Shown: piece after piece, positions 1-64,000 of the stretch
Position numbering within the stretch: the stretch's first letter is position 1
Layout: the number at the start of each line of letters is the position of its first letter
Assembly (NCBI RefSeq): GCF_016592555.1
Contig: NZ_AP014546.1
Coordinates: 558,001 to 622,000, forward strand
Source: Neptunomonas japonica JAMM 1380
GTDB lineage: Bacteria > Pseudomonadota > Gammaproteobacteria > Pseudomonadales > Balneatricaceae
DNA length: 64,000 nucleotides
Direction: 5' to 3'
Notes under the pieces: generated by a model
What the model saw: the letters and a program-made list of their open reading frames with translations, nothing else
Told to the model about the DNA's origin: nothing
Database searches by the model: none
Program-made: the position numbers and the translations under genes

Positions 1-519
1 TCGTCACAGGAGATTCACGATATCTCCGTGGCTGTTGGGGTTGAACCCGGTTCGGATAACTTGGAGGGTTTGCGTTACGGAAAGATCTGTGTGTTAGCCG
101 ATGCCGACTCTGATGGTGCACATATAGCGACCCTGATCTGCGCTCTTTTTTTACGACACTTCAAGCCCTTGGTAGATGCTGGTCACATTTATGTTGCTAT
201 GCCACCGTTGTATCGTATTGATGCAGCCAAGGATGTGTTTTATGCATTGGATGATGCTGAGAAGAACGGCATCGTTGAACGCATACGTGCTGAACGTAAA
301 AACGTTAAAATTAATGTGCAGCGATTCAAAGGGCTGGGGGAGATGAATCCTCTGCAATTACGTGAAACAACAATGGATCCAGACACACGGCGTTTAGTTC
401 AGCTCACGATTGGTGCTGAAGATAATGCACATGAGATGCTGGATATGTTGTTAGCTAAAAAGCGCGCCGCTGATCGTAAAAGCTGGTTGGAAAGTAAGGG
501 TAACCTGGCTCAACAGTAG
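1..519 (+). CDS. parE: DNA topoisomerase IV subunit B, C-terminal part
   Basis: This is the last ~172 codons of ParE; the reading frame is open from base 1, so the start and ATPase domain lie outside the window. ParE is the ATP-driving subunit of topoisomerase IV, which unlinks daughter chromosomes together with ParC. The TOPRIM metal site is visible as LADADSDGAHI, followed by the family-typical PPLYRI and QRFKGLGEMNP stretches that contact ParC. The stop is 22 bases before parC, so the two subunits are probably co-transcribed. No frameshift is seen in the visible part. Confidence 0.97.
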   Translation, partial: SSQEIHDISVAVGVEPGSDNLEGLRYGKICVLADADSDGAHIATLICALFLRHFKPLVDAGHIYVAMPPLYRIDAAKDVFYALDDAEKNGIVERIRAERKNVKINVQRFKGLGEMNPLQLRETTMDPDTRRLVQLTIGAEDNAHEMLDMLLAKKRAADRKSWLESKGNLAQQ

Positions 520-541
520 TCAGTTTGATGGATATTGAGAT

Positions 542-2812
542 ATGAGTGAAGTAATAACAGACGACAGCATTGAGCGTTTACCCTTAAAGGATTTCACCGA
601 AAAAGCATATTTGGATTACTCCATGTATGTCATTTTGGATCGTGCTTTGCCGCATGTGGGTGATGGCATGAAACCGGTGCAGCGTCGTATTGTGTATGCG
701 ATGTCTGAACTTGGCCTAAAAGCCGCCGCTAAACATAAAAAATCTGCGCGTACTGTGGGTGATGTGTTGGGTAAATACCATCCTCACGGAGATAGTGCTT
801 GTTATGAAGCCATGGTATTGATGGCGCAACCATTTAGCTATCGTTATCCGTTAATTGACGGGCAGGGAAACTGGGGATCACAAGATGATCCTAAATCCTT
901 TGCTGCCATGCGATATACCGAAGCGAAGTTAGCAAAGTATGCTGAAGTGCTGTTGCAGGAAGTCAGTCAAGGAACGGTTGACTGGTTGCCAAATTTTGAC
1001 GGCACTATGGTCGAGCCCGCAGTATTGCCTGCACGTTTGCCTAATATTCTGCTCAATGGGGGTAGTGGTATTGCAGTGGGTATGGCGACGGATATTCCGC
1101 CGCACAACCTGCGTGAAGTCACCTCGGCATGTATTCATCTGCTGGATCATCCAAAAGCTGACATTGCTGAACTGTGTTCTTTTGTTCCGGCACCGGATAT
1201 GCCAACAGATGCGGAAATTATATCGTCGCCGAGTGATCTGCAAAAAATCTACGAAACGGGTCGAGGTTCAGTGCGAATGCGCGCTGTGTATACGCAGGAA
1301 CAAGGCGATATTATTGTAACTGCACTGCCATACCAGGTATCAGGCGATAAAATTCTTGAACAGATTGCTCAGCAGATGCAGCAGAAAAAGCTGCCAATGG
1401 TGGCTGATCTGCGAGATGAGTCGGATCATGAAAACCCGACACGTTTGGTCATTATTCCGAGATCAAATCGTATCGATGTAGAGCAACTAATGGCACACTT
1501 GTTTGCCTCTACTGATCTAGAAAGAACCTACCGCGTTAACATGAATATGATTGGCGTTGATGGCCGCCCTCAAGTGAAAAATCTACGTATGATTTTGACC
1601 GAGTGGCTTAGTTGGCGCACAGGTGTTGTTAGGCGTCGGTTAGAGCATCGACTCTCAAAAGTACTGGATCGTCTACATATCCTCGAAGGTTTGATGGTTG
1701 CGTATCTGAATATAGATGAAGTGATCGCGATCATCCGGTATGAGGATGAGCCTAAGCAAGAGTTGATGAAACGCTTTAACCTGAGTGAGACTCAGGCTGA
1801 TGCAATTCTGGATCTTAAACTGCGCCACCTTGCTAAGCTAGAAGAGTTTAAGATTAAGTCTGAGCAAGATGAGCTTGATGCCGAGCGTAAGCGTCTTGAA
1901 TTGATACTCGGTTCTGATCAGCGTATGCGGACATTGATTAAAAAAGAACTCAAAGATGATATGGAAACCTATGGCGATGATCGCCGTTCACCTGTTGTAA
2001 TGCGTAGTGAAGCTCAGGCTTTTAATGAAAAAGATTTGCTTTCCTCGGACCCATTGACGGCCATTATATCTAAACAAGGCTGGATTCGTGCAGCTAAAGG
2101 TCATGATATAGACGGTGCTGGATTGAGTTATAAATCTGGAGATAGCTTTAAACTAGCATGTGCGGGGAGAATGAATCAGCCATTAATTCTACTGGATTCG
2201 ACTGGACGAAGTTATACGCTTGAAGCCCATACTCTTCCATCAGCACGCGGCCAAGGGGAGCCTATTACTGGGCGGGTGACGCTGCAAAAAGGGGCCACCA
2301 TCGAGGCTGCTATTGCTGGAAAAGATAGCGATAAAATCTTACTAGCATCAGATGCAGGGTATGGGTTCATTACATCAGTCTCTGATCTTTCTAGTAAAAC
2401 CAAAAATGGTAAGGCTGCACTTACATTACCCAAAAATGCCCAAGTGTTAGCTCCTGTGAAAGTTGAGAATATAGAGCAAGCCTTGTTAGCGGCGATAACC
2501 AGCGAAGGGCGTTTATTGGTGTTTCCTGTAGCAGAGTTGCCAGAGTTGGCACGAGGTAAGGGAAATAAAATTATTAACATTCCCTCTGTGCGTGCAGCAA
2601 CACGAGAAGAGGTTGTCTGCGATGTTGTGGTGTTGATGCCTGATTCAATACTACAAGTGCATGCCGGCCGTCAGCATCTTAAGTTAAAACCTTCTGATCT
2701 TGAGCATTACCGGGGTGAGCGTGGGCGACGTGGTAACAAGTTGCCGCGCGGTTATCAGCGTGTCGATAAGCTTGAAGTCATGAGTAATAAAGGAGAAACA
2801 CTAGAGTCTTGA
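542..2812 (+). CDS. parC: DNA topoisomerase IV subunit A
   Basis: ParC is the DNA-cleaving subunit of topoisomerase IV. At 756 residues it is the usual length. The breakage-reunion domain fills roughly residues 10-480, with the active-site tyrosine near residue 125 in [10 protein letters not shown]. The quinolone-determining segment reads [12 protein letters not shown], with Ser (about 85) and Glu (about 89) both in the wild-type state, so no classical resistance substitution is present there. The C-terminal third forms the beta-pinwheel that bends DNA. The gene follows parE after 22 bases, and the next gene is convergent. Confidence 0.98.
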
Positions 2813-2823
2813 TCTAGTGTTTC
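2795..2823 (+). terminator. Hairpin across the parC stop codon
   Basis: An 11-bp perfect inverted repeat (GAAACACTAGA / TCTAGTGTTTC) has the parC stop codon TGA inside its 7-base loop. The following bases are only moderately T-rich, so it may be a weak intrinsic terminator, possibly acting for the convergent gene as well. The stem is seen directly; the function is inferred. Confidence 0.6.
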
Positions 2824-2842
2824 ACTTATCTTCTGCGGTTTC

Positions 2843-4435
2843 TTAGGAGTGCTGTTTTAAGGTCTCGGCAGAAGGCGCTTTAAGTAGGTGTGTTGCTTGT
2901 TTTGTAAGTAACGCTTGATATGAAGGTGTTAGTGAGAGTATCAATACTTTGTCTTCATCTTCACGGCGCACTTGAGCTGTAGATAGTAGTGTTGATTTGA
3001 GCTGCTTAGCTTCAGTCAACGCTGTATGGCTAATTAGCTCGTTGGTTTGCGTGGTGCGTGTTAAAAAAAGCGCTTCTTCTTTGATAAGGTTAAATTTGTC
3101 TCGGTTGCCGCGTACGATGGCCATATGCAGATTAAGCACAGGTTTAAATGACTTTATGCGTGCTTGATTGAAGGCTCTATAGAGTAGAGTGAAAAGCTTG
3201 GCGGCACAGAGCGCATGTACGCCATGCCCATCCTCTTCATCTTGGTCATCAAAAAACACTTGTAGGTCACCACTGGCATTAACGAAAATCGAACCGCCGT
3301 AAATGGCCGAGACTTTTTTAATTAGGTGCTCGTATGTTTGTAATAAATAGCTATGTTCTTCAGGTTCTACATAGTCTGCATGCCCGGTTGTCGCATCGAT
3401 ATAAAATAGGTAAGCGGCTTCTTTAGGCTGTAGCGATAATTCTAGTTGATGTTCTAAGCTGTATAGGTCGAGTTGCTCTTCTGCTCGTTCATGTGCGCGT
3501 AGCGGGTTGGGCTTAAGGGGTGGCGCCTCTTGAGTGTTTTCAGGTTGGCTTAGTTGTTGCTCTTTAAGTGAGTCTTCAAGTTCGTAAGTTGATTCTTCAA
3601 CTGGCGATGTATCATTCGCCTGTTCGTTGTCTGACTGCATCGGCGCTGGCTTAAAGTGTGGCATGCGCTCTGTCGAGTCGGGTCTTAATAACTCAACAAG
3701 TTCATTGTTATCTAGCGTTTCATCTGTCGAATGAATGTCAGTATCAGGTTCTGATCCTATTTGGCTTTGATCATCATTGCTGCCCTCAGTTCTTTCTGAA
3801 TAAGGTTCACTAGTTGCTTCAGCCATGCTCTGATAAAAACTCTCGGGTTGTTCAGCGACTTCTTCATCAAGAGCTGGCGCATCAGAAGAGGAGCTATTAG
3901 AAGTGTCTATATTAGAGTTCTCGTCAAAGGTGCTTGAGCGTAAGTTGAGCTGTTTTAGTGATAGCCATAGAGTGATTAACGTAGCTAGAAAGCTGATGGC
4001 AGACAGGATAGCCACTTGCCATAACAAGCCTGTGAGCATGTTGTGTTCTGATTGATGACCAGTGTAGAGCTTTAATGTTCCCATGGGTGTTTGCTGGTTA
4101 CCCAATATGACTTGTTGTTCTGCTCCGTTGTTCTCGCCTGCACGAGCAATTAATTTATTTCTTTTGTTAAATATTGCAACGCCCTTAACTTGCGGAGCTT
4201 CTGTTAGGCTATTTAGAAAGAAGTTCAAACTTATGATGTCTTCTGCTAGCAAATAAGGTTGAATAGTCATCGCTGCTTGGCGAGCGGTAAGACGAGCAGT
4301 TTTTGTGGCTTCATTCTTTGCGATGTTGTCAGCTGCAATATAAAGATACGTCGCGCTAAGTATCCAGCCAGATAGCATAACCAGTGCCGTTGCTAATATC
4401 AGGCGGTAGTGCTGTTTCTTTAAAGTGAATGGCAT
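2843..4435 (-). CDS. Smp/AhpA-like membrane protein with degenerate class III cyclase-like domain
   Basis: This 530-residue inner-membrane protein has a transmembrane helix at about 12-34, a periplasmic segment, and a second helix at about 138-160; this part resembles the Smp/AhpA (YtjB) family. A long acidic, Ser/Glu-rich low-complexity linker covers about 170-330. The C-terminal domain (about 338-500) follows the order of class III nucleotidyl cyclases: FYIDATTG (metal-1-like Asp), YGGSIFVNASGDLQVFF (GG...GD, metal-2-like Asp), and LHMAIVRG in the place of the usual GIHxG strand. The Asn/Arg transition-state pair is not clearly kept, so it may be a sensor or binding domain rather than an active cyclase. 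It is convergent with parC. Membership of the N-terminal family is moderately sure; the cyclase relationship is inference from motif order. Confidence 0.72.
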   Translation of the reverse strand: MPFTLKKQHYRLILATALVMLSGWILSATYLYIAADNIAKNEATKTARLTARQAAMTIQPYLLAEDIISLNFFLNSLTEAPQVKGVAIFNKRNKLIARAGENNGAEQQVILGNQQTPMGTLKLYTGHQSEHNMLTGLLWQVAILSAISFLATLITLWLSLKQLNLRSSTFDENSNIDTSNSSSSDAPALDEEVAEQPESFYQSMAEATSEPYSERTEGSNDDQSQIGSEPDTDIHSTDETLDNNELVELLRPDSTERMPHFKPAPMQSDNEQANDTSPVEESTYELEDSLKEQQLSQPENTQEAPPLKPNPLRAHERAEEQLDLYSLEHQLELSLQPKEAAYLFYIDATTGHADYVEPEEHSYLLQTYEHLIKKVSAIYGGSIFVNASGDLQVFFDDQDEEDGHGVHALCAAKLFTLLYRAFNQARIKSFKPVLNLHMAIVRGNRDKFNLIKEEALFLTRTTQTNELISHTALTEAKQLKSTLLSTAQVRREDEDKVLILSLTPSYQALLTKQATHLLKAPSAETLKQHS

Positions 4436-4586
4436 ATTGCTGTTATTACCTGTTGAAGGTTGTCCATTTTATTAGCGCTGATGATAGCAGTTAGTGGTCT
4501 TTATGGTCACTCATATAAAGCAGTTCATGACCCAAGATTAATAGCATTGTATAATTATGGGTCACGTGAACGCGAAAGGGTAAGTG

Positions 4587-5843
4587 ATGAACGTTGAAGC
4601 ATATATGAACAAGTTAGGGCAAAGCGCCAGAGAAGCCTCCCGTTTGGTGGCAAAATCAGAGTCTGGTGTTAAAAATAAAGCATTATTGGCTATGGCTACT
4701 GCATTAGATAATAGCCGTGATGCTCTGATAGCAGCCAATGAGAAAGATTTGGAAAATGGCCGCCAAAATGGTTTGGACGCGGCAATGCTAGATCGTCTTG
4801 GATTGGGTCATGCTACCATTGATGGAATGATTGAAGGTTTGCGCCAAGTGGTTGCGCTGCCTGACCCGGTGGGAAGTATCACCGATATGAATTATCGCCC
4901 TTCCGGTATTCAAGTTGGTAAAATGCGTGTTCCTTTGGGTGTTATTGGTATTATTTATGAATCTCGCCCAAATGTGACTGTTGAAGCTGCGAGCTTATGT
5001 CTAAAATCAGGTAACGCTACCATTTTACGCGGTGGTTCTGAAGCTATTCATTCTAACCAAGCGGTTGCTGAGTGTATCCGTGTAGGGTTGAAGGAGGCAG
5101 GTTTACCTGCTGAAGCAGTACAAGTGGTTGAAACGACGGACCGAGAAGCGGTTGGGCAGTTGATTACAATGCCTGAATTCGTGGATGTAATCGTACCGCG
5201 TGGCGGGAAAGGTCTTATTGAACGTATTAGCCGTGATGCTAAAGTGCCTGTCATTAAGCATCTAGATGGTATCTGTCACGTATATATTGATGATCAAGCG
5301 GATAGAGCAAAAGCTGTAAATATAGCAATAAACGCTAAAACACATCGTTATGGTACATGTAACACCATGGAAACATTGTTGATTCATGTTGGTGTTGCTA
5401 AAGAAGTGTTGGGTGACTTGGTAGATCGTTATTTTGCCGCGGGTGTGGAGTTGCGTGGTTGTGAGCAGACACGAGCTTTAGTCCCGCGCGTTAATGAGGC
5501 GACAGAGTCGGATTGGTCGACTGAGTATTTAGCGCCTGTTTTATCGATCAAGATTGTTGCTGATATTGATGAAGCGATGAAACACATTAATCTTTATGGG
5601 TCACACCACACGGATGCAATAGTGACTGAAAACTATACACTTTCACGCCGCTTCTTACGTGAGGTGGATTCAAGCTCCGTTGTGATTAATGCCTCCACCC
5701 GTTTTGCTGATGGCTTTGAATATGGGTTGGGTGCAGAAATTGGTATTTCTACTGATAAAATACACGCACGCGGCCCCGTTGGGCTGGAGGGGTTAACTTC
5801 TCAGAAGTACGTAGTATTGGGTGACGGCCATATTCGACAGTAA
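4587..5843 (+). CDS. proA: Glutamate-5-semialdehyde dehydrogenase (gamma-glutamyl phosphate reductase)
   Basis: ProA makes glutamate-5-semialdehyde from glutamyl-5-phosphate with NADPH, the second step of proline synthesis. The whole 418-residue protein matches the family: the catalytic cysteine is in YGTCNTME, and [14 protein letters not shown] and the [13 protein letters not shown] ending are typical. An in-frame GTG lies at 4584, but the AAAGGG ribosome site at 4575-4580 has better spacing to ATG 4587. proB is not adjacent. nadD starts four bases after the stop, implying a proA-nadD-rsfS-rlmH transcript. Confidence 0.97.
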
Positions 5844-5847
5844 GCCA

Positions 5848-6498
5848 ATGGCAACTGCGCATGTATTTATGGGGGGAACTTTTGACCCCATTCACTTTGG
5901 ACATTTGAGAACGGCATTAGAGATACAGCAATGGCTAAAGGTTGAATCTGTACATCTAATGCCGGCCAATGTCCCTGTGCATCGGCAAGCGCCGGGTTCT
6001 AATGCTTTAGCGCGTTTGACTATGGTTGAAGACGCTATTGTTGGCGAGCCTGCGTTGCGCTGTGATTCAAGAGAAATTCTCTCAGATAAGCCTTCCTATA
6101 CAATTTATACCTTGGAGGCTTTACGTAAGGAACTTGGATCAGAGATACCTGTCTGTATGGTCATAGGAATGGATTCATTTCTATCGCTGGATACGTGGTT
6201 TCGTTTTGATGAGTACCTTTCGTTCTGCCATATTATAGTAGCGGCAAGGCCGGGATATTTGTTTGAGCCAAATCAGACGCTCAAGCAGCTTTTGCAGGGG
6301 CATCAGGTCGATACGAAAAATGATATCCTGAAGAAGCCGTCAGGAAGTATTTTGCTTCATGAGTTGACGCCATTAAGTATTTCAGCCACGTATATTCGTG
6401 AGTTGATGGCCAGTGGCAAGTCTCCTCGGTACTTATTGCCAGATTCCGTCTGGCGCTATATACAAAAAAATAAACTCTATTACACAGATAAAGGATAG
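5848..6498 (+). CDS. nadD: Nicotinate-nucleotide adenylyltransferase
   Basis: NadD joins AMP to nicotinate mononucleotide to give deamido-NAD, the common step of bacterial NAD synthesis. The nucleotidyltransferase signature GTFDPIHFGHL is at the N terminus and the second signature ISATYIREL near the C terminus. A GTG start at 5821 inside proA is possible, but ATG 5848, directly after the proA stop, gives the normal 216-residue length with the family N terminus (ATAHVFMGGTFDP). It precedes rsfS by four bases, which is conserved synteny. Confidence 0.95.
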   Translation: MATAHVFMGGTFDPIHFGHLRTALEIQQWLKVESVHLMPANVPVHRQAPGSNALARLTMVEDAIVGEPALRCDSREILSDKPSYTIYTLEALRKELGSEIPVCMVIGMDSFLSLDTWFRFDEYLSFCHIIVAARPGYLFEPNQTLKQLLQGHQVDTKNDILKKPSGSILLHELTPLSISATYIRELMASGKSPRYLLPDSVWRYIQKNKLYYTDKG

Positions 6499-6502
6499 TT
6501 AA

Positions 6503-6880
6503 TTGTCAATGCAAACTGAGCAGCTTATTGGGCTTGTGCGTAATGCGCTTGAAGATGTTAAAGGGCGAGATATCGAGGTTATCGATGTACGTGGTAAATC
6601 TAGTATTACTGATTTTATGATGATTGCCACAGGTACATCAAAGCGGCATGTTGTGTCGCTAGCTCAGTCCGTTTCTGACAAGGTGAAAGAAGCAGGTGTT
6701 GAACCGATGGGCAGTGAAGGGCAAACCGACGGTGATTGGGTGTTGGTTGATTTAGGTGAGTTGGTAGTACATGTCATGATGCCTGACGCGAGAAGCTACT
6801 ATGATCTTGAGCGCTTATGGCAGTTTGACCCGTTAAAAGATGAAGAGTCATCTGAAGCTAATGTGAGCGGTTTAAGCTAA
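6503..6880 (+). CDS. rsfS: Ribosomal silencing factor RsfS
   Basis: RsfS (formerly YbeB) binds ribosomal protein uL14 and blocks subunit joining when nutrients are short. The 125-residue protein has the single RsfS domain, with [14 protein letters not shown] and [14 protein letters not shown] being characteristic. The start is uncertain: the AAGGA at 6491-6495 sits seven bases before a TTG at 6503 but thirteen before ATG 6509, so the rare TTG start is favoured on spacing. The stop overlaps the rlmH start by one base, indicating translational coupling. Confidence 0.95.
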
Positions 6881-7347
6881 TGAAAATACGTTTGTTGGCT
6901 GTAGGCGGGAAAATGCCTGATTGGGTTACTACTGGATTCAATGAGTACAGCAAACGTTTACCGCATGAAATGACGTTAGAGTTAGTTGAACTTACGTTGG
7001 GGCATCGCGGTAAGGGCGCTGATATGGCACGTGCCATTCGCCAAGAAGGCGATGCTATGTTGGCAGCCATTCCAAAAGGCGATCGGATTATCGCCTTAGA
7101 AGTTGAGGGGCGTTCATGGTCGACAGAGCAGCTCGCTGAAAAAGTCAGTGAGTGGCAGATGGATGGGCGCAATATTTCTTTGTTAGTGGGCGGACCGGAT
7201 GGTCTCGATCCACGTTGCGTTGCCATAGCTGATCAGAAGTGGTCACTATCTGGGTTAACATTGCCGCACCCATTAGTTCGCGTCATTCTTGCTGAACAGG
7301 TTTACCGAGCCTGGACAATCATCCAGGGTCATCCGTATCACAAATAG
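6880..7347 (+). CDS. rlmH: 23S rRNA pseudouridine-1915 N3-methyltransferase
   Basis: RlmH is a SPOUT-class methyltransferase that modifies pseudouridine 1915 in helix 69 of 23S rRNA on assembled 70S ribosomes. It has the standard 155 residues; the trefoil-knot SAM site shows as [11 protein letters not shown] and the C-terminal [17 protein letters not shown] is diagnostic. It overlaps rsfS by one base and is followed two bases later by mrdA, the same order as in E. coli. Confidence 0.97.
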
Positions 7348-7349
7348 CC

Positions 7350-9266
7350 ATGTCTCAATTTGAACGTTTAAAAGATCATTCCCAGGAAAGCCGGACTTTT
7401 TGCTTTCGTGCGCTCCTCGCTTTTATGATTGTGTTGTTATTAATAGGGGTGCTTTTAGGTAGGCTCTATTACTTGCAAGTCATGCAATATGACCGCTATG
7501 CCGCTATGTCTGAAAAAAACCGTGTGCAGTTGCAGCCTGTGGCACCTACACGAGGTCTTATCTACGATACTAACGGAGTTTTGCTTGCCGATAATCGTCC
7601 TAGTTACAGTGTTACTCTTCTGAAAGAAGAAGTGGGCAAGGATCTCGATGCAACGCTTGCTGAGCTGCAGCGTATTATTGAAATTAGTGATAAAGATATA
7701 GAGCGATTTAAGAAACGCCTTAAACAACGACGACGACCCTATGAAACGGTGCCTGTTAGGTTTCGCTTAACTGAAGAAGAGATTGCCAAACTGGCGATAA
7801 ATTACCATCGTCTCCCGGGAGTTCAAGTAGAGGCAGATCTTATTCGTTACTACCCGTACGGCGAAAATTTAGTGCACGCTATGGGATATGTTGGGCGTAT
7901 CAACGAAAAAGAATTAAAAGCTTCTGACCCTAAAGCCTATGCCGGTACGCACTATATAGGCAAGCTTGGTGTTGAAAAGTTTTATGAGTCGATATTGCAT
8001 GGCTCAGTGGGTATGCAGAAAGTAGAAACTAATGCGCGCGGCCGGGTTATGAGAATTCTTGAGCGTACTGACCCTATTCCAGGTAAGGATCTACAGTTAC
8101 ATATTGACCTTAGGTTACAGCAGATTACAGAGAAACTGGTGCAGGGTGAAAAAGCCTCTATTGTTGCGATAGACCCTGCAACTGGTGGTATTTTAGCGCT
8201 GGTATCTACCCCGGGTTATGACCCTAACCTGTTTGTAACCGGTATTTCTAGTAAAGATTATAGTGCGCTGAGAGACTCTCCTGATCTTCCATTATTTAAT
8301 CGAGCCTTGCGTGGCCGTTACCCTCCTGGTTCGACTATTAAGCCTATTATTGGTTTGGCTGCCATTGATTCAGAGTCGGTACCGCCAACACACTCTGTTT
8401 GGGATCCTGGCTTTTTTACGCTCACTAAAGGTGGCCGAAAGTATCGTGATTGGAAGCGTGGGGGACACGGTAAAGTTAATATGAAGCTGGCATTTGCTCA
8501 ATCCTGCGATGTTTGGTTTTATGATGCGGGTTATCGGATGGGGGTGGATCCTATGTCTGACTACCTAGGACGTTTTGGCTTTGGGCGGGTAACCAGCTTA
8601 GACCTACCTGAGGCATTAGCGGCGATTCTTCCGTCAAGAGAATGGAAGCGAAGAGCGAGAAAACTTCCTTGGTACCCGGGTGACTCTTTGAATCTAAGTA
8701 TTGGGCAAGGTTTTTTGCTAACGACTCCCTTGCAGTTAGCGACAGCGGCTACGGTTTTGGCTAATCGCGGTAAGTGGGTTCAGCCTAAGCTCCTTAAAGG
8801 TATTCGGGATAAAAATGAGGAAGGCAAAGTTAGTATTAATATGCCAGAAATTCCTAATGCAACCACCTACCCTGAAGATGTAAAGCTTAAACATCCGGAG
8901 TATTGGGAGTTAATTGTCGATAATATGGTTGAAGTTGTACATGGTAAGCGTGGTACCGCTCGAAAAATTGGCCTAGATGCTCAATATGAAATTGCTGGGA
9001 AAACAGGTACTGCACAAGTCGTGGGTATAAAGCAGGATGAACGATATGATGCAAGCGCATTATCAAAACGGTTTCATGATCATGCCTTATTTTTAGCGTT
9101 TGCACCTGCAGATAAACCACAAATTGCCTTAGCGGTCATTGTTGAAAATGGTGGCGGCGGCTCGAGTACTGCAGCGCCATTAGCGAGAAAGGTGATGGAT
9201 GCTTACCTGTTGGGAGTAGACCCTACCGCAGAGCAAGATGTCGCTTTAGGAGTGGTGGATGAGTAG
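7350..9266 (+). CDS. mrdA: Penicillin-binding protein 2 (elongasome transpeptidase)
   Basis: PBP2 is the peptidoglycan DD-transpeptidase of the rod-shape elongation complex. It has one N-terminal membrane anchor (about 21-43), a dimerisation/pedestal domain, and a penicillin-binding domain with all three motifs: SxxK at S328-K331 (PPGSTIKP), SxD-type motif at S385-D387 (SCD), and KTGTA at 551-555. At 638 residues it is normal length. It overlaps rodA by eight bases, so the transpeptidase and its SEDS partner are translationally coupled. Confidence 0.97.
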   Translation: MSQFERLKDHSQESRTFCFRALLAFMIVLLLIGVLLGRLYYLQVMQYDRYAAMSEKNRVQLQPVAPTRGLIYDTNGVLLADNRPSYSVTLLKEEVGKDLDATLAELQRIIEISDKDIERFKKRLKQRRRPYETVPVRFRLTEEEIAKLAINYHRLPGVQVEADLIRYYPYGENLVHAMGYVGRINEKELKASDPKAYAGTHYIGKLGVEKFYESILHGSVGMQKVETNARGRVMRILERTDPIPGKDLQLHIDLRLQQITEKLVQGEKASIVAIDPATGGILALVSTPGYDPNLFVTGISSKDYSALRDSPDLPLFNRALRGRYPPGSTIKPIIGLAAIDSESVPPTHSVWDPGFFTLTKGGRKYRDWKRGGHGKVNMKLAFAQSCDVWFYDAGYRMGVDPMSDYLGRFGFGRVTSLDLPEALAAILPSREWKRRARKLPWYPGDSLNLSIGQGFLLTTPLQLATAATVLANRGKWVQPKLLKGIRDKNEEGKVSINMPEIPNATTYPEDVKLKHPEYWELIVDNMVEVVHGKRGTARKIGLDAQYEIAGKTGTAQVVGIKQDERYDASALSKRFHDHALFLAFAPADKPQIALAVIVENGGGGSSTAAPLARKVMDAYLLGVDPTAEQDVALGVVDE

Positions 9267-10401
9267 TCGTGATTTTGAGCGCTCCATGCCTGAGGCTGGA
9301 CATCACTTACGTCGTAAAAAAGGCTGGTGGAGTTATACTCATCTAGATGCTTGGATGTTGTTTTTGCTCTTTTTATTATGTTCTTTTGGTTTGTTTGTAC
9401 TGTATAGCGCATCTGGGCAAGATGTTGATTACGTTATACGCCAAGCTGTGCGTATCGGTGCTGGCTTTATCGTATTAGTAGTCTTGGCCCAATTCAGTCC
9501 GCGGATATTAATTCGATGGGCTCCGTGGGTGTATGCGGCAGGTGTTATTTTACTATTGGCGGTTATGTTTTTTGGTGTAGGAGCGAAAGGTGCACAGCGC
9601 TGGATTGCTTTACCTGGTTTTCGCTTTCAGCCCTCTGAAATCATGAAACTCATATTGCCCTTAATGGTGGCTTGCTATATTGCAGGACGCTCTTTACCAC
9701 CAAGTTTAAAGCATTGTGTCGTTAGTTTAGTGTTAATAGGGTTGCCGACAGTATTGATTATGAAGCAGCCTGATTTAGGGACCTCGCTTTTGATTGCCGC
9801 ATCAGGAGTTTTTGTGATGCTTTTTTCGGGTATTCGATGGCGCTATATTTTAGGTGCATTGGGGGTTGCTGCAGCGGCTTTGCCGGGTTTGTGGATGGTC
9901 ATGAAGGACTACCAAAGGCAGAGGGTGTTAACCTTTCTTGACCCTGAAAGTGATCCCCTTGGCTCGGGTTGGAATATTATTCAATCTAAAACAGCCATCG
10001 GTTCTGGTGGCACTTGGGGTAAGGGCTGGCTGGGAGGGACTCAGTCGCAGTTGGACTTTTTGCCAGAATCACACACTGACTTTATTATTGCGGTGATTGC
10101 TGAAGAGCTTGGGTTGTTTGGCGTTTTGCTGCTTTTGTTTCTCTATATATTGATTATTGCTCGAGGCTTGTGGATGGCAACACGTGTGCCGGATAGTTTT
10201 GGACGCCTTGTCGCTGGTAGCATCGTGCTTACATTCTTTGTTTATGTTTTTGTGAATATTGGTATGGTTAGTGGTTTATTGCCTGTAGTGGGGGTGCCAT
10301 TACCAATGATTAGTTACGGTGGAACGTCCATTGTTACTCTCATGGCAGGTTTTGGTATTTTAATGTCAGTGCATAGCCATAAGCAGATGGTGATGAGGTA
10401 A
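9259..10401 (+). CDS. rodA: SEDS peptidoglycan glycosyltransferase RodA
   Basis: RodA polymerises glycan strands from lipid II in partnership with PBP2 during lateral wall growth. The 380 residues form about ten transmembrane helices after a short charged N terminus. Family signatures include GAKGAQRWI, QPSEIMKL, KQPDLGTS, the catalytic-loop region FLPESHTDFI, and the C-terminal GVPLPMISYGGTS. It overlaps mrdA by eight bases and is followed by mltB after eight bases. Confidence 0.97.
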   Translation: MSSRDFERSMPEAGHHLRRKKGWWSYTHLDAWMLFLLFLLCSFGLFVLYSASGQDVDYVIRQAVRIGAGFIVLVVLAQFSPRILIRWAPWVYAAGVILLLAVMFFGVGAKGAQRWIALPGFRFQPSEIMKLILPLMVACYIAGRSLPPSLKHCVVSLVLIGLPTVLIMKQPDLGTSLLIAASGVFVMLFSGIRWRYILGALGVAAAALPGLWMVMKDYQRQRVLTFLDPESDPLGSGWNIIQSKTAIGSGGTWGKGWLGGTQSQLDFLPESHTDFIIAVIAEELGLFGVLLLLFLYILIIARGLWMATRVPDSFGRLVAGSIVLTFFVYVFVNIGMVSGLLPVVGVPLPMISYGGTSIVTLMAGFGILMSVHSHKQMVMR

Positions 10402-10409
10402 CTACACAG

Positions 10410-11408
10410 ATGAAACTGAATTGGAAAATGTTAGCCGCAGTAACGCTTAGTTTTTGTGTGAATAGCGTTGCTTTGGGAGAAAGCGCTTCAGGTTACAGTG
10501 GCCACCCCGAAGCGGAAAAGTGGTTAAAGGAGATGGAATCTGAAGCATTTTCTGAAAGCTATTTACGCTCGGTTCTATCCGTGGCTATCAAGAAAGATTC
10601 AATACTAAAAGCGATGAACCGCCCTGCTGAAAAGCGTCTTGACTGGGGAGGGTATCGTAAACTCTTTGTGCAGCCTAAACGTATCACTCGTGGAGTCGAC
10701 TTTTGGAATAAACATGCAGAAACACTTCATCGAGCAGAACAAGTATATGGGGTTCCTGCAGAAGTGATTGTTTCAATTATTGGTATAGAGACTCATTATG
10801 GTCGCAATACCGGTAACTTTAGAGCGCTGGATGCTTTGGCAACGCTTGGTTTTGATTACCCGCGTCGCGCCACATTTTTTCAAAATCAGTTGAAAGATTT
10901 GTTGGTGTTAGCAAGAAATGAAAATATTGATGTTACACAGCTTAAAAGCTCCTATGCTGGTGCAATGGGGTACGGGCAGTTTATGCCATCTAGCTTTCTT
11001 GCCTATGCAGTAGATTTTGACCGTGATGGTAAAAAAGATTTATGGAACAACCCTGTAGATGCTATAGGTAGTGTGGCTAACTATTTCGTGAAACATGGTT
11101 GGGAGCCAAATGGGGTGGTTGTTTCTGCAGTTGCATTAGAGCATGCTCTGCCTGATGATTTTGTGAACACCGGTGAGAAGCCAGATCGTCCGCTGTCTGA
11201 ATGGAGAGCGTCAGGCATCAGTATTGATCAGAGCCATGAAGTACATTTGCCCGCTGTTTTATTACGTATGAAAGACCAAGATAAAGCCTCCTATTGGCTT
11301 GGTTATAATAATTATTATGTCATTACTCGTTATAACCGTAGCCGTTTGTATGCAATGGCAGTGCTACAATTGAGCGAAGAAATCAAAGCTAAGAAGCTCT
11401 CTAAGTAA
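10410..11408 (+). CDS. mltB: Lytic murein transglycosylase B
   Basis: MltB cleaves glycan strands, leaving 1,6-anhydro-muramic acid ends, in the periplasm. A Sec signal covers about residues 1-24; no convincing lipobox is seen, so this copy may be soluble rather than a lipoprotein. The catalytic glutamate is about residue 127 in IIGIETHYGRNTG, and the AMGYGQFMPSSF and DFDRDGKKDLWNN stretches are typical of the MltB/SltB1 family. It lies between rodA and rlpA in a cell-wall operon. Confidence 0.95.
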   Translation: MKLNWKMLAAVTLSFCVNSVALGESASGYSGHPEAEKWLKEMESEAFSESYLRSVLSVAIKKDSILKAMNRPAEKRLDWGGYRKLFVQPKRITRGVDFWNKHAETLHRAEQVYGVPAEVIVSIIGIETHYGRNTGNFRALDALATLGFDYPRRATFFQNQLKDLLVLARNENIDVTQLKSSYAGAMGYGQFMPSSFLAYAVDFDRDGKKDLWNNPVDAIGSVANYFVKHGWEPNGVVVSAVALEHALPDDFVNTGEKPDRPLSEWRASGISIDQSHEVHLPAVLLRMKDQDKASYWLGYNNYYVITRYNRSRLYAMAVLQLSEEIKAKKLSK

Positions 11409-11447
11409 GCGTCAGTTAAACGGTCTAGCAATAAAGGTTAGTGTTAA

Positions 11448-12323
11448 ATGAAAATTATGATGTTGGCGCTTTCTATCGCAGCCTTGTTGCTAAGTGGTTG
11501 TACGAGTACAAGTAAGCCTAGTAGTGGAAGCCGTTATAGTATTAAACATGATCACGGCCCCTCGGCTCCAGTGGACGTTTCGAATGTTCCTGATGCGGTA
11601 CCCAAGGTTGAGCCAAAAAGCCGTGGCGGCAATAAAAGTACCTATAAAGTGTTAGGGAAGCGCTATTCGGTACTGCCTGCAGCAGATGGTTATCGAGAAA
11701 TAGGTGGGGCCTCTTGGTATGGTAATAAATTTCATGGCCATTTGACCTCTAATGGCGAAACATATGATATGTATAAAATGACTGCTGCACATAAGTCGTT
11801 ACCGATCCCAACGTATGTGAAGGTAACTAATTTAAAGAATGGACGGCACGTCATCGTACGTGTAAATGATCGAGGCCCATTTCATAAAGGTCGAATTATA
11901 GATCTTTCTTATGCGGCAGCTTCAAAGTTAGGCATGTTGCGAAGCGGTACTGCTAGGGTTGAAGTAGAAGCTATCAACCCTGTTACTTGGAATGCGTCAA
12001 AAATAATTGTTTCAAGTGCCACTAAGGTAGCGCCATCTACGCTATCAAAACCACTAAGTACTGACGTAACAAGTAAAGGGGTGTTGGCTGCAGGGCGTTA
12101 TTTGCAAGTAGGGGCGTATTCGCTTGAGGCATCCGCTCGTAAAGTGGCTAGCCAATTAGATAGCGATTTTACAATGGGTACTCATGTTAATAGTTTAGAG
12201 CGAGCTAGCGGTAGCCTATATCGAGTTTTGTTGGGGCCTGTGGCTAACCGTGCTGAAGCAGATAATATGATTGAAAAGCTGACTCAAAGAGGGTTTCTAG
12301 GAGCGCATCTGGTAAACTTCTAA
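11448..12323 (+). CDS. rlpA: Septal-ring lytic transglycosylase RlpA
   Basis: An outer-membrane lipoprotein with lipobox LLLSGC (Cys 18). A double-psi beta-barrel domain (about 85-180; GGASWYGNKFHG, VRVNDRGPF, IIDLSYAAA) is followed by a C-terminal SPOR domain (about 218-291; GRYLQVGAYS, YRVLLGPV) that binds denuded glycan at division sites. In Pseudomonas RlpA cleaves stem-peptide-free glycan. The order mltB-rlpA-dacA is conserved. A strong ribosome site (AAAGG) lies 12-16 bases upstream of the ATG. Confidence 0.95.
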   Translation: MKIMMLALSIAALLLSGCTSTSKPSSGSRYSIKHDHGPSAPVDVSNVPDAVPKVEPKSRGGNKSTYKVLGKRYSVLPAADGYREIGGASWYGNKFHGHLTSNGETYDMYKMTAAHKSLPIPTYVKVTNLKNGRHVIVRVNDRGPFHKGRIIDLSYAAASKLGMLRSGTARVEVEAINPVTWNASKIIVSSATKVAPSTLSKPLSTDVTSKGVLAAGRYLQVGAYSLEASARKVASQLDSDFTMGTHVNSLERASGSLYRVLLGPVANRAEADNMIEKLTQRGFLGAHLVNF

Positions 12324-12427
12324 ATTAACGTGATATACCTCTATAAAATATAAAGTTGAGTAGAACTAAATCTTAGTATTAACGTCTACTCTCGAAATAA
12401 ATTAGCATACCTATCCAGGAACTTACT

Positions 12428-13585
12428 GTGCAGAGACTGCGAACAGCCTTTTTAACTTTTCTATTCCTTTTTCTAAGTGTTGGACACCTACAAGCAGCGA
12501 CTGCCTTGATTCCTTCTGCACCACAGATTTCGGCAACCTCATATTTAGTGATGGATGCTGATACTGGGAAGTTAATCCTATCCAGTCGATCTGATGAGCG
12601 CTTTGCGCCGGCAAGCTTAACTAAAATGATGACCAGTTATCTTGTTGAGTATGAACTGGATAAAGGGAATATTAGTAAGGATGATCTAGTACTGGTCAGT
12701 GAAAAAGCTTGGAGAACCCCGGGCTCAAGAATGTTTATCAAAGAAGGGACGCAGGTTAAGTTAGATGATCTGTTAAAGGGCATTATTATCCAATCGGGTA
12801 ACGATGCCTCAGTTGCCGTTGCTGAGCATATTGCAGGAAGTGAGTCTGCTTTTGCCGACTTGATGAACCAGCATGCCAAACTACTAGGTATGAATAATAC
12901 CCATTTTAATAATGCTACAGGCTTGCCAGCTGAAGGTCACTTCTCAACAGCGAAAGATTTGGCTATCTTAGCAAAAGCAATTATTCAGAAGTTTCCTGAG
13001 CATTATGGTGTGTACTCTGAAAAATATTTTACTTATAACAATATCCGTCAGCCAAATCGTAACAAACTGCTGTGGCGTGACCGCACTGTTGATGGCATAA
13101 AAACAGGCCATACGGACGAAGCGGGATACTGCTTAGTTGCCTCAGCTAAACGTGATGGTATGCGTTTGATATCTGTTGTTATGGGTACAAGTAGTGAAGA
13201 AGCAAGAGCGCAAGAAAGCCAAAAAGTATTGGCTTATGCATTTCGCTACTTCCGTACGCACAAGCTGTATGGGGCTGATGAGATTCTTAGCACCGCGAAA
13301 GTATGGGGCGGTATTCAGGATCAGGTTCGTTTAGGCCTTGATGAGTCATTAGCTGTCACAATCCCTAGAGGACAAGCTGACCAGCTCAATGCAACGATGG
13401 ATGTCGATAAGGTCATTAAAGCGCCTGTTGTTAAGGGGCAGGAATACGGTGCAGTACGTGTTACTTTAAATGGCGAAGATGTTGTTAGGGTGCCTCTTGT
13501 TGCTATGGAAAATGTAGAGGAAGGTGGCATATTGAAGCAAATATGGCATACCATTATGTTATTCTTTATGAGCTTGATTAGCTGA
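12428..13585 (+). CDS. dacA: D-alanyl-D-alanine carboxypeptidase (PBP5/6 type)
   Basis: Removes the terminal D-alanine from pentapeptide stems, trimming new peptidoglycan. Signal peptide about 1-23; active-site motifs are SxxK at S63-K66 (ASLTKMM), SGN at 123-125 and KTG at 225-227. A beta-sandwich domain follows, and the end (ILKQIWHTIMLFFMSLIS) is the amphipathic membrane anchor. The GTG start is supported by AGGA at 12417-12420, seven bases upstream. The 104-base gap before it could hold its own promoter. Two terminator-like hairpins follow. Confidence 0.96.
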   Translation: MQRLRTAFLTFLFLFLSVGHLQAATALIPSAPQISATSYLVMDADTGKLILSSRSDERFAPASLTKMMTSYLVEYELDKGNISKDDLVLVSEKAWRTPGSRMFIKEGTQVKLDDLLKGIIIQSGNDASVAVAEHIAGSESAFADLMNQHAKLLGMNNTHFNNATGLPAEGHFSTAKDLAILAKAIIQKFPEHYGVYSEKYFTYNNIRQPNRNKLLWRDRTVDGIKTGHTDEAGYCLVASAKRDGMRLISVVMGTSSEEARAQESQKVLAYAFRYFRTHKLYGADEILSTAKVWGGIQDQVRLGLDESLAVTIPRGQADQLNATMDVDKVIKAPVVKGQEYGAVRVTLNGEDVVRVPLVAMENVEEGGILKQIWHTIMLFFMSLIS

Positions 13586-13598
13586 TAGTTGGTTAGCT

Positions 13599-13625
13599 GC
13601 TAACTCTGTTTTGAGTTGGCTTTTT
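13599..13625 (+). terminator. Intrinsic terminator after dacA (first)
   Basis: GCTAACTC pairs with GAGTTGGC (8 bp, one G-T wobble) around a 6-base loop, followed by five T. It lies 14 bases after the dacA stop and fits a rho-independent terminator for the cell-wall operon. Confidence 0.75.
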
Positions 13626-13630
13626 ACATG

Positions 13631-13662
13631 AGCTCACATTTTTGATGTGAGCTTTTGTGTTT
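13631..13662 (+). terminator. Intrinsic terminator after dacA (second, tandem)
   Basis: AGCTCACA (13631-13638) and TGTGAGCT (13646-13653) form a perfect 8-bp stem with a 7-base loop, followed by TTTGTGTTTT. It sits immediately behind the first terminator, making a tandem pair that isolates dacA from the aminotransferase gene just downstream. Confidence 0.75.
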
Positions 13663-13670
13663 TGGTGACA

Positions 13671-14525
13671 ATGGATACAGTGTATTTAAATGGGGAGTAT
13701 ATCCCTGCTGATCAAGCCACAGTGTCAGTATTTGATCGTGGCTTCTTATTCAGCGACAGTGTTTATGAGGTGATTCCCTTTTATCAGGGAGTAGGCTTTA
13801 GGCTTGAAGAGCACTTACAGCGTTTAGAGCATAGCTTGCGCGCATTGCGTATTGACCTGAAGTTTGACTGGGTTGCTACGTTAAGCCGCCTTGTTGAATT
13901 AAACGGTGGCGGTAATCTGTCTGTTTACCTTCAAGTAACACGTGGTAGTGCTGGCAAGCGTGTTCACGCTATTGACCACCACTTGAGGCCTACCGTGTTT
14001 GCATGTTGCCAGCCGATTCGTGATGTTTATCAAGAAGGTGCTGACAAGGTTGAAGGTATAAAGGTTATTGTAACAGCAGACCTTCGTTGGCACCGATGTG
14101 ATATCAAGTCGACTTGTTTATTGCCTAATATTCTAGTCTTGCAGCAGGCCCGTGAGTTGGGTGCTCAAGAAGCGATATTGCAGCGTGATGGAGCATTGAC
14201 CGAAGGGGCAAGTTGTAACTTCTTTATTGTCGAGCAGGGGGTTCTATATACACCCCCCATTGGAACAGAGATATTGAGTGGTACAACTCGTGCGCTTATT
14301 TTAGAGTTGGCTGATCAAAATGGTATTCCACGCCAAGAAGCGAAAATTGATTATCAACGACTTATCCAGGCAGATGAAGTCTGGATTTCGAGTTCAACAA
14401 GAGCCATTGTACCTGTAGTACAGATAGATGATTATGTGGTTGGAGATGGCCAAAATGGTCTTCTTTGGCAGCGTATGTTTGAAATTTTTACTCGTTATCA
14501 GCATCAATTGATGACGGGGGAGTAA
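13671..14525 (+). CDS. Class IV (D-amino-acid type) aminotransferase
   Basis: A PLP enzyme of fold type IV, most like D-amino-acid aminotransferase, which interconverts D-alanine and D-glutamate with 2-oxo acids. Seen: VSVFDRGFLFSDSVYEVIP near the N terminus, the PLP lysine at about residue 146 (CDIKSTCLLPNIL), and EGASCNFFIV then SGTTRALIL binding the cofactor phosphate. An upstream in-frame GTG falls inside the terminator at 13647, so ATG 13671 (284 residues) is preferred. Its place between dacA and ybeD-lipB-lipA suggests use of released D-alanine, but branched-chain aminotransferase or aminodeoxychorismate lyase activity cannot be excluded. Confidence 0.85.
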   Translation: MDTVYLNGEYIPADQATVSVFDRGFLFSDSVYEVIPFYQGVGFRLEEHLQRLEHSLRALRIDLKFDWVATLSRLVELNGGGNLSVYLQVTRGSAGKRVHAIDHHLRPTVFACCQPIRDVYQEGADKVEGIKVIVTADLRWHRCDIKSTCLLPNILVLQQARELGAQEAILQRDGALTEGASCNFFIVEQGVLYTPPIGTEILSGTTRALILELADQNGIPRQEAKIDYQRLIQADEVWISSSTRAIVPVVQIDDYVVGDGQNGLLWQRMFEIFTRYQHQLMTGE

Positions 14526-14528
14526 TTT

Positions 14529-14834
14529 ATGAGTCAAGAGCAGTCACCAAAAGTACAAGCAGCAACACAAGCACAACCTCCAAAAATTGAATTTCCTTGT
14601 CCGGATTACCCGATTAAAGTCGTTGGTAAAAATGCCGATGATTTTCAGTCGTTTGTCGTTGAAGTAATGAGGGTCCATGTGCCCGATTTGGACGAAAGCC
14701 GAATTACTATTCAAGATAGTAAAAAAGGAACATTCCGGTCGATCAGAATGTTTATTACGGCGACAGGGGAAGGGCAACTTAAAAGCTTACACGAAGAATT
14801 AATTGCTTCAGATCGCGTGCATATAGTGATCTGA
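14529..14834 (+). CDS. ybeD: UPF0250/DUF493 family protein YbeD
   Basis: A 101-residue ferredoxin-fold protein of the YbeD family; its function is not firmly known, though it resembles small ACT-like regulatory domains and nearly always sits beside lipB. Seen: [20 protein letters not shown] at the start of the fold and the C-terminal [11 protein letters not shown]. The N-terminal ~20 residues are Gln/Ala-rich and probably disordered. The stop overlaps lipB by one base. Confidence 0.92.
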
Positions 14835-15490
14835 TGAGTAGCGATAATAAGTTAGTTATTCGTGATCTCGGTATTCAGCCATATGAGCCTATATGGCAAA
14901 AGATGCAGGCTTTTACTGATCAGCGAGATTCAGAAACGTATGATGAGATATGGGTTCTTCAGCATGAGCCAGTATTTACACAAGGTCAGGCTGGTAAAGA
15001 GGAGCATCTGCTCGTTACAGGTGATATCCCTGTAGTGAAAGTCGATAGAGGCGGCCAAGTCACTTACCATGGTCCTGGGCAGTTAGTTATTTATCTGCTG
15101 TTAGATCTTCGCAGAAATAAGCTCGGTGTGCGTGATGTTGTGACTCTTATGGAAGTAGGCGTCATCAAAACATTGCAGCACTTTGGTGTAGAAGCTTATG
15201 CAAAAGCGGATGCACCAGGTGTTTATGTTAATCAAGCAAAAATAGCCTCGCTTGGCTTACGTGTTCGACGTGGTTGCACATTTCATGGTCTTGCTTTAAA
15301 TCTGAATATGGATTTGGAGCCCTTTTTAAGAATTAACCCGTGCGGCTATGCTGGCATGCAAATGACACAACTATGCTCTTTAGTCGCTGATGCCGATCCG
15401 CATCAAGCAACCCAATGGCTTGTGAATTACTTGACTAAAGAAATAGGTTATAATTTCATATCACATCAAACTTCCTTGGACTCACAATAA
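14834..15490 (+). CDS. lipB: Octanoyl-[acyl-carrier-protein]:protein octanoyltransferase
   Basis: LipB moves octanoate from acyl carrier protein to the lipoyl domains of oxo-acid dehydrogenases and the glycine cleavage H protein. Family motifs: [15 protein letters not shown] (binding pocket with conserved His), [21 protein letters not shown], and the catalytic cysteine in [14 protein letters not shown]. Length (218 residues) is usual. It overlaps ybeD by one base and precedes lipA by one, so the three are co-translated. Confidence 0.96.
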
Positions 15491-15491
15491 A

Positions 15492-16475
15492 ATGGCGAAC
15501 AGTTCCGATAAAGCCTCTTCAGTAGTGAAGGTGGAACAGGGTGTTAAATTACGTGGTGCTGAAAAAATGGCACGTATCCCTATCAAAGTAATCCCGACAG
15601 AAAAGGATGAAATGCTTCGTAAGCCTTCATGGTTACGCGTTCGCATGGGGTCGAGCAAGGAAGTTCAAAGAATTAAAGAAAAGCTGCGTCACCATAAACT
15701 ATCTTCAGTTTGTGAAGAAGCTAGTTGCCCGAACCTTGGTGAGTGTTTCACGAATGGCACCGCTACTTTTATGGTCATGGGTGATATTTGCACGCGACGC
15801 TGCCCATTTTGTGATGTTGCGCACGGCCGCCCAAATGCTTTGGCCGAAAACGAACCTAGAGAGTTAGCAGAAGCTATTACAGATATGGGATTGCGCTATG
15901 TAGTTATCACATCTGTAGATCGTGATGATCTACGTGATGGTGGTGCTCAACATATTGCAAACTGTATTTCTGAAACCCGCCAGCGCTCGACAACTATTCA
16001 AGTAGAAACATTAGTGCCTGACTTTCGTGGTCGTATGGAAGTGGCATTGGATATTCTTAGTCAGACACCTCCTGATGTATTTAACCACAATCTTGAAACA
16101 GTGCCTCGCTTGTACCGTAAAGTGCGTCCTGGTGCAGACTATCAGTGGTCGCTTGATCTATTGAAGGGTTTTAAAGAAAAGTGCCCTGACATTCGTACTA
16201 AATCTGGGTTGATGGTCGGTGTAGGTGAAACCAATGACGAGATTATTGAGGTCTTAAAAGATCTGCGTGCTCATAATGTCAATATGCTGACAATTGGTCA
16301 GTACTTGCAGCCGAGCCGTAATCACTTGCCGGTAGATCGTTTTGTGACGCCAGAAGAGTTTGATGAGTTTGCGCGTGTAGCCAAGGAGTTAGGCTTTAGC
16401 CATGTTGCTAGTGGCCCATTAGTTCGCTCTTCTTATCATGCAGACTTGCAAGCCCAGGGTGAAAAGGTCGGTTAA
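15492..16475 (+). CDS. lipA: Lipoyl synthase
   Basis: A radical-SAM enzyme that inserts two sulfurs into protein-bound octanoate. Two 4Fe-4S clusters are visible: the auxiliary cluster motif [12 protein letters not shown] and the radical-[12 protein letters not shown]. The C-terminal RSSYHA supplies the serine ligand of the sacrificed cluster. At 327 residues it is typical. It completes the ybeD-lipB-lipA operon and is followed by a clear terminator. Confidence 0.97.
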
Positions 16476-16511
16476 AGCAGTCGATTCAATCGTCTGTAGC
16501 CATGAACATAT

Positions 16512-16542
16512 AACAGGTACTGCTAAGTAGTATCTGTTTTTT
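16512..16542 (+). terminator. Intrinsic terminator after lipA
   Basis: ACAGGTACTGC (16513-16523) pairs with GTAGTATCTGT (16527-16537), 11 bp with two G-T wobbles and a 3-base loop, followed by five more T. It ends the lipoate operon. Confidence 0.8.
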
Positions 16543-16641
16543 ACTCAATTTTTCTGCTCCTCTAATAAACCAAAATGAAGCACTTTCTATAGTGGTATTT
16601 ACTGATATAATTATATTAGTAAATTCTTATGTGGAGGTGTT

Positions 16642-17082
16642 ATGTCTGTTACTAAAACAGTTCGTGTTGAAGCTCAAATGGGTGACTCTTTTCGTGTTCA
16701 ATCTGATATACGTGGTCACAAAGTTATTATTGATCAGCCCGCTGCAGGTGGCGGTACTGATGAAGGCCCAACTCCTCTAGAGTATTTTCTTTTTTCTTTG
16801 GCTGGGTGTGTTGCAACTATTGGGCGCATTGCAGCTAAACAGCAAAAGATTGATCTACATAGCTTTTCAGTGTCTGTAGAGGCTGATTATGACCCAGCAG
16901 GCTTATTAGGGAAGCAAACAGATAACCGTTCTGGTTTTCAGGTGGTGCGTGTTACTGCAGAGATTGAAGCAGAATTATCATCAGCTGAAAAACAAGCTTT
17001 TCTTGATGAGGTCTGTGATCGTTGCCCGTTGCATGACAATATTAAACTGGCGACTGAGGTAGTGCATACGCTAGCCGAATAA
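16642..17082 (+). CDS. OsmC/Ohr family redox protein (YhfA-like)
   Basis: A 146-residue single-domain OsmC-type protein. Family members use two cysteines to reduce organic peroxides; here they are in FSLAGCVATIGRIAA (central helix) and in CDRCPLHDNIKL. The CxxCP arrangement and the short N terminus are closer to the YhfA-like subgroup than to Ohr, so a peroxidase role is probable rather than proven. A strong GGAGGTG ribosome site precedes ATG 16642. It is a stand-alone gene, convergent with the cytochrome gene. Confidence 0.85.
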   Translation: MSVTKTVRVEAQMGDSFRVQSDIRGHKVIIDQPAAGGGTDEGPTPLEYFLFSLAGCVATIGRIAAKQQKIDLHSFSVSVEADYDPAGLLGKQTDNRSGFQVVRVTAEIEAELSSAEKQAFLDEVCDRCPLHDNIKLATEVVHTLAE

Positions 17083-17090
17083 AGTGTGTT

Positions 17091-17120
17091 AGGTCGGAGT
17101 TGCTTACTCTGACCTATTAT
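17091..17120. terminator. Bidirectional hairpin between convergent genes
   Basis: AGGTCGGAGT and ACTCTGACCT form a 10-bp stem (one wobble) with a 5-base loop, followed by ATTATTT on the plus strand. It lies between the OsmC-like gene and the cytochrome gene and overlaps the cytochrome stop. Confidence 0.65.
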
Positions 17121-17454
17121 TTCTCGGATTCTTTGGGTTTTTCTGGATTTTTACTACATACTTTGCAATTGCGTCTGCTTGCTTATCGGATAATTGAGTG
17201 AATACCGGCATTTGATGCCCCATGCTGTAGCCATGTTTAATCATTAGAACAATTTCATAGCTAGTCATTTTCTCACGGTTTTCAGGTAAGTACTCATACA
17301 TGGCACCAACGCCATTTTTAATATGGCATTGCATACAATAGTAGCTGTAGAGTTGATCGCCTTGTTTTAGTTGCAAAGGGTTTTCTTCAGCGCAGCCCGA
17401 TAAAATAAGGCTTGAAAGGAGCAGAGAATAGACCTGAGCAGCAAAGTTCTTCAA
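17104..17454 (-). CDS. Small membrane-anchored c-type cytochrome (class I)
   Basis: A 116-residue lipoprotein-type monohaem cytochrome c. The signal ends at lipobox LILSGC; the haem site CMQCH follows at about residue 40-44, and the distal methionine is probably in YSMGHQMPVF, with the closing helix LSDKQADAIAKYVVKI. This layout is that of electron-carrier cytochromes c5/c551-like. No oxidase or reductase gene adjoins it, so its partner is unknown. Confidence 0.85.
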   Translation of the reverse strand: MKNFAAQVYSLLLSSLILSGCAEENPLQLKQGDQLYSYYCMQCHIKNGVGAMYEYLPENREKMTSYEIVLMIKHGYSMGHQMPVFTQLSDKQADAIAKYVVKIQKNPKNPRNNRSE

Positions 17455-17520
17455 TGATGGTTCCGGCTTGTTGAGGTGCTGTATGTCAGTATAGTTTATT
17501 CGCTACTTAAAAGTAGAGCG

Positions 17521-18549
17521 TTAGGGAAGCGAGGTGAGTTGAAGGCGTGTGCCGGATAGTGTAATCGTAATATCCGATAACATTAACCAAGGAGAGCCTG
17601 TAGCCATACCTTTTATAACCTTGTCTAGCTGTTGGCTAGTTTTTAAAAGGTTTTCTAATGTGGTTAAGCTCAGCCGCTTAGCGCAACGGTGTAGAGCCTG
17701 TTTTCTTTTACCCCAAATACGCTCTTTTTGGCAAATAGTGTCATAAGCTAAACCGCGTTCCAAGCCTTGGCTAATCGCATATAACGTTCTGATTTCTCTC
17801 GTTAATGCCCACAAAACAATAGGAGGCTCAACTCCTTCTTGGCGCAATACGTTTAGAATTTTGATACATCGCTCACTTTGCCCTAAAGCTATGGTATCCA
17901 TAAGACCATAAACATCGTAGCGTGAGTTGTCAGATACGGCATCGACTATTTGTTCAGCTGTTAAGACCCCTTCGGGGTGGAGCAGATGAAGCTTGTCGAG
18001 TTCTTGTTTTGCAGCTAATAGGTTACCTTCGACACGATCACAAAGTAACTGTACCGCGCTATCATCAAGCTGCATTTTTTTACTGTTAGCACGGTGCCTT
18101 ATCCATCCGGGGAGTTGATTTATTTCAACGGGCCAGATTTCTACACAGACGCCTTTTTGCTCAATTGCTTTATGCCATGCGGATTTTTTTGCACCAGCAT
18201 CCAGTTTGTCAGCAATAATTAGCAGGATGTTTTCAGGAGGAGCATGAGCGATATACTCCTGAATAATATCGCTGGCAGCTTTATTAACTTTATGGCTGCC
18301 GAGCCGGATTTCGATGAGTTTCTGCTCAGCAAAAAGGGAGAGGGCATTAGCGCATTCCAGTAAGTATTCCCATTTGAACTGCCCCTCAACATGTAATACT
18401 TCACGCTCGCTAAAGCCTTTTTGGCGAAATGCGCTGCGTAATTGATCGCAGCACTCAGCACTGATCAGCGGCTCGTCTCCTGATATCAGGTAGACAGGAG
18501 CATGTGGTTGTTGCAAATGCCCTGTAAGCTGTTCGACAGAAAGTTTCAT
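17521..18549 (-). CDS. holA: DNA polymerase III delta subunit
   Basis: HolA is the clamp-opening wrench of the replicase clamp loader. It has 342 residues with the family N terminus (VYLISGDEPLISAECCDQLR), a degenerate AAA+ core and a C-terminal collar region. It follows lptE by 17 bases in the conserved leuS-lptE-holA order; in E. coli nadD comes next, but here nadD lies in the block 11 kb away. Confidence 0.95.
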   Translation of the reverse strand: MKLSVEQLTGHLQQPHAPVYLISGDEPLISAECCDQLRSAFRQKGFSEREVLHVEGQFKWEYLLECANALSLFAEQKLIEIRLGSHKVNKAASDIIQEYIAHAPPENILLIIADKLDAGAKKSAWHKAIEQKGVCVEIWPVEINQLPGWIRHRANSKKMQLDDSAVQLLCDRVEGNLLAAKQELDKLHLLHPEGVLTAEQIVDAVSDNSRYDVYGLMDTIALGQSERCIKILNVLRQEGVEPPIVLWALTREIRTLYAISQGLERGLAYDTICQKERIWGKRKQALHRCAKRLSLTTLENLLKTSQQLDKVIKGMATGSPWLMLSDITITLSGTRLQLTSLP

Positions 18550-18566
18550 ATAGCTACCTCGTTGCG

Positions 18567-19067
18567 TTAGCGTGTTTGTGCAACGAATTGACGTACTACA
18601 CGTTCAGAAAGCGATTGCCACATTTCAAATCGAATTTCTTTTTCGAGTGTATAGCTGGCAGTAGCGGCATCTGCATCATAGTCATAAATGCGTTCAATGC
18701 GAGCAACTAGGGGGCCAGAGATAGATTTGCCTTCAGTGTTTAGTACTTCAAATTTCACTAGCATCAGAAGCTCATATTCATCAACATTCGCTTTACGGTC
18801 TAATGTGATTGAGCGGCGATTCTCTTTAACTTTCTTGATGTCTAGTTGGTAAGGTGCAGTACCCAGCAGGGCGATACCCTGCTGGTCGAGTGTGCGCTTA
18901 AGTGCTTGTTCAAACGCTGTCGGAGTGCCGCTTTTTAACATTAATGTCACTAATCTGGATGACTCCGGAATATCTGCAGAGCCGCGTAACTTAAAGCCGC
19001 AACCTGATATTAGAAGAGTAGCCAGCATAAGGCACATAAACTTGCATAAAAAACGGTAACTGGTCAT
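18567..19067 (-). CDS. lptE: LPS-assembly lipoprotein LptE
   Basis: LptE plugs the LptD barrel that places lipopolysaccharide in the outer leaflet. A signal peptide ends at lipobox LLISGC, followed at once by the family hallmark GFKLRG. Length 166 residues is normal. The beta-alpha fold is supported by RSITLDRKANVDEYELLM and the C-terminal SLSERVVRQFVAQ. It lies between leuS and holA on one transcript. Confidence 0.94.
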   Translation of the reverse strand: MTSYRFLCKFMCLMLATLLISGCGFKLRGSADIPESSRLVTLMLKSGTPTAFEQALKRTLDQQGIALLGTAPYQLDIKKVKENRRSITLDRKANVDEYELLMLVKFEVLNTEGKSISGPLVARIERIYDYDADAATASYTLEKEIRFEMWQSLSERVVRQFVAQTR

Positions 19068-19085
19068 CTGTTTGGAAACTCCTTT

Positions 19086-21821
<2,736 letters not shown>

Positions 21822-21838
21822 TCAGGCCGGAGTTGAAA

Positions 21839-22381
21839 ATGGATAATAAATCAAAAAAAATGCCAGAAAATAAACAGGACGTGTCAAGTTTATATAATCG
21901 TGTTTTGGATCGTTTAGCCGACACGTTAGAAAGCGCCGAACATCGTTCGTGGGATTACCTACAAGAAAAAATAGAAGAAGCGGTAGAATTGGAGCTAACT
22001 GCTGAAGAGATGACACGAGATGAGATGGACCTGCTCAGTGCTTATGTAAAGCGAGACCTCAAACAGTTGGGTTATTATGCGCATGAAACAGGTGAGGGAA
22101 TTGCTGCCTGGTTACATTTTGACTTGAATATTCTTGAAAGCACGCTAGTGAAAAAGCTAGTTGCTCTTGCTGACCAGACTAGGGTTGAGCAGGAAAGGTT
22201 AAGAGAGCAGCTAGCCAATGAGAATGATGAGTATATGGCAGGGGAGATTGCTGCTGTAGGTACGTTTCAATGCCAGAAATGTAAGAAGCAGCTGCAACTT
22301 AGGCAAACTAGCCTGATTCAGCCGTGTGAGACGTGCGGTTCAGAGCACTTTAAACGCATATCTAGTCCGTGGAATCAGTAA
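21839..22381 (+). CDS. Zinc-ribbon protein of the DUF1451/YbeL family
   Basis: A 180-residue cytoplasmic protein of unknown function. It begins with a charged helical region rich in Glu/Lys (probable coiled coil, about 10-130) and ends in a zinc ribbon with CQKC and CETC pairs. This layout matches E. coli YbeL, which also lies near leuS. ATG 21839 is chosen because GGAG at 21829-21832 is six bases upstream; a TTG at 21833 is less likely. Confidence 0.85.
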   Translation: MDNKSKKMPENKQDVSSLYNRVLDRLADTLESAEHRSWDYLQEKIEEAVELELTAEEMTRDEMDLLSAYVKRDLKQLGYYAHETGEGIAAWLHFDLNILESTLVKKLVALADQTRVEQERLREQLANENDEYMAGEIAAVGTFQCQKCKKQLQLRQTSLIQPCETCGSEHFKRISSPWNQ

Positions 22382-22415
22382 GCTAGCTGCTGGATACTAA
22401 CGGGCGAATAACTAT

Positions 22416-22895
22416 CTATTTGCAGAAGAGTTCTACATTTTCTTTCGCATCTTGAATGGCGTTGCGTGCAGCAGCGCCTTTTAACTTTTGCTTTTTGCCG
22501 GTAGCCAAGTTAATACCTTTAACACCATTGTTTTTGTATTTTGTGTAACGTTGCTTGTATTTTTCACACATATCTTTATCGCGCGCTTCTTGCTTGAGCA
22601 TGGCTTTTTGCTCAGCCTGTATATGTTTTTCTTTTCGTATTTCGTTTTGTTTATCTTGTTCTACGCGACGTATATCTCGTTTTTTCTGATTGAGTAAGCG
22701 CTCTTGCCTATTAGCATTGGCACGATCTACTGGTAGCTTTTGTAGCTTTACTTCTTCAATATGAGGAGCCAGCACGCGTGGCGTGCTGGAGTAGTGAAGC
22801 TTGCCGTTTTCATCTTTCCATTTATATATTTCCGCGTTTGCTATTGGGCTTGTAAGTAGCAAGGCGATGATAAAAGGTAGAATGTTGTGCGGCAT
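22416..22895 (-). CDS. Periplasmic DUF4124 protein
   Basis: A 159-residue exported protein: signal peptide about 1-22 (ILPFIIALLLTSPIANA), then the DUF4124 signature EIYKWKDENGKLHYSSTPR, then a very Lys/Arg/Gln-rich helical segment (about 65-125), and a C terminus ending in a Cys-Lys. DUF4124 proteins are common and uncharacterised in gammaproteobacteria. The upstream TTG at 22907 has no ribosome site, so ATG 22895 is used. Convergent with the ybeL-like gene. Confidence 0.8.
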   Translation of the reverse strand: MPHNILPFIIALLLTSPIANAEIYKWKDENGKLHYSSTPRVLAPHIEEVKLQKLPVDRANANRQERLLNQKKRDIRRVEQDKQNEIRKEKHIQAEQKAMLKQEARDKDMCEKYKQRYTKYKNNGVKGINLATGKKQKLKGAAARNAIQDAKENVELFCK

Positions 22896-22928
22896 CGGTC
22901 GTCTCAATTTTGGATTAGAAATATATGT

Positions 22929-24032
22929 CTAATCTATAAGATCGTATTGATTACGCAAAATATCAATAATATCTGCTTTAGGGGTGTCAGAAAGTATCAA
23001 TTTTTTGCCAGTTACTTTCTCTGCAATACCTATATAGGTTGCAGAAATGTCCATCATCACCGCCTCAGGTAATGAATTATCGCGTGCTAGTGCTTCTCGC
23101 TCAGGCATGCGCTCTTTGTTAAGTAGAATGTCTGGATCAGGAAAGTGGTTTAATAACCATTGGCGGAAGCCTTCTTTGGAGTTTTCAACAATGTGACCAT
23201 TGTTATAAGACGCTTCATCCCAAATACGTGAAGAGTCGGGTGTGCCGACTTCATCCATATAAATTAGCTTCTCGTTGCCAGCGGCATCAGTGACATAGCC
23301 AAATTCAAATTTAGTATCGACAAATATTTGTCCCAAGGCTGCTAAGGCATCACTAATAACGCCAAAACCTTCTTTCAATAGTTTCTCGTATTGCTTTATG
23401 TCATCTTGGCTACGCAGGTTAAAAGCAGCAAAGTTATCTTCTAAATTTTGGCGGGTGATGTTTACATCATCTGCTTCTGGTACGCCTGGAATCCCTTTGA
23501 GAATACCTTTCGTTGAGGGCGTGATCAGAATTTCGGGAAGTTTTTGGTCTTTTTTCAAACCGTCGGGTAACTGAATGCCACAGAACTCACGTTCGCCTTT
23601 AGAGTAAGAGCGCCACATAGAGCCGGTAATGTATTGACGACAAATAGCTTCAATCATTACCGGCTTGGCTTTTTGTACGATCCACACAAATGGATGTGGG
23701 ATATCTAAAATATGGCTATCGGCTAAACCGTTATCATGGAATAGCTTAAACCAGTGGTTAGATATGGCGTTAAGTGCAGCGCCTTTTCCAGGTACCCCAT
23801 GCATACCGCCTTCGCCATGCCAGATGCAGTCAAAAGCAGAAATACGGTCACTGATAACCATAATGGCTAGCGGAGCATCGGCGGCAACATCGTAGCCTTT
23901 TTCTTCGATAAGGCGTCGGCTATCAGCTTCGGTTAGCCAGTAAACCGAGCGTACTTTACCGCTGTGGACGGGGCTATCGGTACGAATCGGCAGATCGTTA
24001 TTAACTGCTAGCACTTTATCGGCAAGACTCAT
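22929..24032 (-). CDS. purC: Phosphoribosylaminoimidazole-succinocarboxamide synthase (long form)
   Basis: PurC joins aspartate to CAIR in purine synthesis. At 367 residues it is the long bacterial form, not the ~237-residue E. coli form. Visible SAICAR-synthetase features: GKVRSVYWL near the N terminus (ATP P-loop-like GKVR), [26 protein letters not shown] [25 protein letters not shown], and the catalytic/metal region [11 protein letters not shown]...[12 protein letters not shown]. No other purine gene adjoins it. Confidence 0.95.
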
Positions 24033-24160
24033 GAGTTACGCTGTCCTGTTTAGGATGGATTGTATAGATTTCATAGAATAGGTTTAGGCGGGGATTTTAT
24101 CAGATTAGAAAATATGAGACACGATTTTTACGTAAGAAGAGGGAGGTGCTTAGTAGATAT

Positions 24161-24190
24161 AAAAATGCCCTAGTGCAAGCTAGGGCATTT
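24161..24190 (-). terminator. Intrinsic terminator after the PEP-CTERM gene
   Basis: ATGCCCTAG and CTAGGGCAT make a perfect 9-bp stem with a 6-base loop; read on the minus strand it is followed by TTTTTATA. It lies about 25 bases past the PEP-CTERM gene stop. Confidence 0.85.
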
Positions 24191-24212
24191 GGAAGTTACT
24201 GTTAGGTGATGA

Positions 24213-24842
24213 TTAAACAGCTTTACGTTTGATGTTTGAGAAGCGCAGGCCAACTAAACCTAAGCCGAATAAAAGCAAAGTAGCTGGTTCTGGTACATCG
24301 TTGCTGTTAGATGCAAATAGAAAGTTATCAAATTTAGTAGATGTATTTGCACCGCCGTTGCTAGGGTCGTCCTGGAAAACAAAAGAGCTTAAAGCCGTAT
24401 CTGTTACTAGGCCAAAGAAACCAGATGTTCCTGAAGTGCCTACGTTGAACGACTGTCCATCAACAGTAAGTACAGTGTAATCAGAGGTAGGGTCTTCATT
24501 AGAAAAGTCAAAACCAAATGCTAAAAGACCATTATCAAAGGTAATAGTCATAGTATCTGGGATATTGCAGCAATCAGTATAGAAGTCTAAATGGTTGCTA
24601 GAGAAGGTGCTTGATGAGCCGCCACTAAGAACAGAAAGTCTAATACCAGAGCCAGTAGCTACGACTGAAAAATCCCCGAAATCTTGGTTTGAGAACCCGC
24701 TAATTGAATTGGCATCAAAATTATAAGACGACGTTGAGCCTGCAGCCGACAAAAAAGATGCCTGATTAGTAAATGTTGTAATTAGTGCTGCTTGAGCTTT
24801 TAGAGTGAATAAGCTGATAAAAGCAATTGCTAGGTATTTCAT
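24213..24842 (-). CDS. PEP-CTERM sorted exported protein
   Basis: A 209-residue exported protein with a Sec signal (about 1-18) and a C-terminal PEP-CTERM tripartite signal: VPEP, a hydrophobic helix (ATLLLFGLGLVGLRF) and a basic tail (KRK). Such proteins are recognised by an exosortase and are linked with exopolysaccharide and floc formation. The body is Ser/Gly/Asn/Asp-rich with a probable beta-sandwich (MTITFDNGLLAFGFDF) like other PEP-CTERM proteins. No exosortase lies in this window, so it must be encoded elsewhere. The gene is flanked by its own terminator and a sigma-54 promoter, so it is an independent unit. Confidence 0.88.
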   Translation of the reverse strand: MKYLAIAFISLFTLKAQAALITTFTNQASFLSAAGSTSSYNFDANSISGFSNQDFGDFSVVATGSGIRLSVLSGGSSSTFSSNHLDFYTDCCNIPDTMTITFDNGLLAFGFDFSNEDPTSDYTVLTVDGQSFNVGTSGTSGFFGLVTDTALSSFVFQDDPSNGGANTSTKFDNFLFASNSNDVPEPATLLLFGLGLVGLRFSNIKRKAV

Positions 24843-24882
24843 TCTGTCGCCTTACGTTGATAAATTGATTTTCAAATGTAAA

Positions 24883-24897
24883 GCAAATCCAGTGCCA
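24883..24897 (-). promoter_or_regulatory. Sigma-54 (-24/-12) promoter of the PEP-CTERM gene
   Basis: The minus strand reads TGGCACTGGATTTGC, matching the RpoN consensus TGGCACg-N4-TTGC at all invariant bases with the correct GG-to-GC spacing. The start codon is about 40 bases downstream, leaving room for a short 5' leader with a TAAGG ribosome site. RpoN control of PEP-CTERM genes through the PrsK/PrsR pair is known in other floc-forming bacteria; activator sites were not identified here. Confidence 0.8.
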
Positions 24898-24929
24898 GTT
24901 TTATAAGTTATTGATATTTATGATTTTAT

Positions 24930-24958
24930 TAAATAACAAAACGTCTCTAAAAAGAGAC
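24930..24958 (-). terminator. Intrinsic terminator after the helicase gene
   Basis: GTCTCT / AGAGAC (6-bp perfect stem, 4-base loop, 24943-24958). On the minus strand it is followed by GTTTTGTTATTT. It lies 40 bases after the helicase stop and just upstream of the sigma-54 promoter. Confidence 0.6.
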
Positions 24959-24997
24959 TGTAAGAAAATCTGACGTTTTTGTCTCTTTTTTGAGTCG

Positions 24998-26296
24998 CTA
25001 CTTCTTTTGCTTTTGCTTTTGCTTTTGCTTTTGCTTTTGTTTCGCTTTGCCCGTTACTTTTGCTGTCGTCACTTTATTACGAATAATTTTAGTTTGGCTG
25101 GCTTTGTTGGTGCGTGGCTTATGCGCTTTTTGTGAGAGCTGCTTTCGAATGTTGTCTCGGCTGCCTACTTCATAGCCTTTTTGATAGATTCGTTGAATAC
25201 GAGAACCTATTAAACGCTCAATGTCGTCTAGTGCACGCTCCTCTTCTCGACTAACAAAAGAAATGGCATGGCCCTTAGCGCCTGCGCGACCAGTACGACC
25301 AATGCGATGTACGTAATCTTCAGCTAGGTAGGGAAGGTTGTAGTTTACAACATACTCAAGACCTTTAATGTCCAAACCGCGCGCGGCAACTTCGGTTGCG
25401 ATCATGACTTGAACTTTGCCGGCTTTAAAATCGGCTAAAGCTCGTTTGCGTGACCCTTGTGTTTTATCGCCATGGCAAACAACGTAAGAGATTTTGTCCA
25501 TTTTAAAATCGACTACTAACTCATCGGCTTGGGCTTTTGTGCTGGTAAAGACCAATACTTGAAACCAGTTATGCTTTTTGATCAACTCAACAAATAAGTC
25601 TGCTTTGCGGCGCTCTTCAACTGGGTAGACTACATGCTCGATTGTATCGGCTGTTGCATTTTGCTTCGCCGCACGGATTGTCTCGTGACGTGACATTAGT
25701 TTTTTAGCCAACTCGTTTACCGTAGACGTGGCCGTGGCAGAGAACATTAGTGTTTGATGCTGTTTCGATGTCTGCTGGATCAGCTTGTACACATCGCTGA
25801 TAAAACCCATGTCCAGCATGCGGTCGGCTTCATCTAGAACGACAAACTCAACTTGCGTCAGGCTGATATTGCATTGCACTACATGCTCAAGTAGACGGCC
25901 GGGTGTTGCTACCAAAATATCAACCCCAGCTTTTAGCTTACCCTTTTGCGATACAGTACTTACACCCCCATAGATCCCTTTGACAGTAAATGGCAGAAAC
26001 TGTGCATAACCTTTAATAGTGCTCGTCAGCTGCTCAGCAAGCTCGCGCGTGGGGGCTAAGATCAAGGTTCGCACATGGCCAGGCTGTGTTGTTGCTGGAC
26101 GATCAATCATCTGCTGTAAAATAGGTACCGTAAACGCGGCTGTTTTGCCGGTACCCGTTTGCGCATTTGCCAGTACATCTTTACCGCGACGAGCAGGAAT
26201 GATCGCTTGCTCTTGGATAGGCGTCATTTGGCTGTAACCACAAGCATCCAGAGCGCGTTGTAACTCAGGTGCTAGATCTAAAGAGGAGAATTTCAT
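24998..26296 (-). CDS. DEAD-box ATP-dependent RNA helicase (RhlE-like)
   Basis: A 432-residue helicase. Q motif region YSQMTPIQEQAI, motif I AQTGTGKT, Ia PTRELAEQ, II DEAD, III SAT, IV VLVFTSTK, V ARGLDIKG, VI HRIGRTGRAG are all intact in two RecA folds (about 1-370). The basic tail (about 375-432) ends in an alternating Lys-Gln run. Best resemblance is to RhlE, involved in ribosome maturation and RNA turnover; SrmB-type roles cannot be excluded. Divergent from the MOSC gene across 250 bases. Confidence 0.94.
   Translation of the reverse strand: MKFSSLDLAPELQRALDACGYSQMTPIQEQAIIPARRGKDVLANAQTGTGKTAAFTVPILQQMIDRPATTQPGHVRTLILAPTRELAEQLTSTIKGYAQFLPFTVKGIYGGVSTVSQKGKLKAGVDILVATPGRLLEHVVQCNISLTQVEFVVLDEADRMLDMGFISDVYKLIQQTSKQHQTLMFSATATSTVNELAKKLMSRHETIRAAKQNATADTIEHVVYPVEERRKADLFVELIKKHNWFQVLVFTSTKAQADELVVDFKMDKISYVVCHGDKTQGSRKRALADFKAGKVQVMIATEVAARGLDIKGLEYVVNYNLPYLAEDYVHRIGRTGRAGAKGHAISFVSREEERALDDIERLIGSRIQRIYQKGYEVGSRDNIRKQLSQKAHKPRTNKASQTKIIRNKVTTAKVTGKAKQKQKQKQKQKQKK
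25004..25039. repeat. Hexanucleotide microsatellite, six copies of CTTTTG
   Basis: Six perfect tandem CTTTTG units at the 3' end of the helicase gene encode the Lys-Gln repeats. Because each unit is two codons, copy-number change would alter tail length without shifting frame. Confidence 0.95.
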
Positions 26297-26546
26297 TGTC
26301 TATCCTTTGTGGACACAGCCACAGCCAAAATACAGGGCGGCTATTATAAAGGAAATCTGTCTTGTGAGTGTCGTTTTTTATAGAGGCTTTGTCGTTATGA
26401 AGAGATCTTAACTTTTTATAAAAAACGGCGTGTCATTGTGAAGCGTGATCAATGTTTTTGTATAAAATTGGGTGGCTATTTTATTTTTTGATATACAGTA
26501 TTTTTTAAGGCGAACAGTATCAGTTACCTAGATGAGAAAGGGCAAT

Positions 26547-27263
26547 ATGAAGAATCAAAACTATCTCGATAAAGTGTATTGCGGGACAGTAGCTCAGCGC
26601 TACGGGCTTGAAACTGCTATTGATAAATCAGTCATTAAAATAAACCTTTATCTCTCTAGTGAAGGGCTGGAGGGTGATCAGTGCGCTGATCACAAACACC
26701 ATGGTGGTGCTGAGCGAGCTTTGCATCAGTATCCGTTGGAGCACTACGTGTTCTGGGAAAATAAATACGGTACCAATAACCAGTGGCAGGCTCCAGGCAT
26801 GGGTGAAAACCTCAGTTGTGCAGGGATGACAGAAGATACCGTCTGCTTGGGAGATCGTTATCAATGGGGAGAGGCTATTATTGAAGTTAGCCAGCCTCGC
26901 TCACCCTGTTTTAAGCTGAATCAGCGTTGGAATATTGAGCGCTTTTCTGTTGATATGCAGGAACTAAGTCTTTGTGGTTGGTTATATCGAGTTATTCAGC
27001 CAGGTGTCGTGAGTGTAAAGCAGCCGTTAGTGCTGGTGGATCGAGAGTCAAACGCGATGACAATACGTGAAGTATGTGAGGTTTTCTTTGGTGACCCATT
27101 GAACAGGGATGGATTGCTAAAATTGAAACTGCAACGCAAACTATCAGCGAGTTGGATGGATAAGGTAATACAACGCCTTGAAAACCATGAAGTAGAGAAC
27201 TGGAGTTTTAGGTTATTGGGGCGAGCAGACAGCAAAGCGACAGGGCAACAAAATGTTTTCTAA
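26547..27263 (+). CDS. MOSC domain protein (YiiM-like)
   Basis: A 238-residue cytoplasmic protein with a MOSC domain (about 30-170), including GDQCADHKHHGGAERALHQY and the conserved cysteine in SQPRSPCFKL that binds molybdenum cofactor in family members. The C-terminal helices match the YiiM 3-alpha extension. YiiM-type proteins reduce N-hydroxylated bases such as 6-hydroxylaminopurine. ATG 26547 is chosen over 26532 because AGAAAGGG lies at the right distance before it. Confidence 0.87.
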   Translation: MKNQNYLDKVYCGTVAQRYGLETAIDKSVIKINLYLSSEGLEGDQCADHKHHGGAERALHQYPLEHYVFWENKYGTNNQWQAPGMGENLSCAGMTEDTVCLGDRYQWGEAIIEVSQPRSPCFKLNQRWNIERFSVDMQELSLCGWLYRVIQPGVVSVKQPLVLVDRESNAMTIREVCEVFFGDPLNRDGLLKLKLQRKLSASWMDKVIQRLENHEVENWSFRLLGRADSKATGQQNVF

Positions 27264-27292
27264 GTTTAATAAAGATAAAACAGGTTTTTCTT

Positions 27293-27664
27293 ATGAATAA
27301 TTCACATTACTTTTACCGTACTGCTATTTATACTCAAAAAAATAATGAAATTGGCTTGGTCGACATTAACCAGCTAGATAATGTTACGCCGTTAGATGAA
27401 TGGCTTGGCCTTGTGGTTTCGTTAGCGGATGGAGCACATTCAATTCAGGAGTTGCTAGATTACGTAAGCAGTCGTTACTCTTCAGTACCTGCTAACCTTG
27501 AAGAGACCATCCATTCGGTAATAGAGAGGCTTGAAGAGGGGAACCTTATTAAGTTGAGTGATAAGCCTGTCGCTCTTCCTTATTATCTTGCTGAGCCTAT
27601 TGAGGCGCTTGATCTGGATAAGGCCCGAAAGTTAATAGCAGAAGACGGATACACGCTTCACTAA
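27293..27664 (+). CDS. Small PqqD/RRE-like fold protein, function unknown
   Basis: A 123-residue protein without signal peptide. Residues about 35-95 (EWLGLVVSLADGAHSIQELLDYV ... ERLEEGNLIKL, here abridged) follow the strand-helix-helix-winged pattern of PqqD-like peptide-recognition domains, in which a DG turn precedes a helix. No radical-SAM or precursor peptide gene is adjacent; the upstream MOSC gene ends 29 bases earlier and may be co-transcribed. The fold assignment is inference. Confidence 0.55.
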   Translation: MNNSHYFYRTAIYTQKNNEIGLVDINQLDNVTPLDEWLGLVVSLADGAHSIQELLDYVSSRYSSVPANLEETIHSVIERLEEGNLIKLSDKPVALPYYLAEPIEALDLDKARKLIAEDGYTLH

Positions 27665-27757
27665 CAGGCTATCTTTTCATAGTTAAGACTAGCTTTCTGG
27701 TTTGAGAGTTAATCATGGATGCTTGGTTGGCTTTGCTATCTAAAATAAGGATGTTAT

Positions 27758-28321
27758 ATGCAAAAGTTACTTAACCTATTGAGGGTAAGTGCTTCAGGGA
27801 AGCTTGTATTACTTTTATGGGTAGTCACCATGGCTACCTTTTCAGTTATGTGGTTTTTGTCACTCCCCGCCGTCGAGCACTTTGTGCCAGGAAAAGTATT
27901 ATTTGACCTATCCTTTACTGGGTATTCGTATGAGTACGCCGTTTCATTGCTGGATGAGCTAGGTGTACAGGGGCGAGATGTATACCTATACCTTCAATTG
28001 CCTGTCGATTTTATTTTTCCGGGGCTTTTGGCAATATCGAGTGCGTTGCTTCTCACGTGGGTTTTTAGCAAAGGTTATGCGCCTAACTCTAGAGTCTTCT
28101 ACTTTGCAATTGTTCCGTTTTTAGGTGGGCTTTTTGATTACTTAGAAAATATAAGCATTCTGCAAATGATTTACGCCTACCCTAATATTCCTCAACAATT
28201 TGTTAATGCTTCCAGTGCTTTTACACAGTTGAAGACCTGGCTTACTGTTTTGGCTTTTTTGCTTCTGTTGGTCGGTGTTTTCAGGGCGATTAGGAATTAC
28301 TCAGCAATAACCCGCAATTAG
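27758..28321 (+). CDS. Four-helix integral membrane protein, function unknown
   Basis: A 187-residue protein with four predicted transmembrane segments (about 17-37, 80-103, 113-135 and 155-178) and a periplasmic-looking loop after the first. It is not recognised as a named family. FLGGLFDYLENISILQMI between helices three and four could be a conserved motif. It stands alone between the PqqD-like gene and the trp operon. Confidence 0.7.
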   Translation: MQKLLNLLRVSASGKLVLLLWVVTMATFSVMWFLSLPAVEHFVPGKVLFDLSFTGYSYEYAVSLLDELGVQGRDVYLYLQLPVDFIFPGLLAISSALLLTWVFSKGYAPNSRVFYFAIVPFLGGLFDYLENISILQMIYAYPNIPQQFVNASSAFTQLKTWLTVLAFLLLLVGVFRAIRNYSAITRN

Positions 28322-28387
28322 ACAATTCTAGCTTATAAGGTTAGCGCTACTTGTTGCTCTGGCGTGATAAGTAACGGTGCTTACCTA

Positions 28388-28423
28388 TTGACATTTTTTT
28401 TAATTGCACTAGCATACTAGTAC
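28388..28423 (+). promoter_or_regulatory. Promoter and trp operator of the trpR-trpE-trpG operon
   Basis: TTGACA at 28388-28393 is a consensus -35; TAGCAT at 28410-28415 (16-base spacer) is the best -10. Bases 28406-28423 read GCACTAGCATACTAGTAC, matching the E. coli trp operator core GNACTAG-N4-CTAGTNC at every specified position. The operator covers the -10 and runs up to the base before the trpR ATG, so TrpR should repress its own operon when tryptophan is plentiful. Confidence 0.85.
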
Positions 28424-28666
28424 ATGAATACAAATAAGCAATATACTCTTGAATTAATGGAACATCTGCTGGTATTAAAAACGCCAGATGAGATGGAGCA
28501 GGCATTACGTGCGCTGCTAACCCCGGCTGAATTTAGTGAGGTCACTAAACGTTTACAGATCTTTAAGATGCTGGGACAGGGTATACCGCAACGCCAAATT
28601 GCTGAGACGCTGGGTGTAGGTATTGCGACTGTGACGCGTGGGTCGCGTGCGCTTAAAGTCGATTAA
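28424..28666 (+). CDS. trpR: Trp operon repressor
   Basis: An 80-residue TrpR, shorter than the 108-residue E. coli protein through a reduced N-terminal arm. The reading head is intact: LTPAEFSEVTKRLQIFKML then IPQRQIAETLGVGIATVTRGSRALK, equal to the E. coli helix-turn-helix. ATG 28424 is eight bases after the probable -10, so the mRNA would have almost no leader. It is 26 bases from trpE, giving an autoregulated trpR-trpE-trpG operon, a different arrangement from E. coli where trpR is unlinked. Confidence 0.93.
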   Translation: MNTNKQYTLELMEHLLVLKTPDEMEQALRALLTPAEFSEVTKRLQIFKMLGQGIPQRQIAETLGVGIATVTRGSRALKVD

Positions 28667-28692
28667 GAATGAATGCTAGTGAATAAGGTTAA

Positions 28693-30090
28693 ATGAATAT
28701 GACATCGCGCAAACCTGATCGTATTGATCTGTCAAGAAAACCGCATTATGTAACGATCGCTTCTGACTGCGATTTTTTTGATCTATTTAAAAAAATAGAA
28801 AAGCAGTTTGAGACTTGCTTTATGTTGGAATCGTTAGGTGAAGATAGCTTTATTTCTCGCCATTCGATTATTGGTTTTGATCCGGAAAAAATCATCTGGG
28901 CAGAAGAGAAAACCCTTTTCATTCAGGAGCGTGATGGCCAGTGCGCGCAGTACCAAAGCGATAATCCGTATTATTTGTTACGTGAACTTGTGCCACAAAA
29001 TGTTTTATCCCGAAAGTATGCGGGTGGTCTGACCGGTTACATCGGTTATGACAGTATGAACTACTTTGAGCCAACGCTTAACCTACAGCGCAGTGATATG
29101 TTCGAGGCGTTTAAGTTCGGGCTTTATAAAGATGGTTTGATACTCGATAAGATGACCGGTGAGGTGATCTATTTCTACTATACCGATAGTCGTTTAGATT
29201 TGGTTGAGTCATTGATTGCACAAGAGTACGTCGGTAATGGCGAGCTGGAAATCACTCCGATGGGTGAGACAATGACGCAAGCTGAGCACGCCTCAGCGGT
29301 TATGAAAGTTAAGCAAGATATTATTGACGGTAAAATTTTCCAGACAGAAGTTGGCTTTAAAAAACGCTTCAAGCTGGAAGGTGACACTATTAATATTTAT
29401 GAGCAACTGCGTGAAGTGAACCCATCACCGCAAATGTACTACGTTAAGTTTGGTGAGCAAAAGTTAATTGGAGCTAGCCCTGAGCTGCTGTTCCGTTTAC
29501 GCCAAGGGGAGATGGAAACCTTCCCGCTGGCGGGTACCGCCAAGCGTGGTGCAACTGAAGATGAAGATCGCGCATTAGCACGTGTCTTATTAAACGATCC
29601 AAAAGAAATTGCAGAGCACAATATGATTGTGGATCTGCATCGAAATGATATTGGCCGTGTCGCGCAATTCGGCACCGTTAAAGTGCGTAGCTTGATGGAT
29701 ATTAAACGCTTTAGTCATGTGCAGCATATTTCTAGTGAGATTGTTGGCATTATCGCTGAAGAACACGATATGTTCTCTGCGCTGGCCAGTAATTTTCCTG
29801 CAGGTACGTTAACCGGTGCGCCAAAAATTGAAGCGATGAAAGTGATCGATGATCTTGAATTAGATGGTCGCGGTCCCTACGGTGGTGCTGTTGGGCATTT
29901 TTCCTTTAATGGAGACTGTGCTTTTGCCATTCCTATTCGCACCGTTTTTGCTAATGGTGAAGAGGCATATGTACAAACTTGTGGCGGAAATGTGTATGAC
30001 TCCAACCCTGAAGATGAGTATGAAGAGATTCGTCGTAAGTTTGCAGGGACTAAAAAAGTCTTAGACCAGTTTATCAAGGAGGAGGCGTGA
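28693..30090 (+). CDS. trpE: Anthranilate synthase component I
   Basis: TrpE converts chorismate to anthranilate using ammonia from TrpG. The 465-residue protein keeps the tryptophan feedback motif (MLES, about 44-47), the chorismate-binding core (SPELLFRL, ETFPLAGTAKRG, DLHRNDIGRV, FPAGTLTGAPKIEAM) and an Ala rather than Lys in the PLAGT motif, which argues for anthranilate synthase and against PabB. The trp operator upstream supports the tryptophan role over a secondary-metabolite paralogue such as PhnA. It overlaps the trpG ribosome-binding region. Confidence 0.93.
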   Translation: MNMTSRKPDRIDLSRKPHYVTIASDCDFFDLFKKIEKQFETCFMLESLGEDSFISRHSIIGFDPEKIIWAEEKTLFIQERDGQCAQYQSDNPYYLLRELVPQNVLSRKYAGGLTGYIGYDSMNYFEPTLNLQRSDMFEAFKFGLYKDGLILDKMTGEVIYFYYTDSRLDLVESLIAQEYVGNGELEITPMGETMTQAEHASAVMKVKQDIIDGKIFQTEVGFKKRFKLEGDTINIYEQLREVNPSPQMYYVKFGEQKLIGASPELLFRLRQGEMETFPLAGTAKRGATEDEDRALARVLLNDPKEIAEHNMIVDLHRNDIGRVAQFGTVKVRSLMDIKRFSHVQHISSEIVGIIAEEHDMFSALASNFPAGTLTGAPKIEAMKVIDDLELDGRGPYGGAVGHFSFNGDCAFAIPIRTVFANGEEAYVQTCGGNVYDSNPEDEYEEIRRKFAGTKKVLDQFIKEEA

Positions 30091-30092
30091 GC

Positions 30093-30758
30093 ATGAAAGT
30101 TTACATTATCGATAATTATGACTCCTTTACGTATAACCTTTATCAGTTTATTGGTGAAATTTTAACCTCCGAAAAATCCAAGGGGCAAATTGAGAACTTT
30201 GAGATTGTGGTGAAGCGTAATGATCAAGTCACGTTAGCCGAGATTCAGGCGGCTAACCCGGATCGTATCATTATCTCGCCGGGACCGGGTTCGCCAGAGG
30301 ATGAGCACTATTTTGGTGTGTGTGCTCAAGTAATCTCTCAGTTTGGTAAAACTATTCCTTTACTTGGTGTGTGTTTAGGGATGCAGGGAATTGTGCATCA
30401 GTTTGGTGGTAAGGTTGTGAAAGCGCATGTGCCGATGCACGGTAAAATTAGCCCTATTACGCATAATGGAGAGGGAATATTTCGCGGTATTCCTGACCAG
30501 CTCGAAGTGATGCGTTATCACTCTTTGATGGCGGAAGCTGAGAGTTTTCCTGAGTGTTTAGAATTGACCTCTATTGTCGGGGAGCTTACGGCAGATGAGT
30601 TTGGTGATTATACAAAAATTCATCAAGGAGGAGAGTTCGAAGTGATGGCAGTACGTCACCGTGAATACCCTATCACGGGTATCCAGTTCCATCCTGAGTC
30701 TTTTGCTACTGAAGGTGGTAAAGAGCTAATCAGGAACTTCCTTTTTGCCGACGAGTAA
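30093..30758 (+). CDS. trpG: Anthranilate synthase component II (glutamine amidotransferase)
   Basis: Supplies ammonia to TrpE from glutamine. Class I amidotransferase triad: Cys in LLGVCLGMQGI (about residue 94) with His and Glu in IQFHPESF. The protein has 221 residues, about 25-30 more than usual TrpG, from an insert after the first helix (EILTSEKSKGQIENF) and one before the His/Glu motif. ATG 30093 follows a strong AAGGAGGAGG; an upstream GTG at 30087 is too close to it. Its last 29 bases overlap the convergent lnt gene. Confidence 0.92.
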   Translation: MKVYIIDNYDSFTYNLYQFIGEILTSEKSKGQIENFEIVVKRNDQVTLAEIQAANPDRIIISPGPGSPEDEHYFGVCAQVISQFGKTIPLLGVCLGMQGIVHQFGGKVVKAHVPMHGKISPITHNGEGIFRGIPDQLEVMRYHSLMAEAESFPECLELTSIVGELTADEFGDYTKIHQGGEFEVMAVRHREYPITGIQFHPESFATEGGKELIRNFLFADE

Positions 30759-32229
30759 AGCACACCACTATCAGTAATAAGCTGAGCAGTAACACAGGAG
30801 TGACACCGTACTTTTGATAGGGTGTTACTCCGCTTCTTTTCTCAACGCTTCCTGTTAATACTGCTGGCTGATAAGCCGGTGCTTGTGCTGCTATTTCACC
30901 ATAAGGGTCGACAATCGCAGTTAGCCCATTGTTGGTACTTCTGACTAACCATCGGCCATTTTCTAATGCGCGCATACGTGCAATTTGCATGTGTTGAGCT
31001 GGTGCTAAGGAGTGGCTGAACCATGTGTCGTTGGAGACAGTAAGAATCCAATCACTGTCTGTCGATAGCTTTCTGACAAGCTCTGGGTAGGCTATTTCAT
31101 AACAGATTGCGGCGGCAATTTTGCTTGAGCTAAGGTTAAGTGTTGTTTGTTGTTGTGCGGGCAAGCTAAAGCTCGACATAGGTAAATTGAAAAACTCGAT
31201 TACGCCGCGTAAATAATTTTCTACTGGTACGTACTCCCCAAAAGGAACCAGTCGCTGCTTATGATATATATCTGTTTTGCCCGTCAATAATGCCAGACTA
31301 TTATGAGCGCGGTAGCCGTTAGGGTGTTCAGTGTCTCTCTCTATAGAAGGTATGCCGCTGATAAGTGCGCGATTGTCTTGCTCTAGTTGAGTTAGCAGAT
31401 CGGACAGGTAGGGTTTTGCTGATGATAGCAGGGCCGGGATTGCTGTCTCGGGCCAAATGATCAGCGGTGCCTGGGTTTGTTTAAGTGTCATCTGGCTATA
31501 GATGTTGAGGAACTCGGGTAGGTAATTCTTATTCCATTTCAGCTGCTGAGGAATATTTGCTTGAACTATGTCTATCTCTTGGATATGCCCGCTTGCTTGC
31601 GTCCACTCCTTGGGTAGAAAAAAGCCTAAACAAGGCAGTGTGATAATAACGGCGAGAGCGATGCGTTGAGAAGCGTGGCGTGTTGTTAGCAACGATACTG
31701 TGGCAATTGATATGCACAGCACCGCAAACGACAGAAGCCAAACGCCGCCTATGGGGGCCCAAAATTTAAGCGGTGAATCTATCAGTGCGTACCCTAAATA
31801 CAGCCATGGGAAACCGGTAAGAAACCAGCTGCGAATCCATTCAAAAATAACCCATAAGCCAATAAAACCAGCGCCGGATAGTGTGGATTTTGATAGCCAT
31901 TTTGCATAACACCAGCCTTGTAGAGCAAAAGTTAGCGCTAGCCCCATTGCAAATGACAGCGTCATTAGGGACGCAAGCCAGATTGGAGCATTACCGTACG
32001 TATGAATGCTGACATATACCCAAGAGATACCTGTACCGAAAAAGCCGGTGCCAAAGCACCAGCTAACCCATGCTGATTGTTTCGGAGTAAGGTTTTGAAG
32101 CAGCAAGAATAAGATTCCGGGGATGATGAGAATCAATCCCCAAAAATCAAAAGGTGAAAACGCTAACGGTGTTAGAGCGCCGCAGATAAGAGCGATAAAG
32201 GCGCGATATTTTGTTAAAGACTTTAGCAT
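30730..32229 (-). CDS. lnt: Apolipoprotein N-acyltransferase
   Basis: Lnt adds the third acyl chain to lipoproteins in the inner membrane. About eight membrane segments surround a periplasmic nitrilase-fold domain (about 215-465) with the triad Glu in IIWPETAIPA, Lys in YHKQRLVPFGEYVP and Cys in AAAICYEIAYPE. ATG 32229 gives 499 residues; a GTG at 32241 is also open. It is the last gene of the miaB-ybeZ-ybeY-corC-lnt series, as in E. coli, and overlaps the convergent trpG by 29 bases. Confidence 0.96.
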   Translation of the reverse strand: MLKSLTKYRAFIALICGALTPLAFSPFDFWGLILIIPGILFLLLQNLTPKQSAWVSWCFGTGFFGTGISWVYVSIHTYGNAPIWLASLMTLSFAMGLALTFALQGWCYAKWLSKSTLSGAGFIGLWVIFEWIRSWFLTGFPWLYLGYALIDSPLKFWAPIGGVWLLSFAVLCISIATVSLLTTRHASQRIALAVIITLPCLGFFLPKEWTQASGHIQEIDIVQANIPQQLKWNKNYLPEFLNIYSQMTLKQTQAPLIIWPETAIPALLSSAKPYLSDLLTQLEQDNRALISGIPSIERDTEHPNGYRAHNSLALLTGKTDIYHKQRLVPFGEYVPVENYLRGVIEFFNLPMSSFSLPAQQQTTLNLSSSKIAAAICYEIAYPELVRKLSTDSDWILTVSNDTWFSHSLAPAQHMQIARMRALENGRWLVRSTNNGLTAIVDPYGEIAAQAPAYQPAVLTGSVEKRSGVTPYQKYGVTPVLLLSLLLIVVCFTRRQKGSS

Positions 32230-32245
32230 GCTTAATAACACTTTA

Positions 32246-33079
32246 TTATTTGCGTATTACCTGTAACAGCCGGATGCGACGGTTGTCTGAAGACAATACC
32301 TTGAAAGTGAAGTTTTGTATCGAGACCTCTTCATCTTTACGTGGGAGGTGGCCAAAGCGATGTGTAACAATGCCACCAATGGTATCGAACTCATCATCAG
32401 GAAAGCTGGTGTTGAAGTACTCGTTGAAGTCTTCAATTTCAGTCAAAGCCTTAACAATATAAGCGTTGTCGTCAAATAAACGGATATTGCCTTCATCCTC
32501 GTCGACATCGTGCTCATCTTCGATTTCACCGACGATCTGTTCTAGAACATCTTCGATGGTGACAAGACCGGCTATGCCGCCATATTCATCAATTACAATC
32601 GCCATATGATTGCGATTAGCGCGAAACTCTTTCAATAGAATATTGAGTCGCTTGCTTTCTGGAATGAAGGTGGCTTTGCGTAGTTTGTTGTAAATATCGA
32701 ACTCTTCTTGGCCATCATCAATAATTAATGGCAAGAGATCTTTTGCTAATAATACGCCGATGACTTCATCAGGGGACTCGCCGATAACAGGGAAGCGGGA
32801 GTGAGCGCTGGAAATGATAAGGGGAAGGAATTCTTTAGGTGTTAGTTCTGCGTCTACCACAACCATTTGGGAGCGTGGGATCATAACATCTCGAACTTGC
32901 ATCTCGGCAACTTGAATTGCGCCTTCAATGATGCTGAGGGCCTCTTGGTCCAGTACACTTTCTTCTGCTGCATCACGTAAAATGGTTAATACTTCATCAC
33001 GTGTTTTGGGTTCATCAGAAAATGCCTGGGCAAAACGCCCGAACCAACTTCGTGGTTGTCCTGATCGATCTTCACTCAT
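32246..33079 (-). CDS. corC: CorC/YbeX family CBS-domain protein
   Basis: A 277-residue cytoplasmic protein with paired CBS domains (about 65-190; VRDVMIPRSQMVVVD, VVIDEYGGIAGLVTIEDVLE) and a C-terminal CorC_HlyC domain that ends FKVLSSDNRRIRLLQVI. The family is linked with magnesium/cobalt efflux and, through YbeX, with ribosome and rRNA homeostasis. It lies 10 bases after ybeY and just before lnt, the standard order. Confidence 0.95.
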   Translation of the reverse strand: MSEDRSGQPRSWFGRFAQAFSDEPKTRDEVLTILRDAAEESVLDQEALSIIEGAIQVAEMQVRDVMIPRSQMVVVDAELTPKEFLPLIISSAHSRFPVIGESPDEVIGVLLAKDLLPLIIDDGQEEFDIYNKLRKATFIPESKRLNILLKEFRANRNHMAIVIDEYGGIAGLVTIEDVLEQIVGEIEDEHDVDEDEGNIRLFDDNAYIVKALTEIEDFNEYFNTSFPDDEFDTIGGIVTHRFGHLPRKDEEVSIQNFTFKVLSSDNRRIRLLQVIRK

Positions 33080-33089
33080 AACTAATTTC

Positions 33090-33554
33090 TCACACTCCTT
33101 GCTGATAAGGGTCAGGTATATTGATGGATGCTAGTAATGCTACTTCCAGTGTTTCCATCTGTTCGGCATCACTGTCATTTATATGGTCGAAACCAATAAG
33201 ATGCAAGGTTCCATGTATTACCATGTGTGCCCAATGGTTGTGTATCGGTTTGTTTTGCTCTTGGGCTTCTTTTGTAACGATATCGGCACAAATGGCAAGG
33301 TCACCTAGTAAATCCATAGGGATGCCTTCAGGTCCATCGAAAGGAAAAGAGAGCACGTTGGTGGGTGCATCTTTACCGCGATAGTCGTTGTTAAGCTGTT
33401 GGCTTTCTGTAGGTTCCACTAAACGGATGCAGATCTCGCCGCGTGATTTTCTGCCGGTAAGCGCTAAAGTGACCCAGAGTTGAAAGTCTTCATCAGAAGG
33501 TAGTATTAGCTCAGTGTTGTCGACGTCTCTTTGGATATCCACGTCGTAGTTCAT
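33090..33554 (-). CDS. ybeY: Endoribonuclease YbeY
   Basis: A zinc-dependent single-strand RNase needed for 16S rRNA 3' maturation and 70S quality control. The metal motif HGTLHLIGFDH is intact, and the RGKDAPTNVLSFPF strand is characteristic. Length is 154 residues. Its start overlaps the ybeZ stop by four bases (ATGA), indicating coupled translation. Confidence 0.96.
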   Translation of the reverse strand: MNYDVDIQRDVDNTELILPSDEDFQLWVTLALTGRKSRGEICIRLVEPTESQQLNNDYRGKDAPTNVLSFPFDGPEGIPMDLLGDLAICADIVTKEAQEQNKPIHNHWAHMVIHGTLHLIGFDHINDSDAEQMETLEVALLASINIPDPYQQGV

Positions 33555-34555
33555 GATGTGCTGCCTTTGCTCTGTTCTTGTTCTTGGTCAAAGCGTTCAT
33601 AAGCTTCAACAATGTGCTGAACTAATGGGTGACGCACTACATCTTTAGATGAGAAGTGAGTGAAACCAATGTCTTTAACGCCGCCCAATACATGGATTGC
33701 ATGCTTGAGGCCTGAAGGAGTGCCTTTAGGCAGATCGACCTGAGTAATGTCGCCGGTAATAACCGCTGTAGTGCCAAAGCCGATGCGAGTAAGGAACATT
33801 TTCATCTGTTCGCGTGTGGTATTTTGGCTTTCATCCAAAATAACAAAGGCACCATTGAGTGTGCGGCCGCGCATGTAGGCGAGGGGGGCGACTTCAATAA
33901 TGTTGCGCTCAAGAAGCTTATCGACTTTTTCAAAGCCAAGCATTTCATACAAGGCGTCATAAAGAGGGCGCAGGTAAGGGTCAACTTTTTGTGATAAGTC
34001 GCCGGGTAAAAAGCCGAGTTTCTCACCGGCTTCTACAGCAGGGCGCACAAGTAAAATACGCTCTATCTCTTCTTGTTCTAATGCTTGCACTGCACAGGCG
34101 ACTGCTAAGTAAGTTTTTCCAGTACCCGCAGGGCCAATACCAAAATTGATATCGTGCTGCAAAATAGAACGTAGATAATTTTGCTGGTTGGGACCGCGTG
34201 GCCTGATGAGAGCTTTACGCGTGCGAATGCTGATATCGCCTTTTAGTTGCTTGTTACCATTGCTAGCGCGTTGCTCGACACCTGACTGCTGTAGTAGCAA
34301 GTGGATCAATTCAGGCGTGATATCGGTCCCATCGATTGAGTCTTGATACAGTTGCTTAATCATTTCTCCAGCGAGTTGTGCCTGCTGGCTTTTTCCCGAT
34401 ACTTGGAAATCATTGCTACGGTTATGAATCGTGACATCTAGACGCGATTCCAATAGCTTCAGATGTTCATTAAGTTTGCCGCATAGATTGGCAAGGGCAT
34501 CTGCATGAAAAGGCGTTAGTAAAAATTTAACGTCTTTAGTTGTTTGTGTGGTCAT
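33551..34555 (-). CDS. ybeZ: PhoH-like ATPase YbeZ
   Basis: A 334-residue PhoH-family ATPase, a YbeY partner with RNA-related roles. N-terminal KH-like part followed by the ATPase: Walker A GPAGTGKTYLA, Walker B FVILDESQNTT, and the GFGTTAVITGDITQVDLP region. A TTG at 34570 with a GCGGA nearby is an alternative start adding five residues; ATG 34555 matches relatives better. It follows miaB. Confidence 0.94.
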   Translation of the reverse strand: MTTQTTKDVKFLLTPFHADALANLCGKLNEHLKLLESRLDVTIHNRSNDFQVSGKSQQAQLAGEMIKQLYQDSIDGTDITPELIHLLLQQSGVEQRASNGNKQLKGDISIRTRKALIRPRGPNQQNYLRSILQHDINFGIGPAGTGKTYLAVACAVQALEQEEIERILLVRPAVEAGEKLGFLPGDLSQKVDPYLRPLYDALYEMLGFEKVDKLLERNIIEVAPLAYMRGRTLNGAFVILDESQNTTREQMKMFLTRIGFGTTAVITGDITQVDLPKGTPSGLKHAIHVLGGVKDIGFTHFSSKDVVRHPLVQHIVEAYERFDQEQEQSKGSTS

Positions 34556-34582
34556 ACTGGCGTTTTTCAATCCGCAATGGGT

Positions 34583-35923
34583 TTAGTCGAGCTCAGAGCT
34601 AACAAGCTCACCAAGCAAGGAGTTCTGGTAAGCATCAAGGATGCGCACATCCGCAAAATGCCCTATCAGATTTGGATTATCGCACTTGAAATTAACAACA
34701 CGGTTGTTTTCGGTGCGTCCTGATAAAAGTCCAGGGTCTTTTCTGGAGTAGCGGTTAACCAGAATGCGTTGGGTAGAGCCAATCATGCGACGGCTAATCT
34801 GCATTGTTTGCTGGATAATACGTGTTTGCAAAATCTGTAAATGTTCTTTTTTGGTTTCTTCAGACACGGTATCAGGCAGATCAGATGCGGGTGTTCCTGG
34901 GCGTCTGCTGTAGACGAAGCTGAATGAGTTATCAAAACCTATCTCTTGGATGAGGTTCATAGTTGCTTCAAAATCTGCTTCGGTCTCACCCGGAAAGCCG
35001 ATGATGAAGTCAGAGGACATAGTTAGCTCTGGGCGTATTTTCATCAATCGGCGTATTTTTGATTTGTATTCTAATACAGTATGTCCACGCTTCATGGCCA
35101 TCAGAATGCGGTCAGAACCAGACTGTACAGGTAGGTGAAGATGGTTAACCAGCTCTGGTACGTCAGCAAAAGCTTGAATTAAATTGTCTGTAAACTCGAC
35201 AGGGTGTGAAGTAGTGAAACGGATACGATCGATCCCATCAACCGCCGCAACGTTACGAATCAACTCAGCTAAATCTGCGGTGTCGCCATCATGTGTATCA
35301 CCACGGTAGGCGTTGACGTTCTGGCCTAATAGGTTTACTTCTCTGACACCTTGCTCAGCTAGCTCAACGCACTCAGTAATAACGTCATCTATTGGGCGGC
35401 TAACTTCTTCTCCGCGTGTATAGGGAACGACGCAGAATGAACAATATTTACTACAGCCCTCCATTACAGAGACAAATGCTTCAGCGCCTTCGGCTTTGGG
35501 TGTGGGTAAAACGTCGAATTTTTCAATCTCAGGGAAACTGATATCAACGATACCTTTTTGTCCCTGGTTGGTTAGGTCGATCATTTCTGGCAGGCGGTGT
35601 AGTGTTTGCGGGCCGAAAATCATATCAACATAAGGCGCGCGTTTAAGGATGTTATCACCTTCTTGGCTAGCTACGCAGCCGCCTACGCCAATAATTAGAT
35701 CTGGGCGCTTGTCCTTTAATTTACGCCAGCGTCCCAGCTGATGAAAAACCTTTTCTTGCGCTTTTTCCCTAATAGAACAAGTATTTAATAACAGGACATC
35801 GGCATCATCCAGGCTATCGGTTAACTCCAACTTATGACTTTCACCAAGTAGATCTGACATACGGGCAGAATCATACTCGTTCATTTGACAGCCATGAGTT
35901 TTAATAAATAGCTTTTTCGCCAT
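34583..35923 (-). CDS. miaB: tRNA-2-methylthio-N6-dimethylallyladenosine synthase
   Basis: A radical-SAM methylthiotransferase that thiomethylates i6A37 in tRNAs reading U-initial codons. N-terminal UPF0004 domain with three cluster cysteines ([23 protein letters not shown]), radical-SAM motif [17 protein letters not shown], and a C-terminal TRAM domain. ATG 35923 has AAGGTG upstream; the open frame extends 13 codons further but without support. It is first in the miaB-ybeZ-ybeY-corC-lnt operon. Confidence 0.97.
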
Positions 35924-36184
35924 TACACACCTTGTTCTATCGTTTGCAAAAAGACCGGTCATTGTACTGGATAGAGGGGCGTTTTAATAGGTATTGCGGT
36001 GTGCGTTAAAATCGATTTTATCGTGAGCTACATGCAGATCACAACGCCTAGCTTCACATGTAGTGATGAGTAAAAAAGAAGTGCTAGTGTTAATGTGTTG
36101 TGTGCGTAGGTGATAGGGGTATTCAGGGTGCTTTCTTGTGAGCGTTAAACATTCCAAAGAAAGAACCCTGAGTGAGCAGGTTAT

Positions 36185-36670
36185 TTATTGAACACATGAC
36201 CCGCTAGTAAGTTTGGTTAGCCTGTCACCTTGTGCAATTTCAACGCTGCCATCACTAAATATAATTTCTACATGGTCAACATCGATACAATCAATTTTTG
36301 CTCGGCCCCACGTATTTTTCCACGAATTACCTTTGCTGTACTCGCCGGGGTGAACGGGGCCTGCAACACGCAAGTAGGCGCTGTGATCTCTGCTTTTTCG
36401 AGCGCGTACAATATTGCCGTCTTTGTCATAAGCGGTAGCACGAAACAGTATGTATTGATAAGTGCCGGATGAAGAGTTAGTGAAGTGAATATTGGCACCT
36501 ACTGAACCACGTTTTTTCTTTTGGATAGGTTCGGCAAGCTCCAGTGTGATCAAGGGTTCTGGTACGTAAACTGGTATGGGTTCTGGTGCCTTGACTATCT
36601 CTTTCTCAGTGCTACAAGCGACCAATAAGGCGAGCGTAATAAGAATAAATGATCGTTTGATGAGCTGCAT
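36185..36670 (-). CDS. Small lipoprotein, function unknown
   Basis: A 161-residue lipoprotein: signal ending at lipobox LLVACS, a Pro/Glu-rich spacer (about 25-55) and one beta-rich domain (ANIHFTNSSSGTYQYILFRATAYD) that resembles the small Ig-like domains of outer-membrane lipoproteins, with two late cysteines that could pair. No family is recognised. It stands alone between miaB and epmB; an imperfect inverted repeat at 36124-36170 lies just downstream. Confidence 0.72.
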   Translation of the reverse strand: MQLIKRSFILITLALLVACSTEKEIVKAPEPIPVYVPEPLITLELAEPIQKKKRGSVGANIHFTNSSSGTYQYILFRATAYDKDGNIVRARKSRDHSAYLRVAGPVHPGEYSKGNSWKNTWGRAKIDCIDVDHVEIIFSDGSVEIAQGDRLTKLTSGSCVQ

Positions 36671-36796
36671 TGATAAGTCCTGTGACGATAGCTAATGGCA
36701 TGATTAGAGAGTAGACACTCATTGTTCAGGTGTGGTTCCCTTTATACACCAGTTAGCTTAAGGGAGGCTGATTAAATTTTTTTGACTACCCATAGT

Positions 36797-37807
36797 TTAG
36801 CTCAAAGAAAGTAATGTTTTTGACGGCCGACCGGGTATCTCTCGTGCAAGTTTAGGGACAAGGTAACCAGGAAGTTCTGTTTGTAGCTCTTTCATTAAAG
36901 CAATAGCATCGCTATCGCTAATGTCAAAGTGAGCGGCTCCGTGAACAGGGTCGAGAACAAAAAGGTAGTAAGGAAGAACGCCACACGTAAAGAGTGTTTC
37001 ACTGAGGGTCTTCAGGCAATCAACCGAGTCATTAATGCCTTTTAAAAGAACAGACTGGTTTAGAACGGTTACCTTAGCTGCTTGTAATTTAGCAATGCTC
37101 CCGGCTACCTGAGTGTCGACTTCGTTGGCGTGATTAATATGTAAAACGCAGACAGTGCTAAGGCGAGAAGATGCTAACGTTTGGCACAGAGTATCGGTAA
37201 CACGTTGAGGAATGACCACGGGAAGACGGCTATGGATTCTGAGTCGTTTTATATGCGTGATAGCCTCAAGATCATTAATCATGCTACTTAAACGCTTATC
37301 TGGGGTGGCTAACGGGTCGCCACCTGAGAAAATAACCTCAGTAATGTTTTGGTTATTCTGCAAGTATTGCAATACTTGTTGCCATTGCTGGCTACCTAGC
37401 TGGTTTTCTTGATAAGGAAAGTGACGTCTAAAACAGTACCGACAATTAATGGCGCAGGCACCGCTAAGAATAAGAAGCACTCGGCCTTTATACTTGTGGA
37501 TTAGCCCAGGAGCTGGGTTAGTATCGAGTTCTTCCAATGGGTCATTCGAGTAGCCTGGGTAGCGTTCCATTTCTGCTGATTGAGGTAGCACTTGTAGTAG
37601 CAGTGGATCGTTAGGGTTGCCTTTTTCGATACGGTTTAAATAAGGCTCAGGAACTCTAATAGCAAAATTTTTCGCTGCGTGAGAGCAAGCCGGCAGTGAT
37701 TGTGAGTCTAATTCAACTTTATCTAATAGTTCATCAAGGTTACAAGTAGACTGTCTTAGCAGGGTTTGCCAGTCGGTTTCGATGAAAATAGGTGTAATAT
37801 GGTTCAT
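36797..37807 (-). CDS. epmB: EF-P beta-lysylation protein B (lysine 2,3-aminomutase)
   Basis: EpmB makes (R)-beta-lysine, which EpmA attaches to elongation factor P. Radical-SAM CAINCRYCFRRHFPY, PLP lysine near the C terminus (VPKLAREIPGRPSKTLL) and the FSGGDPLATPDKRL segment match YjeK. Length of 336 residues is typical. It is divergent from efp over 142 bases, so both could share regulation. Confidence 0.95.
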   Translation of the reverse strand: MNHITPIFIETDWQTLLRQSTCNLDELLDKVELDSQSLPACSHAAKNFAIRVPEPYLNRIEKGNPNDPLLLQVLPQSAEMERYPGYSNDPLEELDTNPAPGLIHKYKGRVLLILSGACAINCRYCFRRHFPYQENQLGSQQWQQVLQYLQNNQNITEVIFSGGDPLATPDKRLSSMINDLEAITHIKRLRIHSRLPVVIPQRVTDTLCQTLASSRLSTVCVLHINHANEVDTQVAGSIAKLQAAKVTVLNQSVLLKGINDSVDCLKTLSETLFTCGVLPYYLFVLDPVHGAAHFDISDSDAIALMKELQTELPGYLVPKLAREIPGRPSKTLLSLS

Positions 37808-37949
37808 GATGACTGGAGCCTGAGATAATTCAATTTTGCTCGCATTCTCCTTTCAAGTAGAATAGGTGTCAATTTTGGTGTGAAAACCTTTTTAGCTCGA
37901 CTATTTTTTAGTGAAATTATTTTAGCTTAATTATTAATTAGAGAAAATT

Positions 37950-38510
37950 ATGGGATATTCCGCGAACCAGTTAAAAAACGGCCTAAAAGTGATGCTTGAA
38001 GGCGATCCATGTGCGATGCAGGATGTAGAGTTTGTCAAACCGGGTAAAGGCCAAGCGTTTACTCGTGTGAAAATGCGTAATTTGCTTACCGGTCGTGTTT
38101 GGGAACGTACTTTTAAATCTAACGAAAGCGTTGAAGGCGCAGACGTTATGGACCGCGATATGGAATACCTCTATAACGACGGTGAGTTGTATCATTTCAT
38201 GGTGCCGGTTACTTTTGAGCAATACGCTGCGGATGAAACAGCGGTAGGTGATGCTGCTAAATGGCTCAAAGAAAATGACACCTGCATGGTTACACTCTGG
38301 AACGATAACCCAATCGCGATTACAACAGCTAATTTTGTTGAACTCGAAGTTGTTGAAACTGATCCAGGTTTAAAAGGTGACACTGCTCAGGGAGGCTCTA
38401 AGCCGGCTAAATTGAGTACAGGTGCATCCGTTCGTGTTCCCTTGTTCATTGAGCAGGGTGATATTTTAAAAATTGATACACGTACTGGCGATTACGTTAG
38501 CCGTGCGTAG
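37950..38510 (+). CDS. efp: Translation elongation factor P
   Basis: EF-P rescues ribosomes stalled at polyproline. The 186-residue, three-domain protein has the modified lysine at residue 33 in the loop VKPGKGQAF (Lys 34 in E. coli). With Lys rather than Arg there, beta-lysylation by EpmA/EpmB is expected, and both enzymes are encoded nearby. The C-terminal RTGDYVSRA is standard. Confidence 0.97.
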
Positions 38511-38528
38511 TTTTTAAATACAATTAAA

Positions 38529-38555
38529 ACGGCAGCTTCGGCTGCTGTTTTTGTG
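38529..38555 (+). terminator. Intrinsic terminator after efp
   Basis: ACGGCAGC-TTCG-GCTGCTGT forms an 8-bp stem with a stable UUCG tetraloop, followed by TTTTTGT. An almost identical element recurs at 42088-42111. Confidence 0.9.
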
Positions 38556-38638
38556 ATCTATTACCATTAAAAAAATTGCTTATGTTGTTTTGATGTGAAA
38601 AGTGTAACCTTCTAACTAGTTTTATTTAAGGCATATCA

Positions 38639-39478
38639 CTAATTTTTATTTGGTAGCTCTGCCCACAATTGTGGCCACTTTTCGATCCAGCAGCAAGAAT
38701 GATCAAAATTATCAATAACGGTCAAAAATACCTCTGAGTCGTGAGGGTACATATTTAGATAAGAGATCATGAGTTTGGCTGGGATGGTTTTATCCTCTGC
38801 TCCTACGAAGTGTTGTTGTCGAATGTTCTTAAGTGTGTTTATTGAATTTATAGCGTTTAGCGATCCCTTTAATGGTGACACTTTGTGATAAGCAGTCCAT
38901 GCTGAATGATCGATATTTCCCGCCACGCTTATAATACGTGTAACATCGTCTCTTTCAGCTGCTACGAGAGACGCAATACTAGCCCCCCCAGAATAACCTA
39001 CAAGCTCTATAGATGAGGCAGAGTACTTACTCTTAAGGTTAGAGATGGCTTGATTGACTGATGAGACTATGTTTGAAGCAAAACGCATATTTGTCCAATA
39101 CTTTTGGCTGCATGATGGGTCAGCTACATACTGGCAGGGGCGTGCAAGATATATAGCCGTCCCTTTGGGTTGACTAAGTGCTAACTCAAGTGCGAGAGGG
39201 TTTGTAGGTGTGGGGTTGCTTGAAGGCTGGTCTCGTGAAAGCCATGCCAACCCATCTCCTTCAATATAAACGGTTATATGATTGGTGCTAATCAAGTCCT
39301 TAAAAGAATAGGAGCGTAATAAAAAGCTATCAGTCTGTATGTTATATCCGTTCCAGTTCTTGGTGGCTGAAAGAGTTTCAGCGATACCATATCGCTCACT
39401 ATACGATGGTACTGAACGACACGCCTCTAAAGATATAATGCAAAGTATTGTGAATGCTATGTGAATAGATTTGATCAT
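38639..39478 (-). CDS. Exported alpha/beta hydrolase
   Basis: A 279-residue exported protein with a signal peptide ending near a weak lipobox (LEAC). An alpha/beta-hydrolase fold is shown by the nucleophile elbow ELVGYSGGASIA, a likely acid Asp in HFVGAEDKTIP and a late His in DNFDHSCC. Substrate unknown; resembles uncharacterised gammaproteobacterial lipases/peptidases. Codons are more AT-rich than in flanking genes. It is downstream of, and separated by a terminator from, the autotransporter. Confidence 0.78.
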   Translation of the reverse strand: MIKSIHIAFTILCIISLEACRSVPSYSERYGIAETLSATKNWNGYNIQTDSFLLRSYSFKDLISTNHITVYIEGDGLAWLSRDQPSSNPTPTNPLALELALSQPKGTAIYLARPCQYVADPSCSQKYWTNMRFASNIVSSVNQAISNLKSKYSASSIELVGYSGGASIASLVAAERDDVTRIISVAGNIDHSAWTAYHKVSPLKGSLNAINSINTLKNIRQQHFVGAEDKTIPAKLMISYLNMYPHDSEVFLTVIDNFDHSCCWIEKWPQLWAELPNKN

Positions 39479-39489
39479 GATTAATATCT

Positions 39490-39519
39490 CAAAAAAGCCG
39501 TCATTGATGATGACGGCTT
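39490..39519 (-). terminator. Intrinsic terminator after the autotransporter gene
   Basis: AGCCGTCAT and ATGACGGCT form a perfect 9-bp stem with a 5-base loop; on the minus strand six T follow. It lies 20 bases past the autotransporter stop, so the hydrolase gene behind it needs its own start or read-through. Confidence 0.88.
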
Positions 39520-39537
39520 CTGATTCAACAGCTCATG

Positions 39538-41502
39538 TCAGAACATCCAGCGTAATTTCACACTAGCAGTCTGGTTTAAAAAATCTTCACGATAGCCTAC
39601 ATCATAGCGAGCATTAATTTCGGTACCATTCTCTAATGTATAAACAAGTCCCATTCCCGCATTAGTTCTCCATGGATCAGGGTCGATACCGTAGGTTACA
39701 AAGCTCGCCGTTGGAGCACCAGCAAAAGCAGAGGTTATACTCGATCTACCATTATGTAAGTCATAAGCAACACCTATATTTGCTGTGAACTTAGTTTCAT
39801 CACTGACCTGATGAGTAAGCTTGCCGTCAACACCCACTAGTAATTCGGTTGTACTGCGTTTTTCCACATTTAAATTAAGTACACCTGCTCCAGACTCGTC
39901 ATAAGACTCATCTTCTATCCAGGTATAATCTGTTCTGATTGAAGGGGTAAAGGTTGTCTTTCCACTAACATCGAAATTTTTAGCAACTTCGACCCCAGCA
40001 TGCGCACTTAAACTGTCAAAGTCGGAACTAGCAGTAGTTGAAGTAAAGGCTATCGTTCTCTGTCCTTTGTTACTGTTATGACCGACGTCAATTTGGAAAT
40101 TTAGGTCAATATTTTCACTTAGAGCATAGCTACCATAACCAACAAGCTGATACACATCAGTTTGCAAGCTTTGTGGAGCTACAGAAGATTTACTATCAAC
40201 ATCTGAATTGGCATAAGCGAAAGCTATACCTAAACGATAATTGTCATTCATTAGACCATCAAAACCGGCAGCAATACCGTATGTGTCAACATCAAAACCT
40301 GCAACGCCACCAGTGTTTTTTTGATCTGCCCACGAGCCGAACGGCTTTAACCAAAAATATTGTTCACTAACAAAATCGTCACCTGACGACAAACCTTGGT
40401 TAGAATTAGTACGAGCCTGAATAATGCGATTGATGCCATTCAATGCATTTTTAGCAGCAAGTGCAGACGAGCCGGTAAGCAATGGGAGAGTTTGAGATGC
40501 TGCATCAGAAACCTCTTGGTCACTGCTCAATCCAGCATCCGAAAACACTGAAAGCAATGCGGTATTATTATCTATAACTGATGCAGCTCCAAAAGCAGAA
40601 GAGTTGCTTAACGTTGTAGAAGAATCTAGGACACTTAAGCCTGAAATGGCTTCAATGGCAGCGGTAATGTCTGAACCGAAAACATAGTAATAAGTTAATA
40701 CTAGGGATTCAGACGTTAGAAGGCTTTCGTCATAAAACGACATACCAAGTGTGTAGTCACCATTACCATCATCAGTTCCAGCATAATAAACTGTTGGGTC
40801 TGAGGACCAGCCACTACTTATTCCGGTATTTACGCCCGAAGTAGAAGCCGTGTAATAACCAAGAATGTACTTACTCACCAATGCTTCAGCATAAACTAAA
40901 TTCTCAGCTGCAACAGAACCGTTTCCTCTAATGTTCGTTGTGGCGCTACTATCGCCAGGTGCAGCATTCGCATCCGGATCAATAAGTCTAAGGAAGTAAA
41001 GATCTGTCAGGTCTTTTGATGCTGTTATTGTAGTCACAACTTTAATGATTTGGTCGCTATCTTCGAAGCTTATATCATTGGTAATATCAAATAATTTACC
41101 ACTACCAGGGTCATATGAGCCAACCCATTGAACACTATTAGTTGTACCTGAGGAAGTATCAGAAAAAGAACTAAAGTTTACACCTAGGCCAAAGCCTCCG
41201 GAGTTATTTGAACCTGAGTTATATGTTGTTCCTCCATTGGAAGTTCTAAAATAATAGCCTTCGTATGGGGCCCCAGGAGTCAAGTAATCATACGCAGTAT
41301 TGAAAGTTCCAGTGCCCGTGCTGTCGTAGAGAATGCCAGGGGAAGTGCTGCCAATCGAGCCGACTGTACCGTAATGATTGGTACCAATCTTTATGAAATC
41401 ACCAGTCAGGCTTATAGGAGATGGTGATGCTAGCGCCTCGCCACAACTAAGTGCAACCGCCAAAGATAGTGCACAGCGTTTAAATACCCGCTCCATTCTC
41501 AT
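39538..41502 (-). CDS. Autotransporter (type Va-like) outer-membrane protein
   Basis: About 654 residues. Signal peptide (MERVFKRCALSLAVALSCGEALA region), then a Gly/Ser/Asn/Thr-rich passenger (about 30-370) and a C-terminal 12-strand autotransporter barrel (about 400-654) ending SVKLRWMF with the terminal Phe needed for BAM insertion. The passenger is unusually short and has no recognised enzymatic motif. Several starts are possible; ATG 41502 has AAGGA four bases upstream and gives a clean signal peptide. The gene is AT-rich and has long intergenic sequence upstream. Confidence 0.85.
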   Translation of the reverse strand: MRMERVFKRCALSLAVALSCGEALASPSPISLTGDFIKIGTNHYGTVGSIGSTSPGILYDSTGTGTFNTAYDYLTPGAPYEGYYFRTSNGGTTYNSGSNNSGGFGLGVNFSSFSDTSSGTTNSVQWVGSYDPGSGKLFDITNDISFEDSDQIIKVVTTITASKDLTDLYFLRLIDPDANAAPGDSSATTNIRGNGSVAAENLVYAEALVSKYILGYYTASTSGVNTGISSGWSSDPTVYYAGTDDGNGDYTLGMSFYDESLLTSESLVLTYYYVFGSDITAAIEAISGLSVLDSSTTLSNSSAFGAASVIDNNTALLSVFSDAGLSSDQEVSDAASQTLPLLTGSSALAAKNALNGINRIIQARTNSNQGLSSGDDFVSEQYFWLKPFGSWADQKNTGGVAGFDVDTYGIAAGFDGLMNDNYRLGIAFAYANSDVDSKSSVAPQSLQTDVYQLVGYGSYALSENIDLNFQIDVGHNSNKGQRTIAFTSTTASSDFDSLSAHAGVEVAKNFDVSGKTTFTPSIRTDYTWIEDESYDESGAGVLNLNVEKRSTTELLVGVDGKLTHQVSDETKFTANIGVAYDLHNGRSSITSAFAGAPTASFVTYGIDPDPWRTNAGMGLVYTLENGTEINARYDVGYREDFLNQTASVKLRWMF

Positions 41503-42085
41503 TCTTTCCTTGCTCATACAAAGCCTCAATATAAATAAAGTAAATAAATATATAGTGCAAGATTCATTAATAAGCCATGCCATTACTCATGGTTTTATTC
41601 CTTAGTTTGATGAGGATCATTATATAAATAATTTGCAAGCACTTACTTGCCAGATGTTTTTCTTGAAATATCATTATTTTTGGATGGGTAGTGGCCTAGT
41701 GCTATCGTTCTGTTGTACCCCTGACACATAGAAGATGGTCGGGTTTTAAAAGGGTTGATGAGCAAAAAGTGCTTTTAACTTGGTTTTATTCTCCTAATTA
41801 ATAAGGCTGCATTCTGATGATTTAGTGCTTTTGGGGGCTGATGTTTGCTTCTGATAATGTAAGTATTCATGAAATGTGTGTGTTAAGTAATACGCCAGCC
41901 CCTGTGTTAAATCGCTGATGGTTTTTAGGGGGAATAAGAGTGCTTTGGCAAGCTAGGTAGAGTGTGACTAGTTCATATTAGAGAATTAACTGCGCTATGA
42001 ATATCAAGAATAGAGAGATGTTTATTGGTCGAGTGTTTAGCTTATTTCATAATAGAGCAATGAATTATAAAATGTGTGCTTGGTG
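41503..42085. other. Long AT-rich intergenic region upstream of the autotransporter
   Basis: About 580 bases without a convincing gene. It must contain the autotransporter promoter on the minus strand. I see short AT-rich runs, a small inverted repeat (GCAAG-N6-CTTGC near 41635-41650) and no recognised RNA or operator. The right end carries an orphan terminator just before epmA. Confidence 0.6.
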
Positions 42086-42112
42086 TTGGCAGCTTCGGCT
42101 GCCGTTTTTGTT
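42086..42112 (+). terminator. Orphan terminator upstream of epmA, near-copy of the efp terminator
   Basis: GGCAGC-TTCG-GCTGCC then GTTTTTGT. It matches the efp terminator at 23 of 24 positions (38531-38554 versus 42088-42111), in the same orientation, but no plus-strand gene ends upstream of it. Confidence 0.8.
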
Positions 42113-42146
42113 TCTTGTATTGTTGCTAGTAAATGGTGTTATGTAA

Positions 42147-43112
42147 ATGTCTGACTGGAAACCGACGGCTTGTGTTGAAAATCTACACAAAAGAGCCGCT
42201 ATATTAGCATTGATTCGTCAGTACTTTACTGAGCAACAGGTACTTGAGGTTGATGCAGCTGTTTTGTCTCAGTGTGCGGTGAGCGACCCTTGTATTGACT
42301 CGTTGGAGGTGAGTTTTCGCAGTTATCCTGAAGCAGAGGCAGAGATTTACTATCTGCAAACATCGCCAGAATATGCCATGAAACGTCTGTTGGCAGCGGG
42401 CAGCGGCTCAATTTATCAAATGGGTAAAGTGTTCCGAAATGGGGAAGAGGGACGCTTTCATAACCCAGAATTCACTATGTTGGAATGGTATCGTCTGGGT
42501 CTTGATGATAATGAACTAATGGATGATGTTGAGCGCTTGGTGCGTTTGGTATTGGGTATTGGGCCGATTAGACGTTGTACATATAATTCTGTTTTTTTAG
42601 AAAAGCTGAGTATTGATCTGTCAAAGACGAGTACTGCAGAACTAGCCGCCGTTATGCGTCAACACGTTGAAGTGGATATGGGTCTAGAAGACCGTGATGC
42701 GTGGTTAAATTTATTGATGTCACACGTGGTTGAGCCTTTGTTAAAAGATGAGCCCGTGTTTATTACAGATTACCCTGCGAGCCAATCAGCACTGGCGCGC
42801 ATTAAAGAGAATGCGACAGGTGAATCAGTGGCCGCCCGCTTTGAGTTATTTGTTGGAGGGATGGAGTTGGCAAATGGTTATCACGAGCTTACTGACCCTG
42901 AAGAGCAGCAGCGTCGATTAGATGCTGATCAGCTGATAAGGCAGTCGTTAGCGTTGCCTCAGCGACCATTGGAGCAGCGTTTGGTGACAGCACTTGAATG
43001 GGGTTTACCTAACTGTGCAGGCGTTGCGTTAGGTGTGGATAGGTTGGTTATGCTGGCCTTGCAGGCCTCACACATTGAAGAGGTTATACCTTTCACATTT
43101 AGAAATGCCTGA
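42147..43112 (+). CDS. epmA: EF-P--(R)-beta-lysine ligase
   Basis: EpmA (GenX/PoxA/YjeA) is a lysyl-tRNA synthetase paralogue lacking the anticodon domain; it joins beta-lysine to EF-P. The 321 residues are a class II catalytic core: motif 2 FRNGEEGRFHNPEFTMLEWY, MELANGYHEL and motif 3 GVALGVDRLVMLAL. A start directly behind a TAA of a short overlapping frame has a weak ribosome site. It belongs functionally with efp and epmB, 3.6 kb away. Confidence 0.96.
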   Translation: MSDWKPTACVENLHKRAAILALIRQYFTEQQVLEVDAAVLSQCAVSDPCIDSLEVSFRSYPEAEAEIYYLQTSPEYAMKRLLAAGSGSIYQMGKVFRNGEEGRFHNPEFTMLEWYRLGLDDNELMDDVERLVRLVLGIGPIRRCTYNSVFLEKLSIDLSKTSTAELAAVMRQHVEVDMGLEDRDAWLNLLMSHVVEPLLKDEPVFITDYPASQSALARIKENATGESVAARFELFVGGMELANGYHELTDPEEQQRRLDADQLIRQSLALPQRPLEQRLVTALEWGLPNCAGVALGVDRLVMLALQASHIEEVIPFTFRNA

Positions 43113-43126
43113 TAGAGGCTTTTTGC

Positions 43127-43165
43127 GCCTGCTTTAAGCCTGATAAAGCTTAAAGCAGGCCTTTA
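43127..43165. terminator. Strong hairpin between epmA and the convergent lyase gene
   Basis: GCCTGCTTTAAGC (43127-43139) and GCTTAAAGCAGGC (43148-43160) form a perfect 13-bp stem with an 8-base loop; CTTTATT follows on the plus strand. The plus-strand direction suits epmA; on the minus strand the T-run is lacking. Confidence 0.8.
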
Positions 43166-44320
43166 TTATGCTGGTAGGTGATTAAGTAGTGCGCTTTTTA
43201 TGCGCTTAATGGCCTCTTCTAGTAAAGGTCTTGGGCAACCAAAATTAAGTCGCATATAGTTGGCATCACCAAAATCTCGCCCTGGTGACATACCAATTCC
43301 CGCCTCTTCAAAAAAGCGTGCAGGGTTTTCTAATTTTGCCGCTGATATATCTATCCACGCTAAATATGTGGCTTCAATGGGGTTAAGTTTTAAGCCGGGG
43401 ATTTGATTGAGCTCTTGTATTAGATAGTCTCTGTTTTCTCTTAAATAACGTAGCTGCTTTTGATTCCAGTCATCACCGGCTTGGTAGGCGCCAATAGCGG
43501 CGGTATAACCGAGTAGGTTAACGTCAGGTACGATACCTTTTCTTACATTGATAAATTGTTTACGTAGCTGTTCATCAGGAATTATAGCAAACGAGCAACC
43601 CAGACCGGCAACATTGTAAGTTTTACTTGGTGCCATGAGGGTAATGGTGCGTGAGGCGCTATCTGAATTCAACGAAGCCAGGGGGATATGCTGTAAATCG
43701 GGTTCAAGAATTAGGTCGCAGTGGATCTCGTCAGAACAAATGGTGAGCTGATGCTTTTTAGCTATAGCAGCTAGCTGCAGTAACTCCTCTTCTCTGTATA
43801 CGCTACCGCCTGGATTGTGAGGATTGCAGAAAAGAATCATATGAGTATCAGGTGTAATAGATTTTTCTAGCACGGCGAAATCAAGAATAAAGCGCTCGCC
43901 CTCCTGTGTCATTGGAACCTGAATGACTTTGCGTTTTGATAGGTGCGGTGCTGAAACAAACGGTGGGTAAATCGGCTGAGGGGAAATAACATGGTCGCCA
44001 GCATCACCCACCGCTCTGCAAGCTAAATTTAATCCGCAGACAAGGCCGGGTAACCATACTAACCAGTCTGTTTCGATCTTCCATTGGTAAAGCGACTGCA
44101 TTCTATCAATGACTAGCTGGTTGAGTTCTGCTGGTGTATTGGTGTAACCAAATACACCATGCTCAACGCGTTTTTGTAGTGCTTGAATGACGCTAGGAGG
44201 GGCCATGAAGTCGGTATCTGCAACCCACATAGGAAGAATTTCAGTGTCTCGGTATCGCTCCCATTTTTGGCTGGCAGTGTCGCTACGATCAATAAAAGTA
44301 TCAAAATTTATGGGGGTCAT
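43166..44320 (-). CDS. PatB/MalY-type PLP C-S lyase (cystathionine beta-lyase)
   Basis: A 384-residue fold type I aminotransferase-like enzyme. The N terminus FDTFIDRSDTASQKWERY and LPMWVADTDFMAPPSV are typical of PatB/MalY; the PLP lysine is in LMAPSKTYNVAGLGCSFAII, and SDEIHCDLIL is the cofactor-contact Asp region. These enzymes release pyruvate, ammonia and a thiol from cystathionine or cysteine conjugates. No regulator gene adjoins it; a histidinol-phosphate aminotransferase role is less likely. Confidence 0.9.
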   Translation of the reverse strand: MTPINFDTFIDRSDTASQKWERYRDTEILPMWVADTDFMAPPSVIQALQKRVEHGVFGYTNTPAELNQLVIDRMQSLYQWKIETDWLVWLPGLVCGLNLACRAVGDAGDHVISPQPIYPPFVSAPHLSKRKVIQVPMTQEGERFILDFAVLEKSITPDTHMILFCNPHNPGGSVYREEELLQLAAIAKKHQLTICSDEIHCDLILEPDLQHIPLASLNSDSASRTITLMAPSKTYNVAGLGCSFAIIPDEQLRKQFINVRKGIVPDVNLLGYTAAIGAYQAGDDWNQKQLRYLRENRDYLIQELNQIPGLKLNPIEATYLAWIDISAAKLENPARFFEEAGIGMSPGRDFGDANYMRLNFGCPRPLLEEAIKRIKSALLNHLPA

Positions 44321-44461
44321 CAGGTTCTCCTACTTTATTCTGCGTTTGCTTAATAAATGAGAGTGATTTCTCATGGTAATTGTAGCGGCTGAGAGGTTAC
44401 AAATAGCTAGCTTCAGGTTATAGTTATCGGTAATTCAAATCAATTCGGTTAACAGGTGAAT

Positions 44462-44566
44462 ATGCAATTCGTGAGTGCCTATGTGAACAACATAGCACGT
44501 GTTGATACGACACCCACTGCATGTGGTGAATTAACTCGTTTACAGCCTCTACGTCCACTGCTTTAG
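44462..44566 (+). CDS. Candidate leucine leader peptide upstream of leuA
   Basis: A 34-codon frame starting ATG 44462, preceded by AGGTGA, with a C-terminal half rich in leucine: LTRLQPLRPLL then TAG, five Leu in the last eleven codons. This placement, about 100 bases before leuA, is what is expected of a leu attenuator leader peptide. The 5' two-thirds has no special composition, and it is too short to rule out chance. Confidence 0.55.
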   Translation: MQFVSAYVNNIARVDTTPTACGELTRLQPLRPLL

Positions 44567-44667
44567 GGTAGTGATGTCGCGTTCTCGTCCTTGTTAAATT
44601 TCGTTAAAATAATTCGTTTAATTCAGTACTTTTGTTATGCACTGAATAACTGATTGGAGCCCCTCCG
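44556..44667 (+). promoter_or_regulatory. leuA leader region with possible attenuator hairpins
   Basis: CACTGC-TTTAGG-GTAGTG (44556-44573) can pair over the leader-peptide stop and Leu codons; ATTCAGT / ACTGAAT form a later stem. Just before the start, GGAG (44656-44659), the ribosome site, can pair with CTCC (44663-44666). I do not see a classical GC stem plus T-run terminator, so control may be by translation rather than transcription. Confidence 0.4.
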
Positions 44668-46209
44668 ATGAGCACTAAAGATCAAGTCATAATTTTCGAT
44701 ACAACGTTGCGTGATGGTGAACAGAGTCCTGGTGCTTCAATGACCAGAGATGAAAAGCTGCGTATTGCCAAGCAGCTAGAAAAAATGCGTGTGGATGTAA
44801 TAGAGGCAGGCTTTGCTATTGCTTCACCGGGTGATTTTGAATCTATTAAAGCGATCGCTGATACGGTAACTGAGAGCACAATTTGTTCATTATCACGTGC
44901 ATTGGATGCGGATATTGATCGTGCTGGAGAGGCTCTTGCGGGAGCGGCTTCTGGGCGTATTCACACCTTTATCGCAACATCACCCATTCATATGAAGTAT
45001 AAGCTTCAAATGACGCCTGACCAAGTGATTGAGCATGCGGTGCATGCCGTTAAGCGTGCGCATAACCTGATCAGCGATGTTGAGTTTTCATTGGAAGATG
45101 CGAGCCGTTCCGAGCTTGATTTCATGTGTCGCATTATTGAGAAAGTAATTGATGCGGGTGCTCGCACCATCAATATCCCTGATACGGTTGGTTATGCAAT
45201 ACCTGAAGAGTTTGGATATACCATTGGGCAGTTGTTACAGCGTATACCTAATGCCGATAAGGCAATTTTCTCGGTTCATTGTCATAATGATTTAGGTTTG
45301 GCAGTTGCGAACTCATTAGCGGCGGTTACCGCAGGTGCTCGCCAAGTAGAGTGTACGATTAATGGTCTGGGTGAGCGTGCAGGTAACGCTTCACTTGAAG
45401 AGTTTGTCATGGCCATCCGTACACGTAAGGATCTATTGGGCTTGCAAACTAATATTGATACGACACAGATTGTTCCTGCGTCGCGCCTAGTATCCAGTAT
45501 TACGGGCTTTCCTGTGCAGCCGAATAAAGCCATTGTTGGTGCTAATGCATTCGCACATGAGTCTGGTATTCATCAAGACGGCGTGCTCAAGCACCGCGAA
45601 ACTTACGAAATCATGACAGCTCAAGATGTTGGCTGGCAAACTAACCGTATGGTGATGGGTAAGCATTCAGGACGTAATGCTTTTCGCTCTCGCCTAGATG
45701 AGCTTGGAACAACTTTCAGCTCGGATGCTGAGTTGAATCATGCCTTTGCGCGGTTCAAAGACCTTGCTGATAAAAAACATGAGATTTTTGATGAAGACCT
45801 TATTGCGTTAGTGTCTGATGTGCGTGCTGCGGATGCTTATGAGAAGTATAAGCTGTCTTCTTTGAATGTTACCTCACAAACAGGAGAGGTCCCTGTTGCG
45901 CAAGTTTCGTTGGTGGTTGATGGTGCTGAGTTTAAAGCAGAATCAGAAGGTGGTGGGCCCGTTGATGCCGCGCTAAAAGCGATTGAAGAGATTGTGCATT
46001 CTGATTCAACTCTCGAACTCTACTCGGTTAATGCTATTACCAGTGGGACTGATTCACAAGGTGAGGTGACGGTACGCTTAGAAAAAGAAGGACGGATTGT
46101 GAACGGCATGGGATCTGATATTGATATCATTATTGCTTCAGCTAAGGCATACCTTCATGCGCTTAATCTGTTAGATGCGAATATTCAAAAAGCGCACCCT
46201 CAGGTTTAA
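44668..46209 (+). CDS. leuA: 2-isopropylmalate synthase (E. coli type)
   Basis: First step of leucine synthesis: acetyl-CoA plus 2-oxoisovalerate. The 513-residue protein has the catalytic TIM barrel ([16 protein letters not shown]; metal site [26 protein letters not shown]) and the C-terminal LeuA dimer regulatory domain ([17 protein letters not shown] ... [15 protein letters not shown]) for leucine feedback. Its stop overlaps the start of the next gene by one base. A second LeuA of a different subfamily is encoded 2.5 kb away. Confidence 0.95.
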
Positions 46210-47120
46210 TGATCATGTCGTCGGAGCAGTTAGAGCAGCGTCGCCATCGATATTTGGCGGCAATGGGGGTGACCAGCTGGTTGCCTCGTGCTGTATTGTC
46301 GGGTGCTAAGTCTTCGCCAGACAGTGTTTATCAATTTTTGTATGGGCACGAGGATGAAGACTTTGCGTCTGATACTGATCTAGATAATGACGTAGCTGGG
46401 GCTACAGGCGTTAAGTCTAATGTTGATACGATTTCTTCCGAACTGAAGAAATCTCATATAGCACCCGTGACGGCAGAATCTCTGCAGTTGTCTTCGACTA
46501 GTGTTGCGCCTACTGGCATTAATAGCAAAACGCAGGCGGCGGGTTTAAATGGTAGTCGTCACTCCGCTGAGGTTCGTGCTGCGTCTACTCCCATTGATAT
46601 CCCGCAGTTAGCGATCGAAGCGCGTGTTAATAAAGAGAAAGCACCGCGCTTTCGTTTGGGGTTTTGGCTGTATAAAGATGTATTGGTCATTGACAGCCTT
46701 CCTTTACTGAGTCGAGGTGGAGTTACACAAGAGAAGTACCAAGCCCTTTGTGCAAATATGGTCAGGGCCATGGGTTTAAGTGCTGAGCTATTGGCTACAC
46801 CTTATGTGCTTGCTTGGCCGATGTTGGCGGGTAGCTCATTGGACCAAGGGAAGGCGGAAGCCTCATTGGCTGTGAATCATAAAATACAGAAGCTTTTATC
46901 GTTGGCTAAACCACGTCTATTGTTGTTTTTAGGCGAGCCTGCTGCGCAGATGTCTATGCAGCGCTCTGAAAGCTTAGATGAGCTGCGTGCCGTAGTTTTC
47001 AATTACACGAGCCAAATTAAAGCGCTAACTTCTTTAAGTTTGACGCAAATGATTCAGATCCCTGAATGTAAGAAAGAGGTTTGGAATGACCTCCAGAAAG
47101 TCTTGCCTACCGATGGTTGA
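46209..47120 (+). CDS. holD: Divergent DNA polymerase III psi subunit (long pseudomonad-type HolD)
   Basis: A 303-residue protein starting at an ATG overlapping the leuA stop. The N terminus, RRHRYLAAMGVTSWLPRAV, resembles the E. coli psi N-terminal peptide (RRDWQLQQLGITQWSLRR) that binds the clamp loader. A long low-complexity Ser/Ala-rich linker (about 45-135) leads to an alpha/beta domain (about 150-300; FWLYKDVLVIDSLPLL, PRLLLFLGEPAAQ). The gene sits directly before rimI, as holD does in E. coli, and a cryptic longer psi beside rimI is known in pseudomonads. An alternative ATG at 46215 is possible. Assigned by position and N-terminal motif, not by strong overall similarity. Confidence 0.7.
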   Translation: MIMSSEQLEQRRHRYLAAMGVTSWLPRAVLSGAKSSPDSVYQFLYGHEDEDFASDTDLDNDVAGATGVKSNVDTISSELKKSHIAPVTAESLQLSSTSVAPTGINSKTQAAGLNGSRHSAEVRAASTPIDIPQLAIEARVNKEKAPRFRLGFWLYKDVLVIDSLPLLSRGGVTQEKYQALCANMVRAMGLSAELLATPYVLAWPMLAGSSLDQGKAEASLAVNHKIQKLLSLAKPRLLLFLGEPAAQMSMQRSESLDELRAVVFNYTSQIKALTSLSLTQMIQIPECKKEVWNDLQKVLPTDG

Positions 47121-47562
47121 ATTTTCCCTTCTATGTGAAGGTAATATTGCCTCTATTATGCCTATTGAAACACGGCTCTTTGCAGAGGAGTGCTGGAGTG
47201 AAGGGCAAGTTAAAAGCCAATTGAACAATCCGCGTTGTTTAAATTTGGCAGTAAGTATATCAAAAGAATTACTCGGTTTTGTGCTTGTTAGCAGTGTGTT
47301 AGATGAGGCGGAGCTCTATCAGATTGCTATTCTTCCCAAAGCTCAAGGGCTCGGTTTAGCGACAAGCCTGTTGCATGAATTAGTAAACAGGCTGAAGGAT
47401 TTGGGTATTACCCGTTTGATGCTAGAAGTAAGAGAAACCAATACTGCGGCCGTTAAACTATATACGTCATTTGGTTTCGTGCTTGATGGATGTCGCAAGG
47501 GCTATTACACCTCGTTACAAGGGCGAGAAGATGCCTTGCTGTATAGTTACCAGATTATTTAA
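47086..47562 (+). CDS. rimI: Ribosomal-protein-S18-alanine N-acetyltransferase
   Basis: A GNAT acetyltransferase acting on the N-terminal alanine of S18. Acetyl-CoA loop AQGLGLATSLLHELV (the QxxGxG/A pattern) and the C-terminal LMLEVRETNTAAVKLYTSFGFVLDGCRKGYY, diagnostic of RimI. ATG 47086 inside holD has AGAGG five bases upstream; ATG 47113 would also give a normal protein. Its 3' end overlaps the convergent GGDEF gene by eight bases. Confidence 0.93.
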   Translation: MTSRKSCLPMVEFSLLCEGNIASIMPIETRLFAEECWSEGQVKSQLNNPRCLNLAVSISKELLGFVLVSSVLDEAELYQIAILPKAQGLGLATSLLHELVNRLKDLGITRLMLEVRETNTAAVKLYTSFGFVLDGCRKGYYTSLQGREDALLYSYQII

Positions 47563-48520
47563 TACTCGCTTTTGTATCGATTAAGTGGGTGGTGCTTCCT
47601 GTCAGCATATCAGCAAAGCATATGTGTTGATTTCTTCCTGACTCTTTCGCGACATAGAGAGCTTTGTCAGTTTGCTCAATTAATGAGGCGACGTTTTTCG
47701 CTCCGAATCGAGTTGATGTTATACCTAGGCTTGCCGTTATATGATCACAGGTAGGCGAAAAATCATGCAAAATTTTATTTTTAGCTAAATCTATAATTAT
47801 TCTATCAGCGAGCATTTTTGCACCTTCAACGGGAGTGTTGGGTAAGATGATCATGAATTCTTCACCGCCATAGCGAGCCAATAAATCAGCAGGTCTAAAT
47901 AATTGTGCTTGTAGCAGTTTGCTGAATGTTTTTAAGCATTCATCCCCTTGAGGGTGGCCATAGTTATCATTATAAGATTTGAAGTGGTCGATATCTAAGA
48001 GAACGATGGATAATTCTGTTTTTTCTCGTTGAGCTACTCTCCATGCTCGGTCAAGAGCCTCATCCATACCACGACGGTTAATTGCTTCTGTTAATGGATC
48101 AACATGTGTGAGCTTCAATAGTTGCTGGTTTGCTTCATCTAGTGCGGCTTTCATTTGTGCAATACGTGACATTGCACGTATTTTAGCACTGAGTACAACG
48201 CTATTAACGGGCTTTGTTAGGTAATCGTCGCCACCAGCATCAATACCTTCAGCTAAATGTTGATCATTGGTTTGTCCGCTAAGAAAAATAATAGGAAGCC
48301 ATTGTTCTTTTAAGCGTTCACGAATTTGACGTGTTAGTTCAAAGCCGTTTATATCTGGCATTTCCACATCCATGAGAATGAGGTCAATGTCCGTTTTATC
48401 GAGGACTTTATGAGCTTCTTCTGCCCCTGAGGCTGAAAAAGGAGTGTAGCCTTCATGTGTGATGATGGCGCTAACCATTTCGCGTATTAATCTGTTGTCA
48501 TCAACAACTAATATCTGCAT
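47555..48520 (-). CDS. Response regulator with diguanylate cyclase (GGDEF) output
   Basis: Receiver domain (about 1-120) with phospho-acceptor Asp 51 (LILMDVEMPDING), Thr/Ser and Lys switch residues (FLSGQ, LTKPV), a short helical linker and a GGDEF domain with active motif GGEEF (218-222) and an upstream RxxD I-site (RPAD, 209-212) for product inhibition. So it is expected to make cyclic di-GMP when phosphorylated. No cognate kinase adjoins it. Length is 321 residues. Confidence 0.94.
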   Translation of the reverse strand: MQILVVDDNRLIREMVSAIITHEGYTPFSASGAEEAHKVLDKTDIDLILMDVEMPDINGFELTRQIRERLKEQWLPIIFLSGQTNDQHLAEGIDAGGDDYLTKPVNSVVLSAKIRAMSRIAQMKAALDEANQQLLKLTHVDPLTEAINRRGMDEALDRAWRVAQREKTELSIVLLDIDHFKSYNDNYGHPQGDECLKTFSKLLQAQLFRPADLLARYGGEEFMIILPNTPVEGAKMLADRIIIDLAKNKILHDFSPTCDHITASLGITSTRFGAKNVASLIEQTDKALYVAKESGRNQHICFADMLTGSTTHLIDTKASIK

Positions 48521-48675
48521 GCAGAACGCCTATTAGTTAGTATTTGAGCCTTTAACAAAACTAAAGACTCAATTAAGTAGAATTGAATATAACTCTATAA
48601 AGTTATAGCAAAGAAACTACGAAAAACCATTATTATTTAGGCTAGTGGTTGATTTGATTATAAAGATCCGCTTAG

Positions 48676-48723
48676 TAATAACACCGGATGAGAAGCGCGT
48701 TAAGCTGCGCCTTTCATCTGGTG
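48676..48723 (-). terminator. Hairpin at the end of the second leuA
   Basis: CACCGGATGA (48682-48691) and TCATCTGGTG (48714-48723) make a 10-bp stem (one G-T wobble) with internal GCGC / GCGC pairing; on the minus strand it is followed by TTATTAC. The leuA stop codon lies inside it. Confidence 0.55.
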
Positions 48724-50367
48724 TGTGTTGCTTTTAGAGAATGCTGTTAACACGGCTTGAAGAGCCGCTCCAGATGTATCTTCTGCTATGGCTACTGCAG
48801 AGTACGCATCGCCATTGATGGTTAATGCCACGCTAGCTTGAGCATGAGCAGTGCTGCCGTGAGCCATTGAGTGCTCATCAAATTGAGAGATTTCAATAGC
48901 GACACAGTACTGTTGAGCTAAAGCATTACACAGAGCATCAACCGCTCCCGTACCTTTACCAGTAAGCATATTTTGGCTGTGGTTTATATCAAACTGCGCA
49001 CTTATATGCCCGTCGCCTGTATGTAGGTCGTAACCATTTAACAACCATTGCCCGGAGTTGGCTGTAAAGTGCTGATCAAAGAGCGCTTTAATTGTTTTTG
49101 CTGAGATTTCTTCGCCTGAGGTTTCAGTTGCCTGTTGTACGACCTTGCTAAGTTCTGCATGCATCCATTTTGGCAAGGTAATGCCATAATCTCGTTCTAA
49201 CACAAGTGCAACGCCGCCTTTACCACTTTGGCTGTTGATGCGTATGACGGCTTCATACTCGCGACCAATATCTCTTGGGTCTATAGGTAAGTAGGCTACC
49301 TCCCAAAAGTCTAGATTATGTTCTTCATGGTAATTAATGGATTTACGAATAGCGTCTTGATGGCTACCAGAAAATGCAGTGTAAACGAGTTCTCCTGCCC
49401 ACGGATGTCTAGCTGCTACGGGTAGCTCAGTGCAATATTCCACAACATTGATAATCTCTTTAATGTCAGAGAAATCTAACTCAGGATCGATCCCCTGGGA
49501 GTATAAATTCATTCCCATGGTAACGATGTCCATGTTGCCGGTACGCTCGCCATTACCGATTAATGTGCCTTCAATACGATCGGCTCCTGCCATAACTCCT
49601 AACTCAGCAGCAGCCACGCCACAGCCACGATCGTTATGCGTATGTAAGCTGATCTCTACTAGATCACGTTGTTTTATGTTGCGACAAAACCATTCGATTT
49701 GATCGGCAAAAACATTGGGCGTTGATACTTCAACGGTTGCTGGCAAGTTAATAATCATGCCACGACCTTTATCTTGCGCCCACACCTCTATAACGGCATC
49801 GCACACTTTTACCGCGTACTCCATTTCGGTGCCGGTAAAGCTTTCAGGTGAATATTGGAAGCGCCATGCTGTTTGTGGGTATTGCATTGCATATTCTCGT
49901 ACCCACTTAGCGCCTTGGACGGCAATCGCTTTAATGCCATTTTTATCTAAGCCAAAAACTTGCTCGCGCTGTACAGTGGATGTTGAGTTGTATACATGCA
50001 CAATCGCTTGCTTTGCGCCTTCAAGTGCCTCGTATGAGCGGCTAATTAACTCTTCTCGAGCCTGCGTTAATACTTGAATGCAGACGTCATCTGGAATTAA
50101 TTTTTCTTCAATTAACTTACGTACAAAGTCAAAGTCAGGCTGCGATGCTGAAGGGAAGCCGACTTCAATTTCTTTGAACCCTAATTTAACCAATAAAGTG
50201 AACATACGTGTTTTTTGTTCAACATTCATTGGGTTGATCAGCGCTTGGTTACCATCCCTAAGATCCACACTGCACCAGTTAGGCGCTGATGTAATCTGTT
50301 TATCTGGCCAAGTGCGGTCAGAAAGGCGAATCGGAGTGAAAGGACGATATTTGCGATGATCAAACAT
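48700..50367 (-). CDS. leuA: 2-isopropylmalate synthase (second, pseudomonad/actinobacterial type)
   Basis: A 555-residue LeuA of the long subfamily that differs from the 513-residue copy. Barrel signatures: WCSVDLRDGNQALINPM, HTHNDRGCGVAAAELG and GNGERTGNMDIVTMG; C-terminal LeuA dimer domain with THALFDQHFTANSGQWLL-like region and GKGTGAVDALCNAL. This is the form found in Pseudomonas. It is divergent from an Lrp/AsnC regulator that may control it. Having two isozymes is unusual and may reflect different feedback control. Confidence 0.95.
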   Translation of the reverse strand: MFDHRKYRPFTPIRLSDRTWPDKQITSAPNWCSVDLRDGNQALINPMNVEQKTRMFTLLVKLGFKEIEVGFPSASQPDFDFVRKLIEEKLIPDDVCIQVLTQAREELISRSYEALEGAKQAIVHVYNSTSTVQREQVFGLDKNGIKAIAVQGAKWVREYAMQYPQTAWRFQYSPESFTGTEMEYAVKVCDAVIEVWAQDKGRGMIINLPATVEVSTPNVFADQIEWFCRNIKQRDLVEISLHTHNDRGCGVAAAELGVMAGADRIEGTLIGNGERTGNMDIVTMGMNLYSQGIDPELDFSDIKEIINVVEYCTELPVAARHPWAGELVYTAFSGSHQDAIRKSINYHEEHNLDFWEVAYLPIDPRDIGREYEAVIRINSQSGKGGVALVLERDYGITLPKWMHAELSKVVQQATETSGEEISAKTIKALFDQHFTANSGQWLLNGYDLHTGDGHISAQFDINHSQNMLTGKGTGAVDALCNALAQQYCVAIEISQFDEHSMAHGSTAHAQASVALTINGDAYSAVAIAEDTSGAALQAVLTAFSKSNTHQMKGAA

Positions 50368-50717
50368 AACCGGTTTCCTGAATGTAATGATAAACAGTGA
50401 GTAAAAAATTCACATAAACAATGGCTGGCAAAGCCCTGATTCGCTATATAAGTGCGGCAGGGCTTGCTGAATATCTGTTGCTCTTGTGGGGCAGAGAGTC
50501 GCTGGGTAAGCGATGAAAAAACAGCTGAGATATATAACTTTTGATTACGTTCTCGCCGGAAATCGGGTAGATACCGGTCTGTTATTCAATGACACAAAGT
50601 TTACGTAGATTGCTGCGCAATTACCTTGCTAATGTTGCTGAATGCTTTTTGTTTACGCAAATTTATGTAACTATTTGGTTTAAAATATTGATTTTAATTG
50701 CGTTACTATAGGTTTTG
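50368..50717. other. Divergent region between leuA (second copy) and lrp-type gene
   Basis: 350 bases without a gene. It holds the promoter of leuA and that of the regulator. AAGCCCTG (50431-50438) and CAGGGCTT (50458-50465) form an inverted repeat with a 19-base loop, 64-98 bases upstream of leuA. I see no leader peptide rich in leucine on the leuA strand. Confidence 0.6.
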
Positions 50718-51212
50718 ATGATGTTAGGTGTTGAGTTGGACCGTTTTGATATAACAATATTGCGTGAACTGCAGCGGGATGCATCGTTGTCTAATCAGGA
50801 ATTAGCAGAACGGATTGGCTTAACGGCTGCGCCGTGCTCGCGCCGAGTAAAGCATTTGGAAGATTCTGGTGTTATTGCTAATCGTGTTATTCGAGTAAGC
50901 GAGCGTAGTGTGGGACTGAATCTCATAGCTTTGCTGCACATAAGCATGGATAAACATATTCCAGAACGATTTGAGACATTTGAGAAAGAGATCAGTTTAA
51001 TATCAGAAGTGATGGAGTGTTATTTGATTACAGGACATGATGCCGATTATCAGCTTAAAGTTGCGGTTCCGGATATGGATAGTTATCACGATATATTATT
51101 AGGAAAGATCACTCGTATTAAAGGCGTTACTGGCGTTAAATCTGCTTTCATTATGCGTAAAGTGATTGATACAACAGCTGTGCCATTGCACTATATTCCT
51201 TCTCATCGGTGA
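50718..51212 (+). CDS. Lrp/AsnC family transcriptional regulator
   Basis: A 164-residue regulator: N-terminal winged helix-turn-helix (FDITILRELQRDASLSNQELAERIGLTAAPCSRRVKHLE) and C-terminal RAM/ligand-binding domain (VMECYLITGHDADYQLKV, MDSYHDILLGKI). Such proteins sense amino acids. Divergent placement suggests control of the neighbouring leuA. TTG 50715 and ATG 50718 or 50721 are all in frame; ATG 50718 has AGG five bases upstream. Confidence 0.9.
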   Translation: MMLGVELDRFDITILRELQRDASLSNQELAERIGLTAAPCSRRVKHLEDSGVIANRVIRVSERSVGLNLIALLHISMDKHIPERFETFEKEISLISEVMECYLITGHDADYQLKVAVPDMDSYHDILLGKITRIKGVTGVKSAFIMRKVIDTTAVPLHYIPSHR

Positions 51213-51320
51213 GCAAGCTAGACTTTATTTATACTTAGATCTGCTTTCCAAGCATTTTATATTCATTAGAAAAGCGTAGAATTACTCAATATAAGCTCTT
51301 TCTTAATTAATGATTTTGAT

Positions 51321-51989
51321 ATGAATATTACAGATAGTCTTCTTTCAGGTTCGTGGCTGTGGATAGCAGATATTCTCTATCTGTGTGCACTTATGTTTGC
51401 GCTGTGGCGTAGTCCGTGGCAAGTCATTGTCAATAACAGAGGGCTACAGCATCTATTCTGTGGTGCAACGGTGCTGTTGTTACTTATGTGGAGTATGAGG
51501 GCTGGTATTTCGCCGGGATTAAGCATCCATTTTCTCGGTGTTACAGCACTCACTCTCATCTTAGGGTGGGATTTGGCGATACTTTCAGGGTCATTGGTTT
51601 TATTAGGGATGACGTTGATGGGTAAAGAAAGTTGGCAAGGTTTTGCCGTCAACGGCTTATGCTTAGTTGTTATTCCTGCATTTCTAACGTATTGGATTCA
51701 TCGGCTGGTGGATAAAAAGTTACCAAAGAACTTTTTTATCTATCTGTTCATCTGTGGCTTTATGGGGGCTGGCGTGGTGATTGCTGTTTCGGGTGTCGCT
51801 GTGTCCACCATACTCTGGCTTGATGGGGTTTATCCGTGGAGTAAAATTCAGCACGAATATATTAACTACTTACCACTGATCATGTTCCCTGAGGGATTAA
51901 TGAATGGCATTCTGATGACAGGAATAATGGTGTTTTATCCCGACTGGATAAGAACCTTTAATGCACGTCTGTATATTGATGAGCAATAA
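51321..51989 (+). CDS. Polytopic membrane protein, CbiM/COG3235-like
   Basis: A 222-residue protein with about six transmembrane helices and no signal peptide. It resembles the uncharacterised energy-coupling-type membrane proteins that look like the S-component/CbiM fold (SPGLSIHFLGVTALTLILGW; LPLIMFPEGLMNGILMT). Substrate unknown; in related bacteria similar proteins occur beside redox regulators. It is convergent with the RegA-like gene. Family placement is moderate. Confidence 0.62.
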   Translation: MNITDSLLSGSWLWIADILYLCALMFALWRSPWQVIVNNRGLQHLFCGATVLLLLMWSMRAGISPGLSIHFLGVTALTLILGWDLAILSGSLVLLGMTLMGKESWQGFAVNGLCLVVIPAFLTYWIHRLVDKKLPKNFFIYLFICGFMGAGVVIAVSGVAVSTILWLDGVYPWSKIQHEYINYLPLIMFPEGLMNGILMTGIMVFYPDWIRTFNARLYIDEQ

Positions 51990-52005
51990 CGTGTTAATGC
52001 CCCGA

Positions 52006-52542
52006 TTATTGTCTAACGGGGTGTTTGGCTAGCTTGCGTTGTAAGGTTCTGCGGTGCATATCTAGCGCCCTCGCTGTGGCTGAAACATTGCCATTATTTT
52101 CACTCAACACTTTTTGAATATGCTCCCACTCTAGTCGGTTAACTGACATGGGCTGGTTGGATATATCAACCTCTTCATCGGCATCGCTTTGCTCAAGAGC
52201 ATGCAGAATTTCGTCTGCGTTGACTGGCTTTGGCAAGTACTGTGTTGCACCAAGCTTGATGGCTTCAACCGCGGTAGTGATGCTTGCGTAGCCCGTTAAA
52301 ACGACGATGCGCACCATAGGGTGTGCTAGCTTTAATGGTTGAATAACTGTTAGTCCTGAGGCTCCTTCCATTTTTAAGTCCAGTGATACAAAATCAGGTA
52401 GCCAGTTCTTTATTACTTCAAGCGCTTCTTCGGCGCTTCGAGCAACCTTTACATTAAAGTTACGCTTTGTAATGGCGCGTGCTAATACGCGTGTGAAAGT
52501 GGCATCATCATCGATAATTAAAAACTTTTGTTGTTCAGCCAT
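52006..52542 (-). CDS. regA: RegA/PrrA-like response regulator
   Basis: A 178-residue regulator: receiver with Asp 55 (FVSLDLKMEGASGL), Lys in YLPKPV, then a Fis-type helix-turn-helix (NVSATARALDMHRRTLQRKLAK). In Rhodobacter and Pseudomonas this pair (RegA/PrrA/RoxR) turns on respiratory and redox genes. ATG 52542 has GGAGAAG upstream and overlaps the RegB stop by eight bases, so the two are coupled; the frame is open further upstream but without reason. Confidence 0.9.
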   Translation of the reverse strand: MAEQQKFLIIDDDATFTRVLARAITKRNFNVKVARSAEEALEVIKNWLPDFVSLDLKMEGASGLTVIQPLKLAHPMVRIVVLTGYASITTAVEAIKLGATQYLPKPVNADEILHALEQSDADEEVDISNQPMSVNRLEWEHIQKVLSENNGNVSATARALDMHRRTLQRKLAKHPVRQ

Positions 52543-53851
52543 GAACACTTCTCCGGGATAAGCGAACTTCAGTGATTGTACCTTTACCCTGTGCAGCATA
52601 GAGTTTAACGTCGCCGTCATAATGGGCGAGCGTTGTCGAGGTGAGGAATAAACCAATACCTAAACCTTTACCCTTGGTTGAGATAAAAGGCTGGCCTAAG
52701 GTGTTTGTCTGTTCAACCGATAAACCCGCGCCATAATCTCGGATAGTTAACCAAATAGCCGTTGGCTCCCAGCGTAACGATATCTCAATATTTTTAGGGC
52801 AGGCATCAGCGGCATTATTTAAGAGATTTAAAATAGCCTGTCGCAATGCGGTTGTATTGCGCAAATCCGGTGGAAGGTCTTCTTGAATGCTAACGCTGTA
52901 AGTTACATCTGGGCGGGTGATATTCCACTGCTCAATGATTTCATCAAGAAGTTCTGTTGCTAGCGATGTTTTTTCGCTGTCTTTCTCTTCGGCAACAGAG
53001 CGCGCCATATGTTGTAGTTTATCGGCACAGGTTTGAACTTGCTGCTGGAGGGTATCAATATCCTCCCTGTGTTCATCTGATAGCGTAGAGTCAGTCCGCA
53101 TCTCATGCAAAATAACACTCATGGTACTAAGAGGCGTACCGAGCTCGTGCGCAGTGCCTGCTGCCATGGTTCCTAACGCAAGTACTTGTTGGTGATGGAC
53201 TTTGGCTTCCCTCTCTTCAATAAGGCTTTGTTGTTGACGCTGTAGAGCACGGTTGATGCGCACAATAAAATAGGTAATAACAATCACAGTAAGGATGAAG
53301 TTCAACCACATCCCCAACATATGAAAATTAAAAAGAGAAGTTAGTGAGTGCTGGTGTTCTGATAGTGCTGTGACCACCGGGACATAGTAAACCAGTAAGG
53401 AGCCGTATATCGCCGTTACTGTGATAGCCATCATCCAAATATAGCGGTTATTGAGTGTCATAACTGTAATGATTAGGGGGATCAACAGCATAAAAATAAA
53501 GGGGTTAGTGCCTCCACCTGATTGGTACAGTATAAAGCCGTAAATAATGGCGTCTGCGAGTAACTGAGTGAAAAACTCGGGTTGAGTGACGGGCCAAGAA
53601 GAGTGAAGACGTGCGTAGGTTATTAGGTTCAATAAACCTAATAACAGCAATGCTAAGCCGGTGGCCCATGGGTTGAGGTCGACTCTTAAATAAAGAAGTG
53701 CAAATGCAACCGCGCAACACTGACAAAACAGGATAACAAAGCGAATGTAGGTTAATTGCAATAACTGTTGATGGTTGCCTGCCACGTCCTGCTCCAAAGT
53801 AAGGTTAGGACGAATTATAACTGAAAAGTACTGCGTTGCAGATTGAGACAA
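52535..53851 (-). CDS. regB: RegB/PrrB-like redox sensor histidine kinase
   Basis: A 438-residue kinase with about six membrane helices (about 30-200), HisKA with His 235 in TAHELGTPLSTM, and a HATPase domain (ILNLLNNAADA, IRDYGAGLS, GKGLGIGLF). It has the quinone-binding heptapeptide GGxxNPF (GGGTNPF, 112-118) and a cysteine at 275 (QVQTCADKLQ) in the position of the redox-active Cys of RegB. So it should sense the quinone pool and redox state. It precedes regA on one transcript. Confidence 0.93.
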   Translation of the reverse strand: MSQSATQYFSVIIRPNLTLEQDVAGNHQQLLQLTYIRFVILFCQCCAVAFALLYLRVDLNPWATGLALLLLGLLNLITYARLHSSWPVTQPEFFTQLLADAIIYGFILYQSGGGTNPFIFMLLIPLIITVMTLNNRYIWMMAITVTAIYGSLLVYYVPVVTALSEHQHSLTSLFNFHMLGMWLNFILTVIVITYFIVRINRALQRQQQSLIEEREAKVHHQQVLALGTMAAGTAHELGTPLSTMSVILHEMRTDSTLSDEHREDIDTLQQQVQTCADKLQHMARSVAEEKDSEKTSLATELLDEIIEQWNITRPDVTYSVSIQEDLPPDLRNTTALRQAILNLLNNAADACPKNIEISLRWEPTAIWLTIRDYGAGLSVEQTNTLGQPFISTKGKGLGIGLFLTSTTLAHYDGDVKLYAAQGKGTITEVRLSRRSVHG

Positions 53852-53890
53852 ATTGTCGCGGTGGTTGTCAGTGCCTAAGATTTGCGGATG

Positions 53891-53946
53891 TTAAAAACAG
53901 CACTGCTAAACCACAACTCTTTTATTGTGATTAGTGGTTTAGCAGT
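53891..53946 (-). terminator. Intrinsic terminator after ridA
   Basis: ACTGCTAAACCAC (53902-53914) and GTGGTTTAGCAGT (53934-53946) form a perfect 13-bp stem with a 19-base loop; on the minus strand a GCTGTTTTTAA tail follows. It separates ridA from the RegB gene. Confidence 0.75.
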
Positions 53947-53999
53947 AATTAGTCTGAGGTTGACTATTACTAATTTAGCATTGGAAGCTAAGCTGTGTA

Positions 54000-54377
54000 T
54001 TACTGCGGTACTGCAGCGTAGACAACTACTTCACACAGCATCTCTTCGCGAGCAAGCCCAGCGACTATCATTGCTGCACGGTTTGGATAGGGCGCTGCAA
54101 AATATTCTGCATAGACCTTGTTGAAAATAGGTAGTTGCTCGCGAGCAGTGACATAGATTAGGACTTGCGTCACATCATCCATAGTCAGTTTAGCTGCTTC
54201 AATGGTGTGTTTTAAGTTATCCATCGTTTGGCGTGCCTGGGCTTCAATACCGCCTTCAACAACTTTCCCGTTTACATCAATAGGGATCTGAGCTGTATAG
54301 AATTGGTTGTTAGCGATAATAGCCCACTCTAGTGGTGCGGCTGAGGCAAAGAGGTCTGTTTTTACAGCTGTTTTCAT
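54000..54377 (-). CDS. RidA family enamine/imine deaminase
   Basis: A 125-residue RidA/YjgF protein that hydrolyses reactive 2-aminoacrylate-type imines. The conserved Arg lies in YPNRAAMIVAGL and the FTAQIPID-like region (FYTAQIPIDVNG) plus the C-terminal CEVVVYAAV are typical. ATG 54377 gives the normal length; the frame extends 31 codons upstream through a terminator. It follows the BCCT transporter but a hairpin lies between, so co-regulation is only partial. Confidence 0.9.
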   Translation of the reverse strand: MKTAVKTDLFASAAPLEWAIIANNQFYTAQIPIDVNGKVVEGGIEAQARQTMDNLKHTIEAAKLTMDDVTQVLIYVTAREQLPIFNKVYAEYFAAPYPNRAAMIVAGLAREEMLCEVVVYAAVPQ

Positions 54378-54429
54378 ATGGGTTACCACTTTATTTAAAA
54401 CATGAATGTGAGTAATTATTTCTAATAAG

Positions 54430-54455
54430 CAAAAGGAGCCTGAGTTAGGCCCCTT
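54430..54455 (-). terminator. Intrinsic terminator after the BCCT gene
   Basis: AAGGAGCCT and AGGCCCCTT (plus strand) form a 9-bp stem with one G-T wobble and a 5-base loop; on the minus strand TTTTGCTTATT follows. It lies 16 bases past the transporter stop. Confidence 0.75.
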
Positions 54456-54470
54456 GCTTAATTCAGGCAA

Positions 54471-56033
54471 TTAAAGCCCTTGTTCATCCGCCATTTTTAT
54501 AGCGATTTGTGGAGCCGTCCATAATGAAGGTAGCAACACCAGAGATACTGGAACTGCGGTCACGACAATAAAAGACTGTAGTGCTGAAATACCACCTGAG
54601 CCTATAGAGATCAGTAGTGCAGCAACAACACCCATCATGATGCCCCAAAACACGCGTACAGCGCTTTTAGGGTGGTCAGTCCCTGTCATTACCATAGATA
54701 CTGCGTAGGTCATTGAGTCACCGGTTGTGGCGACAAAAATCGTAGTCAGAATCAAGAACAGTACAGAGATCACAAAACCCATAGGTAGCTGCTCAGTAAT
54801 AGCTAGCAAGGCGGCAGGTAAATTGAAACCAGTGAAAGGCTCAGAGATAACACCTGGGTTTGCTAGCTCAAATGCTAAGCCGCTACCGCCTACAATGGTG
54901 AACCAGAAACAGGTGATAACCGGTGCAACAATGGAGATGAGCAAGATCATTTGACGAATAGTACGGCCACGAGAGATACGTGCTACAAACATTGCCATTA
55001 ATGGGCCATAGCCTAGGAACCAGCCCCAAAAGAAAACTGTCCACCAGTCTAACCAGCCTGGGCTAGCACGAAAAGTTGCCATTGGAATGAATTGATCCAG
55101 GTAGATACCAAAAGAGTGCAGGTAGCTATCAATGATGAAGGCGGTTGGGCCAAAGAAGAGAATAAATGCCATTAGGGCAACAGCAAGTATAACGTTGGCA
55201 CGACTTAGTATCTGTATACCACGGGTTACACCACTCACAGCTGATAATGTGTAGATGGCAATAAGTCCGAGTAAAATCATGACCTGAGTTGTATAGGTGT
55301 TTGGAATGCCGAAAAGCTTTTCCAGTCCAAAGCTTACTTGCAACCCAAGAAAGCCGATGGGGCCGACAGTTCCCGCTACAACAGCAAGTACACAACAAGA
55401 ATCGACAATAGCACCGAAAGCTCCCTTCATGACACGATCGCCAAATACTGGGTACAGCAAGGTACGGGGTTTGAGAGGTAGTCCTTTTTCATAATGCAGG
55501 TACATGAACACAATACCTGTCAGGCTGCCAAGAATTGCCCAAGCAAGAAAACCCCAGTGCATAAAGCTTTGAGCTAATGCGTTGTAGGCTGCTGCAGTGG
55601 TACCCGATTCACCACCATATAACGGCGGAGGCGAGGTAAAGTGAGCCATAGGCTCAGCTGCTGCCCAAAAAACACCCCCACCGGCTAGCAGGGTACACAT
55701 GATGATAGATATCCACTGGAAGGTCGACATCTCCGGAGCTTTTAAACCTCCTAGGACAACCGCGCCGGTGCGCCCAATCGTCAGGAAAATACCGATAACA
55801 AATGTTAACAGTAGTAATACTTGCCAATAGGCACCGAAATATTTTGTTGATGTTGCAAATGCACTATTTACCCAGCCAGACATCATATCGATGTTATAGA
55901 GTGCTAGTACTGCAAACAGTACTATTACTCCACCGCTGATAAGGAATACTGGCATATCTACGCCTGCCAGTAATTTACCTTGGCTGCTATCTGGCGTGTC
56001 TGTCGCCAGAGAAGCCTGAGTTGCGTTACTCAT
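54471..56033 (-). CDS. BCCT family transporter
   Basis: A 520-residue, 12-helix sodium- or proton-coupled transporter of the betaine/carnitine/choline family. The signature FVARISRGRTIRQ is intact. The aromatic box that holds the quaternary ammonium group is partly altered: in helix 4 W160 and W165 are kept but the BetP Tyr position is Leu; in helix 8 the W-W...W pattern reads W338-F339...Y342. That suggests a related but not identical substrate. No long C-terminal osmosensing tail is present, fitting nutrient uptake more than osmotic stress. Confidence 0.92.
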   Translation of the reverse strand: MSNATQASLATDTPDSSQGKLLAGVDMPVFLISGGVIVLFAVLALYNIDMMSGWVNSAFATSTKYFGAYWQVLLLLTFVIGIFLTIGRTGAVVLGGLKAPEMSTFQWISIIMCTLLAGGGVFWAAAEPMAHFTSPPPLYGGESGTTAAAYNALAQSFMHWGFLAWAILGSLTGIVFMYLHYEKGLPLKPRTLLYPVFGDRVMKGAFGAIVDSCCVLAVVAGTVGPIGFLGLQVSFGLEKLFGIPNTYTTQVMILLGLIAIYTLSAVSGVTRGIQILSRANVILAVALMAFILFFGPTAFIIDSYLHSFGIYLDQFIPMATFRASPGWLDWWTVFFWGWFLGYGPLMAMFVARISRGRTIRQMILLISIVAPVITCFWFTIVGGSGLAFELANPGVISEPFTGFNLPAALLAITEQLPMGFVISVLFLILTTIFVATTGDSMTYAVSMVMTGTDHPKSAVRVFWGIMMGVVAALLISIGSGGISALQSFIVVTAVPVSLVLLPSLWTAPQIAIKMADEQGL

Positions 56034-56113
56034 AGTAGTCTCCTGATGGATCTCTTATATTTATTGGTGTATCAGGTCATCTATTTAATAGTGGAAGCCT
56101 ATGGCTCCCGTTA

Positions 56114-57124
56114 TTAAACGCCTAGGTTTAATGGCTTTAACGAATCGTCCAGAAAGTTCAGCCAATTCAGCCCCATGACTTTAGCTACCTCTTCAGGGCT
56201 AAAACCACGTGCTAACAATCCATTGGTAATATTCGGGAAGTCCCTACTGTCTTTAAACCATGAAAGTGGACGTGGCCAATTCGCATTTGCTTTAGAACCT
56301 TCGCCGTAATCCATATCTTTTGACCAGCGACCGTTACGCATCCACTCTAGGATTGATAATGGCTGCTCCTGACAAAGGTCGGTGCCAATGCCTATGTGAT
56401 TAATTCCCATCAATTCCGCTGTACTGGCCACCATGTCGCAGAATTCATCTAACGTGCAATCCGGACCATTTTTTAGATGGAATGGGTACAAGCTAAAGCC
56501 CAGCAAGCCCCCTGATTCACTTAACGCTTTAAGAACCGTATCGGACTTATTACGTTTGGCTTCGTGAAAGCTAGTGGGGTTCGCATGTGAAATCACAATG
56601 GGACGTTGTGAAATTTCGATGGCTTCCAGCGTGCTGCGTTCTGCGCTATGGCTCATATCTATAACCATGCCGACACGGTTCATCTCTTTGATCGCTTGGC
56701 GGCCAAAGCGAGTAACACCGCTGTCGTGTGCTTCGTAACAACCGCAAGCGAGTAGGCTTTGGTTGTTATATGTCAGCTGCATAATCATTAGGTTTAGCTC
56801 ACGCATTACCTCGATCATGCCAATATCATCTTCAATGGGTGAGCAGTTTTGCGCCCCAAACATGATGCCTACTTTGCCTAGCTCTTTAGCACGACGAATA
56901 TCCATCGCGCTTTTCACTGGCATGATGAGGTCGCTATTTTGCTCGAAAAGCCGGTTCCATTCCGAAATGCGCAGCAATGTCTCACGAATCTGTTCATGGT
57001 AAACGATGGTGGCATGCACCATCGTTACGCCACCTTCGTGTAGCTGTTCGAAAATTTCTCGGTTCCAGTTCGAATATTGCAGACCGTCAATCACAATCAA
57101 ATCGTTATGCAGTGCACTATTCAT
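56114..57124 (-). CDS. M19 membrane-dipeptidase-fold protein lacking the HxD metal motif
   Basis: A 336-residue amidohydrolase-like TIM barrel of peptidase family M19. Kept: SH in VIDMSHSAERS, SH in PIVISHANPTSF, Arg in KRNKSD and Asp in IGIGTDLCQ. Missing: the N-terminal HxD, here DGLQYSN (residues 13-19). The same loss is seen in the pseudomonad dipeptidase-like gene of the glycine-betaine/dimethylglycine region (PA5396 type), so this is probably that subfamily, of unknown substrate. It lies 13 bases after the aldehyde dehydrogenase gene and before the BCCT gene, implying one operon. Confidence 0.85.
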   Translation of the reverse strand: MNSALHNDLIVIDGLQYSNWNREIFEQLHEGGVTMVHATIVYHEQIRETLLRISEWNRLFEQNSDLIMPVKSAMDIRRAKELGKVGIMFGAQNCSPIEDDIGMIEVMRELNLMIMQLTYNNQSLLACGCYEAHDSGVTRFGRQAIKEMNRVGMVIDMSHSAERSTLEAIEISQRPIVISHANPTSFHEAKRNKSDTVLKALSESGGLLGFSLYPFHLKNGPDCTLDEFCDMVASTAELMGINHIGIGTDLCQEQPLSILEWMRNGRWSKDMDYGEGSKANANWPRPLSWFKDSRDFPNITNGLLARGFSPEEVAKVMGLNWLNFLDDSLKPLNLGV

Positions 57125-57137
57125 TGATCAGCTCCTG

Positions 57138-58583
57138 TTAGGCGCGGATGTAAGTCGTTTTTACAATGGTGTAAAACTCTTTAGCATAAGTGCCCTGTTC
57201 GCGAGGCCCGAAGCTTGAATCTTTGCGTCCACCAAACGGCACGTGATAGTCAGTACCTGCTGTTGGCAAATTCACCATGACACAACCTGTTTTAGCGTTA
57301 CGCTTGAAGTCTGTTGCGTATTTCAAAGAGGTCGTACAGATACCACCAGTCAGACCGAAGTTTGTATCGTTCAGAGTGGCTAATGCTTCGGCATAATCTT
57401 TAACTTTGATGACACATGCGATTGGCGCGAATGCTTCTTCGCGGTTAATTGTCATGTCATTGCTAGTGTCGGTGAATAGCGCTGGCTGCATGTAGTAGCC
57501 GTCAGTTTCTTCTGTGAGTACTTCACCGCCATATACCAGAGTACCGCCTTCAGATTTGGCTGTTTCTAAATAGCGCAAGTTCTGTTCCATCTGGCGAGCA
57601 TCGGCAACTGCACCAATGTGAACGCCCGCTTTAAGAGGGTGGCCAACAACGAGCTTTTTCATACGCGCTATAACGGCGTCAACAAAGCGGTCATGGATAC
57701 CTTCCGTAACGATTAAGCGAGAAGACGCCGTGCATTTTTGGCCTGTACCGCCGTAAGCACCACCCACAGCACATTCCACTGCATTATCAAGGTCCGCGTC
57801 ATCTAAAACGACCAGCGCGTTTTTGCTACCCATCTCTAATTGGCATTTCACTAGGTTTACAGCAGTAGCAGCGGCAACTTTGCGACCAGTCTCTAAAGAA
57901 CCTGTAAACGTTAATGCATTGATACCACGTGAGTGGATCATTACATCACCTACTTCAGAGCCTGGGCCCATCACTAGGTTGAATGTGCCGGCTGGTAGGC
58001 CTTGGCGAGAGATGATTTCTGTTAGCGCCCAAGCACTTGCTGGTACTTGATTGGCCGGTTTGAAAACAATGGCGTTGCCAAATGCTAATGCTGGTGCAAT
58101 TTTCCAAGCACCGGTAGCGGTTGGAAAGTTCCAAGGCGTAATAATACCAACGACACCGACGGGCTCGCGGCGTGTTTCGATTTCAACACCTGGGCGAACA
58201 GACTCAGCTGTTTCACCCATCTGGCGAAGGACTTCGGCTGCGTAGTAATGAAAGAACTGACCTGAGCGGTAAGTTTCACCAACACCTTCTGCAAGCGTTT
58301 TACCTTCTTCACGTGCGAGTAATTCACCCAACTCATCTTTGCGTGCAATAAGTTCATCACCAATGGCCATAAGCACCGTGTAGCGTTGTTCTAAACCGCT
58401 TTTAGCCCATTCGGCTTGGCCAATAGCTGCTGCAGTAATAGCTGCTTCAGTTTGTGCCTTATCTGCTTGAGCATAATGACCGATCAGGTCGCTGGTATCG
58501 GCTGGGCTGATATTTGCCACGCTGTCATTGTTACCTTCTACCCACTCACCTGCGATGTAATTGTTAAATACTGAATCAGACAT
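57138..58583 (-). CDS. Aldehyde dehydrogenase, 2-oxoglutarate-semialdehyde dehydrogenase-like
   Basis: A 481-residue NAD(P)-dependent aldehyde dehydrogenase. Asn 152 (TPWNFP), Glu 250 (QLEMGSKN), Cys 284 (GGTGQKCTASSR) form the active site. The C-terminal SSFGPREQGTYAKEFYTIVKTTY is characteristic of the 2-oxoglutarate (alpha-ketoglutaric) semialdehyde dehydrogenase group that ends sugar-acid and hydroxyproline pathways, although succinate-semialdehyde or other semialdehydes are possible. First gene of the minus-strand operon, divergent from the LysR gene. Confidence 0.9.
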   Translation of the reverse strand: MSDSVFNNYIAGEWVEGNNDSVANISPADTSDLIGHYAQADKAQTEAAITAAAIGQAEWAKSGLEQRYTVLMAIGDELIARKDELGELLAREEGKTLAEGVGETYRSGQFFHYYAAEVLRQMGETAESVRPGVEIETRREPVGVVGIITPWNFPTATGAWKIAPALAFGNAIVFKPANQVPASAWALTEIISRQGLPAGTFNLVMGPGSEVGDVMIHSRGINALTFTGSLETGRKVAAATAVNLVKCQLEMGSKNALVVLDDADLDNAVECAVGGAYGGTGQKCTASSRLIVTEGIHDRFVDAVIARMKKLVVGHPLKAGVHIGAVADARQMEQNLRYLETAKSEGGTLVYGGEVLTEETDGYYMQPALFTDTSNDMTINREEAFAPIACVIKVKDYAEALATLNDTNFGLTGGICTTSLKYATDFKRNAKTGCVMVNLPTAGTDYHVPFGGRKDSSFGPREQGTYAKEFYTIVKTTYIRA

Positions 58584-58660
58584 ATTGACCTCCCGAATGT
58601 AGTTGGAATGATCATAAAACTTGTGCTGTAATAATAAAAATTAATAAATAATATCCAGTA

Positions 58661-58675
58661 ATAAGGTTTTCTTAT
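58661..58675. promoter_or_regulatory. Palindromic operator 1 for the LysR regulator (ATAAG-N5-CTTAT)
   Basis: ATAAGGTTTTCTTAT fits the T-N11-A form of LysR sites and ends one base before the lysR ATG; it contains the likely AAGG ribosome site. The other copy is at 59662-59676. Binding here would repress lysR translation/transcription and act on the divergent aldehyde dehydrogenase promoter. Inferred from repetition, not shown. Confidence 0.6.
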
Positions 58676-58676
58676 C

Positions 58677-59570
58677 ATGCTTCCAGAATTAAAAGTGACT
58701 CAGCTTCGCCACTTTGTTTGGGTGTCTGAATTAAAAGGGTTTCATGCTGCTGCGGAGAAAGCGCACCGTACTCAGCCGGCTATCTCGTTATCTATTCGTG
58801 ACCTTGAAAATAAGTTGGGTGAAGGGCTGTTTGAAAAGCGTAATGCCAAAACGGCTAAAACTGAGCTAACGCCGTTTGGAAGGTATTTTTTGCCTAAAGC
58901 AAAAGAGCTTATCGCGCATCATGATCGGATTGCTGAAGATATGATGCTGCTGTCAGAGCACAAAACAGGCCACTTGCGGCTTGCTTCAGTGCCCTCTATT
59001 GCTAGCCGGGTATTGCCAGAAATATTGTTGAAGTTTGTCGCTAACTCTCCTTCACTTCATGTGAGCTTCTTTGATGATAATTCAGATGCCGTATTGAAAA
59101 TGGTAGAGAACCAACAAGTTGATTTTGGTATTTCTCATTTGTTCCATGAGCAGGACCATAGCGATAAGGTGTTTACACCTATTTGGGAGGATCGCATTGG
59201 CGTGGTATGCCCAAAAGACCATCCATTGGCGGGAAAGGCGGGTATACATTGGAAAGAGCTAAGGCAGCATCGTCTTATCAGTAATGGGACTTCTCGGCTA
59301 TTGGAGGATACTGAGGCGCGGCCATTGCTCGGGCACTCTCAGTTTTATATATCGAATATGATTTCACTGATTGCCATGCTGGAGGCCGGGTTTGGTATGA
59401 CAACCCTGCCTTGGTATGCCTTCCCTAAAGAAAGTACGACGTTGCAGTTCATACCATTGGAAACCCCTGAAGTTACGCGGCGCATTGGGATTGTTAAATT
59501 GAGTAATAAGTCACTCACGCCTCCGGCTCAGGCGCTTGTTGATTTTATTCTTGCAGAGAGTAAAAGTTGA
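58677..59570 (+). CDS. LysR family transcriptional regulator
   Basis: A 297-residue regulator: N-terminal winged helix-turn-helix (LRHFVWVSELKGFHAAAEKAHRTQPAIS) and a two-lobed effector-binding domain (about 90-295). It lies between the two divergent operons, and identical palindromes flank it, so it is the likely local regulator, with the operon's substrate or an intermediate as inducer. Effector identity is unknown. Confidence 0.92.
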   Translation: MLPELKVTQLRHFVWVSELKGFHAAAEKAHRTQPAISLSIRDLENKLGEGLFEKRNAKTAKTELTPFGRYFLPKAKELIAHHDRIAEDMMLLSEHKTGHLRLASVPSIASRVLPEILLKFVANSPSLHVSFFDDNSDAVLKMVENQQVDFGISHLFHEQDHSDKVFTPIWEDRIGVVCPKDHPLAGKAGIHWKELRQHRLISNGTSRLLEDTEARPLLGHSQFYISNMISLIAMLEAGFGMTTLPWYAFPKESTTLQFIPLETPEVTRRIGIVKLSNKSLTPPAQALVDFILAESKS

Positions 59571-59914
59571 TTGAGGTCAGTATTGGCTAATTATTTTATG
59601 CAAAATTGAAGATGAAGAAAGGGTCTCTAATATAGGAAAAATAATGGTTTAAGGTTGTTTGATAAGTATTGCTTATCGGGTGATATAACCTTTTGATTTG
59701 AGTGGTATTGGTTATTTGGCTGATGATAAGTAGCCCTTGTTGCAAAATTGCTCTATTTGATTTTCTTGAAGGTGGGCTTCCTCTGTCAATAATGATTATA
59801 GACAAAGCCAGCAGAGGGTTAGAAGCGTCATGGTTTTGAGCACATCTATGCTGCCGCTGATTTGATATCAGCATTCTGAAACCAGATGTGAGCAAACAAA
59901 CGAGGATAAAAATA
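59571..59914. other. Promoter region of the second catabolic operon
   Basis: 344 bases without a gene between lysR and the 583-residue protein. It contains the second palindromic operator; the rest is AT-rich and includes an inverted pair (GCTGCCGCTGATTTGATATC region) without clear function. Confidence 0.6.
59661..59677. promoter_or_regulatory. Palindromic operator 2 (GATAAG-N5-CTTATC)
   Basis: GATAAGTATTGCTTATC is a perfect 17-bp palindrome containing the same ATAAG-N5-CTTAT core as the site before lysR. It is about 240 bases upstream of the 583-residue gene, so an upstream activating position is likely. Confidence 0.6.
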
Positions 59915-61666
59915 ATGACAACGCCAGCAGCCATCAATGCAGCCCTTAGGGGAGGTAACGCACTGCCGCTACGACCTATTAATCAGGTTATGAATCTTGA
60001 GCGCTTGGGTGCAATGCATCAAAGCCGATTAAGTTTTATGCGTACACTAGTCCGCCGTATTATGCGTGAGCGTTGGCAGATTGAACCATCGCGATTTGAA
60101 CTTGATGCACAGGGTTACGGCACTGTGGTTTATGAAGTTAAAGCGCCTCATGGCCTGTTTAGTTTTGTTTTATTTTCTGATTACTTGGCCCCTGAAGATC
60201 GTAATGACCGTGTCATTGCTACTCAATGGGATCTTACTATGGCTCTAGTGGATGGTGAAGTTGATGATATCTATCTTGAAAAGCTGCGCCAGAACGTTCC
60301 TAAGCAAGAAGCAGGGCGAGTAGATTCTCGAGTGTTTGTGTTATCGCGCGCCAACCGCAGTGCGCGCAATTTTGACTATGTTGTTAATCAACTGGCTCAA
60401 GGAAAACAGCCGGATGTTGCTAAAATTGCACAGGTCGGGTACTTGTATCGAACGACGGCTGTTTATGGCAGTGGTAAGTTAGGTATGGCAGATTGGGAGA
60501 AGGTATCTACACGATTCCCCGATTTTGCACGCCCTTTTGCGGCGGAGATGTTTGTTTGTCTAATGCTACGTAATTTCAGCCTGCTACAAGCTGAGTATAT
60601 AGCCAAGAACCAATCTCCCGCTTCTTTTGCGCCGATGCAGCCAGAAATTAAGCGTTTCTTTGGTATTGGTAACTCAACCGGTTTGGGAATGGCCCCTTAT
60701 CTAATAAATCATCCGATATTGATTAATCAATGGGTTGAAATGCGAGAGTTAGCACTGGCTCGCATTAGAGTATTAGGTGGAATTGATGCTCATGTTTATC
60801 AGCAATTGGATAAGTTGATTGATCGTTGTTGTGTTCATACTGCCGAAACTGTGACCGAAGATGAGTGGCAGAGCGCTAATAATCAGCAAGTCCTTAAAGA
60901 TATGGACGCGCTCAAAAAGCGTGTTGCAGTTTCTTTCAATAATTGGAATGAGTTATTGCAGTGGAGTGAAGAGCATTGCTCTTTGCAAGGTCAGGAAATG
61001 CTGATTTCCATGATGTTGGAATTGTATCCCGAGCTTGTGGATGATCTAGAGGATTATCATACAGCAGAAGAGTTTCTGGACCTTGATCCTCTGATGCCAG
61101 TACAGCAGTTAAAAGAAGTGATAGAGCAGCGTTACGACTGGGCGTTGGCAATCGATTTTAATGCAGAGGGCGCGCGCGAAATTTTCTGGTACCGTTCAGA
61201 AGAAAAAATGGAGCCCCGCTTGGGTGGCACGGAGCTAGAAGATGGCCGTAAAAAGCAGATGGCGCTAGGTGTGGGGTACGCCGTACGTAAATGTTATGAC
61301 CAGCTGTGCGAGTATGTAGAAGCTTACCCTCAGCATACTGCCGCGCGCTTTATGGTGGCTAACCCTAAATTGCGAGGCATTGTGCGTAGAATTCAGACGA
61401 TGAATAAATGCGTATACGGCGATATACAGGCCAATTTACTAGATAGAAATGTTCTTCCAATGCACTTGTTACGCGCTAAATTAGCATTTTTTGGTGTCGG
61501 AAAATTTGATCCTCGATCGCGCTTATGGGTTCGTAATACGATGTTTCAGGGAGCTCCATTACTGGAAGATATCGGAAAAACATTTAATGACGATTGGTTT
61601 ATGCCATTAGCACCCAAGCAAGCAGCATCAATGAACGAATCAAATCCTGAAGCCTCAGCACAGTAG
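59915..61666 (+). CDS. 583-residue cytoplasmic protein of unknown function
   Basis: A long soluble protein with no signal peptide, no membrane helix and no motif I recognise. Alpha-helix-rich, acidic in the middle (about 330-420), with a Cys pair (DRCCVHTA) and many Arg/Trp residues. It resembles conserved hypothetical proteins that travel with the DUF3726-type gene in marine bacteria, but I cannot name a family. ATG 59915 is chosen because GAGGA at 59902-59906 is eight bases upstream; a GTG at 59888 is less likely. First gene of the plus-strand operon. Confidence 0.8.
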   Translation: MTTPAAINAALRGGNALPLRPINQVMNLERLGAMHQSRLSFMRTLVRRIMRERWQIEPSRFELDAQGYGTVVYEVKAPHGLFSFVLFSDYLAPEDRNDRVIATQWDLTMALVDGEVDDIYLEKLRQNVPKQEAGRVDSRVFVLSRANRSARNFDYVVNQLAQGKQPDVAKIAQVGYLYRTTAVYGSGKLGMADWEKVSTRFPDFARPFAAEMFVCLMLRNFSLLQAEYIAKNQSPASFAPMQPEIKRFFGIGNSTGLGMAPYLINHPILINQWVEMRELALARIRVLGGIDAHVYQQLDKLIDRCCVHTAETVTEDEWQSANNQQVLKDMDALKKRVAVSFNNWNELLQWSEEHCSLQGQEMLISMMLELYPELVDDLEDYHTAEEFLDLDPLMPVQQLKEVIEQRYDWALAIDFNAEGAREIFWYRSEEKMEPRLGGTELEDGRKKQMALGVGYAVRKCYDQLCEYVEAYPQHTAARFMVANPKLRGIVRRIQTMNKCVYGDIQANLLDRNVLPMHLLRAKLAFFGVGKFDPRSRLWVRNTMFQGAPLLEDIGKTFNDDWFMPLAPKQAASMNESNPEASAQ

Positions 61667-61675
61667 GAGAACGCT

Positions 61676-62434
61676 ATGCATGTATCAATGATAGAACTCA
61701 AAGCTGCTCTGCGGCGCTGTTTTGAGGCCAGTGGTTATTTTGTCGGCAATTATGAAGATGCTGCCAATATGATTTTGTGGCTTGAAAAGCACGGTCTGAA
61801 TGGTTTGGGTGAATTAGATAGAGCAATTTCATACATAAAAGAAGATAAAGAGAAATCGTTAAGCACTGTTGTTTATGAAGATAACACGTCCGCTATTATT
61901 GATAGTAATGGCCGCAGTGCACTTAACTGTATAGCAGCTTCTGTCGATTTGGCCCATGCTAAGGCTCTAGAGTGTGGTATCGCTACTGTTACGGTTCATA
62001 ATTGCCACAATCGTATGTTCGTACTAAAAGCGTTAACTGACTGCGGAAGGCGTGGTATAAGTGCGGCTGCTTATTGGCAAAATGGCAGCCAAGTTGTTAC
62101 TGAGCATGCTGTTGCGATTAAAGCCGGTGATCGATACCCGAGTTACAGTGAAGCTACCACCAATTTAGCAAGCCTTGAGGTGACGGCTGGAGAGAAACAA
62201 GCGTTGACGATTATCTGTAGTTCTCGTGTAGATTTGACCGCTTCTTTACAACAATCTAAAGGGAACTCAAATGCTCGTTATGTGAGTGCTTCACAAGTGG
62301 CGAAAAATAAAGAATATAGCGTTGATCATGGTATCGAAATTGATGAACAGCTATGGGCTGAAATCAACAAAATCGGCGAAGGTATCTTAGTTGAAAATAC
62401 AGAGCGTTCGCGGATGGGGGCTGGGGGGAGGTGA
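61676..62434 (+). CDS. DUF3726-type protein, probable reduced Ldh2/YiaK-like dehydrogenase
   Basis: A 252-residue protein nine bases after the previous gene. Its order of motifs follows the Ldh2 (malate/lactate dehydrogenase type 2, YiaK, DpkA) family: EKHGLNGLGELDRAISYI in the place of the catalytic SHG segment, IDSNGRSALNCIAASVDLAHAKALECG (cofactor-side helix), and VTVHNCHNRMFVLKALTDCGRRGI in the place of the NSxHxG segment. It is about 80-100 residues shorter than those enzymes. An oxidoreductase on an imine or 2-hydroxyacid is a hypothesis only. Confidence 0.6.
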   Translation: MHVSMIELKAALRRCFEASGYFVGNYEDAANMILWLEKHGLNGLGELDRAISYIKEDKEKSLSTVVYEDNTSAIIDSNGRSALNCIAASVDLAHAKALECGIATVTVHNCHNRMFVLKALTDCGRRGISAAAYWQNGSQVVTEHAVAIKAGDRYPSYSEATTNLASLEVTAGEKQALTIICSSRVDLTASLQQSKGNSNARYVSASQVAKNKEYSVDHGIEIDEQLWAEINKIGEGILVENTERSRMGAGGR

Positions 62435-62476
62435 GCTTCGGCTTTCAAGGCTAATCCAAGTTGGTTTTAGTCACTC

Positions 62477-63214
62477 ATGATTAGCTACTCTGTATTGGAT
62501 CTATTAGCGCTGCTGATAGTCATGAGTGGGATCATTCTGCAAACCTGGGTAGGTATTGGTTTTGGCTTACTGGCTGCACCAATACTCTACTTAGTTGATC
62601 CTGCTTATGTGCCAGTTCCTGCTCTAATCTTAGGGTTTAGTCTGTCGTTACTCTTGGTATTAAATCAGCATAAACTCCTGTGTTGGCGACGGGTTCTGCC
62701 CGCGATTATTGCGCGCTTTCCCGGTTGCTGGTGCGGTGCTCTTCTATTGGTTAGCGTCCCTCCCAATCTACTTAGTATACTGTTCGGCTGTGTTTTATTG
62801 ATGGCCGTTTTAACATCCCTGTATGCCTGCAAAATTACACTAAACTCTATAACACTATGTGTCGGTGGCTTTTTCTCGGGTCTCATAGGTACAGCAACAT
62901 CGGTAGGTGGGCCGCCTATAGCACTGGTTTATCAGGGTGTAGATAGAATCACAGCACGTAATGAGCTTGCTGCCTTTTTTCTTATTGGAACGCCTATTTC
63001 AATATTGTTTCTTGCACTGCAAGGGCGGGTTGATATAGGTAGTCTATTGTTAAGCCTCAAGATGCTTCCAGGAGTGCTGGTTGGCTTTGGCATCGCCCGC
63101 CTTTGTGATAACCGTATTAGTGCATCTTCGAGTAAACCTGTACTGCTGTTTATCTCAAGTGCATCAGCCATCACGATTTTATATAAAGGAATTAGTGGCT
63201 GGTGGAGTGCTTAG
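62477..63214 (+). CDS. TSUP (TauE/SafE) family membrane transporter
   Basis: A 245-residue, about eight-helix transporter with the two-fold repeat of the TSUP family (VGIGFGLLAAPILYLVDPAYVP and GTATSVGGPPIALVYQGVDR). Members export sulfite, sulfoacetate or other small organic anions. It lies 42 bases after the DUF3726 gene, and is probably the last gene of the LysR-controlled operon; export or uptake of a pathway product is inferred. Confidence 0.88.
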   Translation: MISYSVLDLLALLIVMSGIILQTWVGIGFGLLAAPILYLVDPAYVPVPALILGFSLSLLLVLNQHKLLCWRRVLPAIIARFPGCWCGALLLVSVPPNLLSILFGCVLLMAVLTSLYACKITLNSITLCVGGFFSGLIGTATSVGGPPIALVYQGVDRITARNELAAFFLIGTPISILFLALQGRVDIGSLLLSLKMLPGVLVGFGIARLCDNRISASSSKPVLLFISSASAITILYKGISGWWSA

Positions 63215-63417
63215 TCTCTCTAGCATGTGATGTTGTGGCATCAGTTTAATTCTTCTCTTTGTGAATATAAGAATTGTTAGTTAAAGATAGAAACTCAATA
63301 GCTAAGTAATGGCTTGATTTAAAGCAGCTAAACTGTTTCAAGTGGGATGCTTTTCAAGTGATCGAATAAGCGCTATAACTAGTATTAAAGATTCGCAATA
63401 CAAAGGAATATGTTCTT

Positions 63418-64000
63418 ATGTGCCGGATTCTGTTTAAAATTATTCTTCTGTCCTTGTTGGCTTCAACATCTCAAGCTTCTCTTTTAAAACAAGATGTACC
63501 CGATGTAGGTGTTTCTTCTTTATTGCTCTTTGAAAATGATCCTACTTTTGCTCGTAACTCACAATTACAGGAGTTGATGGCATTGATGGAAGCGGGTAAA
63601 CGCGATGAAGCGAATCTTAGAATTGCTCGTTTGCTTGCAAAAAATAATCAGGATAAAGGTGCGCTTGAGCTTGCCGGTATTTCATTGATGCAGATGAAAA
63701 ACTTTAAAGTTGCAGAAGAAGCGTTCCGCCGATTAATGCAGCTCCCTCCTGTAAAGCCGTCGGTAATAACAAGATATGGCGTAACAAAAATAATTAATGG
63801 GGATGTTGAATTTGGGGTAAAGCTACTTAGACAAGTTGTGCAATATACTCCTAATGATGCACTGGCTAATCGTTACTTAGGTTGGGTAGCCGAAAAAACG
63901 GGTGATGTTGTTGGTGCCGCTGCTTATTTATCTAAACTTCCAAGCGTATCTCAAGTAGGAGCCCAAGAATATCATGTCGCGCTTGCTCGTAATAACTATG
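63418..64000 (+). CDS. Exported helical-repeat (TPR-like) protein, 3' end outside window
   Basis: The frame stays open from ATG 63418 to the window edge (194 codons). A signal peptide (ILFKIILLSLLASTSQAS region) is followed by repeated helical pairs with TPR spacing (AGKRDEANLRIARLLAKN; KNFKVAEEAFRRLMQL; NDALANRYLGWVAEKTGD). Its role is unknown; TPR proteins of exopolysaccharide/PEP-CTERM systems and wall-associated lipoproteins look similar. AAGGA lies ten bases upstream of the chosen ATG; a nearer ATG at 63410 is in another frame. Confidence 0.8.
   Translation, partial: MCRILFKIILLSLLASTSQASLLKQDVPDVGVSSLLLFENDPTFARNSQLQELMALMEAGKRDEANLRIARLLAKNNQDKGALELAGISLMQMKNFKVAEEAFRRLMQLPPVKPSVITRYGVTKIINGDVEFGVKLLRQVVQYTPNDALANRYLGWVAEKTGDVVGAAAYLSKLPSVSQVGAQEYHVALARNNY

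Follow-up and report, generated by a model that had tools for sequence, protein, structure and literature searches.

A probable catabolic regulon under LysR control in Neptunomonas japonica, with homarine or a closely similar N-methylated heterocyclic acid as its likely substrate

Introduction

In Acinetobacter baylyi, the trigonelline (tgn) pathway opens the ring with a pair of flavin monooxygenases, and trigonelline breakdown in Acinetobacter yields succinic semialdehyde, methylamine and formate. For homarine (N-methylpicolinate), the operon is reportedly named homABCDER. The homarine catabolic pathway is that of Ferrer-Gonzalez et al. (2026, Nat Microbiol), as cited in PMC13390433, which states that N-methylglutamate dehydrogenase (Mgd) takes part in homarine catabolism and that, in Ruegeria pomeroyi, the AraC-type TmaR lies next to MgdABCD. 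Homarine is a diatom osmolyte, and a marine Ruegeria draws it down within hours, according to PMC12817926.

We compared these systems with a cluster of eight genes in the window, that is, the whole 64,000-nucleotide stretch of Neptunomonas japonica DNA that was analysed. The homarine operon, taken as five enzyme genes and a regulator, would fit the aldehyde dehydrogenase (ALDH), M19, U583, DUF3726, Ldh and LysR genes of such clusters; in contrast, the window has RidA for Ldh and divides the genes between two operons, and the genome lacks a second soxBDAG-type operon. The tgn pathway resembles the route proposed below in its N-methylpyridinium acid, ring opening, semialdehyde, and release of formate and methylamine, but no flavin monooxygenase is encoded among the eight window genes.

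Results

The eight genes occupy positions 54000–63214, and each is an intact open frame in an ORF check of the 64-kb window. RidA, BCCT, M19 and ALDH genes lie in this order on the minus strand and U583, DUF3726 and TSUP genes on the plus strand, with the LysR gene between the two groups. Intact frames, with Pfam matches for all but the 583-residue protein, confirmed the RidA, LysR, 583-residue, DUF3726 and TSUP genes named in an earlier note on this DNA. The linkage supposed there also held in a neighbourhood check, the genes not being scattered in relatives. Among 104 loci with enough flanking sequence (17 of 121 were left out as too short), M19 was found within 8 kb of the U583 gene in 101 and DUF3726 in 97; LysR (91), ALDH (90) and BCCT (79) were also frequent, their matches being to large families and not implying orthology. 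The linkage extends to named plasmids from Gamma-, Beta- and Alphaproteobacteria, and the gene order in Vibrio and Caballeronia was read from unannotated records. DMSP genes are neighbours of some clusters.

The LysR-family regulator gene (58677–59570, plus strand; PF00126 and PF03466) adjoins the presumed target promoters, each with a T-N11-A dyad, which is the arrangement of LysR-regulated divergent operons. A dyad scan placed a putative LysR site, ATAAGGTTTTCTTAT (T-N11-A), at 58661–58675 between the ALDH operon and lysR, and the same site, ATAAGTATTGCTTAT, at 59662–59676 upstream of the U583 gene, so that the palindrome noticed earlier does stand in both promoter regions. Exact ATAAG-N5-CTTAT occurs twice in the 64 kb against 0.08 expected, two sites being reached in 0 of 100 shuffles; both stand before operons and none elsewhere in the window. 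With one mismatch allowed, there were 4 sites against 3.2 expected. The dyad recurs in the same places in relatives, of which 57 of the 80 named loci were usable and 23 were not: the exact site was present in the first gap in 39 of 57 (a slight undercount, since an over-long ORF start hid the dyad in L008 and L021), in the second gap in 46, and in both in 34. Genome-wide, the bare dyad was unselective and showed no excess, occurring at 7 places where its reversed control occurred at 12, and we therefore claim no further regulon members. It is the conserved position in relatives that makes the case for a putative LysR site. Scanning for promoters and terminators yielded no signal stronger than that in shuffled sequence.

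Uptake of the zwitterion would fall to the BCCT transporter (54471–56033, minus strand; PF02028, 1.3e-153, 512.4 bits against a cut-off of 27), the proposed importer. BetP-type proteins have a Trp-rich box at the corresponding place in TM8. The altered aromatic box described in the earlier note is present here as GWFLGYG in TM8, with F and Y in 80 of 86 aligned rows (window included) and W at both positions in 6. A ProX-type betaine ABC transporter replaces BCCT in Roseateles, Aminobacter and Pararhizobium. The TSUP (TauE/SafE) transporter gene (62477–63214, plus strand; PF01925, 6.1e-23) belongs to the U583 operon by spacing; it stands apart in 8 relatives, where the dyad lies 178–778 bases upstream in 4 and the other 4 loci had fewer than 230 bases of upstream sequence.

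U583 (59915–61666, plus strand), an orphan of 583 amino acids, is the proposed main subunit of a ring-opening enzyme, and the DUF3726 protein (61676–62434, plus strand; PF12525, 2.2e-20, 72.8 bits against a cut-off of 22.1) is its proposed partner subunit. Together they would open the ring, keeping five carbons as a semialdehyde and a further one as an N-formyl group. Profile searches with U583 returned no Pfam or NCBIfam match and no credible PDB relative (best E 0.5), and at E ≤ 1 the Pfam family with the most hits (DNA_pol_A_exoN, best E 0.0033) reached just 7 of the 69 aligned members, which was taken as chance. At least 7982 homologues were among the matches listed (8000 scored candidates). 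In one source, a member is called "Zorya protein ZorC EH domain-containing", a name with no supporting Pfam match. The idea that U583 might correspond to PA5397, from the dgcAB region in P. aeruginosa, was dropped; a literature search for PA5396/PA5397 found nothing. Apparent U583 fusions in long open frames of L150 and L152 matched significantly to U583 only and were thus taken as merely open frames.

One U583-DUF3726 fusion was found, in Mesorhizobium. The DUF3726 protein matched the Ldh_2 Pfam profile at 1.3e-8 (34.8 of 38.8 bits, below the cut-off) and only over positions 3–134 of 333, short of a full-length Ldh_2, and its hhalign comparison with Ldh gave 89.6% and 1.9e-6. It is thus predicted to be a cut-down Ldh_2 relative, related to the N-terminal part of that family; a literature search for DUF3726 found nothing. 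Across 123 sequences, U583-DUF3726 has many invariant Arg, one invariant His and no invariant Cys, which in the more tentative reading given below would fit an enzyme without a metal centre.

The ALDH (57138–58583, minus strand; Pfam 9.3e-153), nearest 2,5-dioxovalerate dehydrogenases, is proposed to oxidise the semialdehyde. It had been assigned to the 2-oxoglutarate-semialdehyde group; its best NCBIfam models are indeed 2-oxoglutarate-semialdehyde and 2,5-dioxovalerate dehydrogenase, but the scores (481.5 of 770 and 476.7 of 750 bits) are far below both equivalog cut-offs, with succinate-semialdehyde dehydrogenase (SSADH) models lower still. Cys284 is kept in 103 of 103 rows and Glu250 in 100 of 103. 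The nearness to C5 enzymes, and Mgd-like neighbours in some relatives that point to a glutamate skeleton, argue against the same machinery serving another N-methylpyridinium acid such as trigonelline, or several of them. We consider this quite unlikely, even though a divergent group on Sinorhizobium meliloti pSymB (~30% identity) combines U583, an Ldh_2/DUF3726-like protein and M19 with two RidA genes and a succinate-semialdehyde dehydrogenase, as expected for a C4 product. The ALDH might also oxidise N-methylglutamate semialdehyde from the opened pyrrolidine ring of proline betaine, hydroxyproline betaine or N-methylproline. N-methylglutamate can be reached by a proline betaine-type route as well, and ring-hydroxylating-oxygenase and mandelate-racemase-type genes and a second BCCT near the cluster on a Pseudomonas MPC6 plasmid count for it. 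No Rieske demethylase, racemase or proline dehydrogenase is present among the eight window genes, however, and this route, which leaves RidA and M19 unexplained, seems very improbable. Of the four substrates first considered, homarine is the best supported; the eight genes include no Rieske or other demethylase of the sort that proline betaines would call for.

Formate would be released by the M19-fold amidohydrolase (56114–57124, minus strand; PF01244, 6.9e-81; nearest PDB chain 2i5g, 1.8e-75), proposed as the hydrolase (deformylase) of the N-formyl intermediate and leaving the N-methyl imine or enamine of 2-oxoglutarate. It shares the fold family of M19 dipeptidases and the 2i5g amidohydrolase and keeps their His, His, Arg and Asp positions, as do 115 of 115 aligned rows (window included). 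Unlike in the dipeptidases, the HxD and bridging Glu, which we take to be the metal-ligand residues at these aligned positions, are replaced. The HxD place reads DGLQYS in the window and L-Q-Y in 110 rows, L-Q-C in 2, T-Q-Y in 1 and unreadable in 2, and the bridging Glu is Gln in all 115. The loss of HxD first seen in this protein therefore extends to every readable row (113 of 115), and the subfamily lacks the HxD and bridging Glu that define peptidase family M19.

The proposed last step belongs to the RidA-family enamine/imine deaminase (54000–54374, minus strand; PF01042, 1.3e-21, 77.3 bits against a cut-off of 27.3; TIGR00004, 73.1 bits, below its cut-off of 106.25), which would hydrolyse the N-methyl imine or enamine to 2-oxoglutarate and methylamine. 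In Ldh-type relatives, a DpkA-like Ldh would reduce the same imine to N-methylglutamate; the nearest solved relative of the Ldh that replaces RidA is delta1-piperideine-2-carboxylate reductase (DpkA, 1wtj; 4.8e-53 versus 2.2e-38 for the next), whereas a genome search found N. japonica to be of the RidA type, with no full-length Ldh_2. RidA was present in 64 of the 104 loci, Ldh_2 in 24, both in 0 and neither in 16 (raw counts, uncorrected for kinship). Among these 16, L026, L029 and L037 have RidA further off, and both RidA genes of the S. meliloti locus L122 lie outside the 8-kb limit. This alternation could be lineage-based only, with the enzymes acting on different intermediates, and since most loci fall in lineage blocks, the Fisher value for the exclusion overstates the evidence. 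We nevertheless regard it as unlikely, as the two types are both found within a single alphaproteobacterial family, within Oceanospirillaceae/Marinomonas-type genomes and in genome G319, whose clusters L148 and L151 differ in type. Two gammaproteobacterial loci, L042 and L053, likewise have Ldh in place of RidA, as does L052 (too short, uncounted).

In the Ldh branch, N-methylglutamate dehydrogenase would then turn N-methylglutamate into glutamate. Directly beside the cluster lies a SoxBDAG-type operon in Ruegeria TM1040 and in Roseateles XES5, where folD and purU accompany it, and SoxA in genome G115; in all three an AraC/GlxA-type gene goes with the sox-type genes, resembling MgdABCD-TmaR of R. 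pomeroyi as given in PMC13390433. In a SoxA tree, the sequences of TM1040 and G115 share one clade (support 1.000); among 12 genomes examined, members of this clade lie 2.7–12.2 kb from GmaS in 4 of the 5 that bear GmaS. The Roseateles SoxA branches off basal to both the Mgd clade and a second clade, outside the Mgd clade itself. These three sets appear to belong to the N-methylglutamate dehydrogenase clade or close to it. Against the clade assignment, the Sox nearest GmaS in G319 is a 41% relative. In HTCC2148, distant sox-type genes abut the cluster, with a SoxA 32–36% identical to every other SoxA compared. The earlier proposal of an N-methylated compound degraded through an imine and a semialdehyde is in line with the DpkA-like reductase replacing RidA and with the Mgd-like operons next to some clusters.

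MgdABCD-TmaR was not found in N. japonica, whose single full-length SoxA belongs to a glyA-soxBDA-purU cluster that also holds a GbdR-like AraC gene, a context expected for sarcosine; the genome yielded no second soxBDAG-type operon, no Mgd-type operon and no GmaS over the cut-off. Because full-length Ldh_2, an Mgd-type operon and GmaS over the cut-off are all lacking, the published N-methylglutamate branch cannot run as written in N. japonica, where the pathway would have to go through RidA, with methylamine left over. That separate cluster with its GbdR-like regulator also speaks against a role in general demethylation (glycine-betaine, dimethylglycine or one-carbon housekeeping), an explanation suggested by MTTB, homocysteine S-methyltransferase and DAO-GCV_T genes adjoining some clusters (locus L158) and by MTTB-family and FAD-oxidoreductase genes beside the Mesorhizobium cluster. 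It would give the C5-type ALDH and the imine enzymes no role, and we find it extremely doubtful.

Discussion

Our best reading is a catabolic regulon in which an N-methylated zwitterion, an algal osmolyte, would be degraded via a C5 semialdehyde and an N-methyl imine of 2-oxoglutarate, with LysR acting at ATAAG-N5-CTTAT before both operons. Conserved linkage, RidA/Ldh exclusion, the DpkA-like Ldh, Mgd-like neighbours, betaine-type transporters and DMSP-gene neighbours together lead us to homarine, or a very close N-methylated heterocyclic acid, as the probable substrate of this putatively LysR-controlled regulon. Gene content, linkage, the dyad, the RidA/Ldh exclusion, Mgd-like proximity in some relatives and the one U583-DUF3726 fusion were computed directly; the substrate, the reactions and the action of LysR are what we infer. 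The RidA/Ldh fork, the fusion, DUF3726 as a cut-down Ldh_2 relative and the LysR box are new here.

More tentatively, and as a possibility that we would not yet bet on, U583-DUF3726 may be a new family opening N-methylpyridinium acids, probably metal-free, in which DUF3726 is an Ldh_2 fold minus its cofactor domain, now serving as a partner. RidA would then be a dedicated methylamine-releasing hydrolase and Ldh a reductase feeding N-methylglutamate dehydrogenase, the two forking at one imine.

The cluster is widespread, and its proposed key enzyme lies outside every family in the libraries searched. If this reading is right, RidA would take on a catabolic task of its own instead of general clean-up. 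The RidA/Ldh fork would predict which bacteria make glutamate from the osmolyte and which release methylamine, and RidA-type bacteria without GmaS, such as N. japonica, would release methylamine from an algal osmolyte.

Gene content, layout and linkage of the cluster

The two operons that the earlier note had placed around a LysR gene were borne out, and all eight genes are intact. The minus-strand operon begins with the aldehyde dehydrogenase (ALDH) gene (58583-57138), followed by those for an M19-fold protein, a BCCT carrier and RidA, with intergenic gaps of 13, 80 and 96 bases. The plus-strand order is LysR, U583, DUF3726 and TSUP. U583, an orphan protein of 583 aa, starts with the ATG at 59915 (59915..61666); DUF3726 lies 9 bases after it, and TSUP 42 bases after DUF3726. 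The window genome is a single contig of 4.1 Mb, and the nearest counterpart of U583 among named matches, from Neptunomonas japonica DSM 18939, is 97% identical.

The neighbourhood comparison proposed in the earlier note showed that linkage is kept. After 17 of 121 loci had been left out as too short (those with <5.8 kb of sequence to the low side of U583, or <3.5 kb to its high side), genes for the M19 protein (101), DUF3726 (97), LysR (91), ALDH (90), BCCT (79) and a ProX-type binding protein (10) were found within 8 kb of U583 among the 104 loci counted. The two-operon layout is that of Oceanospirillaceae; SAR92/Porticoccaceae and Rhodobacterales carry ALDH-M19-(BCCT)-U583-DUF3726 on a single strand, and the clusters of Aminobacter, Pararhizobium and Roseateles include ABC importers. 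U583 was present in 29 of 398 genomes sampled from the phylum, and a relative occurs with an Ldh_2-like partner, ALDH and BCCT on an archaeal plasmid (Natrinema versiforme, L235).

Several clusters have further neighbours. In SAR92/Porticoccaceae, a two-stretch CoA-transferase III protein of DddD size adjoins the cluster of L061 together with Fe-ADH, ALDH and BCCT genes, and gene sizes are similar in L065, L067 and L078. L112 holds an annotated DMSP demethylase cluster. On a Pseudomonas sp. MPC6 plasmid typed as conjugative (L115), the cluster adjoins ring-hydroxylating-oxygenase, mandelate-racemase-type and second BCCT genes, and is perhaps a mobile betaine-catabolism island.

A putative LysR site

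One exact ATAAG-N5-CTTAT stands ahead of each operon (58661-58675 and 59662-59676), confirming the shared palindrome described earlier; two occur in the 64 kb against 0.08 expected. LysR boxes follow the T-N11-A rule, which this putative site fits. ALDH, LysR and U583 could all be placed in 57 of 80 named loci; of these, 39 have the exact dyad between ALDH and LysR, 46 have it between LysR and U583, and 34 have it at both places, and its five spacer bases vary. TSUP is separate from the U583 operon in 8 of 42 listed TSUP genes; the dyad lies 178, 232, 449 and 778 bases upstream in four of these, and the locus sequence upstream of the other four is shorter than 230 bases. Across the window genome the bare pattern is not enriched (7 places against 12 for the reversed control).

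Candidate enzymes

Neither Pfam nor NCBIfam nor a sequence-profile comparison with the PDB revealed a relative of U583. Across 123 sequences, one His, no Cys and many Arg residues are invariant, so the protein shows no evident classical metal site. The similarity of DUF3726 to Ldh_2 is confined to the N-terminal part of the latter, and a conserved SRxxGAG-like motif stands at the end of DUF3726. In a Mesorhizobium sp. 131-2-1 plasmid (L237:7950-10394), U583 and DUF3726 form a single 814-aa open frame, which is evidence that both proteins work jointly. Part of the usual ligand positions are kept in the M19 subfamily and the rest are replaced uniformly, a pattern suggesting that the enzyme has been altered, not that it has decayed. 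ALDH is closest to 2,5-dioxovalerate enzymes yet falls under their cut-off. Sinorhizobium meliloti pSymB (L122) carries a divergent U583, an Ldh_2/DUF3726-like protein and M19 beside an ABC transporter, an aminotransferase, succinate-semialdehyde dehydrogenase and two RidA genes; this set may carry out like chemistry on another heterocycle.

A proposed fork between RidA and Ldh

Within 8 kb of U583, RidA was found at 64 of the 104 loci, a full-length Ldh_2-family gene (Ldh) at 24, both at none and neither at 16 (Fisher 2.7e-13, uncorrected for kinship). Both types occur in one alphaproteobacterial family, RidA at L112, L116, L148, L157 and L162 and Ldh at L111, L149-L151, L155, L156, L159 and L160 (L111, L112 and L116 are Roseobacteraceae; the others belong to family f55, taken as Roseobacteraceae). 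One genome, G319, has two U583 clusters (L148 and L151), one with RidA and the other with Ldh, and Ldh replaces RidA in the gammaproteobacterial L042 and L053. The closest PDB relative of the Ruegeria TM1040 Ldh is delta1-piperideine-2-carboxylate reductase. The simplest reading is that RidA and Ldh represent two fates of one imine.

A soxBDAG-type operon and an AraC gene adjoin the cluster in Ruegeria TM1040, SoxA and AraC do so in G115, and a soxBDAG-type operon with a GlxA-type regulator does so in Roseateles XES5, with folD and purU on the opposite side. The TM1040-type SoxA clade (7 sequences, support 1.000) is probably N-methylglutamate dehydrogenase (Mgd), because its members lie 2.7-12.2 kb from GmaS in four of five GmaS-bearing genomes (12 examined); the fifth, G319, is an exception, the Sox closest to GmaS being only 41% identical. 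The Ldh-type G115 and G135 carry clade members, and GmaS over the cut-off was not found in either. Roseateles SoxA branches at the base of this clade plus a second one. In HTCC2148, DAO, SoxA-type and GCV_T-type genes and a 100-aa frame without a Pfam match directly follow DUF3726; this SoxA is 32-36% identical to every other compared. MTTB-family methyltransferase and FAD demethylase-type genes adjoin the clusters of L158 and L237, with homocysteine S-methyltransferase and PEP-mutase-family genes additionally in L158. PMC13390433 states that Mgd participates in homarine catabolism and cites a homarine pathway published in 2026 (Nat Microbiol).

Proposed pathway in Neptunomonas

After import of the substrate, U583-DUF3726 would open the ring, the C5 aldehyde would then be oxidised, and the M19 protein would take off a one-carbon group. 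The imine would yield 2-oxoglutarate and methylamine through RidA in the window genome, and N-methylglutamate through Ldh in others. We infer each step, and homarine as the substrate; the carbon count favours homarine because loss of a single ring carbon from it would leave the glutamate skeleton.

Neither full-length Ldh_2 nor GmaS over the cut-off was found in the window genome. Its one full-length SoxA lies in a cluster about 50 kb from the window (L136, G000:C1:660000-679900), together with serine hydroxymethyltransferase (glyA), SoxB, SoxD, PurU and a GbdR-like AraC gene; this cluster probably serves sarcosine/glycine betaine catabolism.

The fork, the fusion, the LysR box and the origin of DUF3726 were not met in the literature covered, which was that on DUF3726, homarine, PA5396/PA5397 and trigonelline. 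Neptunomonas is predicted to give methylamine. The published homarine operon, named homABCDER, may correspond to the U583 cluster; if so, the window locus would be its RidA-type, two-operon variant.
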